Shown here: piece by piece, positions 1 to 47,379 of the stretch
Numbering within the stretch: position 1 is the first letter of the stretch
Layout: each line of letters starts with the position of its first letter
Assembly (NCBI GenBank): GCA_944324795.1
Contig: CALUXR010000014.1
Location: forward strand, 1-47,379
Source of the DNA: an uncultured Acholeplasmatales bacterium
GTDB lineage: Bacteria; Bacillota_I; Bacilli_A; Acholeplasmatales; Anaeroplasmataceae
Length of the DNA stretch: 47,379 nt
Direction of reading: 5' to 3'
Translations under genes and position numbers: made by a program
Notes under the pieces: generated by a model
The model's database searches: none
What the model was told of the DNA's origin: nothing
What the model saw: only the letters and a program-made list of their open reading frames with translations

Positions 1-111
1 AAATTAAATAATTCAAGGGGAAAAACAGTATAAAACAATTTGACCAATCTAACCTTAAATAACTTGAGATTCTACACTTAGTTTGACATGAAAAATTGTT
101 GGTTATGTTAT

Positions 112-548
112 TTACTTTTTTATTGCCACTCTAATAGGAAATGATTCTAGCTTTTTCTTTCTTCTTGATCCATCTTCTTGTAAATCAAATGTCCAAAATG
201 AATATTTAACATCTTGTTCAGCAATTACTGTGTAGTATTTGCTTTTAGAAGAATTATCATCCATATCAAATACATATGTAACTAATTGTGGATTAAATTC
301 ACCACTATTGTCTTTACCACCTATGATAACTCTATCAATTAGTTCCGAAAACACCTCAGGATCAAATACTAAGATTGTATCCGTTGATAAGATTTTTTCT
401 TTAATTGTTTCAAGCTTATCTTTAAATAGTTTTCTAGCAATTTGCTGGTCTTGGATATCTTTAATTTCCTTTTTTCTAGGATTTTACTACTTAAGTATTC
501 AGCCTTCAAATCGTAATTAGCATTATATCTATAAGACCAAATAGTCAT
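112..548 (-). pseudogene. Serine recombinase C-terminal remnant, frameshifted
   Basis: The intact 80-codon reading frame (112-354, GTG start) continues upstream in frame to about 480 without a plausible start. Its residues resemble the C-terminal part of large serine recombinases: a run reading FSELIDRVIIGG, then D..GE.NPQ..TYVF, is typical of the domain after the zinc ribbon. Around 478-492 the frame meets a stop, and the similar-looking coding continues in another frame up to about 548 (WSYRYNANYDLKAEYLSSK). So this is a decayed gene, not a small protein. The N-terminal catalytic domain is not visible. It sits next to a direct repeat that brackets the Fic gene, which would fit an old integrated element. 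The family call rests on pattern memory only. Confidence 0.5.
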
Positions 549-581
549 TATATGTTTTTTTAAACAGGCCTTAATTCTTTT

Positions 582-663
582 ATCTATTCATTTTATGGTG
601 TTTGCTATAAAATTAGGATGAACTATAGATTATCTCTTTTTTAAACTTTTAAAGTAACTTTTA
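582..663. repeat. Imperfect direct repeat, left copy
   Basis: Seventeen identical bases (582-598) recur at 2157-2173. The following AT-rich stretch (about 621-661) also matches 2179-2219 with few differences, the left copy carrying about 20 extra bases between the two blocks. The two copies bracket the Fic gene. The stretch from 355 to 730 otherwise holds only the recombinase remnant and no supported gene. Confidence 0.55.
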
Positions 664-729
664 AACCTATCAAAGAAATAGATTTAGTAATATAGACATT
701 CAATTTATAATCAACTAACATATTACGTT

Positions 730-1836
730 TTACTCAGCAAATCCCAAGTCAGATATTTTTAGGCTTTCATATTCATAAGATAAATTATAACTTGTTATTC
801 TAGTTGTACCTGAATTAGGAATTAAAATTCCTTTTTCTACCCATTCAATCATCCATTTAGATATTGCCCTTGGTGTTACCTTAAATAATTCAGCCAGTTC
901 TTTATTTTTAATTACTTTTTTTCTATTTTCTAAACAGTAACGTAATAAAGTTAAATCCTTTTTATTCAAACCTTTTAAAAGTTCATTAGATTGTTTTTTA
1001 GAAACCTCAAAAGCTTGTTCATAGACTTTCTCTGCATTGAGTGCCATTATCTTACAGAAATACTCTATCCATATTTCTAAATGAGGTGGATTTTCTCTTC
1101 CCATATAAAATAACGCCGGCAATCCCATTTGTATAGATTCATAATAGCCATTTAAATCAGACATATAGTATTCTTCAAATGAATTAAATCCCTTAAAATC
1201 ATATTTATGTTGCATTAAAACATATGTAGCTAATGCTCTAGAGGTTCTACCATTACCATCCGTAAATGGATGTATTGTTACGAGTGCATAATGCATAATT
1301 GCAGATAAAATTGGAGCGGGTAAATTTTGATTATTATAATACCAATTAATTAATTCATCCATTAATGGTTCAATATCGTTGTATTCAGGTGGTATATATT
1401 CAGCTGCTTTAGTTACTGAATCATAGACAGCAAACAATACTCCTGGTGGCATTTGTCCTCTTAACGGAATACGTATAAGTTTACCTTGTCTTTGAATAAT
1501 ATCATGCAATTTAAAAATGAATTCCTTATCAATTTTTGTATTCTTATCATTTTCCTCTTCCAAAAAAGTTAATGCATCCCAATAATTTTGAACTTCTTGT
1601 TCAGCAGTTAAACGCTTAAAATCATTCTTATTGGCAATAACCTTTTCTACCTGATTATAAGAAAGAACATTTCCTTCTATGCTTGTAGAGAAATGTGTTT
1701 TCTTTAACTTAGCTTCATACATTAACTTTTGTCTTTCCCTTGTAGGTAAGAATAAATAATCTAATGCTGTTTTATATTTTTCAATTTTTATTAAATAATT
1801 GACTAATTCATTTGTATATTTAAATTCTAATTTCAT
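730..1836 (-). CDS. Fic family protein with N-terminal inhibitory motif and C-terminal winged helix
   Basis: Fic enzymes transfer AMP (or another nucleotide) from ATP to a hydroxyl of a target protein. The core motif HPFTDGNGR is intact at residues 189-197, including the catalytic His189. Residues 50-55 read STSIEG, matching the (S/T)xxxE(G/N) inhibitory helix of class II Fic proteins, in which the Glu blocks productive ATP binding. Residues about 290-360 look like a winged helix-turn-helix (KELAELFKVTPRAISKWM), so the protein may bind DNA, perhaps its own promoter. A GGAGATG ribosome site precedes the ATG. At 368 aa it has the usual length of Fic-wHTH proteins. No toxin/antitoxin partner gene is adjacent, so inhibition is probably in cis. 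The target is unknown. Confidence 0.9.
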   Translation of the reverse strand: MKLEFKYTNELVNYLIKIEKYKTALDYLFLPTRERQKLMYEAKLKKTHFSTSIEGNVLSYNQVEKVIANKNDFKRLTAEQEVQNYWDALTFLEEENDKNTKIDKEFIFKLHDIIQRQGKLIRIPLRGQMPPGVLFAVYDSVTKAAEYIPPEYNDIEPLMDELINWYYNNQNLPAPILSAIMHYALVTIHPFTDGNGRTSRALATYVLMQHKYDFKGFNSFEEYYMSDLNGYYESIQMGLPALFYMGRENPPHLEIWIEYFCKIMALNAEKVYEQAFEVSKKQSNELLKGLNKKDLTLLRYCLENRKKVIKNKELAELFKVTPRAISKWMIEWVEKGILIPNSGTTRITSYNLSYEYESLKISDLGFAE

Positions 1837-1865
1837 AATATCATCTCCGCATTTATTATAAAAAA

Positions 1866-1910
1866 ATAAGGAACAAAAATCAACATTTTTGTTCCTTATA
1901 AGTTCCTTAT
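1866..1910. promoter_or_regulatory. Inverted and direct repeats upstream of the Fic gene (candidate operator)
   Basis: A perfect 15-bp inverted repeat (1866-1880 and 1885-1899, loop CAAC) has the half-site ATAAGGAAC. The same half-site in the other orientation, GTTCCTTAT, occurs again at 1902-1910, giving three copies 30-70 bp ahead of the Fic start. Placement and spacing suit an operator for the protein's own winged helix; this is inference. The rest of 1911-2156 shows no gene I can support. Confidence 0.45.
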
Positions 1911-2156
1911 TTTCTGCTATTTGTTCTCTTTTTTATAAACCATCCTTAATGAAATGTGAGACATACAACGATTTTGAGACAACTACACGATATCAATTTG
2001 AATTCAAACCAAACTATCTCGTCATAAGTACATTTTTGCAATAAGTTTACCTTTCATAATAATGTAACTACTTAAAACGATAACACCATTGCTTTTATTA
2101 TTTCAAAAATTTCCTCAATAGATATTAATTTTCTTAGTCTAACTTATAATTACTCC

Positions 2157-2220
2157 ATCTATTCATTTTATGGGATTCACTATAGATTTGCTCTTTTTTC
2201 AACTTTTAAAATCACTTTTT
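2157..2220. repeat. Imperfect direct repeat, right copy, at the rlmD 3' end
   Basis: Partner of the repeat at 582-663. It overlaps the last codons of rlmD (stop at 2212-2214). Mobile elements often integrate at gene 3' ends and duplicate the site, so these may be old attachment sites. Confidence 0.5.
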
Positions 2221-3549
2221 TTGTTCTAGCAATGTGACTGATTCAATATGACTAGTTCTTGGAAATAAATCTACTGGAGTTATTTCTTTTATTTTATATG
2301 TATCACTTAAATATAATATATCTCTTGCTAAAGTAGCAACATTGCATGATATATAAACTATTTCTTTTATTTTTGTTTCTTTTATAACATCTAAAAATAA
2401 TTTATCACAACCTTTTCGAGGTGGATCAAAAATCATTTTATTTACATTCTTTATTTTTAATATATCTTTTATTTTATCTTCACATTTACCTAAAATAAAA
2501 TTAGCATTTTCTACATTATTTAATTTAGCATTTTCTCTAGCATCTAAAATAGCACTAGGGACTACTTCAATACCAGTTATTTCCTTAACATAAGGGGCAA
2601 CATTTAATGTAATACTACCCATACCACAATATGCATCAATTATTATATCTTCTTTTGTTAAATTTAACATTCTTATAGCTTCTTTATATAATAATTCACA
2701 CATTTCATTATTAACTTGTAAAAAAGTATTTGGAGAAACATTAAATTTATTATTTAATATATTTTCTAATAAATATGGTTTACCGTATATTAATTTATTT
2801 TTATTACCCAATAAAACGTTATTAAATAAATCATTAATATTTAAATAAATTGATATAATATTAGGAATTTTAATTAATTCATCAATTAAATCTTTAAAAT
2901 CAAATTCAGTAGTAACTATTAAACAAACCATATATTTTTCATCTTTTGTTTTACGGCACATTAAGGCTCTAAATAGACCTTTTTTTGTTGTTTCATCATA
3001 TATTGAAATATTATTTTTTTCTAAATATTTTTTTGTTATTTCTAAAATTTCTTTTAATAATTTTGGTTCAATATAACAAAATGTATTATCAATAATTTCA
3101 TGACTTTTAGATTTATACATACCACATATTATTTGACCATTTATTTTAGCAAATGGTATAATTGCTTTATTTCTATAATGTGTCAATTTATCATTTGAAA
3201 TTAAATCATTAATTTTAAAATCTTTTTGTTTTCCTTGATGAATAATCGTATTTTTAACTTTATTATATTTAACTTCTTTTTCTAAGATGTATGACATATG
3301 GCGCATATTGCAGCCACCACACTCATTATAAATCTTGCAATCAAGATCTAATCTTAAAGGACTTTTTTTAATGATTTTTCTAATTTTAGCTTCAATTAGT
3401 TTGCTTAAAACTTTAGTTATTTCTATTTCACATATTTCATTTTTTAAAGCATTTGGGATAAAAATAATTTTTTTGTTATAATAAGCAATTCCTTTACCAT
3501 CTTTATCCATATCTTCAATTAAAACTTCTAAAATATCACCACTATGCAT
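2212..3549 (-). CDS. rlmD: 23S rRNA (uracil-C5)-methyltransferase, RlmD/RlmCD family
   Basis: SAM-dependent enzyme that makes 5-methyluridine in 23S rRNA. In order: an N-terminal TRAM RNA-binding domain (about 1-60), an iron-sulfur cysteine cluster (C..Y.ECGGC, about 75-85), the SAM site IIIDAYCGMGSITL (about 300), and the catalytic loop VYISCNVATLARD near the C terminus with its nucleophilic Cys. The start is placed at the third codon of the longest frame: the GAGG site lies 6 bases before that ATG but abuts the earlier one. The gene overlaps the end of sdaA by 8 bases and is the last gene of uvrB-sdaA-rlmD. TrmA/RlmC/RlmD cannot be separated with certainty by eye; Firmicute enzymes often do both rRNA sites (RlmCD). 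Confidence 0.88.
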   Translation of the reverse strand: MHSGDILEVLIEDMDKDGKGIAYYNKKIIFIPNALKNEICEIEITKVLSKLIEAKIRKIIKKSPLRLDLDCKIYNECGGCNMRHMSYILEKEVKYNKVKNTIIHQGKQKDFKINDLISNDKLTHYRNKAIIPFAKINGQIICGMYKSKSHEIIDNTFCYIEPKLLKEILEITKKYLEKNNISIYDETTKKGLFRALMCRKTKDEKYMVCLIVTTEFDFKDLIDELIKIPNIISIYLNINDLFNNVLLGNKNKLIYGKPYLLENILNNKFNVSPNTFLQVNNEMCELLYKEAIRMLNLTKEDIIIDAYCGMGSITLNVAPYVKEITGIEVVPSAILDARENAKLNNVENANFILGKCEDKIKDILKIKNVNKMIFDPPRKGCDKLFLDVIKETKIKEIVYISCNVATLARDILYLSDTYKIKEITPVDLFPRTSHIESVTLLEQKK

Positions 3550-4741
3550 TTTCATCCTCTTTATAATTTTTAGCTAAACCACCTTCACTTGTTTCTTTTA
3601 AGGAACGTGGTAATGATATACCAGTTTCAAGCATTGTGCTTACAACTGTATCAAAACTAATTTTAGCTTCTTTCGCATTTAAATAAGTAGCTAAAATAGC
3701 TGCATCAATAGCTCTTAAAGCCCCCATCGCATTACGTTCAATACAAGGAATTTGAACATACCCTTCAACCGGATCACAAGTTAAACCAAGATTATGTTCT
3801 AATGCTATTTCCGCCGCTCTTTCAATAGCTAATATATCACCTTTTAAAATATAAGCAGCATAACTTGCAGCCATTGAAGTAGCTGTACCAACCTCAGCTT
3901 GACAACCAGCATAAGCCCCAGAAATTGAAGCATTATAAGATACGATATTGCCAATAATCCCTGCAACCTTTAAACCATCTATTTCTTCTTTAATTGAAGT
4001 ATTATATTTTTCTTTAAAATACATAATAACAGCAGGTAATACTCCACAAGCTCCGCAAGTAGGACTTGTTACAACTTCCCCACCACTAGCATTTTCTTCA
4101 CTTACAGCATAAGCATATGCCATAATTTTTCTTAAATCTTTATCATATGGTAATTTAGTTATTGCATTAGAAAAATAAATGTCTTTAGATTTTCTTTTAA
4201 CTTTTAATTTTCCAGGTAATATTCCACTTTTAGAAAGACCTTCTTTTAAAGCTTTTTGCATCACTTCTAAAACATTATTTAAATAACTATCTATTGATTC
4301 GTGAGCATTGACATATTCAACTAAATTAAGATTATGTAATTTCAAATATTCTTTTATTTGATAGAAAGAGTTTTCTTTATATATTTCTTTTTTAATTTTT
4401 TCTTGTTTTCCTTCTATTTTTATATTGCCACCACCAATAGAATAAAATGTGTTTTTTCCTATTATTAAGCCGTTTTTATAACCTTCAATGATTAATGTAT
4501 TAGGATGTTTCACCTCTGTTTTATAATCAAATATTATTTCTACATTAGGTATTGTTTTACTAATAATATAGTCGGTTAAATGTCCTTTACCTGTAAGTGC
4601 TAAACTACCATATAAATAAACTATATATTTATCACAATCAGGATATTTATCTAAAAAATATAAGGCTGCTTTTTTAGGACCCATAGTATGACTAGATGAT
4701 GGTCCATTACCTATTTTATATAATTCTTTTAGTGAATACAT
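3542..4741 (-). CDS. sdaA: L-serine ammonia-lyase, iron-sulfur type, single chain
   Basis: Converts L-serine to pyruvate and ammonia with a labile [4Fe-4S] cluster. The N-terminal beta-type domain carries [12 protein letters not shown] (residues 11-22). The alpha-type domain carries SPTCGACG (226-233) and [15 protein letters not shown] (319-333). Cys280, Cys322 and Cys333 have the 42- and 11-residue spacing of the cluster ligands in E. coli SdaA. The chain has 399 residues, shorter than the roughly 455 of E. coli, mostly through a reduced linker. The start ATG shares a base with the uvrB stop (TAATG), so translation is coupled. It feeds pyruvate into fermentation, matching pyk, ackA and lrgAB elsewhere in the window. 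Confidence 0.93.
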
Positions 4742-6696
4742 TACATCTTCGCTCCTTTCAATTCCATTATAGCATCCCTTACTTGAGCTGCCATTTCAAA
4801 ATTAAGTTCTTTTGCATATTGTAACATTTCTTCATTAAGACGACTAATCAATTCTTCTTTTTCTAATTTAGTCATCTTCTTATCTTTATTAGATTCATTT
4901 GTATAAGCTTTAATTTGAATTTTATCAGGAATAGCTTTAATAATTGTTTTAGGAATAATATTATTTTCTTTATTATATTCATCTTGAATTAAACGACGTC
5001 TTGCTGTTTCATCAATTGCTTCTTTCATAGATGGTGATATATTATCAGCATACATTATAACCATTCCATTAGCATTTCTAGCTGCTCTACCAATTGTTTG
5101 AATTAGACTTCTTTCACTTCTTAAGAAACCTTGTTTATCAGCATCTAAAATACAAACTAAACTAACTTCAGGTAGGTCAAGACCTTCTCTTAATAAATTG
5201 ATACCTACTAATACATCATATTTACCAAGCCTTAAATCACGAAGTATTTCTAGTCTTTCTAATGATTTAATTTTAGAGTGTAGGTAGGCAACTTTTAAAT
5301 CTAGTTTTTTTAAATAAGCTGTTAAATCTTCACTCATTTTTATAGTTAAAGTTGTAACTAATACTCTTTCATTTTTATCTATTCTTTTCTTAATTTCGCC
5401 ATATATATCATCAACTTGGCCAATTGTTGGTCTTACTTCTATAATAGGATCTAATAACCCTGTAGGTCTAATAATTTGTTCAACAATTGGATATTCTCTT
5501 TCAAAATCGCCTGGAGTTGCTGAAACATATAAAGCATGTTTAATATGTTTATCAAATTCTTCAAATTTTAAAGGTCTATTATCAAGAGCACTAGGTAAAC
5601 GAAAACCATAATCAACTAAATTTTGCTTACGTGATCTATCACCATTATACATACCTCTAACTTGTGGTAATGTTACATGTGATTCATCAACAATAAGCAA
5701 GAAATCCTCTGGAAAAAAATCTAGTAATGTGGCTGGTGTTTCCCCTTCTTTACGTAACGTTAAATGTCTAGAATAATTTTCAACACCAGGACATGTACCT
5801 ATTTCACTTAACATTTCAATATCATAATTTGTTCTAGATTCAATTCTTTCAGCTTCAAGCGGTTTATTTTCTTTTAAAAATTTATTTTTTTGAATTATTA
5901 GTTCCGCCTTAATCCTTCTTATAGCTTCATTTAATTTATCTTTACTAGTCATAAATAATGTAGCTGCAAAAATATTAACATATTGAACTTGTTCAACCAC
6001 TTCAGCAGTCGTAATATCGAATAGGCGAATACGTTCTATCTCATCATCAAAGAATTCAATTCTAATTCCATTTTTATGTTCTGAAGGTTGAATTATTTCT
6101 AAAACATCACCTTTTGATCTAAAAGAACCTCTTTGAAAATCAAATTCATTTCTAACATATTGCATTTCAACTAGTTTTTTCATTAAATTTTTACGATTAT
6201 AAGATTCACCAACTCTTAGGCAAATCATTGATTTTTTATATTCATCAGGATCACCAATACCATATATACAAGATACTGATGCTACAACTATAACATCATC
6301 ATAATCGATTAAAGCTGAGGTGGCACTGTGACGCATTTCATCTATTTCATCATTAATTCTAGCATCTTTTTCTATATAAGTATCACTTGAAGCTACATAA
6401 GCTTCTGGCTGATAATAATCATAATAAGAGATAAAGAATTCAACATGATTTTTAGGAAATAAGCTTTTAATCTCATTATATAATTGACCTGCTAAAGTTT
6501 TATTATGGGCTAATATTAAAGTTTTTTTACCATAATTTTTGATAATATTAGCCATAGTAAATGTTTTACCTGTACCAGTAGCGCCAAGTAAAGTAACACG
6601 ATTTTGACCTTCTTTAAAATTATTTAAAATTTCTTCAATTGCCTTAGGTTGATCCCCTGTTGGTTTATAATCAGATACTAATTCAAATACACTCAT
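4741..6696 (-). CDS. uvrB: Excinuclease ABC subunit UvrB
   Basis: DNA-damage verification helicase of nucleotide excision repair; it receives lesions from UvrA and recruits UvrC. Visible features: Walker A GATGTGKT (38-45), the beta-hairpin region with [11 protein letters not shown] (about 90-100), the DEAD-type box LLIVDESH, the [13 protein letters not shown] helicase motif VI, and the C-terminal UVR domain (about 615-651) that contacts UvrC. Length (651 aa) is normal. A GAGGCG ribosome site precedes the ATG. It is first in the uvrB-sdaA-rlmD run; uvrA is not in the window. Confidence 0.97.
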
Positions 6697-6738
6697 CTTT
6701 ATCGCCTCATCAAGTTATTTTACCATAAATCATAAGCA

Positions 6739-6773
6739 TAAAAAATAGTCTTTAAGTTTTTTCTTAAAGACTA
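6739..6773 (-). terminator. Intrinsic terminator of the Na/Pi cotransporter gene
   Basis: Eleven-bp perfect stem (6746-6756 with 6763-6773), 6-base loop, followed on the minus strand by a T-rich tail (complement of 6739-6745). Confidence 0.85.
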
Positions 6774-6780
6774 ATTAGTT

Positions 6781-8478
6781 TTATTCATGTTTTAAATTAT
6801 CTTCTAAAGAACGATTGATAGATAGAACTGTATCAGCAATATTCTTACAATGATCACCAATTCGTTCTAAATTTGCTAATAACTCATCATAATAATCAGA
6901 ATTATCATAAGAACATAGGCCATTACTAACTCTATGTGTATGACGTTCATGGAATATTTCTTGCATGTTATCAACTGTTTTTTCTGTTTCAGCAACAACT
7001 TGAGCTTTATCCTTATCCCATTCTTTAATTGCTAAGATACCATTTGATACCATTTCATTTACACTATTAAACATTTGTTCAAGATCTTGCTGACTATCTG
7101 TTGATAAAGATAATTTTCTTTTATATCTATCTTCATAAAATTCACAAATATTAGAACAATGATCACCAATACGCTCAAAATCTTTGATTGTATCAAGATA
7201 TTTAGAAATCTTAGACATTTCTGGTGTATGAATTTGTTCTAAGGTAATATTTATTAAATAATCATGAATTCTTTTATCAAAATCATCTAACATATCTTCA
7301 TAAACTTGAGCTTCTTTAGGTGTGTTAGAATTATCAGTTCTAGAATATTCTTTTACTAAATTAAAATATTTTTCAACTATGTTACCCATATATGTCATAC
7401 ATTTAGCTACAAATTCAATAGCTAAAGTTGGTGATTTTTTAATTAAACTATAATCTAATAATTCATCAAGTAATTTCTTACCTTCTTCTTCAGCCGTCGG
7501 CTCAGATTTAACAAGCTTACAAATAAGTTTACAAATAGGTTTGATAAACCAAAATAATACAAAAGTTGTAACAGTATTAAATATGATATGAGCAATCGCT
7601 ATCGTCATACTACTATTACCACCTAAAGCATTATCAATTGGATCTAAAATTAATACAAAAGGATATAATAAAATCATAAATAACAAGGCACCTAAAATAT
7701 TAAAAGTAGCATGGAATAATGCTGTTCTTTTAGCTTCACTGCCTCCACCAATAGAACTTAATACTGCTGTAACTGTTGTACCAATGTTTGCCCCAATCAT
7801 AATTGGAATTGCTCCCATTAATGTCATATTTGAAGCCATAAATAAACCTTGTAAAATACCAATTGAAGCAGATGAAGATTGAATTACTGCCGTTACAATA
7901 ATACCAACAAATAAACCAATAATTGGCCAATCATTAAAAGCTGTAAATAAAGCTTCCATTTGGGCTTGATAAGTAGTCATTAAATAATTTAGGCCACCAT
8001 CCATTAAAGAAAGCCCAAAGAACAATAAACCAAATCCAAGTAATACACGGCCAACATCTTTAATTCTTCTATTATTGACGAAGAAGATTAAAACAGCACC
8101 AAGACCTACAAACAATAAAGATAATTGTCCAATATTAAAACCGATGATTAAAGCTGTAACGGTCGTACCAATATTAGCACCCATAATAATTCCTACAGCT
8201 TGAGCAAGAGTCATTAAGCCTGCTCTTACAAGACCTACAGTTAAAGCTGTAGTACCAGATGAAGACTGAATAATAGCTGTCAAACCACAACCAACTAAAA
8301 TACCATTTAAAGGTGTAGATGTTGATTTTTCAATAATCATCTTAAGTTTATAACCAGCTAAATCTTTTAAAGCATCCCCCATTAGATTGATACCATAAAG
8401 GAAAACTCCTAAGCCACCAAAAACTAATAATATGCATTCAAATAAATTACTTGCACCAATTGCAACTTCTAATAGCAT
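6781..8478 (-). CDS. Na/Pi cotransporter family protein with PhoU-like tail
   Basis: Predicted inner-membrane sodium-dependent phosphate transporter of the NptA/YjbB type. Two inverted repeats of the transporter core each carry the signature QSSS (IIQSSSGTTAL near residue 70; VIQSSSASIG near 200) and GANIGTT. About eight or nine membrane spans fill residues 15-320. Residues about 345-560 are charged and helical and resemble two PhoU domains, which in this family are thought to gate or regulate phosphate flux. Length (565 aa) is typical. A GAGAGG ribosome site precedes the ATG. It stands as a single-gene unit with its own terminator. Substrate is inferred from family; some members are phosphate exporters. 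Confidence 0.88.
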   Translation of the reverse strand: MLLEVAIGASNLFECILLVFGGLGVFLYGINLMGDALKDLAGYKLKMIIEKSTSTPLNGILVGCGLTAIIQSSSGTTALTVGLVRAGLMTLAQAVGIIMGANIGTTVTALIIGFNIGQLSLLFVGLGAVLIFFVNNRRIKDVGRVLLGFGLLFFGLSLMDGGLNYLMTTYQAQMEALFTAFNDWPIIGLFVGIIVTAVIQSSSASIGILQGLFMASNMTLMGAIPIMIGANIGTTVTAVLSSIGGGSEAKRTALFHATFNILGALLFMILLYPFVLILDPIDNALGGNSSMTIAIAHIIFNTVTTFVLFWFIKPICKLICKLVKSEPTAEEEGKKLLDELLDYSLIKKSPTLAIEFVAKCMTYMGNIVEKYFNLVKEYSRTDNSNTPKEAQVYEDMLDDFDKRIHDYLINITLEQIHTPEMSKISKYLDTIKDFERIGDHCSNICEFYEDRYKRKLSLSTDSQQDLEQMFNSVNEMVSNGILAIKEWDKDKAQVVAETEKTVDNMQEIFHERHTHRVSNGLCSYDNSDYYDELLANLERIGDHCKNIADTVLSINRSLEDNLKHE

Positions 8479-8588
8479 TTATTTACCTCTCTCTTTACAA
8501 TCTTTACAACTATTTTACATTATCTTAATATTTGTTGCAATAGTAAATAAAACAAATTAGAAAATAGAAATTATTAAAACGTTTTAAT

Positions 8589-8612
8589 AAAAAAGCTTTA
8601 GATTCCTAAAGC
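8589..8612 (-). terminator. Terminator overlapping the rnhA stop
   Basis: Stem 8595-8601 with 8606-8612 (GGCTTTAG...CTAAAGC type), then a minus-strand T6. It includes the last codons of rnhA and closes the ylmH-udk-mtnN-rnhA operon. Confidence 0.8.
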
Positions 8613-9173
8613 CTCTTTAGCTAATTTATCAGCTAATTCATTATATTTATTATTGGTATGACTTTTAATTTTAACAAATTTAATGCTTAATTTATCTTTA
8701 ATATTTTTAATAAAATCAGTATATAAAATTGCAATGTCAGATTTAGCTTGCCAACTTCCATCATACCATTTTTCAATACCTATATAATCATAACATAAAG
8801 TCAAACTTAATATATTATTTTTATAACAATAATTCATAATATAGGCAGCACCTTTTATTTCACCAGCTACATTGCGATATTTAGAAAATTCATCTGCCAT
8901 AAATGCTTTTTTAAAAGTAAATTTATTACCTTTATTTATTAAAATACCACCAAATGAATAGTTATTTGTTTTAATATCAAAGCTACCATCTATATAACAT
9001 ATTACATCATCATTAAATTCTTCTAAATTGTCATTTAAATAATTAATAGCATCATTATAATCACTAAAACTTTTATAAACAGCACCTTTATAGCCTAAAA
9101 TTTCTTTTTTACATTCTTCCCAATTATTATAAAGACCTGGTCTATTACCTTTTTTAACTACATAATATTTCAT
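8598..9173 (-). CDS. rnhA: Ribonuclease HI with N-terminal viroplasmin domain
   Basis: Cleaves the RNA strand of RNA-DNA hybrids. Residues 1-48 form the viroplasmin-like hybrid-binding domain (YYVVKKGNRPGLYNNWEEC). The RNase H fold follows with catalytic acids Asp62 (YIDGS), Glu105, Asp129 and Asp182, plus His172 in the KSHT segment. Length (191 aa) is usual for this two-domain form. Its ATG overlaps the mtnN stop by 4 bases, so it is last in a four-gene operon with mtnN, udk and a YlmH-like gene. Confidence 0.93.
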   Translation of the reverse strand: MKYYVVKKGNRPGLYNNWEECKKEILGYKGAVYKSFSDYNDAINYLNDNLEEFNDDVICYIDGSFDIKTNNYSFGGILINKGNKFTFKKAFMADEFSKYRNVAGEIKGAAYIMNYCYKNNILSLTLCYDYIGIEKWYDGSWQAKSDIAILYTDFIKNIKDKLSIKFVKIKSHTNNKYNELADKLAKEALGI

Positions 9174-9841
9174 AATTCATTTACTACTTCTAAACATATT
9201 TTAGAACTGTCATAGGCTATTTCATCTTCAAATTTAGCGTAATCAGTTATTTGACTTTCTTCACCTACTATATCAGAAATATAGCGTAATACTAGGGTTT
9301 TTACGTTATAATGACTACATGTATGAGCTATTGCTGTACTTTCCATTTCAAAACAAAATACATCATCTTTAGGTAGTCTAGGCATCTTAGTTATAAAAGA
9401 ATCACTAGTTAGTGAATTAGTAATAACATATTTATAATTTAACTTTTCTAATATAATTTTAGCTTTTTCTAAAATGTCACTATTTATAGTAAAATGGGTA
9501 CTTTCACCAGGAACTTGACCAAAATCATAACCAAATGCTGTAGCATCAACATCACCATAATATAAATTATTAATTAAACAAATCGTTTTAGTTTTAAGTG
9601 GTTTCATTCCTCCAGCTATTCCACTTGATATAACTAAATCTACTTTATAGTTGTTACATAAAATACTTGCTGCAATACTAGCATTTACTTTTCCTACTCC
9701 TGATTCAACTAAAATAAATCTTTTATTATTATATTCTAATTCATAAAATTTTAATCCAGCTATAATAACTTTTTCAATAATGGTAGTCTTTTCTAAAATA
9801 TAATTAATTTCTTCAGGCATCGCCCCTATAATACCTATCAT
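9170..9841 (-). CDS. mtnN: 5'-methylthioadenosine/S-adenosylhomocysteine nucleosidase
   Basis: Removes adenine from methylthioadenosine and S-adenosylhomocysteine, relieving product inhibition of SAM enzymes and supplying the AI-2 precursor route. The chain begins MIGIIGAMPEE (catalytic acid Glu11), has SGVGKVNA (48-55) and ISSGIAGG (71-78), the ribose-binding Met166-Glu167 in FEMES, and the base-activating Asp190 in ISD. Length (223 aa) fits the family. It overlaps both neighbours by 4 bases, downstream of udk. Methyltransferases such as RlmD and the ytxK-like protein would generate its substrate. Confidence 0.94.
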   Translation of the reverse strand: MIGIIGAMPEEINYILEKTTIIEKVIIAGLKFYELEYNNKRFILVESGVGKVNASIAASILCNNYKVDLVISSGIAGGMKPLKTKTICLINNLYYGDVDATAFGYDFGQVPGESTHFTINSDILEKAKIILEKLNYKYVITNSLTSDSFITKMPRLPKDDVFCFEMESTAIAHTCSHYNVKTLVLRYISDIVGEESQITDYAKFEDEIAYDSSKICLEVVNEL

Positions 9842-10464
9842 TTTTCGCCTCTTAATATTTCTTTTATTTTACTTAATAAAACATCTAAAGCTACATCATG
9901 CTTAACATCATTAGGAATGATTAAATCAGCATAACGTTTAGTAGGATTTACATACGCTTCATGACTTGGTTTTACCGTTTCTAAATATTGTTTAATAACA
10001 AAACTTTGGCTCCTACCACGTTCAATCGTATCTCTTTCAAGTCTTCTAATAAATCTAATATCACTATCACATTCAACATATATTTTAATATTAGCTAAAT
10101 CTCTAATTTTTTTATCATATAAGGCTAAAATACCTTCTAAAATTATCACTTTTTTTGGTTCTACTAATATATATTCATTTTCTTTTCGATTATGGATTTT
10201 AAAATCATAAACAGGTTCTTTTATACTATTGCCACTTAATAAACTTTTTAACTGAGTATATAATAATTTTGTATCAAATGAATTAGGATGATCATAATTA
10301 GTTAGCATTCTTTCTTCCATTGTTAAACTAGATTGATCATTATAATAATTATCTTCACATATGATTCCTACATCGTTAGGATTCAATTTTTCTAACATTT
10401 GACTCACTACCGTTGTTTTACCACTAGCACTACCACCTGCTACAATTATCAAAATTGGTTTCAT
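9838..10464 (-). CDS. udk: Uridine kinase
   Basis: Phosphorylates uridine and cytidine with ATP or GTP in pyrimidine salvage. P-loop GGSASGKTT at 10-18, the EDNYY motif near 36-40, YDHPNSFD, and ILEGILALYD near 108-117 are the family landmarks. Length (208 aa) is standard. A purine-rich CGAGGAGG-type ribosome site lies just before the ATG. It follows the YlmH-like gene by a short gap and overlaps mtnN by 4 bases. Confidence 0.94.
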   Translation of the reverse strand: MKPILIIVAGGSASGKTTVVSQMLEKLNPNDVGIICEDNYYNDQSSLTMEERMLTNYDHPNSFDTKLLYTQLKSLLSGNSIKEPVYDFKIHNRKENEYILVEPKKVIILEGILALYDKKIRDLANIKIYVECDSDIRFIRRLERDTIERGRSQSFVIKQYLETVKPSHEAYVNPTKRYADLIIPNDVKHDVALDVLLSKIKEILRGEK

Positions 10465-10480
10465 CTTATACCTCCTCGTA

Positions 10481-11215
10481 TTATTTTGGCTTTTTTATTT
10501 TTATAATTAAATTGCCACTTTTAGTTTTACCACAAATTTCACTAACTATTACGCGGCCTTTACCTCTAATACTTAATAAATCTTTTTCTTTTACTAATTT
10601 ACTTTCTTTTAATACTATTTCATGATTAATTTTAACAAAACCATCAGCAATTAAATTTTGGGCTTTAGCTCTACCTAAATTATAAGAAGCCGCTATTAAA
10701 TTATCTAATCTTAGACTTGCTATAAAAATAGTTTCTTCTAAATAACTAACTTCATAATTTATTTCTTCTTCTACAATCTTGCATTCTACATTTACTTTGC
10801 CTATTTTAACTAAATTTTCTTTAATGAAATTTGCCATATTTAAACAAACAAAGGCATAATAAGCATCATTTGTATAAATTATGTCGCCAACAATTTCTCT
10901 TTTTAAACCAAGGCCTAAAATACTACCTAAAATCATTCGATGATTTAAAATATCAGTTTTTAAAAATGGTTTTATTTTTAATATTGCAATTTGAAAATCT
11001 TTGTTATCTACTTCATTTATACTAAATATAACTCTTTTATATTCACTATCTTTATAACCACCATAAAAATAAGGCCTTACATAATCATTATGTTTAAAAG
11101 ACCTACTAATAATAAGTTGATTTTCTAAATTATAAAAGGGAAGTAAGATATTTCTTTCATATGCTTCTTCTTTTAAATCATGGATGCGGTTTTTAAAAGC
11201 TTCTAAATTATCCAT
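10481..11215 (-). CDS. S4-domain RNA-binding protein, YlmH-like
   Basis: Resembles YlmH, which in Bacilli binds RNA through a C-terminal S4 domain and has been linked to rescue of stalled ribosomes and to the division gene cluster. The S4 domain spans about 170-235 (SLRLDNLIAASYNLGRAKAQ, then ADGFVKINHEIV). The N-terminal part matches the YlmH ferredoxin-like fold (ILGSILGLGLKREIVGDI). The longest frame begins at a GTG at 11227, but GAGGG lies just inside it and 5 bases before an internal ATG at 11215; I use that start. Here it leads udk-mtnN-rnhA and is not beside divIVA or sepF. Confidence 0.8.
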   Translation of the reverse strand: MDNLEAFKNRIHDLKEEAYERNILLPFYNLENQLIISRSFKHNDYVRPYFYGGYKDSEYKRVIFSINEVDNKDFQIAILKIKPFLKTDILNHRMILGSILGLGLKREIVGDIIYTNDAYYAFVCLNMANFIKENLVKIGKVNVECKIVEEEINYEVSYLEETIFIASLRLDNLIAASYNLGRAKAQNLIADGFVKINHEIVLKESKLVKEKDLLSIRGKGRVIVSEICGKTKSGNLIIKIKKPK

Positions 11216-11271
11216 AAAATCCCTCACAATTTTATGTTTAAATTATAATAAATTATTCTTTAAAATACAAT

Positions 11272-11295
11272 AAAAAAGTAGTCAAACGACTACTT
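11272..11295 (-). terminator. Terminator of the Bax-inhibitor-1 gene
   Basis: Eight-bp stem 11276-11283 with 11288-11295, loop of 4, minus-strand T6 tail; it overlaps the stop codon. Confidence 0.85.
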
Positions 11296-12040
11296 AATTA
11301 CGATTACTATTACCAAAAATCAATATTAGGAAATATAATACTTGAACATATATATAAATTAAACTTACAATTAGGCCAAGCGATACAGACCATTCTGCCT
11401 TTTTTTCACATCCGGCTGCTACAACATAATTTGCTTCATCAAAATTAAATATTAATGTTATAGCACCATATATTAATAAGAATAATTCAATAAATAGCAT
11501 GATGCCAAAATTATTATAAATTGCTGGCATAAATAAGCCAAATAAAGAAACAAATAAAATTAATACTAAAGCCCCAATACTCATTGCATAAGCAAGTTTA
11601 CGAAGTATTGAACCTTGTCTAAATACACCTGTAGCATATAATAATAACATTACACCAAATATTAAAGCTGTTGAGAAAGCAGCAATTGTACCAACACCAG
11701 GAAAGAATAATTCACATAAAGCAGAAATTGTACCTAAAAATAATCCTTGACATACACTATAAATTATACCACCATACATCGCCGCTCTAAATGAAATACG
11801 TCCTACTAAGGCAGCAATAAAACCAATAATTCCCGAAAATGTTAAAGCTAAAGCTAAACCTACAACATTGCTAGCAAGAATTCTTGGTAACGCTAAAGCA
11901 GTTATGACTGCAACAGCTATAGTAATAATTAATAAAATACTAGTTTTAATAACGACGCCTTTATAACTAGCAGCATCGACATCTTCAAAATGGGTAGAAC
12001 CAGTTTGAATTGTTGCGAAAACTGGATTTTGATTTCTCAT
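11294..12040 (-). CDS. Bax inhibitor-1 / YccA family membrane protein
   Basis: A 248-residue polytopic membrane protein with about seven spans between residues 30 and 245. It has the family pattern of a cytoplasmic N terminus (about 28 residues with NPVF near the start), GGIIYSVCQGLFLGTISAL in the middle, and LIYGAITLIFNFDEANYVV near the C terminus. Bacterial members such as BsYetJ are pH-sensitive calcium leak channels, but the role in this organism is unknown. It stands alone between polC and the ylmH operon with its own terminator. A GGAGGT ribosome site precedes the ATG. Confidence 0.85.
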   Translation of the reverse strand: MRNQNPVFATIQTGSTHFEDVDAASYKGVVIKTSILLIITIAVAVITALALPRILASNVVGLALALTFSGIIGFIAALVGRISFRAAMYGGIIYSVCQGLFLGTISALCELFFPGVGTIAAFSTALIFGVMLLLYATGVFRQGSILRKLAYAMSIGALVLILFVSLFGLFMPAIYNNFGIMLFIELFLLIYGAITLIFNFDEANYVVAAGCEKKAEWSVSLGLIVSLIYIYVQVLYFLILIFGNSNRN

Positions 12041-12132
12041 ATCAAGACCTCCTTAAAGTCTACATAAATTATATTATTAATATCAATTAATGTAAATAAG
12101 TAAAATATATTTAACATAATTTCCCATAGAGT

Positions 12133-15100
12133 TTAAGCAAATAAACCATATTCTTCTTCTCTATCTTCTTCTGGTAAATCAGAAAAAGCATGCATTAATT
12201 CAAATTCATGATATAAAGTTTGATTAAGTTTTGTTCTTCTTAAAACATCTTTTTTCGAAGTGAACATAGCTTCATTTCTTTTTTGAACGATATCTAAAGC
12301 CGCACTTTCACCTAGACCATCAACTGCTGAGAAAGGAATTCTAATTCCCTCATCTTCAATCTTAAATTCTGTAGCTTCAGATAATTTAATATCAAGTGGT
12401 AAAAATTTAATACCTCTAGATACCATTTCTAATGCTACATATAATGAGTTTATTAAATCATCATCTTTAGCTGTTTTATCATCTTTATTATTTATTTCTT
12501 GAATCATCGCTCTAATAGCTAATTTACCACCCATAAAAGCTTTGATACTATATGCCTTAGCTCTTGCAGAAAACCAGGCACTATAAAATAATTTAGGACT
12601 ATAAACTTTAAACCAAGCAATTCTTAAAGCCATCAAAATATAAGCAGTTGCATGAGCTTTAGGGAACATATATTGAATTTGTTCACATGACCAAATATAC
12701 CACTTTGGTACTTGCTTTTCTTCCATATATTGTTTATAATCTTCCCATTTTTCAGGCATTTTATGAACTTTACCTTTACGAACAAATTCCATTATTTCAA
12801 ATGCTTTTAAAGGTTCAAGATTTTTATATAATAAATAAACCATTATATCATCACGACAACCGATAACGTCACTAAATGGAATTTTACCAAATTCTGTTTT
12901 ACCTAAAACTAAATCTTGACTATTACCAGCCCAAATACCTGTACCATGGCTTAGACCTGATATTTTAACTAATTCTGCAAAAGTTTTAGGCATTGTATCA
13001 GCAAGCAAACGTCTTACAAAAGTTGTTCCTAGTTCAGGTACGGCATAACTAGCAACCGTGCTGTCGATATCTTCTGGTTTAATATTTAAAACATCTGTAC
13101 TATTAAATAAACGATAAACATTTTTATCATCGATAGGAATATCTTCTGGTTTTGAAAATGGAAATTCACTTTGATGTTGATGAACATAATCCATCATATA
13201 TTTAATAATAGTTGGATCATCATGACCTAAGATATCTAGTTTTAATAAATTATTTTCAAAACTATGATAATCATAATGAGTTGTTCGCCATTCATTAGAA
13301 GTATTTAAAGCCGGATATTGAATAGGTGTTACATCATAAATATCAACATATTTAGGAACAACTACAATACCTCCTGGATGTTGACCGGTCGACCTTCTGA
13401 CGCCAATCAATTTTGAAGCGATTCTATCCATTTCGCAAGAACGTAAATTTATCTTTTTTCTTTCACAATAACCTTTAACATAACCATAGGCATTCTTATC
13501 TGCTAAAGTTGCAACCGTACCACCTCTAAAAGCATGGTCATAACCCATAAATTCTCGAACAAATTCATGAGCTGTAGCTTGATAATCACCACTAAAATTC
13601 AGATCGATATCAGGAACTTTATCACCATTAAAACCAAGGAAGGTTTCAAAAGGAATATCATGACCATCTTTCACTAACTTTTCTCCACATACCGGACATA
13701 TAGCATCTGGTAAGTCATAACCACTTTCAACATTATTTAAAACATCTATAAATGGTTTTTCAAGATCACTTATACCATATTCCTTCTTTTCATCTTCATT
13801 CATTTTAAATACTTGAAATTTACATTTAGGACAACGATAATGTGGGGCAAGAGGATTAATTTCAGTTATGCGCATCATTGTAGCAACTAAAGATGAACCA
13901 ACACTTCCTCTACTACCTACTAGATAACCATCACTAAGTGATTTTGTAACTAGTAAATGACTCATATAATATACGCTAGCATAACCATTAGAAATAATAG
14001 AATTAAGCTCTCTATCTAGCCTTTTTTTAACTATTGGATGAGGATTTTCACCATAATGAGATAGCACATTTTCTCCAACAATTTTATTTAGCTCATCGAC
14101 AATTGATGGAATATTTAAACTATCTTTAAATTGATCATCTCTTGGGGCATACATTTCCTTAGGAAATGGAGCTACCTTCTCTATCATATCACTAATTAAA
14201 TTAGAATTTGTAACTACTATTTTATATGCTAGATCATTATCTATAAAATCAAATTCACTTAGCATTTCATCTGTTGTTCTAAGATGCATATAAGGGGTCT
14301 CATTATATCTATTAAGTTCATGATATCTACCACCAAGTTGCGGTGAGCCTATTAAAATATCACGATATTTTTTATCATTTTTAGAAATATAATGACAATC
14401 TGATGTAGCAACAACTATTTTATTTTCTTTTAACGCAATATCAATTATGTTTTTAATTGTTTTTTTAATAGCTTCTTCACCTAAAGTAATATCATCATAT
14501 AAATGATAATAACAAAGTGGTGGTTGTACTTCAATAAAATCATAAAAAGACATCATTTTAGCTACATCATTAATATTACCATTTAATGCTTCTTCAAATA
14601 TCTCTCCATTGACACAACCAGAACTAACTAAAATACCATCACGATATTTTTCTAATACGCTTCTTAATAATCTTGGTTCTTCAGCGCAATTAACGGTTAA
14701 AGCATCAGATAATAATTTATACATATTTTTTAAGCCAATTTGATTTTTAACTAATATATTTATATGTTTAGGTATTAAAGTTTTATAAAAATCAGCATCC
14801 ATTAAATTATTAATTTCATTATAATTTAAAATATCTTTACTAAATAATTCTTTTAACATTAAAATAAAACATTCTGCCGTAACTCTAGTATCATCGATAG
14901 CTCTATGATGATGTTCTTGTTTTACTTTATAAAATTTAGCAAATTCTTTTAAATTAAATTTCTTTAATTCTTTATTATGTAAAGCTCTTAAAGCATTTAA
15001 TGTATCAATAACATCAAAATCAATCTCATCATAATTAAGACGACGCATATTTGCTTTAATCATTCCAACGTCAAAACTTGCATTATGAGCAACTAAGATA

Positions 15101-16569
15101 CATCCTTTAACAAATTCTAAAAATTTTGGTAATACTTCTTCAATAGTTGGGGCATCAGCAACCATTTCATTTGTTATAGATGTCAATTCAGTTATTTTAT
15201 CAGATATTACTATCTTAGGATTAACAAAAGTTTCATAACTATCGATTTCCCCATGTATATTATATTTAGTAGCCGCGATTTCTATTATACGATCATTTTC
15301 TTGACTAAGTCCGGTAGTCTCAAGGTCAAATATTACATATGTTGCATCCTTTAATGATATATCATTATCTGTAAAAGTGATTTTTGTATTCTTATCGTCA
15401 ACATAATTTAATTCAACCCCAAAAATTGGCTTAATATCAGGATATTTATCCATTATATGTGAAACATCAGAAATTGAATATACACCATCATGATCAGTAA
15501 TTGCAAAAGCTTTATGTCCCCACTTAGATATTGTTTCATAATAATCACTAACATCTGCAATACCATCAAGAGCACTCATCTTTGTATGAGCATGTAATTC
15601 TACTCTTTTAACTTTTGCTTCATCAACAACTTCATCTATCTTTCTTTTACCAAGAAGTTCAATCTTACTAGCCATTATAACAACATTTTTAGCATATGGG
15701 TCATATTCAGCTCTTCCTGTTACTTCTAATGTATCATTTGGTTCTAATTTGTTATAAACAGCTATCTCATTTTCACCTCTCAACCATTTCTTTACAACTA
15801 TAGAATCAGTTTCATCAGTAATCTTAATTTGAGCTAAAGTTGAAGTTGTAAAGCTTTTAACTTCACTTTTAAAAATATAACCACTTATTAAAAAAACAGG
15901 ATTACCTTTTGTATTAGCATAAATTGCTAAATCATTACTAGTTTGTGGAATATCTTTAATTGCTGTTTTTGTATTAATTTGAACTGCTCTATAATATTTA
16001 TTTTCTTTTAAAGCTTTTTGATTAGCTTGTAATTCTCTTGCTTCATCATTCATTCTTTTTAGCTCTCCTAATTTTTCTAATTCTAATTGCTTAATTTCTT
16101 CAGCAATACTTTTATTGGGGTCTTGTTCAAATTCAATAGTAATATTTATTCCATAATTTTTAAACTCTTTTTCGATATCTACAGCTAATTGTCCTATTCC
16201 AGCCGCATCTTTTTCAATAATAAATGTGAAAGTTTTATCGCTATATTTAACTTCATTATTAATAAGAAAATTAAAACGAGGCATATTGCTAGCTAAATAA
16301 GCTAAAATGTCTTTTAAATATTCTCTCAATAAATTTTCACTAATAATATTATTTTTATAACTAACATTTAATTTAGTTTTTATATTTAATTCTTTAAAAT
16401 AATCGTTTATACAATTTGTTAAACTTTTATAATTATTAATACTTAAACATTTATCAAATTCTAATTTTAACTCTAAAACATTCCTTAATTTATCATAACA
16501 TACATTAATAAGTTCATAAGGATTATCAGTAAAATCAATTCCTACCTTATCTAAAAATTCTAAATTCAT
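12133..16569 (-). CDS. polC: DNA polymerase III alpha subunit, PolC type
   Basis: Leading-strand replicase of low-GC Gram-positives. Domains in order: N-terminal domain (1-190), OB-fold (about 225-305), PHP domain start (VELHAHTKMSALDG, 323-336), inserted DEDD proofreading exonuclease (FDLETTGL, 414-421, with Asp415 and Glu417; HNASFDVG; HHRAIDDTR), PHP remainder, then palm/thumb/fingers with the zinc-binding CPKC...CPVC pair, the catalytic PDIDLNFSGDYQ, and RRSTGQHPGG. Length 1478 aa is normal for PolC. Its ATG overlaps the DUF1189 stop by 4 bases, making it the last gene of the leuS-like/DUF1189/polC run. In Bacillus, polC follows proS; here a synthetase-like pseudoenzyme occupies that place. 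Confidence 0.97.
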   Translation of the reverse strand: MNLEFLDKVGIDFTDNPYELINVCYDKLRNVLELKLEFDKCLSINNYKSLTNCINDYFKELNIKTKLNVSYKNNIISENLLREYLKDILAYLASNMPRFNFLINNEVKYSDKTFTFIIEKDAAGIGQLAVDIEKEFKNYGINITIEFEQDPNKSIAEEIKQLELEKLGELKRMNDEARELQANQKALKENKYYRAVQINTKTAIKDIPQTSNDLAIYANTKGNPVFLISGYIFKSEVKSFTTSTLAQIKITDETDSIVVKKWLRGENEIAVYNKLEPNDTLEVTGRAEYDPYAKNVVIMASKIELLGKRKIDEVVDEAKVKRVELHAHTKMSALDGIADVSDYYETISKWGHKAFAITDHDGVYSISDVSHIMDKYPDIKPIFGVELNYVDDKNTKITFTDNDISLKDATYVIFDLETTGLSQENDRIIEIAATKYNIHGEIDSYETFVNPKIVISDKITELTSITNEMVADAPTIEEVLPKFLEFVKGCILVAHNASFDVGMIKANMRRLNYDEIDFDVIDTLNALRALHNKELKKFNLKEFAKFYKVKQEHHHRAIDDTRVTAECFILMLKELFSKDILNYNEINNLMDADFYKTLIPKHINILVKNQIGLKNMYKLLSDALTVNCAEEPRLLRSVLEKYRDGILVSSGCVNGEIFEEALNGNINDVAKMMSFYDFIEVQPPLCYYHLYDDITLGEEAIKKTIKNIIDIALKENKIVVATSDCHYISKNDKKYRDILIGSPQLGGRYHELNRYNETPYMHLRTTDEMLSEFDFIDNDLAYKIVVTNSNLISDMIEKVAPFPKEMYAPRDDQFKDSLNIPSIVDELNKIVGENVLSHYGENPHPIVKKRLDRELNSIISNGYASVYYMSHLLVTKSLSDGYLVGSRGSVGSSLVATMMRITEINPLAPHYRCPKCKFQVFKMNEDEKKEYGISDLEKPFIDVLNNVESGYDLPDAICPVCGEKLVKDGHDIPFETFLGFNGDKVPDIDLNFSGDYQATAHEFVREFMGYDHAFRGGTVATLADKNAYGYVKGYCERKKINLRSCEMDRIASKLIGVRRSTGQHPGGIVVVPKYVDIYDVTPIQYPALNTSNEWRTTHYDYHSFENNLLKLDILGHDDPTIIKYMMDYVHQHQSEFPFSKPEDIPIDDKNVYRLFNSTDVLNIKPEDIDSTVASYAVPELGTTFVRRLLADTMPKTFAELVKISGLSHGTGIWAGNSQDLVLGKTEFGKIPFSDVIGCRDDIMVYLLYKNLEPLKAFEIMEFVRKGKVHKMPEKWEDYKQYMEEKQVPKWYIWSCEQIQYMFPKAHATAYILMALRIAWFKVYSPKLFYSAWFSARAKAYSIKAFMGGKLAIRAMIQEINNKDDKTAKDDDLINSLYVALEMVSRGIKFLPLDIKLSEATEFKIEDEGIRIPFSAVDGLGESAALDIVQKRNEAMFTSKKDVLRRTKLNQTLYHEFELMHAFSDLPEEDREEEYGLFA

Positions 16570-17351
16570 TGTTTTCTAGCCTCTACTTTAACAATACTTT
16601 TTAATGATATAAAAAAATATATAATGGGAATTAACATAGCCACATATTGTAAAAAACTTATATTTAACATATATGCTAATATATATATTACTAAATAAGG
16701 AATCCCACAGTGTAATAATAAACTAAATCTAAATTTACCTTTAATTGAACTATTAATATTATATGTAATTAAAAATGTTATTAAAAATATAAATAATAAA
16801 GTCCCTAATATTTCAAATAGATTAAAAAATGTATTTGATGCTGCTAAACTATTATTATAAGCATTAAAAGCTATACTAATTAGTGTACCTAAAGCTATTC
16901 TACTTGTATTATCATTGCTACCATCTATTTTAAAATCACTTATATTTAAAGTATTATAATTAACTTTTTCTAATAATTTATTTCCTAAATAAACTTCATA
17001 ATTATCACTATTAAAGATAATTATAAAAGTTTCTGTTCTTTCACTAGTATTATCTAAAAAATAAATTCCTAAATTATTATCATCAAAACTATAAATATAT
17101 TTTTTAGCTGTCCCACTTAAAACTTTATTGTTAAATGTTAAATCAGCAGTATCATCACGCATAATTACATTAGTTATTTGATTTTCTTCAGTTTGTGGTA
17201 AATTAGAATAGCCTTTATATAAACTAAATAATAATACTCCTAATATAGCTATTAATATAATATATAAAACAATAACTTTCCAAATTTTATCAATAATAAA
17301 CTTACCAATAAAACTGGGGTGTAATAAACATATTCTTAATCTATCAAACAT
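16566..17351 (-). CDS. DUF1189-like membrane protein
   Basis: A 261-residue protein with one membrane span near 22-46, an extracytoplasmic segment of about 100 residues rich in Asn, Asp and Thr, and four spans toward the C terminus (about 155-255). Layout and the N-terminal HPSFIGKFI...KIWKVI pattern recall DUF1189 proteins of Bacilli, whose function is unknown. It lies 15 bases after the leuS-like gene and overlaps polC by 4 bases, so it is cotranscribed and translationally coupled with both. No catalytic motif is visible. The family call is tentative. Confidence 0.55.
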   Translation of the reverse strand: MFDRLRICLLHPSFIGKFIIDKIWKVIVLYIILIAILGVLLFSLYKGYSNLPQTEENQITNVIMRDDTADLTFNNKVLSGTAKKYIYSFDDNNLGIYFLDNTSERTETFIIIFNSDNYEVYLGNKLLEKVNYNTLNISDFKIDGSNDNTSRIALGTLISIAFNAYNNSLAASNTFFNLFEILGTLLFIFLITFLITYNINSSIKGKFRFSLLLHCGIPYLVIYILAYMLNISFLQYVAMLIPIIYFFISLKSIVKVEARKQ

Positions 17352-17366
17352 ATTATTCCTCGCTTT

Positions 17367-19304
17367 CTAAATTATCCAACTTAGATTTAAAATTAATTCT
17401 CTTTTATTTAAAAATTCATAATTTAAATCTTCTGCTAAATTAGGACATACAATACTTAAAAGTATTAAAAAGTCACTAGCTTGTTTTTTAGTTAATTGTT
17501 TATTTTCAATATATTCTTTAAAAAATTCAAATATATCTTTTATATATTTATCTAAATCAAGACTAACTAAATCATCAAATAATTTGTTTTTTAATTGATA
17601 AAATGGAAATTCTAAATCAAAATTACTAGCTAAAAAACCCTTCATAAAACAAGCTCTAATCTTATTTAATATTTGTTTATAATAAAATATTTTATTTTCA
17701 TCAAAATAAATTTTATCTTCTAATCCTATACTTAAATAATATAATCTAACCGCATCAGCACCATAATTTGCAAGCAAATCTAATACTTTTATACAATTAT
17801 TAGAACTTTTTTTAATATCATTACCATATAAATCATAAACATTATCATATATTTTAATTTCTAAATTTTTAAATATTTTAATATTTTTATTATCACTAAT
17901 AATACTTAAGATAATAATAGGCATTAATAAAGTTTCTAATATTTCCTTTTTATTAATAACTAAAGTTAAATTATTTAAATACTTTTCTAAAATCATTAAA
18001 TTTGTTTTACTAAATACATCACCAATATCAGCTAAATTATCATTTAATATATTTAATATTATTTCTATTCCTCTCATAAACAAATCATTAAAAGAATAAT
18101 CAACTAATTCACAATTATTATCATTATTAAATTTTAAATGTTTAAATTCATCATAATAAATTGGTATAGCTTTAGATAATGGTTTTAAAGTGTTTTTTTC
18201 TAAAGGTATTGGAAATAAATAATTATTAAATGATGATATGACTATTTCTTTCTTTTCATAATTATAAGTTTTTTGGGCCATACCTTCTTCACTAAACATT
18301 TCTACAATTTTAATTCTCGCGTCTTCTTTAGTTAAGCCATCTAAAAAATCACTATTGCATAAATAATTACCATTGTAAATATTAATAGGGTTAATATCAA
18401 AATAATTAAAGTCAGCTAAATCTGTGGTGCTAAATAAAGTTTTAATTGGCACATCATATTTAAAACTTATAAATATAGGAACTTCTTTACCTGTTAAAGG
18501 ATTAATTATAAAATTACCACTATATAAATATGGTTTATTTTTCCTAAATAAAAAATTTTCAACTGATGATATTTCCCATGGGGCTATATATTCTAAAATA
18601 TCGATATAATTAGGACTAATTACAATAGCTCCTAAAGCTCCAAGTTCTTCTGGTGCTTCTAAAAATAAATTGATTTTTTTATCATTTGAAGTATTTAATT
18701 CTAATTCTAAAGTTGTATATTCCCCTAATGCTTTATAAATTTTATCTTTATATTCATCTTTAATACTTAAATTATCAATAATATTGATTATTGTTTTTAA
18801 ATGTTTTGTTATATTTAAAGTGAATGCATAATCATTTTTTAATCTATATTTATTATCTATTTGCATTTGATCATATGTATTATATTCATCTTTAAATAAA
18901 GGAATTTCTTTGTATTCAACATAACCTTTATCATATAAATATAAGAATATTTGTTGAATTAATTTTAAAGAGTCATAACTATTATTAACAACTAAACGAT
19001 TATTGATATAGCCACAATTTAATTTAATTAATTCATCTAAATAAGTTTTATAATAATTGATAGCTTTAGTCCTATTTTCATTTGAATTAATAGTAAAAAA
19101 ACCAGGATTAGCTAGAACATTAAGATTCTTAAAACGATAATATCTTGCTAAACTATCAACATATAAATTAGCTCTAAAATTAGCATTTAAAAAACCATTT
19201 TCTATGGTTTTAATAAAAGGAGTAAAAATTAATTGATTTTTTTTAATAACGTTATTTTCAACATCAAAAAGATGTTGTTGTTGCCAAACATTATACCAAT
19301 TCAT
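17367..19304 (-). CDS. Leucyl-tRNA synthetase paralogue lacking both catalytic signatures
   Basis: The 645-residue chain follows LeuRS from end to end: an N-terminal W..Q element; the Rossmann entry LYVDSLARYYRFKNLNVLANPG (47-68); a CP1 editing-domain outline (FLEAPEELGALGAIVISP, 214-231, then PLTGKEVPI, 269-277); the LeuRS segment FLDGLTKEDARIKIVEMF (320-337); the second Rossmann half with LLANYGADAVRLYYLSIG (510-527); and an anticodon-domain-like tail (CPNLAEDLNYEFL, 620-632). The HIGH position reads NANF (40-43) and the KMSKS position reads IKKSS (497-501). The T-rich editing site and the RLRDW..SRQRYWG block are also gone. It lacks the last 60-150 residues of LeuRS. Activation of leucine therefore looks impossible, yet the frame is intact, with a strong GAGGAGG site. 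It heads the operon with DUF1189 and polC. Role unknown. Confidence 0.75.
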   Translation of the reverse strand: MNWYNVWQQQHLFDVENNVIKKNQLIFTPFIKTIENGFLNANFRANLYVDSLARYYRFKNLNVLANPGFFTINSNENRTKAINYYKTYLDELIKLNCGYINNRLVVNNSYDSLKLIQQIFLYLYDKGYVEYKEIPLFKDEYNTYDQMQIDNKYRLKNDYAFTLNITKHLKTIINIIDNLSIKDEYKDKIYKALGEYTTLELELNTSNDKKINLFLEAPEELGALGAIVISPNYIDILEYIAPWEISSVENFLFRKNKPYLYSGNFIINPLTGKEVPIFISFKYDVPIKTLFSTTDLADFNYFDINPINIYNGNYLCNSDFLDGLTKEDARIKIVEMFSEEGMAQKTYNYEKKEIVISSFNNYLFPIPLEKNTLKPLSKAIPIYYDEFKHLKFNNDNNCELVDYSFNDLFMRGIEIILNILNDNLADIGDVFSKTNLMILEKYLNNLTLVINKKEILETLLMPIIILSIISDNKNIKIFKNLEIKIYDNVYDLYGNDIKKSSNNCIKVLDLLANYGADAVRLYYLSIGLEDKIYFDENKIFYYKQILNKIRACFMKGFLASNFDLEFPFYQLKNKLFDDLVSLDLDKYIKDIFEFFKEYIENKQLTKKQASDFLILLSIVCPNLAEDLNYEFLNKRELILNLSWII

Positions 19305-19324
19305 TATAATTGCCTCCTCATGAT

Positions 19325-19352
19325 AAAAAATACTGTGAAAACACAGTATTTT
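19325..19352 (-). terminator. acpP terminator
   Basis: Perfect 11-bp stem (19327-19337 with 19342-19352), 4-base loop, minus-strand T-tail. It touches the acpP stop and separates acpP from the leuS-like gene. Confidence 0.85.
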
Positions 19353-19587
19353 ACTTTGATGATTGCTCTTCTATATAATCTACTAAATCTTTAACAGTTT
19401 TAATTTTTTCTGCTGCATCATCAGCAATAGAAATATTAAAACTTTCTTCTAAATTCATGATAATCTCTACAGCATCTAGACTATCAGCACCTAAATCATC
19501 TGCTAAATTAGCATTTAAGGTAACTTTATCTTTAGAGATATTTAGATTATCAGCAATAATAGCTTGAACTTGTTCAAATACTGTCAT
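19351..19587 (-). CDS. acpP: Acyl carrier protein
   Basis: Carries growing acyl chains on a 4'-phosphopantetheine arm in fatty-acid synthesis. The attachment serine is Ser36 in GADSLDAVE; helix II that partner enzymes recognise follows. At 78 residues, acidic, with the four-helix pattern, it is a standard ACP. It has its own promoter and terminator, unlike the fab-cluster location usual in Bacilli. It lies directly upstream of the leuS-like gene, but the terminator argues against a shared transcript. Confidence 0.95.
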   Translation of the reverse strand: MTVFEQVQAIIADNLNISKDKVTLNANLADDLGADSLDAVEIIMNLEESFNISIADDAAEKIKTVKDLVDYIEEQSSK

Positions 19588-19614
19588 ATTATTCCTCCAA
19601 TTTAAACTGCTATT

Positions 19615-19643
19615 ATTGTATCAAAAATTTAACTAAATGTAAA
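19615..19643 (-). promoter_or_regulatory. acpP promoter
   Basis: On the minus strand TTTACA (19638-19643) and TACAAT (19615-19620) are separated by 17 bases and sit about 28 bases before the acpP start. The -35 box abuts the stop of the lipid kinase gene. Confidence 0.7.
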
Positions 19644-20480
19644 CTAGAAACGGTAAACTTCTAATTCTTCTAAAGGTTTTTCCACTTCACCATCAATTTG
19701 TAAAATGTCATAATTACATTTAACTTTAAAAATTTGACCACCAATTATTTTTACCGCTTTTTTTGCTAAAATATGTTTACCAATAAATATTAGTGGGAAG
19801 ATTGTTAATAGTTTCTTAAAGCCAACATTATGAACAACTACAAATTCCAATTTATCATCTAAACGGCTTGATTTAGGACTAACTTTCATTCCACCACCAA
19901 AATATTTACCATTTTGAATAACAAAAAACCAAACATTATGAAATTCATAGTCTTTACCATCGATATTAATAGATAAGTCATAAGGTTTAAAATTAAAGAA
20001 AGCTTTAAAAGCTATTTTAAAATATGATTCTTTCTTACCAATTAAATAATTATACATTTGTTTATCGCATGTAAGAGCATCAATACCAACACCAACACCA
20101 TTTAAAAAATATTGATTACGACCGTTAATTTTCGCAAATGGTAAATTTTTAACATATTCAGTTATTTCAAATAATTTACCTTTTTTATCGCGAGCAAAAT
20201 CATTACCTCGACCTGCTTTATACATATAAATTTTATTATCTAATGATTGAAATTCTTTATTATTTACAACCTTATGTAAAGTACCATCGCCACCAGCAAT
20301 AATTATAACATCTTCTTTAACTACTTTAGCCCTTAAGGTAGCATAATCGCTAGCCTTAAGGGTTAATAAATTAATAAGTTTATGTTCAATTTTTTGTTTT
20401 TTTAATTTTCTAGAAAATTTAACTATTTTTTTAGCTGTTTTTCCAGAATTAGATTTAGGGTTATATAGTATATAATGCAT
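19644..20480 (-). CDS. Diacylglycerol/lipid kinase family protein
   Basis: ATP-dependent lipid kinase of the DagK/YegS superfamily, probably recycling diacylglycerol from lipoteichoic-acid or membrane turnover. The nucleotide site GGDGTLHKV is near residues 83-91 and GRGNDFAR near 110; the C-terminal beta domain has IDGEVEKP, as in this family. Length (278 aa) is slightly short. It starts 20 bases after the P-type ATPase gene, behind a GGGGG ribosome site. It may therefore be cotranscribed under the same Mn riboswitch. Exact substrate cannot be read from sequence. Confidence 0.83.
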   Translation of the reverse strand: MHYILYNPKSNSGKTAKKIVKFSRKLKKQKIEHKLINLLTLKASDYATLRAKVVKEDVIIIAGGDGTLHKVVNNKEFQSLDNKIYMYKAGRGNDFARDKKGKLFEITEYVKNLPFAKINGRNQYFLNGVGVGIDALTCDKQMYNYLIGKKESYFKIAFKAFFNFKPYDLSINIDGKDYEFHNVWFFVIQNGKYFGGGMKVSPKSSRLDDKLEFVVVHNVGFKKLLTIFPLIFIGKHILAKKAVKIIGGQIFKVKCNYDILQIDGEVEKPLEELEVYRF

Positions 20481-20500
20481 CTAATTCCCCCTTGATTTAA

Positions 20501-23101
20501 TTATTTTTTATTTGTAATAATTCTTCTAATTAATTTATAAATTTCCATAACAACAATTGTTGAAATAGCAAGCCCAAATACAATAGCTATTTCATTAATG
20601 CCTAAAGCTTTTAATTCAAATAAATCATTAATACCAGGTATATATAATACACATAATTGTAATGCTAAACCAATAATAAAAGCTATATTTAAAGTTTTAT
20701 TTTTAAAAGTAGATTTAGAAAAAATAGTATGTTCTGATTTAACGTTATAAGCATGGAATAATTCAGCTGTAGCTAATGTCATAAACGCCATTGTGTGACC
20801 TGAATTATCATCATGGAATAAGAAATGACCAATGAAATAAGCTATAACAGTAATTAAACCAATATATAAACCTTCAAAGAAAATATTAAAACCAATATGA
20901 CCTGCAAAGAATGACTCTTTCTTAGGACGTGGTTTATCCTTCATTACACTCTCTTCAGGTTCTTCCATACCTAAACCAAATGCTGGTAAACTATCTGTAA
21001 TTAAATTGATCCAAAGTAAATGCATAGCAAGTAAAGGTACACCTAAATTAGGGACAAATAAACCTATAACACTAACTAAGAAAATAGTAATAACTTCACC
21101 AATATTACTAGATAATAAGAATCTAATACATTTTTTAATATTAGCATAAATTCCTCTACCTTGTTTTACAGATTCAACAATAGTTGAGAAATTATCATCA
21201 GTTAAAATCATATCTGCAGCTTGTTTAGCAACATCAGTACCTGTAATACCCATAGCGCAACCAATATCAGCTCTCTTTAAAGCTGGGGCATCATTTACAC
21301 CATCCCCTGTCATCGCAACGACCATATCGTTCTTTTGCCATGCATCAACAATTCTAACTTTATCTTTAGGGGCAACACGGGCAAATACGCGATAATCATC
21401 GATAGTTTTAGCTAATGTATCATCATCTATTAAGTCTAATTCCTGACTAGTAATAGCTTTTTTACCTTCTTCTAGGATACCAAGATCACGAGCTATAGCT
21501 TTAGCTGTTGTAATATGATCACCTGTTATCATAACTGTTTTAATACCAGCTTCTCTAGCAAGAGCGATACTACCTTTAACTTCTGGTCTAGCAGGGTCAA
21601 TCATACCAACTAAACCAACAAAAGTCATATCTTTTTCTAAATCTTCTTTTGCAGGTATTTCTTTAAATTCTTTAACCGCTAAAGCAAGTACACGTAAAGC
21701 ATTATTAGCCATTTCTTCATTCATTTTACGTGCTTTAGCTAATTCTTCACTACTATTTGTAGAAAGACCAATAACGATATCCGGACCACCCTTAGTGATA
21801 GCTAAATATTTATCTTTATATGGAATAACCGTAGTCATCATTTTTCTTTCACTATCAAAAGGTAAATCTAAAACTCTTTGCCATGAAGATATATCAGTAC
21901 CTATATTATTATTTACATCAAGTAAGGCAAGTTCTGTTGGGTCCCCAATTCTCTTATCTCCTTCAATTCTTGCATCACAGCATATAGCGAAATAAGCAAG
22001 CATTAAAGCTTCATCATCTTTAACTTCTTTTATATCTTTAAGTTCAGATTTATACATTTTTACAACAGTCATTTTATTTTGTGTTAAAGTACCTGTTTTA
22101 TCTGAACAAATTACATTAGTAGAACCAAGTGTTTCAACAGCTGGTAATTTTTTAACAATTGCATTATGTTTAACCATTTTTTGTACGCCTATTGATAAAA
22201 CAATTGTTACAACGGCAGCTAATCCTTCAGGAATAGCCGCAACAGCTAAGGCTACTGCAGTCTTAAAACTTTCAAGCCAAATTTCTCCAACATTTTGGCC
22301 TTCTTCTAAATTAAGATACCCACCGCCAACTTCAACAGCGAAAACGATAGCACAAATTATTAAACATAAGATTCCTATTATTTTACCAACTTGACTGATT
22401 TTAATTTGTAGTGGTGTAGCTTCTTTTTTACTTGTTTGAAGCATAGAAGCAATCTTACCAATCTCAGTCTTCATACCAGTAGCTACAACTATTGCTTTAC
22501 CTTTACCATTTGTAGCGAAAGTTGATGAAAATAACATATTTTTTTGATCACCTAAAGGCAAATCTCCTTCAGGTAATTCTTTATTATTTTTATTAACAGG
22601 TAAGCTTTCACCGGTTAAGCTAGACTCATCAACTTTAAGTTCGGTCGCTTCAATAATTCTTGAATCAGCCGGAATAAAATCACCAGCTTCAATATAAATG
22701 ATATCACCAACTACAATATCTTCTGAAGGGATGACTGTTATTTCCCCATTTCTTAAAACACGACAATTTGGTTGACTCATTTTCTTTAAAGCCTCTAATG
22801 ATTTTTCAGCCTTGTTTTCTTGGAAAACACCTAGAACAGCATTTAAAATAACAACGACAAAAATAATGATTGTTTCAATATATTCATGTGGGTCAACAAT
22901 AACTGAAACAATAGCCGCAATTATCAAAATAATAATTAAAACATCTTTAAATTGTTCTAAAAATTTTAATATTAGTGGTTGTTTTTTTCCTTCTTCTAAA
23001 GCATTTTTCCCATTTAATTCTCTACTCTTTTCAACTTCAGCATTCGATAAACCTTGAGCAGGATCAACATTATGTTCTTTTAAAACATCTTCTAATTTCA
23101 T
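20501..23101 (-). CDS. P2-type cation ATPase (Ca-ATPase-like), probably a Mn exporter
   Basis: Full-length P-type ATPase (866 aa) of the Ca/Mn (PMR1-like) subgroup. Landmarks: the actuator TGES (164-167), ion-binding PEGL (291-294) in the fourth span, the phosphorylated Asp334 in CSDKTGTLT, MITGDH, and the hinge MTGDGVNDAPALKRADIG; ten membrane spans in the usual two-plus-two-plus-six plan. By homology alone it would be called a calcium pump. The yybP-ykoY-type riboswitch in its leader responds to Mn2+ in characterised cases, so manganese export is the better inference. GGAGG precedes the ATG. The lipid kinase gene follows closely. Confidence 0.92.
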   Translation of the reverse strand: MKLEDVLKEHNVDPAQGLSNAEVEKSRELNGKNALEEGKKQPLILKFLEQFKDVLIIILIIAAIVSVIVDPHEYIETIIIFVVVILNAVLGVFQENKAEKSLEALKKMSQPNCRVLRNGEITVIPSEDIVVGDIIYIEAGDFIPADSRIIEATELKVDESSLTGESLPVNKNNKELPEGDLPLGDQKNMLFSSTFATNGKGKAIVVATGMKTEIGKIASMLQTSKKEATPLQIKISQVGKIIGILCLIICAIVFAVEVGGGYLNLEEGQNVGEIWLESFKTAVALAVAAIPEGLAAVVTIVLSIGVQKMVKHNAIVKKLPAVETLGSTNVICSDKTGTLTQNKMTVVKMYKSELKDIKEVKDDEALMLAYFAICCDARIEGDKRIGDPTELALLDVNNNIGTDISSWQRVLDLPFDSERKMMTTVIPYKDKYLAITKGGPDIVIGLSTNSSEELAKARKMNEEMANNALRVLALAVKEFKEIPAKEDLEKDMTFVGLVGMIDPARPEVKGSIALAREAGIKTVMITGDHITTAKAIARDLGILEEGKKAITSQELDLIDDDTLAKTIDDYRVFARVAPKDKVRIVDAWQKNDMVVAMTGDGVNDAPALKRADIGCAMGITGTDVAKQAADMILTDDNFSTIVESVKQGRGIYANIKKCIRFLLSSNIGEVITIFLVSVIGLFVPNLGVPLLAMHLLWINLITDSLPAFGLGMEEPEESVMKDKPRPKKESFFAGHIGFNIFFEGLYIGLITVIAYFIGHFLFHDDNSGHTMAFMTLATAELFHAYNVKSEHTIFSKSTFKNKTLNIAFIIGLALQLCVLYIPGINDLFELKALGINEIAIVFGLAISTIVVMEIYKLIRRIITNKK

Positions 23102-23111
23102 ATTTCCTCCA

Positions 23112-23240
23112 TTTTAAAAAAGAGACCTCTATTCCATTTAAGAATAAAGGTCTTGCAAATCATAATGATCATTATATCCGGATAATAAATCGGGATGTCG
23201 AATATAATTACTTATTCAAGTACGCTACTCCCCTTTAATA
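23112..23240 (-). ncRNA. yybP-ykoY (manganese) riboswitch with terminator
   Basis: The minus-strand leader starts with AAAGGGGAGTAGC (rc of 23224-23236), contains UUCGACA and CCGG elements, and ends GCAAGACCTTT, the hallmark boundaries of the yybP-ykoY aptamer. The closing helix pairs AAAGG with CCTTT. The 3' side of that helix is also the 5' arm of a 12-bp terminator stem (23123-23134 with 23142-23153) with a T-run, so aptamer and terminator compete. Known members turn genes on when Mn2+ binds. It sits 12 bases ahead of the ATPase start. Confidence 0.85.
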
Positions 23241-23281
23241 ATATAAAGGCCTATTTAATTTCGTTGTAAAACAACATTTAA

Positions 23282-23310
23282 ATTCTATAAGATTTTTAAT
23301 ATAAAGTCAA
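23282..23310 (-). promoter_or_regulatory. Promoter of the riboswitch-ATPase transcript
   Basis: Minus strand TTGACT (23305-23310), 17-base spacer, TAGAAT (23282-23287); the predicted RNA start lies about 40 bases before the aptamer. Confidence 0.65.
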
Positions 23311-23338
23311 GTTTGACCCCCATATTTTATAATAATTT

Positions 23339-24901
23339 TTAATCATATATGATAAATGCAATATCTTTACTTAAATCTAATAAATAACCACAAACATACC
23401 AATTCACATATCTAGAACCACTTTGACTAGCTAATATAGCATGCCTTGTAACTACAATATCCCCACAACCATTACATATTCCTCTATGACTTTTAGAATC
23501 TATAGATGTATATAAATAATTGTGTATGTGTGGTTTATTACCTTTTAATTTAATATTATTTAATACTACTCTACCCTTATTTCTGTCTATTTGAACAATT
23601 GTATTACATTTAACATATATCCTAAATCTATTTATTTCTTTAGGAAATATTATTTTATAATGAGCTAAATTATCTTTATTATTATTTAATTTTTGATAAT
23701 CATAAGTCATATGTCTAATATAACTATTATCATAATATTCAACACTAATTATATCATTTAAACTAAATCCTTCTAAACCACTCCATAAGCCCATATCAAA
23801 TTCAATAGCTCTAATATCATCATCTAAAATAAACTCTAAATAAGCCTCTTCAGCCCCACTTCTATTAGCTGATAAAACTAAATATTGTTGTTCAATATAA
23901 CTACATCTTAATCTTTTAGTGTTAAATACATAGCCAGAACTAGTAGTTACACCTTCTTCAATTTCATCATAAAAATATTGTCCTTGATTAGTACTATGAT
24001 TTATAAATTCATCGCTAAAATCACTAGCTATAATCATTTCCTCATTATCATATAATATATCATAGCATACTATTCCACATTGTATCTCTTTTAATATATC
24101 AGCATCACAATATAAACCATCACCATAACTTACATTTGTATGACATAATAAAAATGTTTTATCTAATCTTTCTTTTGTTTCTTTATGATATAAAACATAA
24201 TCAACATAACCATAACAAACAAAATAATGTTCAGAAAAATATTTACTATTAATAAAACCAGCATATATTGTTACAGGTAAGCCATTATTTATACTTTCTT
24301 TTAAATATTCTATCTCAGAATTATTATTCATATTTAAATGATTAGTAGCTTTTGTTTTACCACTCAAATTAAACTCATCTAATAATTTGTTAAAATATTT
24401 TTCGTAGGTTCCCGGCAGTATTAACGTTCCTTTTTCACCTGATAGTCCAACTTCAATTGTTGGCACTTCATTAAATATTTTAGTTGCAAAATTAATTCTT
24501 ACATTCGGATCATTAGGATTAGATATTATTTCATTATGTCCTAAAACAGTAGATAAATAATTAAATATACCAATCATCGCAATTGGGCCACATCCACCAT
24601 AAGTACTTTCACTACTACTATTACTTAAAGCTTCAAGTATTTCATCCTTTTTAAATCTATCACTAGCAGCAACATTTATGTTAATAGGATTTTGCCCAGT
24701 AATTTGTTTTACTTCAATTTCACTTTTTTAGTGAAAACATCATAATCACCATATTCATTCTCAAGAATAATATCAACTTTGTCATTCCCATCATAATACC
24801 TATCTGATGATTTTGTTGATATATTTGTTTTATTATCAGTAAAAGAACATAAATTATAAACTTAATATAATTAACATCATTAAAAATAAACTTTTTCTCA
24901 T
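23339..24901 (-). pseudogene. C39-like cysteine peptidase lipoprotein, two frameshifts in the N-terminal part
   Basis: The longest intact frame (412 codons from 24577, open to 24727) lacks a sensible start: upstream in the same frame stand residues STYGGCGPIAM, a C39-family active-site motif whose Cys lies just before the apparent ATG. The matching His is in SEHYFVCYGYVD and an Asn/Asp follows. Further upstream the coding continues in another frame (CSFTDNKTNIS...DVFTKK) and switches at a T6 run (24724-24729). A lipoprotein signal start MRKSLFLMMLIIL, identical to that of the next gene, begins at 24901 and hits a stop after 15 codons. Ancestrally this was a secreted lipoprotein peptidase. The C terminus has an H-Y...HR..C..CG pattern. 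It may be inactive, phase-variable or a sequencing error. Confidence 0.6.
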
Positions 24902-24904
24902 TTT

Positions 24905-25471
24905 TTAATCCTCTCTATCAAATCTTTCAGAACTTTTAATCCATATAAAATCATAACCCAAATCATCTAATATTGTTTTATTATGATATGTTTCATTTCT
25001 ATCAAATTGAAGGGATATATAACATTGATTGTCAGTAAACATAAGGCCACCTCTATCAAATTCATATGGAAAATTTTTATCACCAACATCTATGCATTCA
25101 ATTAATGTAAAATCAACTCGTTCTAATGTATCTTCTGTATAACCAATTAATATTTCTAAACTATAACATTTATTTTCCCCTCTATATGTCATATCTTTTA
25201 CTACATTTAAGAAATTTGCTTTATTATATTCTTCTTCAGTTATTTCTATTATAGTAGCTTTAATAATTAGATCAAATTCTTTTGGTTTTTCTTTTTTATC
25301 AAAATCAGATATCCACCATTCTCTTCTTTCTTCTTCTTTTTCATAAACAATTCCTGATATTTCTAAATTATCATAAACGCCTGCAACTATAGGTGGACCA
25401 TGTTTTGCAGATCTAGTACATGAAGTTAATAATAATATAATTAACATCATTAAAAATAAACTTTTTCTCAT
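24905..25471 (-). CDS. Lipoprotein, tandem paralogue 1
   Basis: A 188-residue secreted lipoprotein: signal MRKSLFLMMLIILLLTSC with lipobox Cys18. The mature part is acidic, with no family I recognise. It ends in a segment (DRNETYHNKTILDDL.YDFIWIKSSER) shared almost word for word with the next gene. GAGAGGA precedes the ATG. It lies 3 bases after the neighbouring paralogue and just before the broken peptidase lipoprotein, which shares its first 13 residues and ribosome site. The three genes are thus related by recent duplication of their 5' ends. Confidence 0.75.
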   Translation of the reverse strand: MRKSLFLMMLIILLLTSCTRSAKHGPPIVAGVYDNLEISGIVYEKEEERREWWISDFDKKEKPKEFDLIIKATIIEITEEEYNKANFLNVVKDMTYRGENKCYSLEILIGYTEDTLERVDFTLIECIDVGDKNFPYEFDRGGLMFTDNQCYISLQFDRNETYHNKTILDDLGYDFIWIKSSERFDRED

Positions 25472-25474
25472 TTT

Positions 25475-25837
25475 TTAATCCTCTCTATCCATTCTTTCAG
25501 AACTTTTAATCCATATAAAATCATATCTCAAATCATCTAATATTGTTTTATTATGATATGTTTCATTTCTATCATATGTAATATTCACATAAAAAGAATC
25601 TCCATTAAATAAAAGCATTCCTCTATCAAATTCATAATTGTATGCTCTTTGCCCATTTGAATTTGAATCTTCAAATAGAATATAATCAACTTGTTCTAAT
25701 GTATCTTCTGAATAACCAATTAATATTTCTAAACTATCATAAACACCCGCAACTATAGGCGGACCATGTTTAGGAGATCTTGTACATGAGGTTAATAATA
25801 AAATAATTAACATCATTAAAAATAAACTTTTTTTCAT
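25475..25837 (-). CDS. Lipoprotein, tandem paralogue 2 with internal deletion
   Basis: A 120-residue paralogue of the preceding entry with the same lipobox (LLTSC, Cys18). It lacks about 70 residues (36-105 of the longer protein). The junction lies where both parents read N/SLEI, and the DNA there carries the direct repeat ATATTTCTAAA, so a simple repeat-mediated deletion explains it. The C-terminal half is otherwise conserved, and the frame is open with a good signal peptide, so it may still be made. Function unknown. Confidence 0.7.
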   Translation of the reverse strand: MKKSLFLMMLIILLLTSCTRSPKHGPPIVAGVYDSLEILIGYSEDTLEQVDYILFEDSNSNGQRAYNYEFDRGMLLFNGDSFYVNITYDRNETYHNKTILDDLRYDFIWIKSSERMDRED

Positions 25838-25931
25838 TTTTTAATCCTTTCTATTAAATTATAGTTGGTAATAAATTGTGTAGATAGCGCTTTCATACTA
25901 TGATTTTAGCAATTTAATAGCTATTTGTCAA

Positions 25932-25964
25932 ATTAAAAAGGTTTAAACAAATTGTCTAAACCTT
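25932..25964 (-). terminator. Terminator after the HEPN-like gene
   Basis: Stem 25938-25945 with 25957-25964, 11-base loop, minus-strand T-rich tail. It closes the pyk transcript. Confidence 0.65.
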
Positions 25965-25970
25965 CAAATA

Positions 25971-27038
25971 TTATTTCTTAAAATTTTTAATAGGTAATGC
26001 ATAAGCATAAACTAAATCTGATTCACCTAGATCAGCTAGTTTAGCTATAACATCTAGATAATATAGAACTCTTTCATTATTTTTAGCTCTTTTAATGTAC
26101 CTATTTAAAGTTTCATTAAAATATGGGTGAGTCATATCACAAAGATAAATTCTATCATTATATAAATCTAAATTTTTTCTCATAAAACGATACATTAATT
26201 TAATAGTATCTCCATGACTTGTTTTTTGTAAATTTTTAGCACTAATTATATTATATAATTTAGCAAGTTGTAGGTAGATAACATCATCTTTTAAATCTTT
26301 TTTTATTACAAAATAACGAAAGTTTTCAATTTTTTTAATTAATTCATAACGCCAATTAAATCTATTATTTACTTCTTTTTGTCCATGTTTTTCTAAATAT
26401 TCACTATATAATCTATCTAAATCTAATAAATAATCTTCGTAAGGAAATTTTTTACAAATATTAGAAATTAAAGTTATTAAATGTTCATTGCCTATGCTTA
26501 AATTAGACATATTTAGTAATGCTTTTAATAAAGAATTAGTTTCAATATAATATGCTTCAACTAATGGTAATAACTCAACATCTTTTTCTATTATATCACT
26601 TTGTTTACATACTAAATAAGTAAATTTTGTATTAGTTACGCTATTTTTATCTAATATACAATATGCAGCTTCCCTAGATCTAGTATTTCTATTAGCAGGA
26701 TGACCTACTACATCATTTCTAATATGCTTTAAATTTCTTAAATCTTTATTTTGATTAATATTAATAAATTTTTTAGAACCACTAATTAGATAGGCTAGTT
26801 CATATAAACCATCAATTGAAACAAATAAACTTTGAAGCAAACCATATAAATGCATCAATTTTTCGGAAATTTCTTTTTTTTCATTTAAAGTTGATGAGAA
26901 ATATTTTTGAACTTCATTAGTAACCTCTAGAGCACATAAAGCCCCAACTACAGCATAGTCTTGTTTAGACATGTAGGCTTTTATATTAAATTTTTCAATC
27001 AACAGTTCATTTTCTTCAACTAATTTTTGTAAATCCAT
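25971..27038 (-). CDS. Uncharacterised helical protein with HEPN-like RNDVVGH motif
   Basis: A 355-residue soluble, mostly helical protein of no family I can name. In the N-terminal third, LRNLKHIRNDVVGHPANRN (100-118) contains R107-x5-H113, which fits the Rx4-6H signature of HEPN ribonucleases, set after helices as in that fold. The C-terminal two thirds are helical, with no motif recognised. It starts one base after the pyk stop, and I see no ribosome site in front of it, so translation probably depends on ribosomes finishing pyk. A terminator follows. A toxin role is possible, but no antitoxin neighbour is present; a HEPN fold without RNase activity is equally possible. Confidence 0.5.
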   Translation of the reverse strand: MDLQKLVEENELLIEKFNIKAYMSKQDYAVVGALCALEVTNEVQKYFSSTLNEKKEISEKLMHLYGLLQSLFVSIDGLYELAYLISGSKKFININQNKDLRNLKHIRNDVVGHPANRNTRSREAAYCILDKNSVTNTKFTYLVCKQSDIIEKDVELLPLVEAYYIETNSLLKALLNMSNLSIGNEHLITLISNICKKFPYEDYLLDLDRLYSEYLEKHGQKEVNNRFNWRYELIKKIENFRYFVIKKDLKDDVIYLQLAKLYNIISAKNLQKTSHGDTIKLMYRFMRKNLDLYNDRIYLCDMTHPYFNETLNRYIKRAKNNERVLYYLDVIAKLADLGESDLVYAYALPIKNFKK

Positions 27039-27039
27039 A

Positions 27040-28458
27040 TTAAATTATATGAAGTTTAAAAGTATCAGTACCATAATCGCCAAGTTTTGAACCAGCAGTA
27101 ATGATAACTTTGTCTCCTTTTTTAACTAAATTTGTTTTAACAGCTTTATCGATTGCATAAGCTAATAATTCATCAATAGAATCTTTTTCTTCACCATATA
27201 TTGGATGAACATTCCAAGCTAAATTTAATTGACGGCAAGCTTTTTCATTAACGCAAATGGCAATAATTGGACATTCAGGACGATATGCGGCTAAATTAAA
27301 GGCTGTTATACCATTGATTGTTACACAAATTATAGCTTTAGCATCTACTTGATATGCACTATTAACAGCAGCATTACATACAGCACTATTAAAGCTATCA
27401 CCTAAATCAAGAGCATTTTTATGATATCTTTCTTTCCAATTAATATTAGCTTCTGTAGCTTCAGCAATATCAGCCATTGCCGTTACAGCTTCAAGAGGAT
27501 ATTTACCAGCTGCTGATTCACCACTTAACATAATAGCAGTTGTTCTATCATAAATCGCATTAGCTACATCGCTAACTTCAGCTCTTGTAGGACGTGGATT
27601 TTGTTGCATTGAATCTAGCATTTGCGTTGCTGTAACTACAATCTTACCGGCTCTATAACATTTAGAAATAATTTCTTTTTGAATCCCTGGCAAAATCTTA
27701 AACGGTACTTCTACACCCATATCGCCACGCGCTACCATTACACCATCACTAGCTTCAATTATTTCATCCATTTTACTAATACCTTCTGTATTTTCTATTT
27801 TAGAAATAATTTTAATTTTATGTGATGTATCATATTTTTCTAATAATTCTCTTAAAGCTAAAACATCTTCTTTTCTTCTAACAAAAGAAGCTGCAATGTA
27901 ATCTACACATTGTTCAATACCAAAAATTATATCTGATCTATCAACTTCACTAATGTATGGCATATCAATTATAACATTAGGAATATTTATACTTTTATGA
28001 TTAGATAATGTACCATCATTTAAGACTTTAGTAATAACGTTTCTACCATCTATTTTTAAAACTTCAAAACTAATTTTACCATCATCAGCTAATATTTTAT
28101 CACCCTTTTTAACGAAGTCTGCTAAATTAGGATATGTTAAACCACAAATTGTTTCATCACCAAGCAAATCTTTATCTGGGGAAAATGTAAATTCATTCCC
28201 ACTTTTTAAACTAATTTTACCATTTTTAAAATCTCTAATTCTAATTTCAGGACCTTTTGTATCAAGTAATATAGGTAAAGCTACTCCAAGAGATTCTCTA
28301 ACTCTTTTTACTCTATCCATTCTTACTTTTTGTTCTTCATGAGTTCCATGAGAAAAATTTAGTCTCGCACAATCAAGACCATGCTTAATCATTTCACTAA
28401 TCATTTCATCAGAATCACAAGCAGGACCTAATGTACAAATAATTTTTGTCTTACGCAT
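27040..28458 (-). CDS. pyk: Pyruvate kinase
   Basis: Makes pyruvate and ATP from phosphoenolpyruvate and ADP at the end of glycolysis. It starts MRKTKIICTLGPACDS, has NFSHGTHEE, the catalytic lysine segment ISKIENTEG, MVARGDMGVE, TATQMLDSM and SGESAAGKYP. The length of 472 aa is the short form without the extra PEP-utiliser-like domain found on Bacillus enzymes. GAGGTG precedes the ATG. It is the first gene of a two-gene unit with the HEPN-like protein. Confidence 0.97.
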   Translation of the reverse strand: MRKTKIICTLGPACDSDEMISEMIKHGLDCARLNFSHGTHEEQKVRMDRVKRVRESLGVALPILLDTKGPEIRIRDFKNGKISLKSGNEFTFSPDKDLLGDETICGLTYPNLADFVKKGDKILADDGKISFEVLKIDGRNVITKVLNDGTLSNHKSINIPNVIIDMPYISEVDRSDIIFGIEQCVDYIAASFVRRKEDVLALRELLEKYDTSHKIKIISKIENTEGISKMDEIIEASDGVMVARGDMGVEVPFKILPGIQKEIISKCYRAGKIVVTATQMLDSMQQNPRPTRAEVSDVANAIYDRTTAIMLSGESAAGKYPLEAVTAMADIAEATEANINWKERYHKNALDLGDSFNSAVCNAAVNSAYQVDAKAIICVTINGITAFNLAAYRPECPIIAICVNEKACRQLNLAWNVHPIYGEEKDSIDELLAYAIDKAVKTNLVKKGDKVIITAGSKLGDYGTDTFKLHII

Positions 28459-28591
28459 AAATTAACACCTCTATAACATTTATAATAACTACCCTCAGTT
28501 ATCAATATAATAATATCATAAAACCGCTTCTAAAAAAAGTATAACTTATTGTTTTATTAAAAATAATCTATTAATTAAAATAAGAAAATGT

Positions 28592-28597
28592 TATAAT
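28592..28597 (+). promoter_or_regulatory. -10 box of tRNA-Thr
   Basis: TATAAT ends 8 bases before the mature tRNA; no good -35 box is seen. Confidence 0.5.
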
Positions 28598-28605
28598 TAA
28601 ATCAC

Positions 28606-28680
28606 GCCGTAATAGCACAGCGGTAGTGCAACGCTCTCGTAAAGCGTAGGTCGTAGGTTCAAATCCTATTTGCGGCACCA
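28606..28680 (+). tRNA. tRNA-Thr (anticodon CGU)
   Basis: A complete cloverleaf: acceptor GCCGTAA with TTGCGGC, D-arm GCAC/GTGC, anticodon stem ACGCT/AGCGT with loop CTCGTAA (anticodon CGU, reads ACG), 5-base variable loop, T-arm with TTCAAAT. CCA is encoded. It lies between divergent pyk and convergent trxA. Confidence 0.95.
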
Positions 28681-28692
28681 TATTATATATAA

Positions 28693-28713
28693 CTACCTAT
28701 TTATTAGGTTTTT
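28693..28713 (+). terminator. tRNA-Thr terminator
   Basis: Short hairpin ACCTA-TTTAT-TAGGT followed by T4, just after the tRNA. Confidence 0.5.
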
Positions 28714-28720
28714 AATAGTA

Positions 28721-28747
28721 AAAAAGCACCTGTTAAAGGTGCTTTTG
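28721..28747 (-). terminator. Terminator of trxA, usable on both strands
   Basis: GCACCT (28726-28731) pairs with AGGTGC (28737-28742), flanked by A5 and T4, so it can stop trxA on the minus strand and back up the tRNA terminator on the plus strand. Confidence 0.8.
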
Positions 28748-28748
28748 T

Positions 28749-29048
28749 CTATTTTAAATATTTTTCAAAATTAGCTTTAGGTTGATATCCAACTGTTTTA
28801 TCAACCAATTTACCTTCTTTAAAAATTAAAATTGTTGGGATTGACTGAATACCAAATGCTTGCGCTAATTCTTCTTCCTCATCAACATTAACTTTAGCTA
28901 CTCGATTAGGATAATCTTTTTCAAGTTCTTCCATAATTGGTGCTAACATTCGGCAAGGTCCACACCATGATGCCCAAAAATCAACTAAAACTTTTTCATT
29001 ACTATTAATAAAATCTTTAAAATTATCTTTTGTTAAATGTAATACCAT
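28749..29048 (-). CDS. trxA: Thioredoxin
   Basis: Protein disulfide reductase. The active site is WCGPC (residues 28-32, Cys29 and Cys32), preceded by FWAS; the cis-proline stands in IQSIPTILIF and the closing GYQPK segment is present. At 99 residues it is slightly short but complete. It is a single-gene unit with its own terminator and an AGGAGG-type ribosome site. Confidence 0.95.
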   Translation of the reverse strand: MVLHLTKDNFKDFINSNEKVLVDFWASWCGPCRMLAPIMEELEKDYPNRVAKVNVDEEEELAQAFGIQSIPTILIFKEGKLVDKTVGYQPKANFEKYLK

Positions 29049-29111
29049 AATATTTTTCCTCCTTTGTAGCTTTATTATAACTAATATTATTTTATTTGTC
29101 TAAAAATATGC

Positions 29112-30446
29112 TTAACAAACACCATGTGCTAATATAGCATTTACTACCTTTTCAAAACCACAAATATTAGCACCAGCTACATAATTATTGCCAAGATTAT
29201 ATTTTTTACAAGTTTCTAATATATTTTTAAAAATGTTTTGCATAATTTCTTTTAATCTATTATCTACTTCTTCAAATGTCCAATTAAGACGAAGACTATT
29301 TTGGCTCATCTCAAGACCAGATGTCGCTACACCACCAGCATTTGCAGCTTTTCCAGGAATGAATAAAATATTATTTTCTTGTAAATATTTAGTTGCTTCA
29401 AGGGTTGTAGGCATATTAGCACCTTCACAAACACAAAGACAACCATTTTTAACTAAAGCTATAGCATCTTCTAAATCTAATTCATTTTGAGTAGCACAAG
29501 GTAGGGCAATATCACATTTTAATTTAAATACACCTTTACCTTCATAATATTTAGCACTTGGTCTAGCTTCTTGATATTTTGTTAAACGTTCGCGTTTTAC
29601 CTCTTTTATTTCTTTTAATAAAGCTAAATCAATACCATCTTCATCATAAATATAGCCATTAGAATCAGAAACACTTATAACTTTAGCTCCTAACTGTATT
29701 GCCTTTTCACAAGCATAAATAGCTACATTACCAGCTCCGCTTATTGCTATTCTTTTCCCACTAATATCTATGTTATGAGCTTTTAATAGTTCTTCAGTAA
29801 TATATAATAAACCATATCCAGTAGCTTCTGTTCTTACTAAACTACCACCATATGTCAAACCTTTACCAGTTAATACACCTTCAAAATTGCCGTTTATTTT
29901 TTTATATTGACCATATAAATAGCCGATTTCACGAGCACCTACTCCAATATCGCCAGCAGGGACATCTTTGTTAGGACCAATATATTTATAAAGTTCATTC
30001 ATAAAGCTTTGACAAAAAGCCATGATTTCAATATCACTTTTACCTTTAGGATCAAAATCACTTCCACCTTTACCACCACCCATAGGAAGCCCTGTTAATG
30101 AGTTTTTAAAAGTTTGTTCAAATGCCAAAAACTTTAAAATGCTTTGATTTACAGATGGGTGTAAACGAAGTCCCCCTTTATAAGGGCCAATAGCATTAGA
30201 CCATTGAATACGATAACCCATATTAACTTCTACCTCACCATTATCATTAACCCAGGGAATTCTAAAAGAAATGATTCTATCTGGTGTAGTTAATCTTTCT
30301 AATATTTTATTTTTTTGATATAAATCTAAATTTTTTTCAACACAAGGTCTAATTGATTCTAAAACTTCTTTTGTCGCTTGTAAAAATTCAGGTTCATAAG
30401 GAAATTTTTTATTTAAATTAGTTAAAACGCTATTAATATAGTCCAT
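29112..30446 (-). CDS. gdhA: NADP-type glutamate dehydrogenase
   Basis: Interconverts 2-oxoglutarate plus ammonia and glutamate. The hexameric, 444-residue form: substrate lysines Lys90 (PYKGGLR), Lys114 and catalytic Lys126 (MGGGKGGSDFDP), then the nucleotide fold with ISGAGNVA near 235. The segment PAGDIGVGAREIGYL is characteristic. GGAGG precedes the ATG. About 85 bases upstream lies a perfect cre box shared with an oppositely directed promoter, so CcpA may influence both. Confidence 0.96.
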   Translation of the reverse strand: MDYINSVLTNLNKKFPYEPEFLQATKEVLESIRPCVEKNLDLYQKNKILERLTTPDRIISFRIPWVNDNGEVEVNMGYRIQWSNAIGPYKGGLRLHPSVNQSILKFLAFEQTFKNSLTGLPMGGGKGGSDFDPKGKSDIEIMAFCQSFMNELYKYIGPNKDVPAGDIGVGAREIGYLYGQYKKINGNFEGVLTGKGLTYGGSLVRTEATGYGLLYITEELLKAHNIDISGKRIAISGAGNVAIYACEKAIQLGAKVISVSDSNGYIYDEDGIDLALLKEIKEVKRERLTKYQEARPSAKYYEGKGVFKLKCDIALPCATQNELDLEDAIALVKNGCLCVCEGANMPTTLEATKYLQENNILFIPGKAANAGGVATSGLEMSQNSLRLNWTFEEVDNRLKEIMQNIFKNILETCKKYNLGNNYVAGANICGFEKVVNAILAHGVC

Positions 30447-30529
30447 AATTCTACCTCCATACGTTTATTATAATAATTATTTTTTTGTTAAATTGCAATT
30501 TATTTTTTTAACTTTTTTTAAATTTAGTA

Positions 30530-30559
30530 TTGACAGCGTTTTCATAAATGTTATATAAT
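30530..30559 (+). promoter_or_regulatory. Promoter with overlapping cre (CcpA) box
   Basis: Plus-strand TTGACA (30530-30535), 18-base spacer, TATAAT (30554-30559). The minus-strand reading of 30531-30544, TGAAAACGCTGTCA, fits the cre consensus at every fixed position. The box covers the -35 region, which predicts repression by CcpA of the plus-strand transcript. It also lies upstream of gdhA on the other strand. Confidence 0.7.
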
Positions 30560-30565
30560 AAAGGT

Positions 30566-30779
30566 GCAAGGAGGGATACACTAAGTAAAGAAAATTAAAA
30601 AGCTTTACTTATTGTAAATAAATAGGTCGGTCAATTAGAAAATAGTAAAATATATATTAGTTATTAGAATAAGATATAATTTAAGCTTTAGAAAAAAGTT
30701 AGTACTATTAAAAAATTGACGACAAGAAAAGAAGAGGATGATAACTTTTTAAGAATATCAAATCTCTTCTTTTTTTATT
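30566..30779 (+). ncRNA. Candidate structured non-coding RNA
   Basis: Between divergent promoter signals and a hairpin-T-run lie about 210 bases with no usable ORF: an AAGGAGGG sequence near 30570 has no start codon behind it. Helices I can pair: AAGTAAAG (30583-30590) with CTTTACTT (30603-30610). GTC-g-GTCAATT (30626-30636) pairs with AATTGACGAC (30714-30723), and nested inside it AATAGTA (30641-30647) pairs with TACTATT (30703-30709). The end is a stem of AAGAAGAG/CTCTTCTT with a T7 tail. It does not match the RNase P, tmRNA or SRP RNA hallmarks I know. Identity unknown; a cre-controlled regulatory RNA is possible. Confidence 0.55.
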
Positions 30780-31969
30780 TATTCTAAACATTCTTCTTTT
30801 TTAAGCCACTTTGTTCCTAAAAAATCAATCAATATCCCACCAAGTGGGGCAGTAATAACAATAGCTAAAACAGCTATAGCTAATATAAGATTACCACAAT
30901 TTAAGCCATTACTTAAGGCGATACCGCCAATTGAGGCTTGAACTGTAGCTTTAGGTAAATAGGCAAATATAGAAAACATTCTTTCTTTTAGATTTAATTT
31001 TGTTTTTATCAAACATAAATATACACCAATTGATCTAAATATTAAACCTATTAATAGTACTAATAACCCCATCATTCCACTATCTAAAATATATTTAAAA
31101 TCAACTGCTGCCCCAACTAAAACAAATAATATTATTTCAAAAAATTTCCAAATATTATTATAACCTTTAGATAATTCTTTTGCTTTATTTGGTAATTTAT
31201 ATAATATAATTATTCCCATAACCATAACTGCTAATAATGCAGATATATCAAAATATTTTTTTAATAATTCTTCACAACCAACTAAAATTAAAGATGTCGT
31301 AAAAAATATTAAAACATTTATAACAAGTGAAAAGTTTGTTTTTTTATAAATATAAACTAAAATTACACCAAAAATTATACCAACCAATATTCCAGATAAT
31401 ATAGTTAAAGGAATTAAGCCAACTCCTAATGCATTAAAATTATTATTGCTGACAATTCCTAAAAAAGCATAAAACAAAATGATTGTATATGTGTCATCAG
31501 CTGATGAACCAGCTAATATTATTTCTGGTATATTATTATGATTATAACCTTTTTCTATCAATTTAATCATCCTAGGAGATACAACGGCAGGGGAAACAGC
31601 CGCTAGAACACTACCTAATAAAAAACCTTCAAAATAGCTTAAATTCAATAAATAATGACTACTAATTCCTACAGCTACAATCTCAAATGTTGCTGGTAAA
31701 AAACACATTAAAATGGCAGAACGACCAACTTTTTTAAGACCTCTTAAATCTAGATTTAAACCACTTCTTGTTAAAATTATAACTAAAGCTAATTGCCTTA
31801 ACTGACTAGAAACACTTAATATTGTTGGATCAATTATATTCAATATAGTTGGACCTAACAATAAACCTAATATAATCATTCCAATAAAACCAGGAATATG
31901 AATTTTATCTAAGATAAAACCAATTATAAAACCACCTAGTAAAATTATTCCTAATGAAATATAAAACAT
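30779..31969 (-). CDS. Cation:proton antiporter, CPA2-like
   Basis: A 396-residue membrane protein with about 11-12 spans from the first residue onward. It has the Na+/H+ exchanger (CPA2) pattern: PGFIGMIILGLLLGP near 27-41, SAILMCFLP, the unwound-helix region AAVSPAVVSPRMIKL, and SADDTYTIILFYAF with acidic residues in the ion path. It lacks the RCK/TrkA-N tail of KefB-type proteins. The leader carries a large hairpin with a T-rich 3' side directly before the AAGGAG site, so expression may be attenuated. It follows GrpB by about 150 bases. Confidence 0.85.
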   Translation of the reverse strand: MFYISLGIILLGGFIIGFILDKIHIPGFIGMIILGLLLGPTILNIIDPTILSVSSQLRQLALVIILTRSGLNLDLRGLKKVGRSAILMCFLPATFEIVAVGISSHYLLNLSYFEGFLLGSVLAAVSPAVVSPRMIKLIEKGYNHNNIPEIILAGSSADDTYTIILFYAFLGIVSNNNFNALGVGLIPLTILSGILVGIIFGVILVYIYKKTNFSLVINVLIFFTTSLILVGCEELLKKYFDISALLAVMVMGIIILYKLPNKAKELSKGYNNIWKFFEIILFVLVGAAVDFKYILDSGMMGLLVLLIGLIFRSIGVYLCLIKTKLNLKERMFSIFAYLPKATVQASIGGIALSNGLNCGNLILAIAVLAIVITAPLGGILIDFLGTKWLKKEECLE

Positions 31970-31989
31970 TTAAAACATCTCCTTACAAC

Positions 31990-32080
31990 ATAAAAAGCTA
32001 ATGAAGCCACAACAAAAAAATGTTGTAGACGTCATTAGCTTAAATAGCGGTTTTGAATTAATCATGGTAGACATCATTAC
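31990..32080 (-). promoter_or_regulatory. Hairpin leader of the antiporter gene, candidate attenuator
   Basis: The minus-strand leader holds a two-part hairpin: AAGCTAATGA with TCATTAGCTT (32032-32041 and 31995-32004) and inside it ACAACA with TGTTGT, followed by TTTTTATG, then the ribosome site. A 13-base motif TAATGAYGTCTAC occurs twice, at 32067-32079 and, inside the 5' arm of the hairpin, at 32025-32037. The upstream copy can form the small stem GGTA/TACC. This looks like an RNA switch or a protein-binding attenuator, but it matches no class I recognise. Confidence 0.45.
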
Positions 32081-32118
32081 CAAATATATTAAACACTTTA
32101 ATAAGTTTTTTTACAATA

Positions 32119-32658
32119 TTAAAGCGTTTGCATAAACTTATTTTCTTTATACCAATTTAATGCTAGTTTTTCCATATTTTTAACAAATTCATCTTTTCCG
32201 TCACAATATTTTTCAATATCATAAGGAAAAAGTTTAGCTAATTTTTCTTTTAATTCACCATATTTAAAAGCCACATCATCATGTGTTCTTAAATAATCTC
32301 TAACAGCTAAATGTCTTATTAAATTATATTTATCATCATCTTTAAATATATGTATTTGATGAGTTCTATCATCTCTACCTTTTCTAAGATACCTTCTACC
32401 TTTAATTCCAAATTCACCTAAATATTCATAGCCAATATTTATAAATTCATTTTGTTTCTTATCTACTTCTTCTAAAGATTTAACACTAATCATAATATCA
32501 ATAATTGGTTTAGATTTTAAATTAGGAACCGCTGTTGAACCAATATGATAAATATTAACTAAATTATTTTTTAATATTTTAATTAAAAGTTCTTTTTCTT
32601 TTTCAAACATTAAAGGATAATTCATATTATATTCTTTAATAATAACATGTTGTGCCAT
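32119..32658 (-). CDS. GrpB family protein (UPF0157)
   Basis: A nucleotidyltransferase-fold protein of about 179 residues. Typical GrpB landmarks: IIKEYNMNYPLMFEKEKELL at the N terminus, HIGSTAVPNLKSKPIIDIMI (about 38-57), then RDYLRTH and a helical end. GrpB domains occur alone or fused to dephospho-CoA kinase; their biochemical role is not established. The longest frame begins 9 bases earlier (32667), but AGGATGG would then overlap the start; I use the internal ATG. It follows the macro-domain gene by about 10 bases, hence one operon. Confidence 0.88.
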   Translation of the reverse strand: MAQHVIIKEYNMNYPLMFEKEKELLIKILKNNLVNIYHIGSTAVPNLKSKPIIDIMISVKSLEEVDKKQNEFINIGYEYLGEFGIKGRRYLRKGRDDRTHQIHIFKDDDKYNLIRHLAVRDYLRTHDDVAFKYGELKEKLAKLFPYDIEKYCDGKDEFVKNMEKLALNWYKENKFMQTL

Positions 32659-32668
32659 AAATACCATC

Positions 32669-33211
32669 CTATTTTTTTAAATTAAAGCTATCTAATTTTA
32701 AATCCAATGATTTAGCTATTTCTAAATAAGTATCATATGTAATTTTATTAAAACAACAAAATGTAACTTTAATGTTATAATTTGGATTATTTTCTAAAAA
32801 AGCTTTAACCGTTTTAATTGCAATTAATGTAGCTTCTTTTAAAGGATAACCATATATCCCTGTAGATATAGCAGGAAAAGCAATAGTATGTATATCATTT
32901 AACATAGCTAACTTAAGCGAATTTTCATAACAGTTTGCTAATTTTAAAGCATCACTTATAAAACCATGATAAATAGGACCTACAGTATGAATAACAAATT
33001 TCGCTTTTAATTTATACCCTTTAGTAATCTTAGCTTCTCCTGTTTTACAACCATTTAGTGTCATACATTCTTTTAATAATTCTTCACCTGCAGCTTTATG
33101 AATTGCCCCATCAACACCTCCACCTCCAAGTAAAGTATTGTTAGCAGCATTGACAATAGCGTCAACATTTAGTGTAGTTATATCACCATAAAATATATTT
33201 AATAGATTCAT
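32669..33211 (-). CDS. Macro domain ADP-ribose hydrolase
   Basis: Single-domain protein of 180 residues resembling O-acetyl-ADP-ribose deacetylase / mono-ADP-ribosylhydrolase (YmdB/MacroD-like). It has [17 protein letters not shown] (9-25), the [14 protein letters not shown] loop (29-42), VIHTVGP and [13 protein letters not shown], all ligand-contacting segments. GAGGCG precedes the ATG. It heads a short operon with GrpB. kptA, whose reaction releases ADP-ribose cyclic phosphate, lies about 1 kb upstream on the same strand across an intron remnant. Confidence 0.93.
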
Positions 33212-33357
33212 TTTAACGCCTCCAATCGTTATTATAATTTCAACATAAATTAGATAAGATTTCCATATAAATCATTAATTTATAAGCTTTTTATTAATTG
33301 AAAAATATTTAATAGAAAAATTTAATTTCATTAAACATCTATAATTTTTTCTAATTT

Positions 33358-33446
33358 TAAATAGGGTAGAGAAAATATAATAATAGTTTTCCCTCCCATT
33401 GCACCGTACGTACGGGTCCGTATACGGCGCTACATTTATATTAAAC
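33358..33446 (-). mobile_element. Group II intron 3' end (domains V-VI), 5'-truncated element
   Basis: The minus strand reads GCGCCGTATACGG, then CCGTACGTACGGTGC, which pair as the conserved domain V-type hairpin found right after group II intron maturase genes. It is followed by GGGAGGGAAAA pairing with TTTTCTCTACCC (domain VI-like), ending near 33360. It directly follows the maturase fragment, confirming an intron tail. The rest of the intron is missing. Confidence 0.65.
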
Positions 33447-33451
33447 ACAAA

Positions 33452-33736
33452 TTATCTTAGGTAATAATTTAAGGGGTTGACCAAGCCTAGTCTTCCTCTT
33501 TTTATATTGGCTGTTTCAAGTATCTTTGGTGATAGTATATAATTAATAATATTTAATCCACATTGTCTATAAAGTCCTAGTCTTGAATTAGCTACCTTAA
33601 AAATATCTTCAAAAGAAAGCTTTAGTTTATATTTCCTATTTATTTTCTCTAGATTTCTTTGTATAGTATATGGATTCTTCCATTGTTTAATTATAATTAC
33701 TCTAATTTTATACCTTAGTGTTGAGCTTAACTTTAT
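33452..33736 (-). pseudogene. Group II intron reverse transcriptase/maturase, C-terminal remnant
   Basis: A 94-codon open stretch too short for a normal gene call but clearly the end of a LtrA-type protein: LRYKIRVIIIKQWKNP corresponds to the LRRRIR...WKQWKK segment before the maturase domain, and the following FKVANSRLGLYR and the end PLNYYLR match ANSRKGYWR and the DYYL terminus. The reading frame stops at 33737-33739, and no reverse-transcriptase core is present upstream. So the element lost its 5' part. Confidence 0.72.
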
Positions 33737-33778
33737 TTAAGTATATATATAAATATTTATAATCAAAATAAATGAATA

Positions 33779-33832
33779 AACGTCCTTAATGATTATGATT
33801 GTTAGTAAATCATAGTACTTGAGGACGTTTTA
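33779..33832. repeat. Long imperfect inverted repeat
   Basis: AAACGTCCTTAA (about 33779) pairs with TTGAGGACGTTT (about 33820), with an inner TGATT/AATCA pairing. T4 follows on the plus strand. It could be a terminator or an element end. Apart from this and the intron remnant, the 33212-33850 stretch shows no gene. Confidence 0.45.
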
Positions 33833-33849
33833 ATTATCTAGTATAATTT

Positions 33850-33900
33850 AACAAAAATAAAAAGTCAGTTACTTACCGTCCAAAGTTTTTTAACTGACTT
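33850..33900 (-). terminator. kptA terminator
   Basis: Ten-bp stem (33862-33871 with 33891-33900) followed on the minus strand by TTTTTATTTTT. Confidence 0.8.
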
Positions 33901-34054
33901 ACCAAAAGGCGATATTATGATAACATTTAAGAGTTTAAATTTCAAGATAGATGATTCTATAAACATAGTTTTCTTACTTATTACTAACACATTATTTCTT
34001 ATTATTACGCCATTATTTATAATTTGGTGATGTATTTTGGAGGAATATAGTCCG

Positions 34055-34558
34055 CTAATAAATATCATCACCACCAGTATAAAACTTAATTCCTTCTAGA
34101 TAGGCAGTATGAGCTGCTATTTCAAGGAGGATAACATTTTTAGTTCTTCTAGCTCCTACACTAAGGGCTACACTCTTTTCTTTAGCTAGATGAACATATT
34201 GTCTATGCATTTTATTGAGACCAATTTCTTTGATTTTTAAATAGGCACTTTCAGTTGTCCCGTGATATAGGATATTTGGCGGTATTACTTCTTCTTGCTT
34301 TATCTTAAGCATGATTGTATGACCATATAACGCTTTGATTTTATCATCTTTAATATAAAATCTTTCCTTATCTAAATGCTTAATCATATCCTCTAGCATT
34401 GATTTAGTTACTTCTTCTTGAAATTTAGGGTTACTATTAAGCCCCTTTAATAAATCATTTATTAAAACATAGCCTTCTAAATCCATAGAAAGATTATACT
34501 TATTAGGATTATGTCTTAAAACATAACTTATTTCTTTACTCAATCTTGTGTAATCCAT
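34055..34558 (-). CDS. kptA: RNA 2'-phosphotransferase (Tpt1/KptA), frameshifted C-terminal tail
   Basis: Transfers an internal RNA 2'-phosphate to NAD+, releasing nicotinamide and ADP-ribose 1'',2''-cyclic phosphate. It begins MDYTRLSKEISYVLRHNP (Arg15, His16), has LYHGT near 98, MHRQYVHLA with Arg119, and GGDDIY near the end; the catalytic Arg-His-Arg-Arg set appears kept. The longest frame starts 33 bases earlier, inside the upstream gene; AAAGGA before the ATG at 34558 supports my start. After IY the frame ends in TAG, but a one-base shift continues LADYIPPKYITKL to a stop at 34017-34019, the normal KptA ending. So one base was lost near 34055-34062. It probably folds without the last 12 residues, but this is uncertain. 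Confidence 0.85.
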   Translation of the reverse strand: MDYTRLSKEISYVLRHNPNKYNLSMDLEGYVLINDLLKGLNSNPKFQEEVTKSMLEDMIKHLDKERFYIKDDKIKALYGHTIMLKIKQEEVIPPNILYHGTTESAYLKIKEIGLNKMHRQYVHLAKEKSVALSVGARRTKNVILLEIAAHTAYLEGIKFYTGGDDIY

Positions 34559-34982
34559 CCTGAGCTTTCCTTTCACTATTAATTTTCCCAAAAGTTATAG
34601 CATAAAAGATTATGGCAATAAGATTAAAGGCTAAACTAAAACCAAAAAGATAGTAATAATCAAAAATATATAATACTACAAGACTTAAAATAATAGCAAA
34701 GGAAAGTGGAATACATGCCACAAGAGTTAATTTATTTTTGGCTTTAAGTAATAAAATATAGCCAATAAAAAATCTAATATAGCCACCTAATACAACAACT
34801 ACCCAAATTAAAGCTAAAATAAATAGTAAGCAAATTGACATAAATACTGACATACCATCAAGACCACCACTAGATTTTGGCAATGAGGTAAACTTACTAC
34901 CAAAGACGAAAGAAAAATAGATTAGGATACCTAGATTAATAATTATTGCTATGGGGGAGATATACTTATAAATTTTTTTCAC
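34536..34982 (-). CDS. Small four-span membrane protein
   Basis: A 148-residue protein with hydrophobic stretches near 8-28, 48-78, 88-108 and 110-132 and a short charged tail. I recognise no family. A GTG start follows an AGGTGA site. Its end overlaps kptA by about 23 bases, so the two are coexpressed. A partnership with KptA is only suggested by this arrangement. Confidence 0.6.
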   Translation of the reverse strand: MKKIYKYISPIAIIINLGILIYFSFVFGSKFTSLPKSSGGLDGMSVFMSICLLFILALIWVVVVLGGYIRFFIGYILLLKAKNKLTLVACIPLSFAIILSLVVLYIFDYYYLFGFSLAFNLIAIIFYAITFGKINSERKAQDGLHKIE

Positions 34983-35319
34983 TATAACATCACCTACTTC
35001 TTTCCCTTATTTTACTATTTAGTAAAAAAAATTACTAGTCTTAACGAGAGAAAAATAATTTTTTACTACTAATTCCTGCTATAGTTTAAATTCCATATAT
35101 ATATTCTTTTTAGTAGTCTAATCTAATTGTAAATATAAAATTATTTAAAAGCTAACGATATATTTTATTATTTTCATACTTGTTGATTCCTATCTATACT
35201 TTATTTAAAGCAAATTTACATTTAACCTATTGCTTTTGCGTTTTTTTTAATGTTAAGATATATGCAGTAAGTTCATTGTTTTTATAAGCCATTCAACAAT
35301 AAGTGGGGTAATATTGTTG
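34983..35319. other. AT-rich intergenic stretch, nothing recognised
   Basis: No ORF with a plausible start, no tRNA and no convincing terminator. A weak inverted repeat (TTACTACTAA near 35055 and TTAGTAGTC near 35110) is the only structure noticed. Confidence 0.5.
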
Positions 35320-35891
35320 TTAACAATTACAATATTTTCCAAAGTATTTTTCTTCACCTGCTTTTCGCGCTTGTATTGCTTCTCTTTTTGTTTTATATCT
35401 ACCAAGAAGATAGGCTTTTCTTTGAAACATTATTTGTGCTACCCACAGACCTCTATCTTTATCAAAATGAACTCCTCTTATTCCTGAAGTGTTATTTTTA
35501 TTCATTTTTCTATCTTTTTTGATGGCAGATTTCATTGTACCATCAATTAAGCCTCTATCTAATGCTGACAAATTACTTCTATTTTCATTGTTCTTACAAC
35601 CACATGATACTGTTGATATACTTGTTAAATATGATGTTTTAACAAAACATATATTTCCACAATCACATTTGCACTTCCAATAATTGGCATTATTTTTAGT
35701 ATAAGCAAATTCTAATACTTCTAATCTACCAAATTTTATACCTATTAAATCTTTTGGTTTATGTCTCAAACACCCACACGATTTAGTGTGTCCTAAATGT
35801 AATTTATTTATGTTTACTTCTACTATATTTCCACAACTACAAAGACATTTATATATTTTAGTTGAATGATATCTTTTGTTTGTTTTGAAAA
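35320..35891 (-). pseudogene. Zinc-ribbon/AP2-domain protein, 5' end lost at the IS
   Basis: The called 149-codon frame uses a TTG codon, but the same frame runs open to the IS end: KRYHSTKIYKCLCSCGN...HTKSCGCL, then DLIGIKFGRLEVLE...YWKCKCDCGN...STVSCGC. These are two copies of the CxCxCG...SCGC module common in phage homing-endonuclease-like proteins. An AP2 DNA-binding domain follows (NTSGIRGVHFDKDRGLWVAQ, then the segment ending in EKYFG). The first module begins abruptly at the IS boundary, so the N terminus is missing. No HNH nuclease core is visible. It is a mobile-DNA gene remnant; a shorter protein from an internal start is conceivable. Confidence 0.6.
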
Positions 35892-35936
35892 TGGTATCTT
35901 AAAAGTGTAGGATTATGGCCTTCAAAAATGTAGGTT
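35892..35936 (+). repeat. IS21 left terminal inverted repeat
   Basis: The core ATGGCCTTCAAAAATG lies at about 35914-35930 and is matched in inverted orientation at the right end. The outer boundary is less certain than the core. Confidence 0.75.
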
Positions 35937-35997
35937 AATAGTCTTACACTATTTTTATTTGTTATAATCCTTCTATAAGCATAGGAGGTATTAAAAC

Positions 35998-37209
35998 ATG
36001 AGAAAAGACATATTGGAAAGGATGAAAATTTTGAAACAAGATGACATAAAGCCCAATTATTCTGAGCTAGCAAAGCAATTAGGCTGTGACTATAGAACAG
36101 TAAAGAAATATTATGAAAACAACGTTGATTCTTCTAGTACTAAAAAAGTTAGGCCATCCATATTAGATCCGTTTAAAGAAATTATAAAAGAAAAATTACA
36201 AGTGCCGTGTAAAGCATCCGATATTTTTCGCTATATTAAAAAGAAAGGCTACGAAGGGAGCTATAGTGTAGTCAAAAGGTATTGTAAGAAATATAAAATA
36301 AAACAGTCTAATGAAGCAACTATAAGGTTTGAAACAACCCCAGGATTACAAGCTCAAGTTGATTGGAAAGAATCTAAAAAATTGACTAATAGAAATGGGG
36401 AAATATTCATTATCAATATATTCTTAGTAGTATTAGGATATTCAATAATGAAATATATTGAATTAACGATAGATAGAAATCAAGCAACAGTCTTTCAAGG
36501 ATTAGCAAATTCATTTAAATATTTTGGTGGAGTTCCAAAGGGAATAGTATTTGATAATATGAAAACCGTTGTAGACCAAGCCAAAAGTGAATATAACAAA
36601 CCAGTCATTAATTCTAAATTTTATGAATTTTCTAAAGATATGGGATTTCAAGCAGTTTTATGTAGAGCATTTAGACCACAAACCAAAGGCAAAGTAGAAG
36701 CCTTAGCCAAAGTAATGGACAGACTAGATGTATACAATAATGAATTTGAAACGTTGGAAGATTTAGATGAGATAGTACATGAATTAAATATAGATTTAAA
36801 TAATGAAGTTTCTCAAGCAACAAACGAAAGGCCAATAGAACGCTTTAAAAATGAAAAAGAATATTTGAATCCATTACCTAGCTATGACATCTTAGAAGGC
36901 TATATAACAAAGCCAGTAACGCGCAAAGTCACTAAAGAGTCAATGATTACGTATAATAAATCCAAATATTCCGTTAGCACAAAGTATATAGGCAAAATTG
37001 TAACAATAGAAACAAAAGCTAATACCTTGTATATTTATTATAACAAAGAATTAATCAAAAAGCATAAAATAACAAATGATTTTCTAAATTACCATAAAGA
37101 TGACGCATACGAAATTTTAAAATCAAATGTATTCAAGCATAAAGACGATGAATACATTAAAGACTTTATTGAGAAAAACTTGAAAATTTATGATTCAATA
37201 GGAGATTAA
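35998..37209 (+). CDS. istA: IS21 transposase IstA
   Basis: DDE transposase. A helix-turn-helix (PNYSELAKQLGCDYRTVKKY, 19-38) is followed by the RNase H-type catalytic core with Asp122 (AQVDWKES), Asp186 (VFDNMKT) and Glu234 (TKGKVEALAK), and a C-terminal Mu-transposase-like barrel (about 310-365). Length 403 aa is normal. An AGGAGG site stands 9 bases before the ATG. istB follows after one base. All three catalytic acids are present and the frame is intact, so the element may be active. Confidence 0.95.
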   Translation: MRKDILERMKILKQDDIKPNYSELAKQLGCDYRTVKKYYENNVDSSSTKKVRPSILDPFKEIIKEKLQVPCKASDIFRYIKKKGYEGSYSVVKRYCKKYKIKQSNEATIRFETTPGLQAQVDWKESKKLTNRNGEIFIINIFLVVLGYSIMKYIELTIDRNQATVFQGLANSFKYFGGVPKGIVFDNMKTVVDQAKSEYNKPVINSKFYEFSKDMGFQAVLCRAFRPQTKGKVEALAKVMDRLDVYNNEFETLEDLDEIVHELNIDLNNEVSQATNERPIERFKNEKEYLNPLPSYDILEGYITKPVTRKVTKESMITYNKSKYSVSTKYIGKIVTIETKANTLYIYYNKELIKKHKITNDFLNYHKDDAYEILKSNVFKHKDDEYIKDFIEKNLKIYDSIGD

Positions 37210-37210
37210 T

Positions 37211-37972
37211 ATGAGTTCATATATACAATTACTAAATAATCTAGAGCGATTAAAATTAACAAAAATAAAGGAATATCTGCCTAATTATCTTGATGAAAGC
37301 ATCAAAAATAATTTATCTATAGTAGATATAATAAAGGAATTAACAGACAAAGAAATCGAATTTAGAGAAGAACGCGCAGCACAAATCAATCTAACTATAA
37401 GTAATTTCCCTTATCATAAAACAATTGATGACTTTGATTTTAATTATCAACCAAATATTAACAAAGCTAAAATATTAGATTTATGTAGTTTAAGATTTGT
37501 CGAAAACAATGATAACATATTATTTATAGGTTCTTCAGGAGTTGGTAAGACTCATCTAGCCACATCTATAGGTATGGAAGCTTCTAGTAAAAGAATAAGT
37601 ACATACTTCATACATTTTAATACTTTAATAAGTAAAATTAAAAAAGCTTATCAAGAGAATAGACATGAAGCAGTCATTAAGCATTACTCTAAATATAAGC
37701 TTTTAATAATAGATGAAATAGGATATTTACTAATTGAAAGGGAATATTCAAATATATTCTTTCAGTTAATAGCAGCTAGGTATGAAAATAAGTCAACAAT
37801 TATTACCACTAATCAACCACTATCTAAGTGGGGTGAAGTGTTTGGTGATCCTACAATAGCTACAGCTATTATTGATAGGCTAGTTCATCACTCTACTGTT
37901 ATAAAGATAACAGGAAGATCTTATCGAATAAAAGACTTAGTGATGGATGAAGAAATAGAAACAAATGATTAA
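37211..37972 (+). CDS. istB: IS21 helper ATPase IstB
   Basis: AAA+ ATPase that assembles on target DNA and helps IstA choose and cut it. Walker A GSSGVGKT (107-114), Walker B LLIIDEIGY (about 159-167), sensor-type TTNQPLSKW, and the IIDRLVHHS C-terminal segment are typical. 253 aa is normal. A GGAGA site overlaps the istA stop, so the two are coupled. Confidence 0.95.
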   Translation: MSSYIQLLNNLERLKLTKIKEYLPNYLDESIKNNLSIVDIIKELTDKEIEFREERAAQINLTISNFPYHKTIDDFDFNYQPNINKAKILDLCSLRFVENNDNILFIGSSGVGKTHLATSIGMEASSKRISTYFIHFNTLISKIKKAYQENRHEAVIKHYSKYKLLIIDEIGYLLIEREYSNIFFQLIAARYENKSTIITTNQPLSKWGEVFGDPTIATAIIDRLVHHSTVIKITGRSYRIKDLVMDEEIETND

Positions 37973-37978
37973 ATCATA

Positions 37979-38023
37979 AACCTGCATTTTTGAAGGCCAT
38001 TTTTCTACATTTTTTTGTTGACA
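37979..38023 (-). repeat. IS21 right terminal inverted repeat
   Basis: Read on the minus strand from 38023 it matches the left end over about 45 bases, best in ATGGCCTTCAAAAATG. Confidence 0.75.
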
Positions 38024-38482
38024 TTTACATTAATAGTTGATAATTATTTTTCGTTCTATTTTACTTTTATAGCCCCTAATTTAAATGTTTTAAATGGTTT
38101 AATGTCTTCCAATGCATTTTATGATAACTATTTAAATGTCAATGAATTAAATAATTCTTTTTGTCAAAGATATGAACTAGTATGCCATGATTTTATTAAA
38201 ATGGCAGTATATAATGAAGAACTTCCACAAATAAAAATGCTTGGCTATTGGTGGGGGAAAATAAATGGCCTGGCAATTGAAATTGATGTACTCGGATTAA
38301 ACGATAATTTAGCACTTATTGGAGAATGTAAATTTAGAAATAGAATTTATAACGATGTTGATTTTAATAAATTAATTAATTCTACTAATTTTATTAAAAA
38401 AGAAAATAAGCTTTATTTAATCTTTAATGTTTCTAATGTTAGTATTAATATTAAAAATAATGTTATGTGTCGATTTAGATAA
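38024..38482 (+). pseudogene. DUF234-type ATPase, C-terminal remnant
   Basis: The frame runs directly out of the IS end: DNYFSFYFTFIAPN matches the WYRFVFPN-type start of DUF234, and GYWWGKINGLAIEIDVLGLN followed by LALIGECKF matches its restriction-endonuclease-like core (E...EID.....GECK). DUF234 is the tail of archaeal-type AAA ATPases found sporadically in Firmicutes. The AAA domain that should precede it is absent, and the sequence on the far side of the IS belongs to another gene on the other strand. The frame stops normally at 38482. Confidence 0.68.
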
Positions 38483-38643
38483 ACTATATAAAAAATCCAG
38501 TTTATAAAGCTAGAATACATTGAATATTCAAAAATAAACATCTATATCGTTATTTATTTGGCCTAATTATAAGCATTTCATTGTAGATATTGTTTTTTTA
38601 ATTTGTTATGATACAACCTGAGTTTGCCAGTTAATATAAAAAG

Positions 38644-38679
38644 AAAGCCTGTAATTTTTGTTGTAACTACAGGCTTTTT
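38644..38679. terminator. Bidirectional terminator between the DUF234 remnant and lrgB
   Basis: AAAGCCTGTA (38644-38653) pairs with TACAGGCTTT (38668-38677); T5 on the plus side, CTTTCTTTTT on the minus side. Confidence 0.8.
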
Positions 38680-38718
38680 CTTACTGTTTCTATCTTTTTA
38701 TCTTTGTTTTTTATACCA

Positions 38719-39411
38719 TTATATTAACATAGCATAGAAACTAGCTAAAACTACCGTTAGGATACCACTTATAGCTATTGATAAACTACTCATAGCTCCT
38801 TCTATATCGCCTAGTTCCATAGCTTTAGCAGTTCCAATCGCGTGCGCACTAGTACCTAAAGCTAAGCCTTTCGCTATATCGCTTTTAATATGAAATATTT
38901 TAAATATGGTAGTCCCGATCATATTGCCTAAAATACCAGTAATGATTATTACTGCGACAGTTATAGTCTGATATCCACCCATTTGTTCACTAACTTGCAT
39001 TCCAATAGCTGTCGTGATTGATTTTGGTAATAATGTAACATATTGTTCATGAGTCAACCCAAATGCCAAAGATAATAAATATACACTAGTTAAACTGGTT
39101 AATACTCCTGCAATTATACTGACCATAATTGCCACAAAATTCTTTTTTAATAAATTAATTTGCTCATATAAAGGAATAGCTAAAGCTACCGTTGAAGGTG
39201 TTAATAAATAAGATAAATATTTAGCACTACCTTCATAGGTTGAATAATCAATTTTCCCTACTAATAAAACAATTATGACTAGAATAATAGCTATTAATAA
39301 AGGATTAAAAATAGCCAATTTAAGCTTCTTTTTAATAAATAATGCTAGTACATACGCTAACACACTAATGAACATTCCAAAAAATAACGAATCTTTTAAA
39401 AAATCACTCAT
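38719..39411 (-). CDS. lrgB: LrgB/CidB family membrane protein (pyruvate transporter subunit)
   Basis: A 230-residue polytopic protein with about seven spans. LTPSTVALAIPLYEQ, LPKSITTAIGMQ, and GTSAHAIGTAKAMELGDIEGAMSSLSI are diagnostic for LrgB. In Bacillus (PftAB) and Streptococcus mutans, LrgA-LrgB is a pyruvate channel; older work tied it to murein hydrolase control. It overlaps lrgA by 8 bases. A bidirectional terminator follows. Confidence 0.93.
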   Translation of the reverse strand: MSDFLKDSLFFGMFISVLAYVLALFIKKKLKLAIFNPLLIAIILVIIVLLVGKIDYSTYEGSAKYLSYLLTPSTVALAIPLYEQINLLKKNFVAIMVSIIAGVLTSLTSVYLLSLAFGLTHEQYVTLLPKSITTAIGMQVSEQMGGYQTITVAVIIITGILGNMIGTTIFKIFHIKSDIAKGLALGTSAHAIGTAKAMELGDIEGAMSSLSIAISGILTVVLASFYAMLI

Positions 39412-39763
39412 TTATCTCACCATTCTTCTTAGTTAAAAGTTGACAAACAACACCGGTAACAGCCATAACTAGTATAGTAGTAATTATCACAATAACTGTT
39501 ACTTCTAAAATTATTGGTTGTAAATCTAAATAGCTCGTAATTAAACCAACTCCAGCCGGAATAAACATCAGTGGCATTATTTCAATAATAAACTTAGCTG
39601 TCGTTTTAATATTATCAAGCTTAATAATTTTTGTGCATAAACAAAAAAGCATTATAGCTAAACCATAAACACTGCCTGGAATAGGTAAAGGAATAAAGTA
39701 ATTTAATGCTTCTCCAATAAATGATATTAAGATAATAATGCAAAATTCGCCTATATATTTCAT
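39404..39763 (-). CDS. lrgA: LrgA/CidA family holin-like protein
   Basis: A 119-residue protein with four membrane spans. IPLPIPGSVYGLAIMLFCL (about 25-43) and MPLMFIPAGVGLI (about 68-80) are the family signatures. It acts with LrgB in pyruvate uptake in characterised Bacilli. AAGGGAAG precedes the ATG. It has its own promoter with a cre-like box upstream, in keeping with catabolite control of this operon. No LytST two-component genes are in the window. Confidence 0.92.
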   Translation of the reverse strand: MKYIGEFCIIILISFIGEALNYFIPLPIPGSVYGLAIMLFCLCTKIIKLDNIKTTAKFIIEIMPLMFIPAGVGLITSYLDLQPIILEVTVIVIITTILVMAVTGVVCQLLTKKNGEINE

Positions 39764-39788
39764 ATTAAAACTTCCCTTAATGCTTAAA

Positions 39789-39834
39789 ATTATATGCCTT
39801 TCTTATTATGAAAACAATTATTAAGCGTTTTCAA
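39789..39834 (-). promoter_or_regulatory. lrgAB promoter with upstream cre-like box
   Basis: Minus-strand TTGTTT (39812-39817), 17 bases, TATAAT (39789-39794). Directly upstream, TTGAAAACGCTTAAT (39820-39834) fits the cre consensus except for one base in the second half. A cre just upstream of -35 often means activation. Confidence 0.6.
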
Positions 39835-39851
39835 AAGATTCTATTATTTAA

Positions 39852-39899
39852 ATTAAAAACCTCCTATTAAATGATTAACATTCACAAACAGAAGGTTTT
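39852..39899 (-). terminator. Terminator overlapping the small ORF upstream of lrgAB
   Basis: Ten-bp stem (39856-39865 with 39890-39899, one G-T) with a 24-base loop, then a minus-strand T-rich tail. The 5' arm and loop contain the last codons of the small ORF. Confidence 0.65.
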
Positions 39900-39946
39900 C
39901 TTAAAGCTTGTAAAAATTGAGCTATTTTTTCTTCATTTGTTGGCAT
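39875..39946 (-). CDS. Small ORF, 23 codons, ending CEC
   Basis: Reads MPTNEEKIAQFLQALRKPSV then CEC. It is amphipathic with charged N-terminal residues and two cysteines at the end. The leader GAGAGATGATAAAGT before the ATG offers a weak ribosome site. Its last codons sit inside an intrinsic terminator, and lrgAB begins about 110 bases later on the same strand. It could be a leader peptide, a tiny secreted peptide precursor, or chance; codon use looks natural. No family recognised. Confidence 0.4.
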   Translation of the reverse strand: MPTNEEKIAQFLQALRKPSVCEC

Positions 39947-40033
39947 ACTTTATCATCTCTCATCTATACTCTACTCTAAAGAGACTTATTTAAAACATTT
40001 TATTTGGCGAATTTTATCTCTTAAATGTTGGCG

Positions 40034-40073
40034 CAAAAAAAGGTTTGAATAGCCATTTATAGCGTATCAAACC
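40034..40073 (-). terminator. Terminator of tRNA-Glu(CUC)
   Basis: GGTTTGA (40042-40048) pairs with TCAAACC (40067-40073); minus-strand T7 follows. Confidence 0.8.
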
Positions 40074-40086
40074 ATTGCTTTCTTTA

Positions 40087-40162
40087 TGGTACTCCTAACG
40101 AGCATCGAACTCGTAATCTTCTCCTTGAGAGGGAGACGTGTTAACCATTCCACCATAGGAGC
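40087..40162 (-). tRNA. tRNA-Glu (anticodon CUC)
   Basis: A complete cloverleaf on the minus strand: acceptor GCTCCTA with TAGGAGT (first pair G-U), anticodon stem TCTCC/GGAGA with loop CTCTCAA (anticodon CUC, reads GAG), 5-base variable loop, T-stem ACGAG/CTCGT with TTCGATG. CCA is encoded. A second tRNA-Glu with UUC lies at the right end of the window. Confidence 0.92.
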
Positions 40163-40172
40163 AGGTACTAAG

Positions 40173-40200
40173 ATTATACCATTGTTTAATATTTTTGCAA
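40173..40200 (-). promoter_or_regulatory. Promoter of tRNA-Glu(CUC)
   Basis: Minus-strand TTGCAA (40195-40200), 16 bases, TATAAT (40173-40178), ending about 10 bases before the tRNA. Confidence 0.7.
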
Positions 40201-40219
40201 TGATATAATCTAATTTAAT

Positions 40220-40471
40220 CTAATTATTTTTTCTATAACCTAATTTTTCAGAAATCAAATAACCTACTTCTTTGATTCTGTTTCCTAAATATTCATAGCT
40301 ATCATCTTTTGAATACATATCAGAAATAGAAATAGCAACAACACATTCACCATTATAGTTAAAAACTTGGGCAGCAAAGCATAACATATGGTTTTCTACT
40401 TCCCTATTATCTATTCCATAACCTCTTTTTCGTGTCAATTCTAGTTCTTTATACAAATCGTCAACATTCAT
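40220..40471 (-). pseudogene. IclR-type effector domain, C-terminal fragment
   Basis: Eighty-three codons match the end of IclR regulators: LYKELELTRKRGYGIDNREVE corresponds to the L..IR..GYA.D.EE segment, then C.AAQVFNYNGECVVAISIS, and a terminal ISEKLGY. The DNA-binding half and the first part of the ligand domain (about 150 residues) are missing, and an in-frame stop stands a few codons before the ATG. In another frame upstream runs a short open stretch (IEKKFANAIKFSVEAFMEIK) of unknown meaning. I take it as a truncated regulator; a stand-alone ligand-binding domain is possible. Confidence 0.5.
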
Positions 40472-40539
40472 TATTGATTTTTTTTATTTCCATAAATGCC
40501 TCAACTGAAAATTTTATTGCATTGGCAAACTTTTTTTCA

Positions 40540-40565
40540 ATACAAAAAAAAGGCCTAAGCCTTTT
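40540..40565 (-). terminator. Terminator of the nitroreductase-gltX-map unit
   Basis: AAAAGGC (40548-40554) pairs with GCCTTTT (40559-40565), loop of 4, minus-strand T8. Confidence 0.85.
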
Positions 40566-41064
40566 AAATTGTAAATTCACTAATATTAGGTCTTTGATTA
40601 TGAAGTGAACTAGGTCCTTCAGCTGGGTAACCACAATATATTAAACCAACTATTTTTAAATTATTAGCTATATTAAATTCTTGTTTAAGTATGTCTTCTT
40701 TAAAAACACCAATAAAACATGTAGCTAAGCCAATATTTGTTGCGGCTAAAAGAAGTTGCATTATACTAAGACTTGTATCTACTTCTCCATAATTTTTATT
40801 ATCATAACCCCTAATATAACTTTCAGTTTCGTCATAGGAAAATATAAAGATAACTTGTTCATTAAAATTAAATTTAGTTGCAATATGAACTTTTTCTATA
40901 TCACTCTTAGTATTAATAACTTTAATTCTAATAGGAAATTTATTACATGCAGTAGGTGTAAGTCTTACTGCTTCTAATAAATAATTAATTTTAGTCTCTT
41001 CTACTTCTTTATTTAAAAAATTGCGACAAGAATATCTATTTTTTAAAACTTCTAATAGTTCCAT
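40564..41064 (-). CDS. Nitroreductase family protein
   Basis: FMN-dependent oxidoreductase of 166 residues. NRYSCRNF (9-16) and RLTPTACNKFPIR (34-46) are the FMN-contacting family start; near the end, GLATCFIGVF and VGLIYCGYPAE are also typical. It is compact and would act as a homodimer. Substrate unknown. It begins one base after the gltX stop with GAGGCATAAA before the ATG, so it rides on the map-gltX transcript. Confidence 0.85.
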   Translation of the reverse strand: MELLEVLKNRYSCRNFLNKEVEETKINYLLEAVRLTPTACNKFPIRIKVINTKSDIEKVHIATKFNFNEQVIFIFSYDETESYIRGYDNKNYGEVDTSLSIMQLLLAATNIGLATCFIGVFKEDILKQEFNIANNLKIVGLIYCGYPAEGPSSLHNQRPNISEFTI

Positions 41065-41065
41065 T

Positions 41066-42736
41066 TTATGCCTCTAAGGATTTAATAGCTAAATTAATTC
41101 TCCTTATCACTTCTTCTTTACCTAAAATATTAAGTATTGCATATAGATTAGGTGAATTCTTTTTAGTAGTCATTGCTACTCTTAAATATTCTGCTATATC
41201 TCCAACATGCCCTTTATACAATTCTTTATTCTTTTTATAATCCTTAGTATTAGCTGCATAATTAAATTTAGGGCACATTTCTTTTAAATCATTAAACCAT
41301 AATGATTCGTCACTAGCTAAATTATAATTATCTTTATAATAAGTTAATATTTCTATAATTTCTAATTTATCTTTTTCACTATTCCATTCGTAACCATTAG
41401 CTACAAGCTTTTTAAATTCATCATTATAAAAGAATTTAATTAAAGGATAAATATCACTATATTTAGCATAATCTTTTCTTGGTTTTGCTTTTTCTCTATC
41501 AATATTTAAAATGGCTATAATGTATTCTTCATTATTAATTATTTTTTGATAGAAGTTATTATCATATGTTTTAGCCCATTCTTTTAATTCTTCTTCTACT
41601 TCACTAGCTTTTTTATAAGCTAGTCTTTCTTTAGCGATATTAGCGATTTTTTCAATATCAAATAAAGCTCCATCTAAGCTCATTTTATTAAATGATAAGA
41701 TAAAATCATTATAAGATTTATCTAAGTTTTGTTCACGCCACTCTTCATAATTTGAATTAGCTAAAGTTAATAAATATTCTATTAAGGCATATTTAGGATA
41801 ACCTTCACTAATAAAATAAGATACAGCAGCCTCATTATCTTTTCTTTTTGATAATTTTCTTCTATTACCATTTTCTTCTTTCATTATAACTGGTAGGTGA
41901 GCATATTTTGGTAATTTAAAACCTACAGTATTAAATAATTCAATATGAATAGGTAAACTTGCTAACCATTCTTCACCACGAGTTACATGTGTTGTATGCA
42001 TAAAATGATCATCAACTAAATGGGCAAAATGATAAGTAGGAAGACCATCACTTTTTAAAATAACTATATCTTGATAATTTTCTGTTAATTCTAAGTCGCC
42101 CCTTATCTCATCATGAATCTTAATTTTATTTTGTTCATTGCCCATAGATTTAAATCTAATGATATAAGGTTTACCTTCTTTAATTAAAGAAATGGCTTCA
42201 TCAGGCGATAAATTGCGGCACTTTGCATATTTACCATAATATCCTGGAGTAATTTTATTTTGTATTTGATAATTTCTTAATTCTTCTAAATCAGAAGCAC
42301 TACAAAAACAAGGATAAGCTCTACCTTTTTTAATTAATTCTTTAATGACAACTTTATAAATATCTGCCCTAGCAGATTGTTTATAAGGACCATAATTACC
42401 TTTTTCTAAATCATCATTAATATATCCTTCATCAGGAATAATTCCAAAATAATTTAATTGCTTAACTAAATCAGCGCCACTACCTTCTATTTCTCTTTTA
42501 GTATCTGTATCTTCAAGTCTAATATAGAATACACCACCACTTTGTTTAGCTAAACGATAACTGATTAATGATGTAAATAAACTACCTGTATGTAAAAATC
42601 CTGTTGGGCTTGGAGCGAAACGGGTAACCATAGCTCCTTCTTTAAGGTCGCGAACAGGGTATTTTTTTTCTAAATCATCAATTGTTAAATTGATATTAGG
42701 AAATATTAAATTAGCTAAATCTATTAATGTAGACAT
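41066..42736 (-). CDS. gltX: Glutamyl-tRNA synthetase, long form
   Basis: Charges tRNA-Glu. The class I signature is APSPTGFLHTGS (HIGH equivalent HTGS) near 41-52; the KMSKS equivalent is RKLSKRKDNEA; a CFCS...C zinc-like cluster lies near 140-165. An N-terminal extension of about 35 residues (IFPNINLTIDDLEKKYPVRDL) and a length of 556 aa mark the longer form known in some Clostridia and relatives. The C-terminal helical domain binds the anticodon. It lies 12 bases after map. Whether it also charges tRNA-Gln, as in gatCAB organisms, cannot be read here. Confidence 0.93.
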   Translation of the reverse strand: MSTLIDLANLIFPNINLTIDDLEKKYPVRDLKEGAMVTRFAPSPTGFLHTGSLFTSLISYRLAKQSGGVFYIRLEDTDTKREIEGSGADLVKQLNYFGIIPDEGYINDDLEKGNYGPYKQSARADIYKVVIKELIKKGRAYPCFCSASDLEELRNYQIQNKITPGYYGKYAKCRNLSPDEAISLIKEGKPYIIRFKSMGNEQNKIKIHDEIRGDLELTENYQDIVILKSDGLPTYHFAHLVDDHFMHTTHVTRGEEWLASLPIHIELFNTVGFKLPKYAHLPVIMKEENGNRRKLSKRKDNEAAVSYFISEGYPKYALIEYLLTLANSNYEEWREQNLDKSYNDFILSFNKMSLDGALFDIEKIANIAKERLAYKKASEVEEELKEWAKTYDNNFYQKIINNEEYIIAILNIDREKAKPRKDYAKYSDIYPLIKFFYNDEFKKLVANGYEWNSEKDKLEIIEILTYYKDNYNLASDESLWFNDLKEMCPKFNYAANTKDYKKNKELYKGHVGDIAEYLRVAMTTKKNSPNLYAILNILGKEEVIRRINLAIKSLEA

Positions 42737-42748
42737 TCTATCATCCTC

Positions 42749-43567
42749 CTAATTTGCTAATATTTCAAAACCGTCTTCAGTTATAACGACAGTGTGTTCA
42801 ACTTGAGCACTTAAACCGCCATCCATTGTATAAATAGTCCAATTATTTGATGCATCTAAAAACACTTTTCTAGTTCCTGTATTAATCATTGGTTCAATTG
42901 TAAATACCATTCCCGGGAATAATACAAGTCCTGTGTCACGCTTACCAAAATGAGCAACGTAAGGTTCTTCGTGAAAATCAAGGCCCACCCCGTGACCACC
43001 TATTTCATGAACAACACTAAAACCATTTTGTTTAACATGGTGTTCTATAGCATAGCCAATATCACCTAATCTACAATATGGTTTTAAGACTTTTAAAGCT
43101 AATTCTAATGCCTCTTTAGTAACCCTAATTAATTTATCTGCTTCTTCATTTATTAAACCCATTTGAAACATTCTTGATGCATCAGCATAATATCCATTTA
43201 AAATAGTTGTACAATCAACATTTATAATATCTCCAGCTTTTAAAAATACTTTAGAACTGGGAATACCATGACATACTTGATCATTTATAGATGTACAGCA
43301 ACTTTTTGGAAAGCCTTCAAAACCAAGGCAGGCTGGAATAGCACCATATTCTTTAGTTGCATTATAAACTAAGTTATCTATTTCTTCAGTAGACATTCCA
43401 ACTTTAATATTGTTTGCTACTAAATCTAATATCTTATTATTTATGATTCCAACTTGTCTTATTCCTTCAATTTGACTGGCAGTTTTAATTAATTCTCTTT
43501 TAGGAATTGGCATTCCTAATTTTTTAAATTTAGGTGCCATTTCATCATAATTCAATAAATAATCCAT
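42749..43567 (-). CDS. map: Methionine aminopeptidase, type I
   Basis: Removes the N-terminal methionine from new proteins using two metal ions. Ligands are visible in order: Asp in NVDCTTILNG, Asp in YADASRMF, His in HEIGGHGVG, Glu in FTIEPMI and Glu in AQVEHTVVI. A 20-25-residue extension precedes the core, giving 272 aa. It is the first gene of map-gltX-nitroreductase; the ackA terminator lies just upstream. Confidence 0.95.
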   Translation of the reverse strand: MDYLLNYDEMAPKFKKLGMPIPKRELIKTASQIEGIRQVGIINNKILDLVANNIKVGMSTEEIDNLVYNATKEYGAIPACLGFEGFPKSCCTSINDQVCHGIPSSKVFLKAGDIINVDCTTILNGYYADASRMFQMGLINEEADKLIRVTKEALELALKVLKPYCRLGDIGYAIEHHVKQNGFSVVHEIGGHGVGLDFHEEPYVAHFGKRDTGLVLFPGMVFTIEPMINTGTRKVFLDASNNWTIYTMDGGLSAQVEHTVVITEDGFEILAN

Positions 43568-43583
43568 TTTATCCCTCTAATTT

Positions 43584-43609
43584 AAAAATAGTGTGAATTT
43601 ATCACACTA
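43584..43609 (-). terminator. ackA terminator
   Basis: Perfect 8-bp stem TAGTGTGA/TCACACTA (43589-43596 with 43602-43609), minus-strand T5. Confidence 0.85.
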
Positions 43610-43619
43610 CTTTATTTTA

Positions 43620-44810
43620 TTAAGCTAATTTTGCAACTCTAACAACATCACGTGCAATCATAACTTCTTCATTTGTAGGAATTACGAAAGCTCTAATCTT
43701 TGAATCTTTAGCTGTGATTTCTCTTTCTTCACCACGAATGTTATTAGCTTCATCATCAATTTTAACACCTAAAACACCAAGACGATTTAAAATATTCTTT
43801 CTTAAATGAATTAAGTTTTCACCCATACCAGCTGTAAAGCAAATAGCATCACAACCACCCATATAAACATAATATGAAGCTATATAATCAACGATACGTT
43901 TAGCTTGAACGTCAAATGTTAATTTGCAACGATGATCTCCTTCTTCCATACCAGCAGTAACATCACGAGCATCATTTGAACGACCTGACATACCTAAGTA
44001 GCCTGATTTTTTATTTAATTCATTAACTACTTCTTGAGCTGTTTTATCTTCATGAGCACAAATGAATGAAACAACAGTAGGATCAACATTACCAGAACGT
44101 GTTCCCATAGGAATTCCTTCAAGTGGTGTTAAACCCATTGATGTATCTTTACATTTTCCACCATCAACAGCACAAATTGAAGCACCATTACCTAAATGGC
44201 AAACAATAATTTTAGTATCTTTAACATCCTTACCCATAATTTCTGCACAACGATGTGATACATATTGATGGCTAGTGCCATGAGCACCATATTTTCTAAT
44301 ACCATATTTTGTATACCATTCATATGGTGTTGCATACATATATGCTTCTTCAGGCATAGTTTGATGGAATACTGTATCAAATACTACTACTTCTGGTACT
44401 TCTGGTAAAGCCTTTTGGAAAGCTTTAATACCAATAATATGAGCTGGATTATGAAGTGGAGCTAAATCCGCTAAATCACTAATTTTTCTAACAACTTCTT
44501 CATCAACTAGAGTTGAATCTTTAAAATATTCACCACCTTGGACAATTCTATGTCCAACACCATTAATTTCTTTTAAGTCTTTTAAGATGCCTTTTTCAAT
44601 TAATGAATCTAATAATAATTGTACACCAACTGCATGATCTTTTAAAACTGGATGTGTTTCTTCTTTCTTGCCATTATATTTAATTGTAAAAATGCCTTCT
44701 GGAAGACCAATTCTTTCCATTACACCTGATGCGATTACTTGTTCGCTAGGCATTTCTAATAGCTGGAATTTAATAGATGAACTACCAGCATTAACTGCCA
44801 TAATTTTCAT
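43620..44810 (-). CDS. ackA: Acetate kinase
   Basis: Makes ATP and acetate from acetyl phosphate, the energy-yielding step of mixed-acid fermentation. It starts MKIMAVNAGSSSIKFQLL (phosphate-binding Asn7), has VFDTVFHQTMP, HLGNGASICAV, and TSMGLTPLEGIPMGTRSG, with CFTAGMGEN near the end. Length 396 aa is standard. AGAGGAG precedes the ATG. The ytxK-like gene stands upstream, separated by a lipoprotein gene; ytxK-ackA is an established Bacillus pairing. pta is not in the window. Confidence 0.97.
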   Translation of the reverse strand: MKIMAVNAGSSSIKFQLLEMPSEQVIASGVMERIGLPEGIFTIKYNGKKEETHPVLKDHAVGVQLLLDSLIEKGILKDLKEINGVGHRIVQGGEYFKDSTLVDEEVVRKISDLADLAPLHNPAHIIGIKAFQKALPEVPEVVVFDTVFHQTMPEEAYMYATPYEWYTKYGIRKYGAHGTSHQYVSHRCAEIMGKDVKDTKIIVCHLGNGASICAVDGGKCKDTSMGLTPLEGIPMGTRSGNVDPTVVSFICAHEDKTAQEVVNELNKKSGYLGMSGRSNDARDVTAGMEEGDHRCKLTFDVQAKRIVDYIASYYVYMGGCDAICFTAGMGENLIHLRKNILNRLGVLGVKIDDEANNIRGEEREITAKDSKIRAFVIPTNEEVMIARDVVRVAKLA

Positions 44811-44886
44811 AACTAAATACTCCTCTTTCTTCTTTTTATTTCATAGATATATGATATCACAAAATTATCCTTTTTTGTAGTCTAAA

Positions 44887-45705
44887 TTAATCATTTATTT
44901 CTTTTTGATAGCCACAATAACTACATTTTCCAAATTCATCACAAGAATGTGGCTCAAGTTCAATAATACCACTTTCCATTTCTTCATAACCACATCCGTA
45001 TTCATCAACAAAATGGCCTTTATCAAACATCGGAATATATTTTTTACATTCATCAGTATGCATATGATAGATTGGGAAATCTAATCTTAAATTTTCATCA
45101 TATTTATATTCAATTTTCATTTCTATATCTAAAGGTTCATTAAAATATCTAATTTCTCCTAAATGATTAAATTCATCTAACTTTAATTCCATTGTTAGAA
45201 AAATATCGTTAAAAGGAACTAAATTATTATTATAAAGACTATATAGACCTTCTAGACTATATTCTGTTTCTAAAAATAAAATGGTTTTAACAAAATAAGC
45301 TTTTATATCTGGCGTAACTATATCATTTTCTTTCCTTAAATAACTAATTTCAAAACTTGGTTTAGCATTATAAATATAATATATATTATCATTATCTATA
45401 TCATAATAAACTGGACTTGAAATGGTTTCATATTCATCTTTTAAACGATTAGGAACATCACCTATAATATCATTAAAATTTAATTTTATACTAAATTTAT
45501 ATCCATCTATGCTACCATTAAAAGATAAGTTAACATCGTTATATTTTATCTCTCCTTCATAATTATATTTAGCATTTCCATCATAAATTTCATTTATTGC
45601 ATTTTTATATTCTATATCGCTAAAATCATCTTTTAATTTACGACAACCACTTAATAATAAAATACTTAAAAACACCAATAACAAGATTTTTTTCAATAAT
45701 ATCAA
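44887..45705 (-). CDS. Lipoprotein of unknown function
   Basis: 272 residues: signal peptide with lipobox LLSGC (Cys21), then an acidic, beta-rich-looking mature part with many Asn, Asp and Tyr, and a cysteine/histidine-rich end (CKKYIP...YGCGYEE...PHSCDEFGKCSYCGY) that could bind a metal. The first 150 residues recall the YGEIK...L.F.G...K. pattern of surface lipoproteins that bind lipid or sugar, but I cannot name a family. Its ATG overlaps the stop of the ytxK-like gene by 4 bases. Confidence 0.7.
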   Translation of the reverse strand: MILLKKILLLVFLSILLLSGCRKLKDDFSDIEYKNAINEIYDGNAKYNYEGEIKYNDVNLSFNGSIDGYKFSIKLNFNDIIGDVPNRLKDEYETISSPVYYDIDNDNIYYIYNAKPSFEISYLRKENDIVTPDIKAYFVKTILFLETEYSLEGLYSLYNNNLVPFNDIFLTMELKLDEFNHLGEIRYFNEPLDIEMKIEYKYDENLRLDFPIYHMHTDECKKYIPMFDKGHFVDEYGCGYEEMESGIIELEPHSCDEFGKCSYCGYQKEIND

Positions 45706-46634
45706 CCTTCAATCTTATCTAAATAATCATCTATTTTCATCAATTCATTATTAAAAGTTCTAACATCACTAAAATTAGATAATTTAGCCATAAAACACTT
45801 TTTATCCTTATAGATTTTTTTACTTAAAATAATTATAGATTTAGGCTTACTTACAAACATATTATCCGGTAATTCAATTAAACCTGTAATTGAACCTTTA
45901 GTAATTAATTCTTTTTTAAAAGCTTTGTCATGATCGTAATCAAAAAAATCATTATTAATAAGACCTATAATATAACCATTATCATTTAACATATCTAAAT
46001 AATGTAAAATCCATTTATATGGTAAGTAATCTTCTTTATTTTTTATAACATTAGGCATATCAAAAACTACAAAATCCATATTTGAACATCTAAAATTAAG
46101 TGTATCTTCAAGATGTAGTTCAACATTTGTCTCTATTAAATCAGCAAACACTTTACAAATTTTAATCATATACTCATTATGATCACAGCCATATAAATTA
46201 AGATTAATTGCTAAATAATTACTGATTGTAAACAACATATTACCAGAGCCAATTAAAGGATCACAAATATTTAAGGATTTAGATTTGTTTAATTTACTAA
46301 TAAAATAGCTCATCAACATTCCTATTGTGTCTGGAGTAGTTAAGCCGTTTTGAAAATTCATTTCTTTAATTCCTTTTAAGATTTGAGCTTGCATGGCCTT
46401 CCTAATTTCTTCTGTTGTAAAATCTTTATCATATAAAGGTTTATAAATGTCAGCTAATTTATCTACATCTTCCTTATCTAAATCATTTAAAACTTCACCA
46501 GCTAAAATATTTTTAGCTGTTAATATTATTAATTCTATATAATTTTTATGTAATTTATCATATAAAAAACTACATGATTCATCAAATACATCATAAAAGA
46601 CTTCTAAATTATCTGTTATATTATTATTTTGCAT
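45702..46634 (-). CDS. ytxK: YtxK-like class I methyltransferase with altered catalytic motif
   Basis: 310 residues with the fold of N6-adenine DNA methyltransferases: LTTPDTIGMLMSYF (98-111), the SAM motif DPLIGSGN (125-132), LYGCDHNE (147-154). The catalytic NPPY/DPPY position reads DMPN (192-195), so base methylation is doubtful. The N-terminal 90 residues are helical. Bacillus YtxK is located just upstream of ackA and is similar. A GGAGG site precedes the ATG. It is coupled to the lipoprotein gene. The gene symbol reflects synteny plus similarity; the function is not known. Confidence 0.72.
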   Translation of the reverse strand: MQNNNITDNLEVFYDVFDESCSFLYDKLHKNYIELIILTAKNILAGEVLNDLDKEDVDKLADIYKPLYDKDFTTEEIRKAMQAQILKGIKEMNFQNGLTTPDTIGMLMSYFISKLNKSKSLNICDPLIGSGNMLFTISNYLAINLNLYGCDHNEYMIKICKVFADLIETNVELHLEDTLNFRCSNMDFVVFDMPNVIKNKEDYLPYKWILHYLDMLNDNGYIIGLINNDFFDYDHDKAFKKELITKGSITGLIELPDNMFVSKPKSIIILSKKIYKDKKCFMAKLSNFSDVRTFNNELMKIDDYLDKIEG

Positions 46635-46839
46635 AACATGCCTCCAAAATTAAAGTATTTAAACAATATTGATTATAGCAAATCAAAAAAACAAAGTAAA
46701 GAAAACTAAAAATGTATCACAATATATAATGTAATAATTAATCATAAATAAAAATGATTTTTATAGCTTAATGTTATTGATTAAATAGCAGAATTTACTT
46801 TTACAATTAAGAATTTTTTAAAAAAATAAAAAAAAAGTG

Positions 46840-46867
46840 TTGACTTTATAAAACAATAGTGTATAAT
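46840..46867 (+). promoter_or_regulatory. Promoter of tRNA-Glu(UUC)
   Basis: TTGACT (46840-46845), 16 bases, TATAAT (46862-46867), 37 bases before the tRNA. Confidence 0.75.
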
Positions 46868-46904
46868 TACACATGCGCGTTTGAGTGCGCTTAATCTTAT
46901 AGAT

Positions 46905-46980
46905 GGCCCGTTGGTGAAATGGTTAACACACATGCCTTTCACGCATGCATTTGTGGGTTCGAACCCCGCACGGGTCACCA
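46905..46980 (+). tRNA. tRNA-Glu (anticodon UUC)
   Basis: A complete cloverleaf: acceptor GGCCCGT with ACGGGTC, anticodon stem CATGC/GCATG with loop CTTTCAC (anticodon UUC), T-stem with TTCGAAC, encoded CCA. With the CUC tRNA it covers both Glu codons. Confidence 0.95.
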
Positions 46981-47067
46981 TTAAAAATTCTGTTTATCTT
47001 AATATTACTAATTTTATTCGTTTTATTAAGAAAGCATTAATCTAATAGAAATAAAATTTTAAAATTT

Positions 47068-47106
47068 GTGATAGTCTTAAAATAAAATTTGACTATCACT
47101 TTTTTA
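47068..47106 (+). terminator. Terminator downstream of tRNA-Glu(UUC)
   Basis: Nine-bp stem GTGATAGTC/GACTATCAC (47068-47076 with 47091-47099) and T7. Confidence 0.85.
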
Positions 47107-47174
47107 TTTTTAAATTTTAGTTTACAAAAAATAATTAAAAACAGCCAATAATAGCATCATTTTTAAGGTTTTTA

Positions 47175-47196
47175 CGTAAACTTTTGCGTAAACTTT
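47175..47196. repeat. Tandem CGTAAACTTT repeat
   Basis: Two copies of CGTAAACTTT, 12 bases apart, 60-80 bases before the small ORF at 47255; operator-like, unproven. Confidence 0.3.
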
Positions 47197-47254
47197 CACA
47201 TTTTCTTCTCCCTAATTTAATACTATAATTAAGATAGTAAAGGAGGAAAATTAT

Positions 47255-47308
47255 ATGAAAGATATTAAAAAATATATTAAAAGTTCTAAAAATGGTTATT
47301 ATTGTTAA
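47255..47308 (+). pseudogene. Start of a gene cut by an IS end
   Basis: A strong AAGGAGG site and ATG lead a 17-codon frame (MKDIKKYIKSSKNGYYC) that stops exactly where the IS-like terminus begins. It is probably the 5' end of a longer gene interrupted by the element. Confidence 0.45.
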
Positions 47309-47379
47309 TGTCAATAGAAAAATGTACAAATCGGCTAATATAAGAATGTACAATTTATAATTATTAAATATTACTTAAT
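47309..47379. mobile_element. Terminus of a second IS21-like element, running off the window
   Basis: TGTCAATAGAAAAATGTACA closely resembles the terminus of the IS21 element at 38023 (TGTCAACAAAAAAATGTAG). A second AGAATGTACA lies about 30 bases inside, as the repeated inner sites of IS21 ends would. Confidence 0.5.

Follow-up and report, generated by a model that had tools for sequence, protein, structure and literature searches.

Gene duplication is the usual explanation for proteins that resemble aminoacyl-tRNA synthetases but have other functions. HisZ, the HisRS-like regulatory subunit of HisG, has no adenylation activity; it has the class II fold and acts in histidine biosynthesis. Working synthetases can also have side jobs, and the CP1 domain of yeast mitochondrial leucyl-tRNA synthetase (LeuRS) takes part in group I intron splicing. 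Two second LeuRSs have been described in archaea. LeuRS-I of the Sulfolobaceae binds tRNA-Leu, makes leucyl-adenylate and is important for growth (Weitzel 2020, via the review PMC9437257), and LeuRS2 of the Halobacteria keeps weak charging activity and tRNA affinity (Fang 2014, via the same review). As far as that review describes them, neither lacks both signature motifs, and its account of synthetase duplications includes no LeuRS-derived protein with another function. No bacterial pseudo-LeuRS was found in the set of papers searched.

The window analysed here is a stretch of 47,379 nucleotides from an uncultured Acholeplasmatales bacterium whose 1.7 Mb genome is 99.5% complete. It contains a minus-strand leuS-like gene (Table 1), which the initial annotation had placed correctly and recognized as LeuRS-derived. 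The encoded protein matches the TIGR00396 profile significantly (54.5 bits, E 5.8e-15) and fails the curated cut-off of 548 bits for this bacterial LeuRS equivalog; LeuRS chains in the PDB match it by sequence at E 1.5e-6. An AF2 model built with 23 orthologues has a pLDDT of 87.6 and a pTM of 0.85, and its top structural matches are LeuRS structures, covering residues 1-645 (VIA Z 33-35). A second orthologue, which shares about 26% identity with the window protein, is modelled with the same LeuRS fold (pLDDT 85, VIA Z 28-30). Both modelled proteins have the Rossmann core, CP1 and the helical anticodon-domain fold, in agreement with the colinearity to LeuRS proposed from the DNA alone. The structural match ends at residue 806 of the T. 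thermophilus enzyme and residue 789 of the E. coli enzyme, which indicates that the C-terminal tRNA-binding domain is missing. Sequence alignment with real LeuRSs stops at the EEWP position, and the C-terminal domain is absent in all copies examined. The open reading frame is real and LeuRS-derived, and keeps the full LeuRS fold minus the C-terminal domain.

Table 1. Features of the leuS-like locus, with positions in the window
Feature	Position	Strand	Basis
leuS-like gene, 645 aa (ATG at 19304, stop at 17367); probable displaced native LeuRS, catalytic motifs all degenerate	17367..19304	-	
N-terminal Rossmann half, residues 1-196 (approximate), including the HIGH equivalent L39-N-A-N42	18717..19304	-	alignment with real LeuRSs
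CP1 editing-domain equivalent, residues 197-356 (approximate), T-rich motif lost	18237..18716	-	alignment
KMSKS equivalent D496-I-K-K-S500	17805..17819	-	alignment
Shine-Dalgarno, perfect AGGAGG, 8 nt 5' of the leuS-like ATG	19313..19318	-	sequence
Hairpin and T-run between acpP and the leuS-like gene, terminator by eye	19325..19350	-	sequence
Acyl carrier protein gene (acpP), upstream of the leuS-like gene, identified by eye	19351..19587	-	sequence
Membrane protein, DUF1189-like; follows the leuS slot in the ancestral gene order	16566..17351	-	
polC, ancestral neighbour	12133..16569	-	
Bax-inhibitor-1 (BI-1) family gene, closing the conserved block	11294..12040	-	

Motif equivalences were taken from an alignment of the dead copies with functional LeuRSs. 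The HVGH position reads L39-N40-A41-N42 and the KMSKS position D496-I497-K498-K499-S500, with the second lysine position still a lysine. The initial annotation was right that HIGH and KMSKS are lost but assigned them to neighbouring residues (NANF at 40-43 and IKKSS at 497-501). The second lysine position is K or R in most members of three genera only: g1, the genus of the window, g5 and g6. The T-rich editing motif TTRPDT has become LEAPEE, a loss also noted earlier, and the EHAVGH leucine-site segment is gone. The RLREW..ARQRYWG block, first described as missing, has lost its motif without being deleted; its sequence is altered to EIVISSFNNY, where SFNNY stands for the RQRYWG part.

These losses extend to every orthologue checked. 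HIGH is absent in 42 of 42 dead copies and TTRPDT is replaced in all 42; KMSKS is missing from each of the 41 copies that extend over it, the remaining one being cut by a contig end. No orthologue has HIGH or KMSKS intact, which argues against a merely local decay in the genome of the window. The sole kept element of the editing pocket is the equivalent of Asp345 of E. coli LeuRS, Asp295 in the window protein, invariant in 34 of 34 copies; it directly precedes a helix, so its role may be structural. CP1 contains the densest run of invariant residues in the family. New conserved motifs are present at two of the old positions: SSLDxFG at the RQRYWG block and I-x-[KR]-x-[NS]-N-N at the KMSKS loop in g1, g5 and g6.

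The leuS-like gene is separated by 15 bp from the membrane-protein gene on the same minus strand, and the latter overlaps polC by four bases; acpP, on the upstream side, is outside the conserved slot. The hairpin between acpP and the leuS-like gene is not among the predictions of a computed terminator scan, and a scan of the window and of related loci found no T-box close to the gene. The membrane protein, earlier labelled DUF1189, has no Pfam match in the window; an orthologue from a sister family hits DUF1189 with E 5e-5, which does not reach the curated cut-off.

Several observations concern other parts of the window and other genomes. Rfam places a group II intron domain and a fluoride riboswitch at 33361-33432 (-) and 32019-32090 (-) of the window. 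At 24905-25837 of the window lie two tandem lipoprotein-like open reading frames of 188 and 120 aa, near copies of one another. In a separate genome, five group I introns exceed the gathering score (G025:C4:38822-85891), four of them within about 4 kb, and none was found in 26 other genomes searched.

The window's family, f1, comprises gut-dwelling relatives of Anaeroplasma, and a profile of the dead LeuRS detects the gene in 51 of 55 f1 genomes. Assembly gaps account for three of the four absences: the polC locus is missing from the assembly of G004, and contigs break at the slot in G123 and G135. In the fourth genome, G013, another gene occupies the slot, adjoining a contig end. Among 395 genomes sampled across the class, no member of the profile was found outside f1, and the lowest-scoring member reaches 697 bits against 327 bits for the best real LeuRS.

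The separate, genuine leuS that the initial annotation proposed to confirm is present elsewhere in the window's genome and encodes 804 aa (1071 bits). A bacterial-type functional LeuRS was found in every f1 genome searched, in some as fragments only, with the exception of G125, G144 and G016. These three genomes carry the dead LeuRS, and neither a bacterial-type nor an archaeal-type functional LeuRS was found in them; no archaeal-type LeuRS exceeded the cut-off in any genome without a bacterial match. G125 is rated 99% complete, and the missing functional gene is probably an assembly gap in all three. Separately, the functional LeuRS of 12 g5 genomes (L171, L263, L264, L266-L270, L272-L275) has KMGKR for KMSKS and TTCIET for TTRPDT; these changes are uniformly conserved, and this is the only LeuRS found in those genomes.

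The long open frame was initially taken to imply selection, and sequence divergence agrees. Pairwise dN/dS of the dead gene is 0.04-0.23 in most close pairs, and that of functional LeuRS is 0.03-0.15. In most pairs of the window's genus the dead gene reaches 0.4-0.6; constraint is weaker there by this measure, and AT-saturated synonymous sites probably inflate the ratio. The dN of the dead gene is two to nine times that of functional leuS in most genome pairs compared, and in five of the nine pairs the lowest dN falls in CP1. Neutral drift, simulated to the observed synonymous divergence, yields on average 35-47 stop codons and a pN of 0.30-0.45, against no stops and pN values of 0.04 and 0.30 observed; for the window's genus about 47 stops are expected. 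The frame is open in 51 f1 genomes (one copy is cut by a contig end), and no frame damage was found in full-length f1 orthologues. By its sequences, the dead gene is inherited vertically and maintained by purifying selection throughout the family; it thus encodes a working protein, one that cannot be an ordinary leucine-tRNA ligase.

In the sister families f3 and f5, the sole leuS is full length, has intact motifs and occupies the same slot. The order in f5 and several f3 genomes is leuS - ytqB - TIGR01212 - membrane protein - polC - BI-1, with the ytqB-like and TIGR01212 (radical SAM) genes divergent; in other sister-family genomes leuS is followed directly by the membrane protein and polC. 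Within f1 the dead gene holds this slot, the order of leuS-like gene, membrane protein and polC is conserved, and TIGR01212 is still adjacent in the genera examined except g1. The TIGR01212 gene is absent from all six g1 genomes tested (G000-G003, G005, G007). The functional f1 leuS is found at another locus; in several genera its neighbours form a cluster that we read as iron-sulphur (suf) genes.

The LeuRS tree places the dead clade with the f3 and f5 enzymes (SH-aLRT 99), and the functional LeuRSs of f1 and f2 group with LeuRSs from MAGs labelled Erysipelotrichaceae and Clostridia. A constraint that unites the dead copies of f1/f2 with the functional ones lowers the log-likelihood by 37.6 units (AU p 0.033), a modest rejection obtained with a fast tree search and long branches. 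Lineage-specific insertions follow the same division. The SSWY-to-KW spacing is 27 in all f3/f5 enzymes and in the two dead copies of f2, and mostly 25 in the dead copies of f1. It is 22 without exception in the 20 outside LeuRSs and the 13 functional LeuRSs of f1/f2. The LANDE-to-SERG spacing is 10 in f3/f5, in the f2 dead copies and in five of 16 f1 dead copies, the region being shortened in the rest; it is 6 in functional f1/f2 LeuRSs and 6-7 in outside LeuRSs. Vertical inheritance of the locus is supported by the polC tree, and the dead-LeuRS tree has the same genus order. Locus, insertions and tree position all assign the dead gene by descent to the native Acholeplasmatales-type LeuRS lineage, and it does not group with the functional LeuRS of the same genomes, as a duplicate paralogue would. 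Because the sister-family slot, the tree and the shared insertions agree, and the working f1 LeuRS is of an outside type, the dead gene is probably the displaced native LeuRS of the lineage, persisting as a pseudoenzyme.

In family f2, a copy with less degradation lies close to the same TIGR01212 and membrane-protein genes. The f2 copies have a dN/dS of 0.38, and one of them ends early. The functional LeuRS of f2 nests with that of genus g2, so displacement in f2 was possibly a separate, later event; the f2 copies could reflect independent displacement, in which case the same pseudoenzyme outcome happened twice. A third, clostridial-type LeuRS occurs in G013 (C19, L191) and in f4 (G027:C15, L190/L252). 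No native leuS copy was found at the polC locus of either, and total loss of the native gene is probable. The steps towards a pseudoenzyme may thus be readable in living genomes, with the sister lineages as the state before, f2 as an intermediate and G013 and f4 as probable total loss.

In the proposed course of events, a LeuRS gene of another bacterial type would have been acquired elsewhere in the chromosome and taken over tRNA charging. The resident leuS would then have lost the ATP site, the leucine site, the editing site and the C-terminal tRNA-binding domain while its fold was kept. We tentatively favour a non-catalytic binding or regulatory subunit as the present function, in which the LeuRS core may serve as a scaffold or regulator with CP1 as its best conserved part. 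The old LeuRS may already have had this binding role as a side function and kept it when charging was handed over, or the role may have come later. That an essential native synthetase, displaced by a foreign one, became a family-wide non-catalytic protein may reflect a second job of the old enzyme that the newcomer could not do, a possibility that we put at somewhat less than even. Two specific roles were considered and rejected. A role in group I intron splicing is contradicted by the absence of group I introns from the 15 f1 genomes tested and from f3/f5 genomes, and an obligate pairing with the TIGR01212 radical SAM protein by g1, which keeps the dead LeuRS without TIGR01212 (six of six tested).

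Other functions for the dead LeuRS can be weighed on the same data. It might bind tRNA-Leu or another RNA and act as a chaperone, decoy or translation assistant, as the retained LeuRS fold would allow and as the tRNA-Leu affinity kept by both archaeal LeuRS-I and LeuRS2 (PMC9437257) would suggest. This is unlikely, since the C-terminal tRNA-binding domain is missing from all copies examined and orthologues outside g1, with a net charge of -24 to -42, match or exceed native LeuRS in acidity. Slightly less likely is a partner subunit that stabilises or tunes the acquired LeuRS. No dead gene was found in G013, which has the third LeuRS type, and otherwise the dead gene co-occurs with the acquired type; G013 is, however, a single informative absence beside a contig end. 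The dead gene also follows the genus order of polC, whereas the tree of the functional LeuRS cuts across genera (g3 is split and f2 nested with g2) and the functional gene was apparently exchanged among genera.

A remodelling of the Rossmann site for another substrate, comparable to cyclodipeptide synthases or MshC, is improbable. The two new motifs that replace old ones would fit such new catalysis, but they are not kept in g2-g4, and HIGH has not been replaced by any invariant group of new polar residues. Very improbable is the proposal of the initial annotation that a duplicate-type paralogue of f1's own LeuRS was recruited to the polC operon, linking an amino-acid or tRNA signal to replication. 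In its favour, polC lies nearby on the same strand with short gaps, and the neighbourhood is conserved in f1; the same neighbourhood nevertheless surrounds the working leuS of the sister families and so predates the loss of activity, and by both tree and indels the gene belongs with the native LeuRS type rather than the functional copy. Proximity to polC is therefore a matter of inherited gene order and silent on any new function. A decaying, functionless relic is scarcely credible for f1, where open frames, low dN/dS and the missing stops outweigh the raised dN; neutrality is rejected for f1 only and not for f2, whose copies would suit a relic better.

A displaced native LeuRS turned binding or regulatory protein would have wider meaning. 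The route was likely different from duplication: a foreign LeuRS freed the native one, which was kept without its chemistry. In these relatives of the Mollicutes, the old LeuRS thus seems to have had, or to have acquired, some role besides tRNA charging. The locus is also a warning that an operon which is mere inherited gene order is not a guide to function.

Compared with known systems, the dead LeuRS resembles LeuRS-I, in what the review conveys of it, as a second, non-charging LeuRS beside a working one, with a disrupted CP1 and an altered C-terminal domain. LeuRS-I differs in keeping tRNA-Leu binding and leucyl-adenylate formation; the dead LeuRS has lost both signature motifs and the C-terminal domain, is bacterial and probably stems from displacement of a native gene. 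LeuRS2, as summarized in that source, is likewise a retained second LeuRS whose role is not known, but it charges weakly and has tRNA affinity. HisZ offers a model for a regulatory pseudo-synthetase, being synthetase-derived and without adenylation, and a HisZ-like regulatory role for the dead LeuRS is possible by analogy; HisZ has the class II HisRS fold, unlike the class I fold found here, and the dead LeuRS has no biosynthetic partner adjacent to it. The direct functional counterpart is the native LeuRS of the Acholeplasmataceae and f5, which shares the locus and the lineage-specific insertions and, unlike the dead LeuRS, is intact, with every motif present in a protein of about 800-850 aa.
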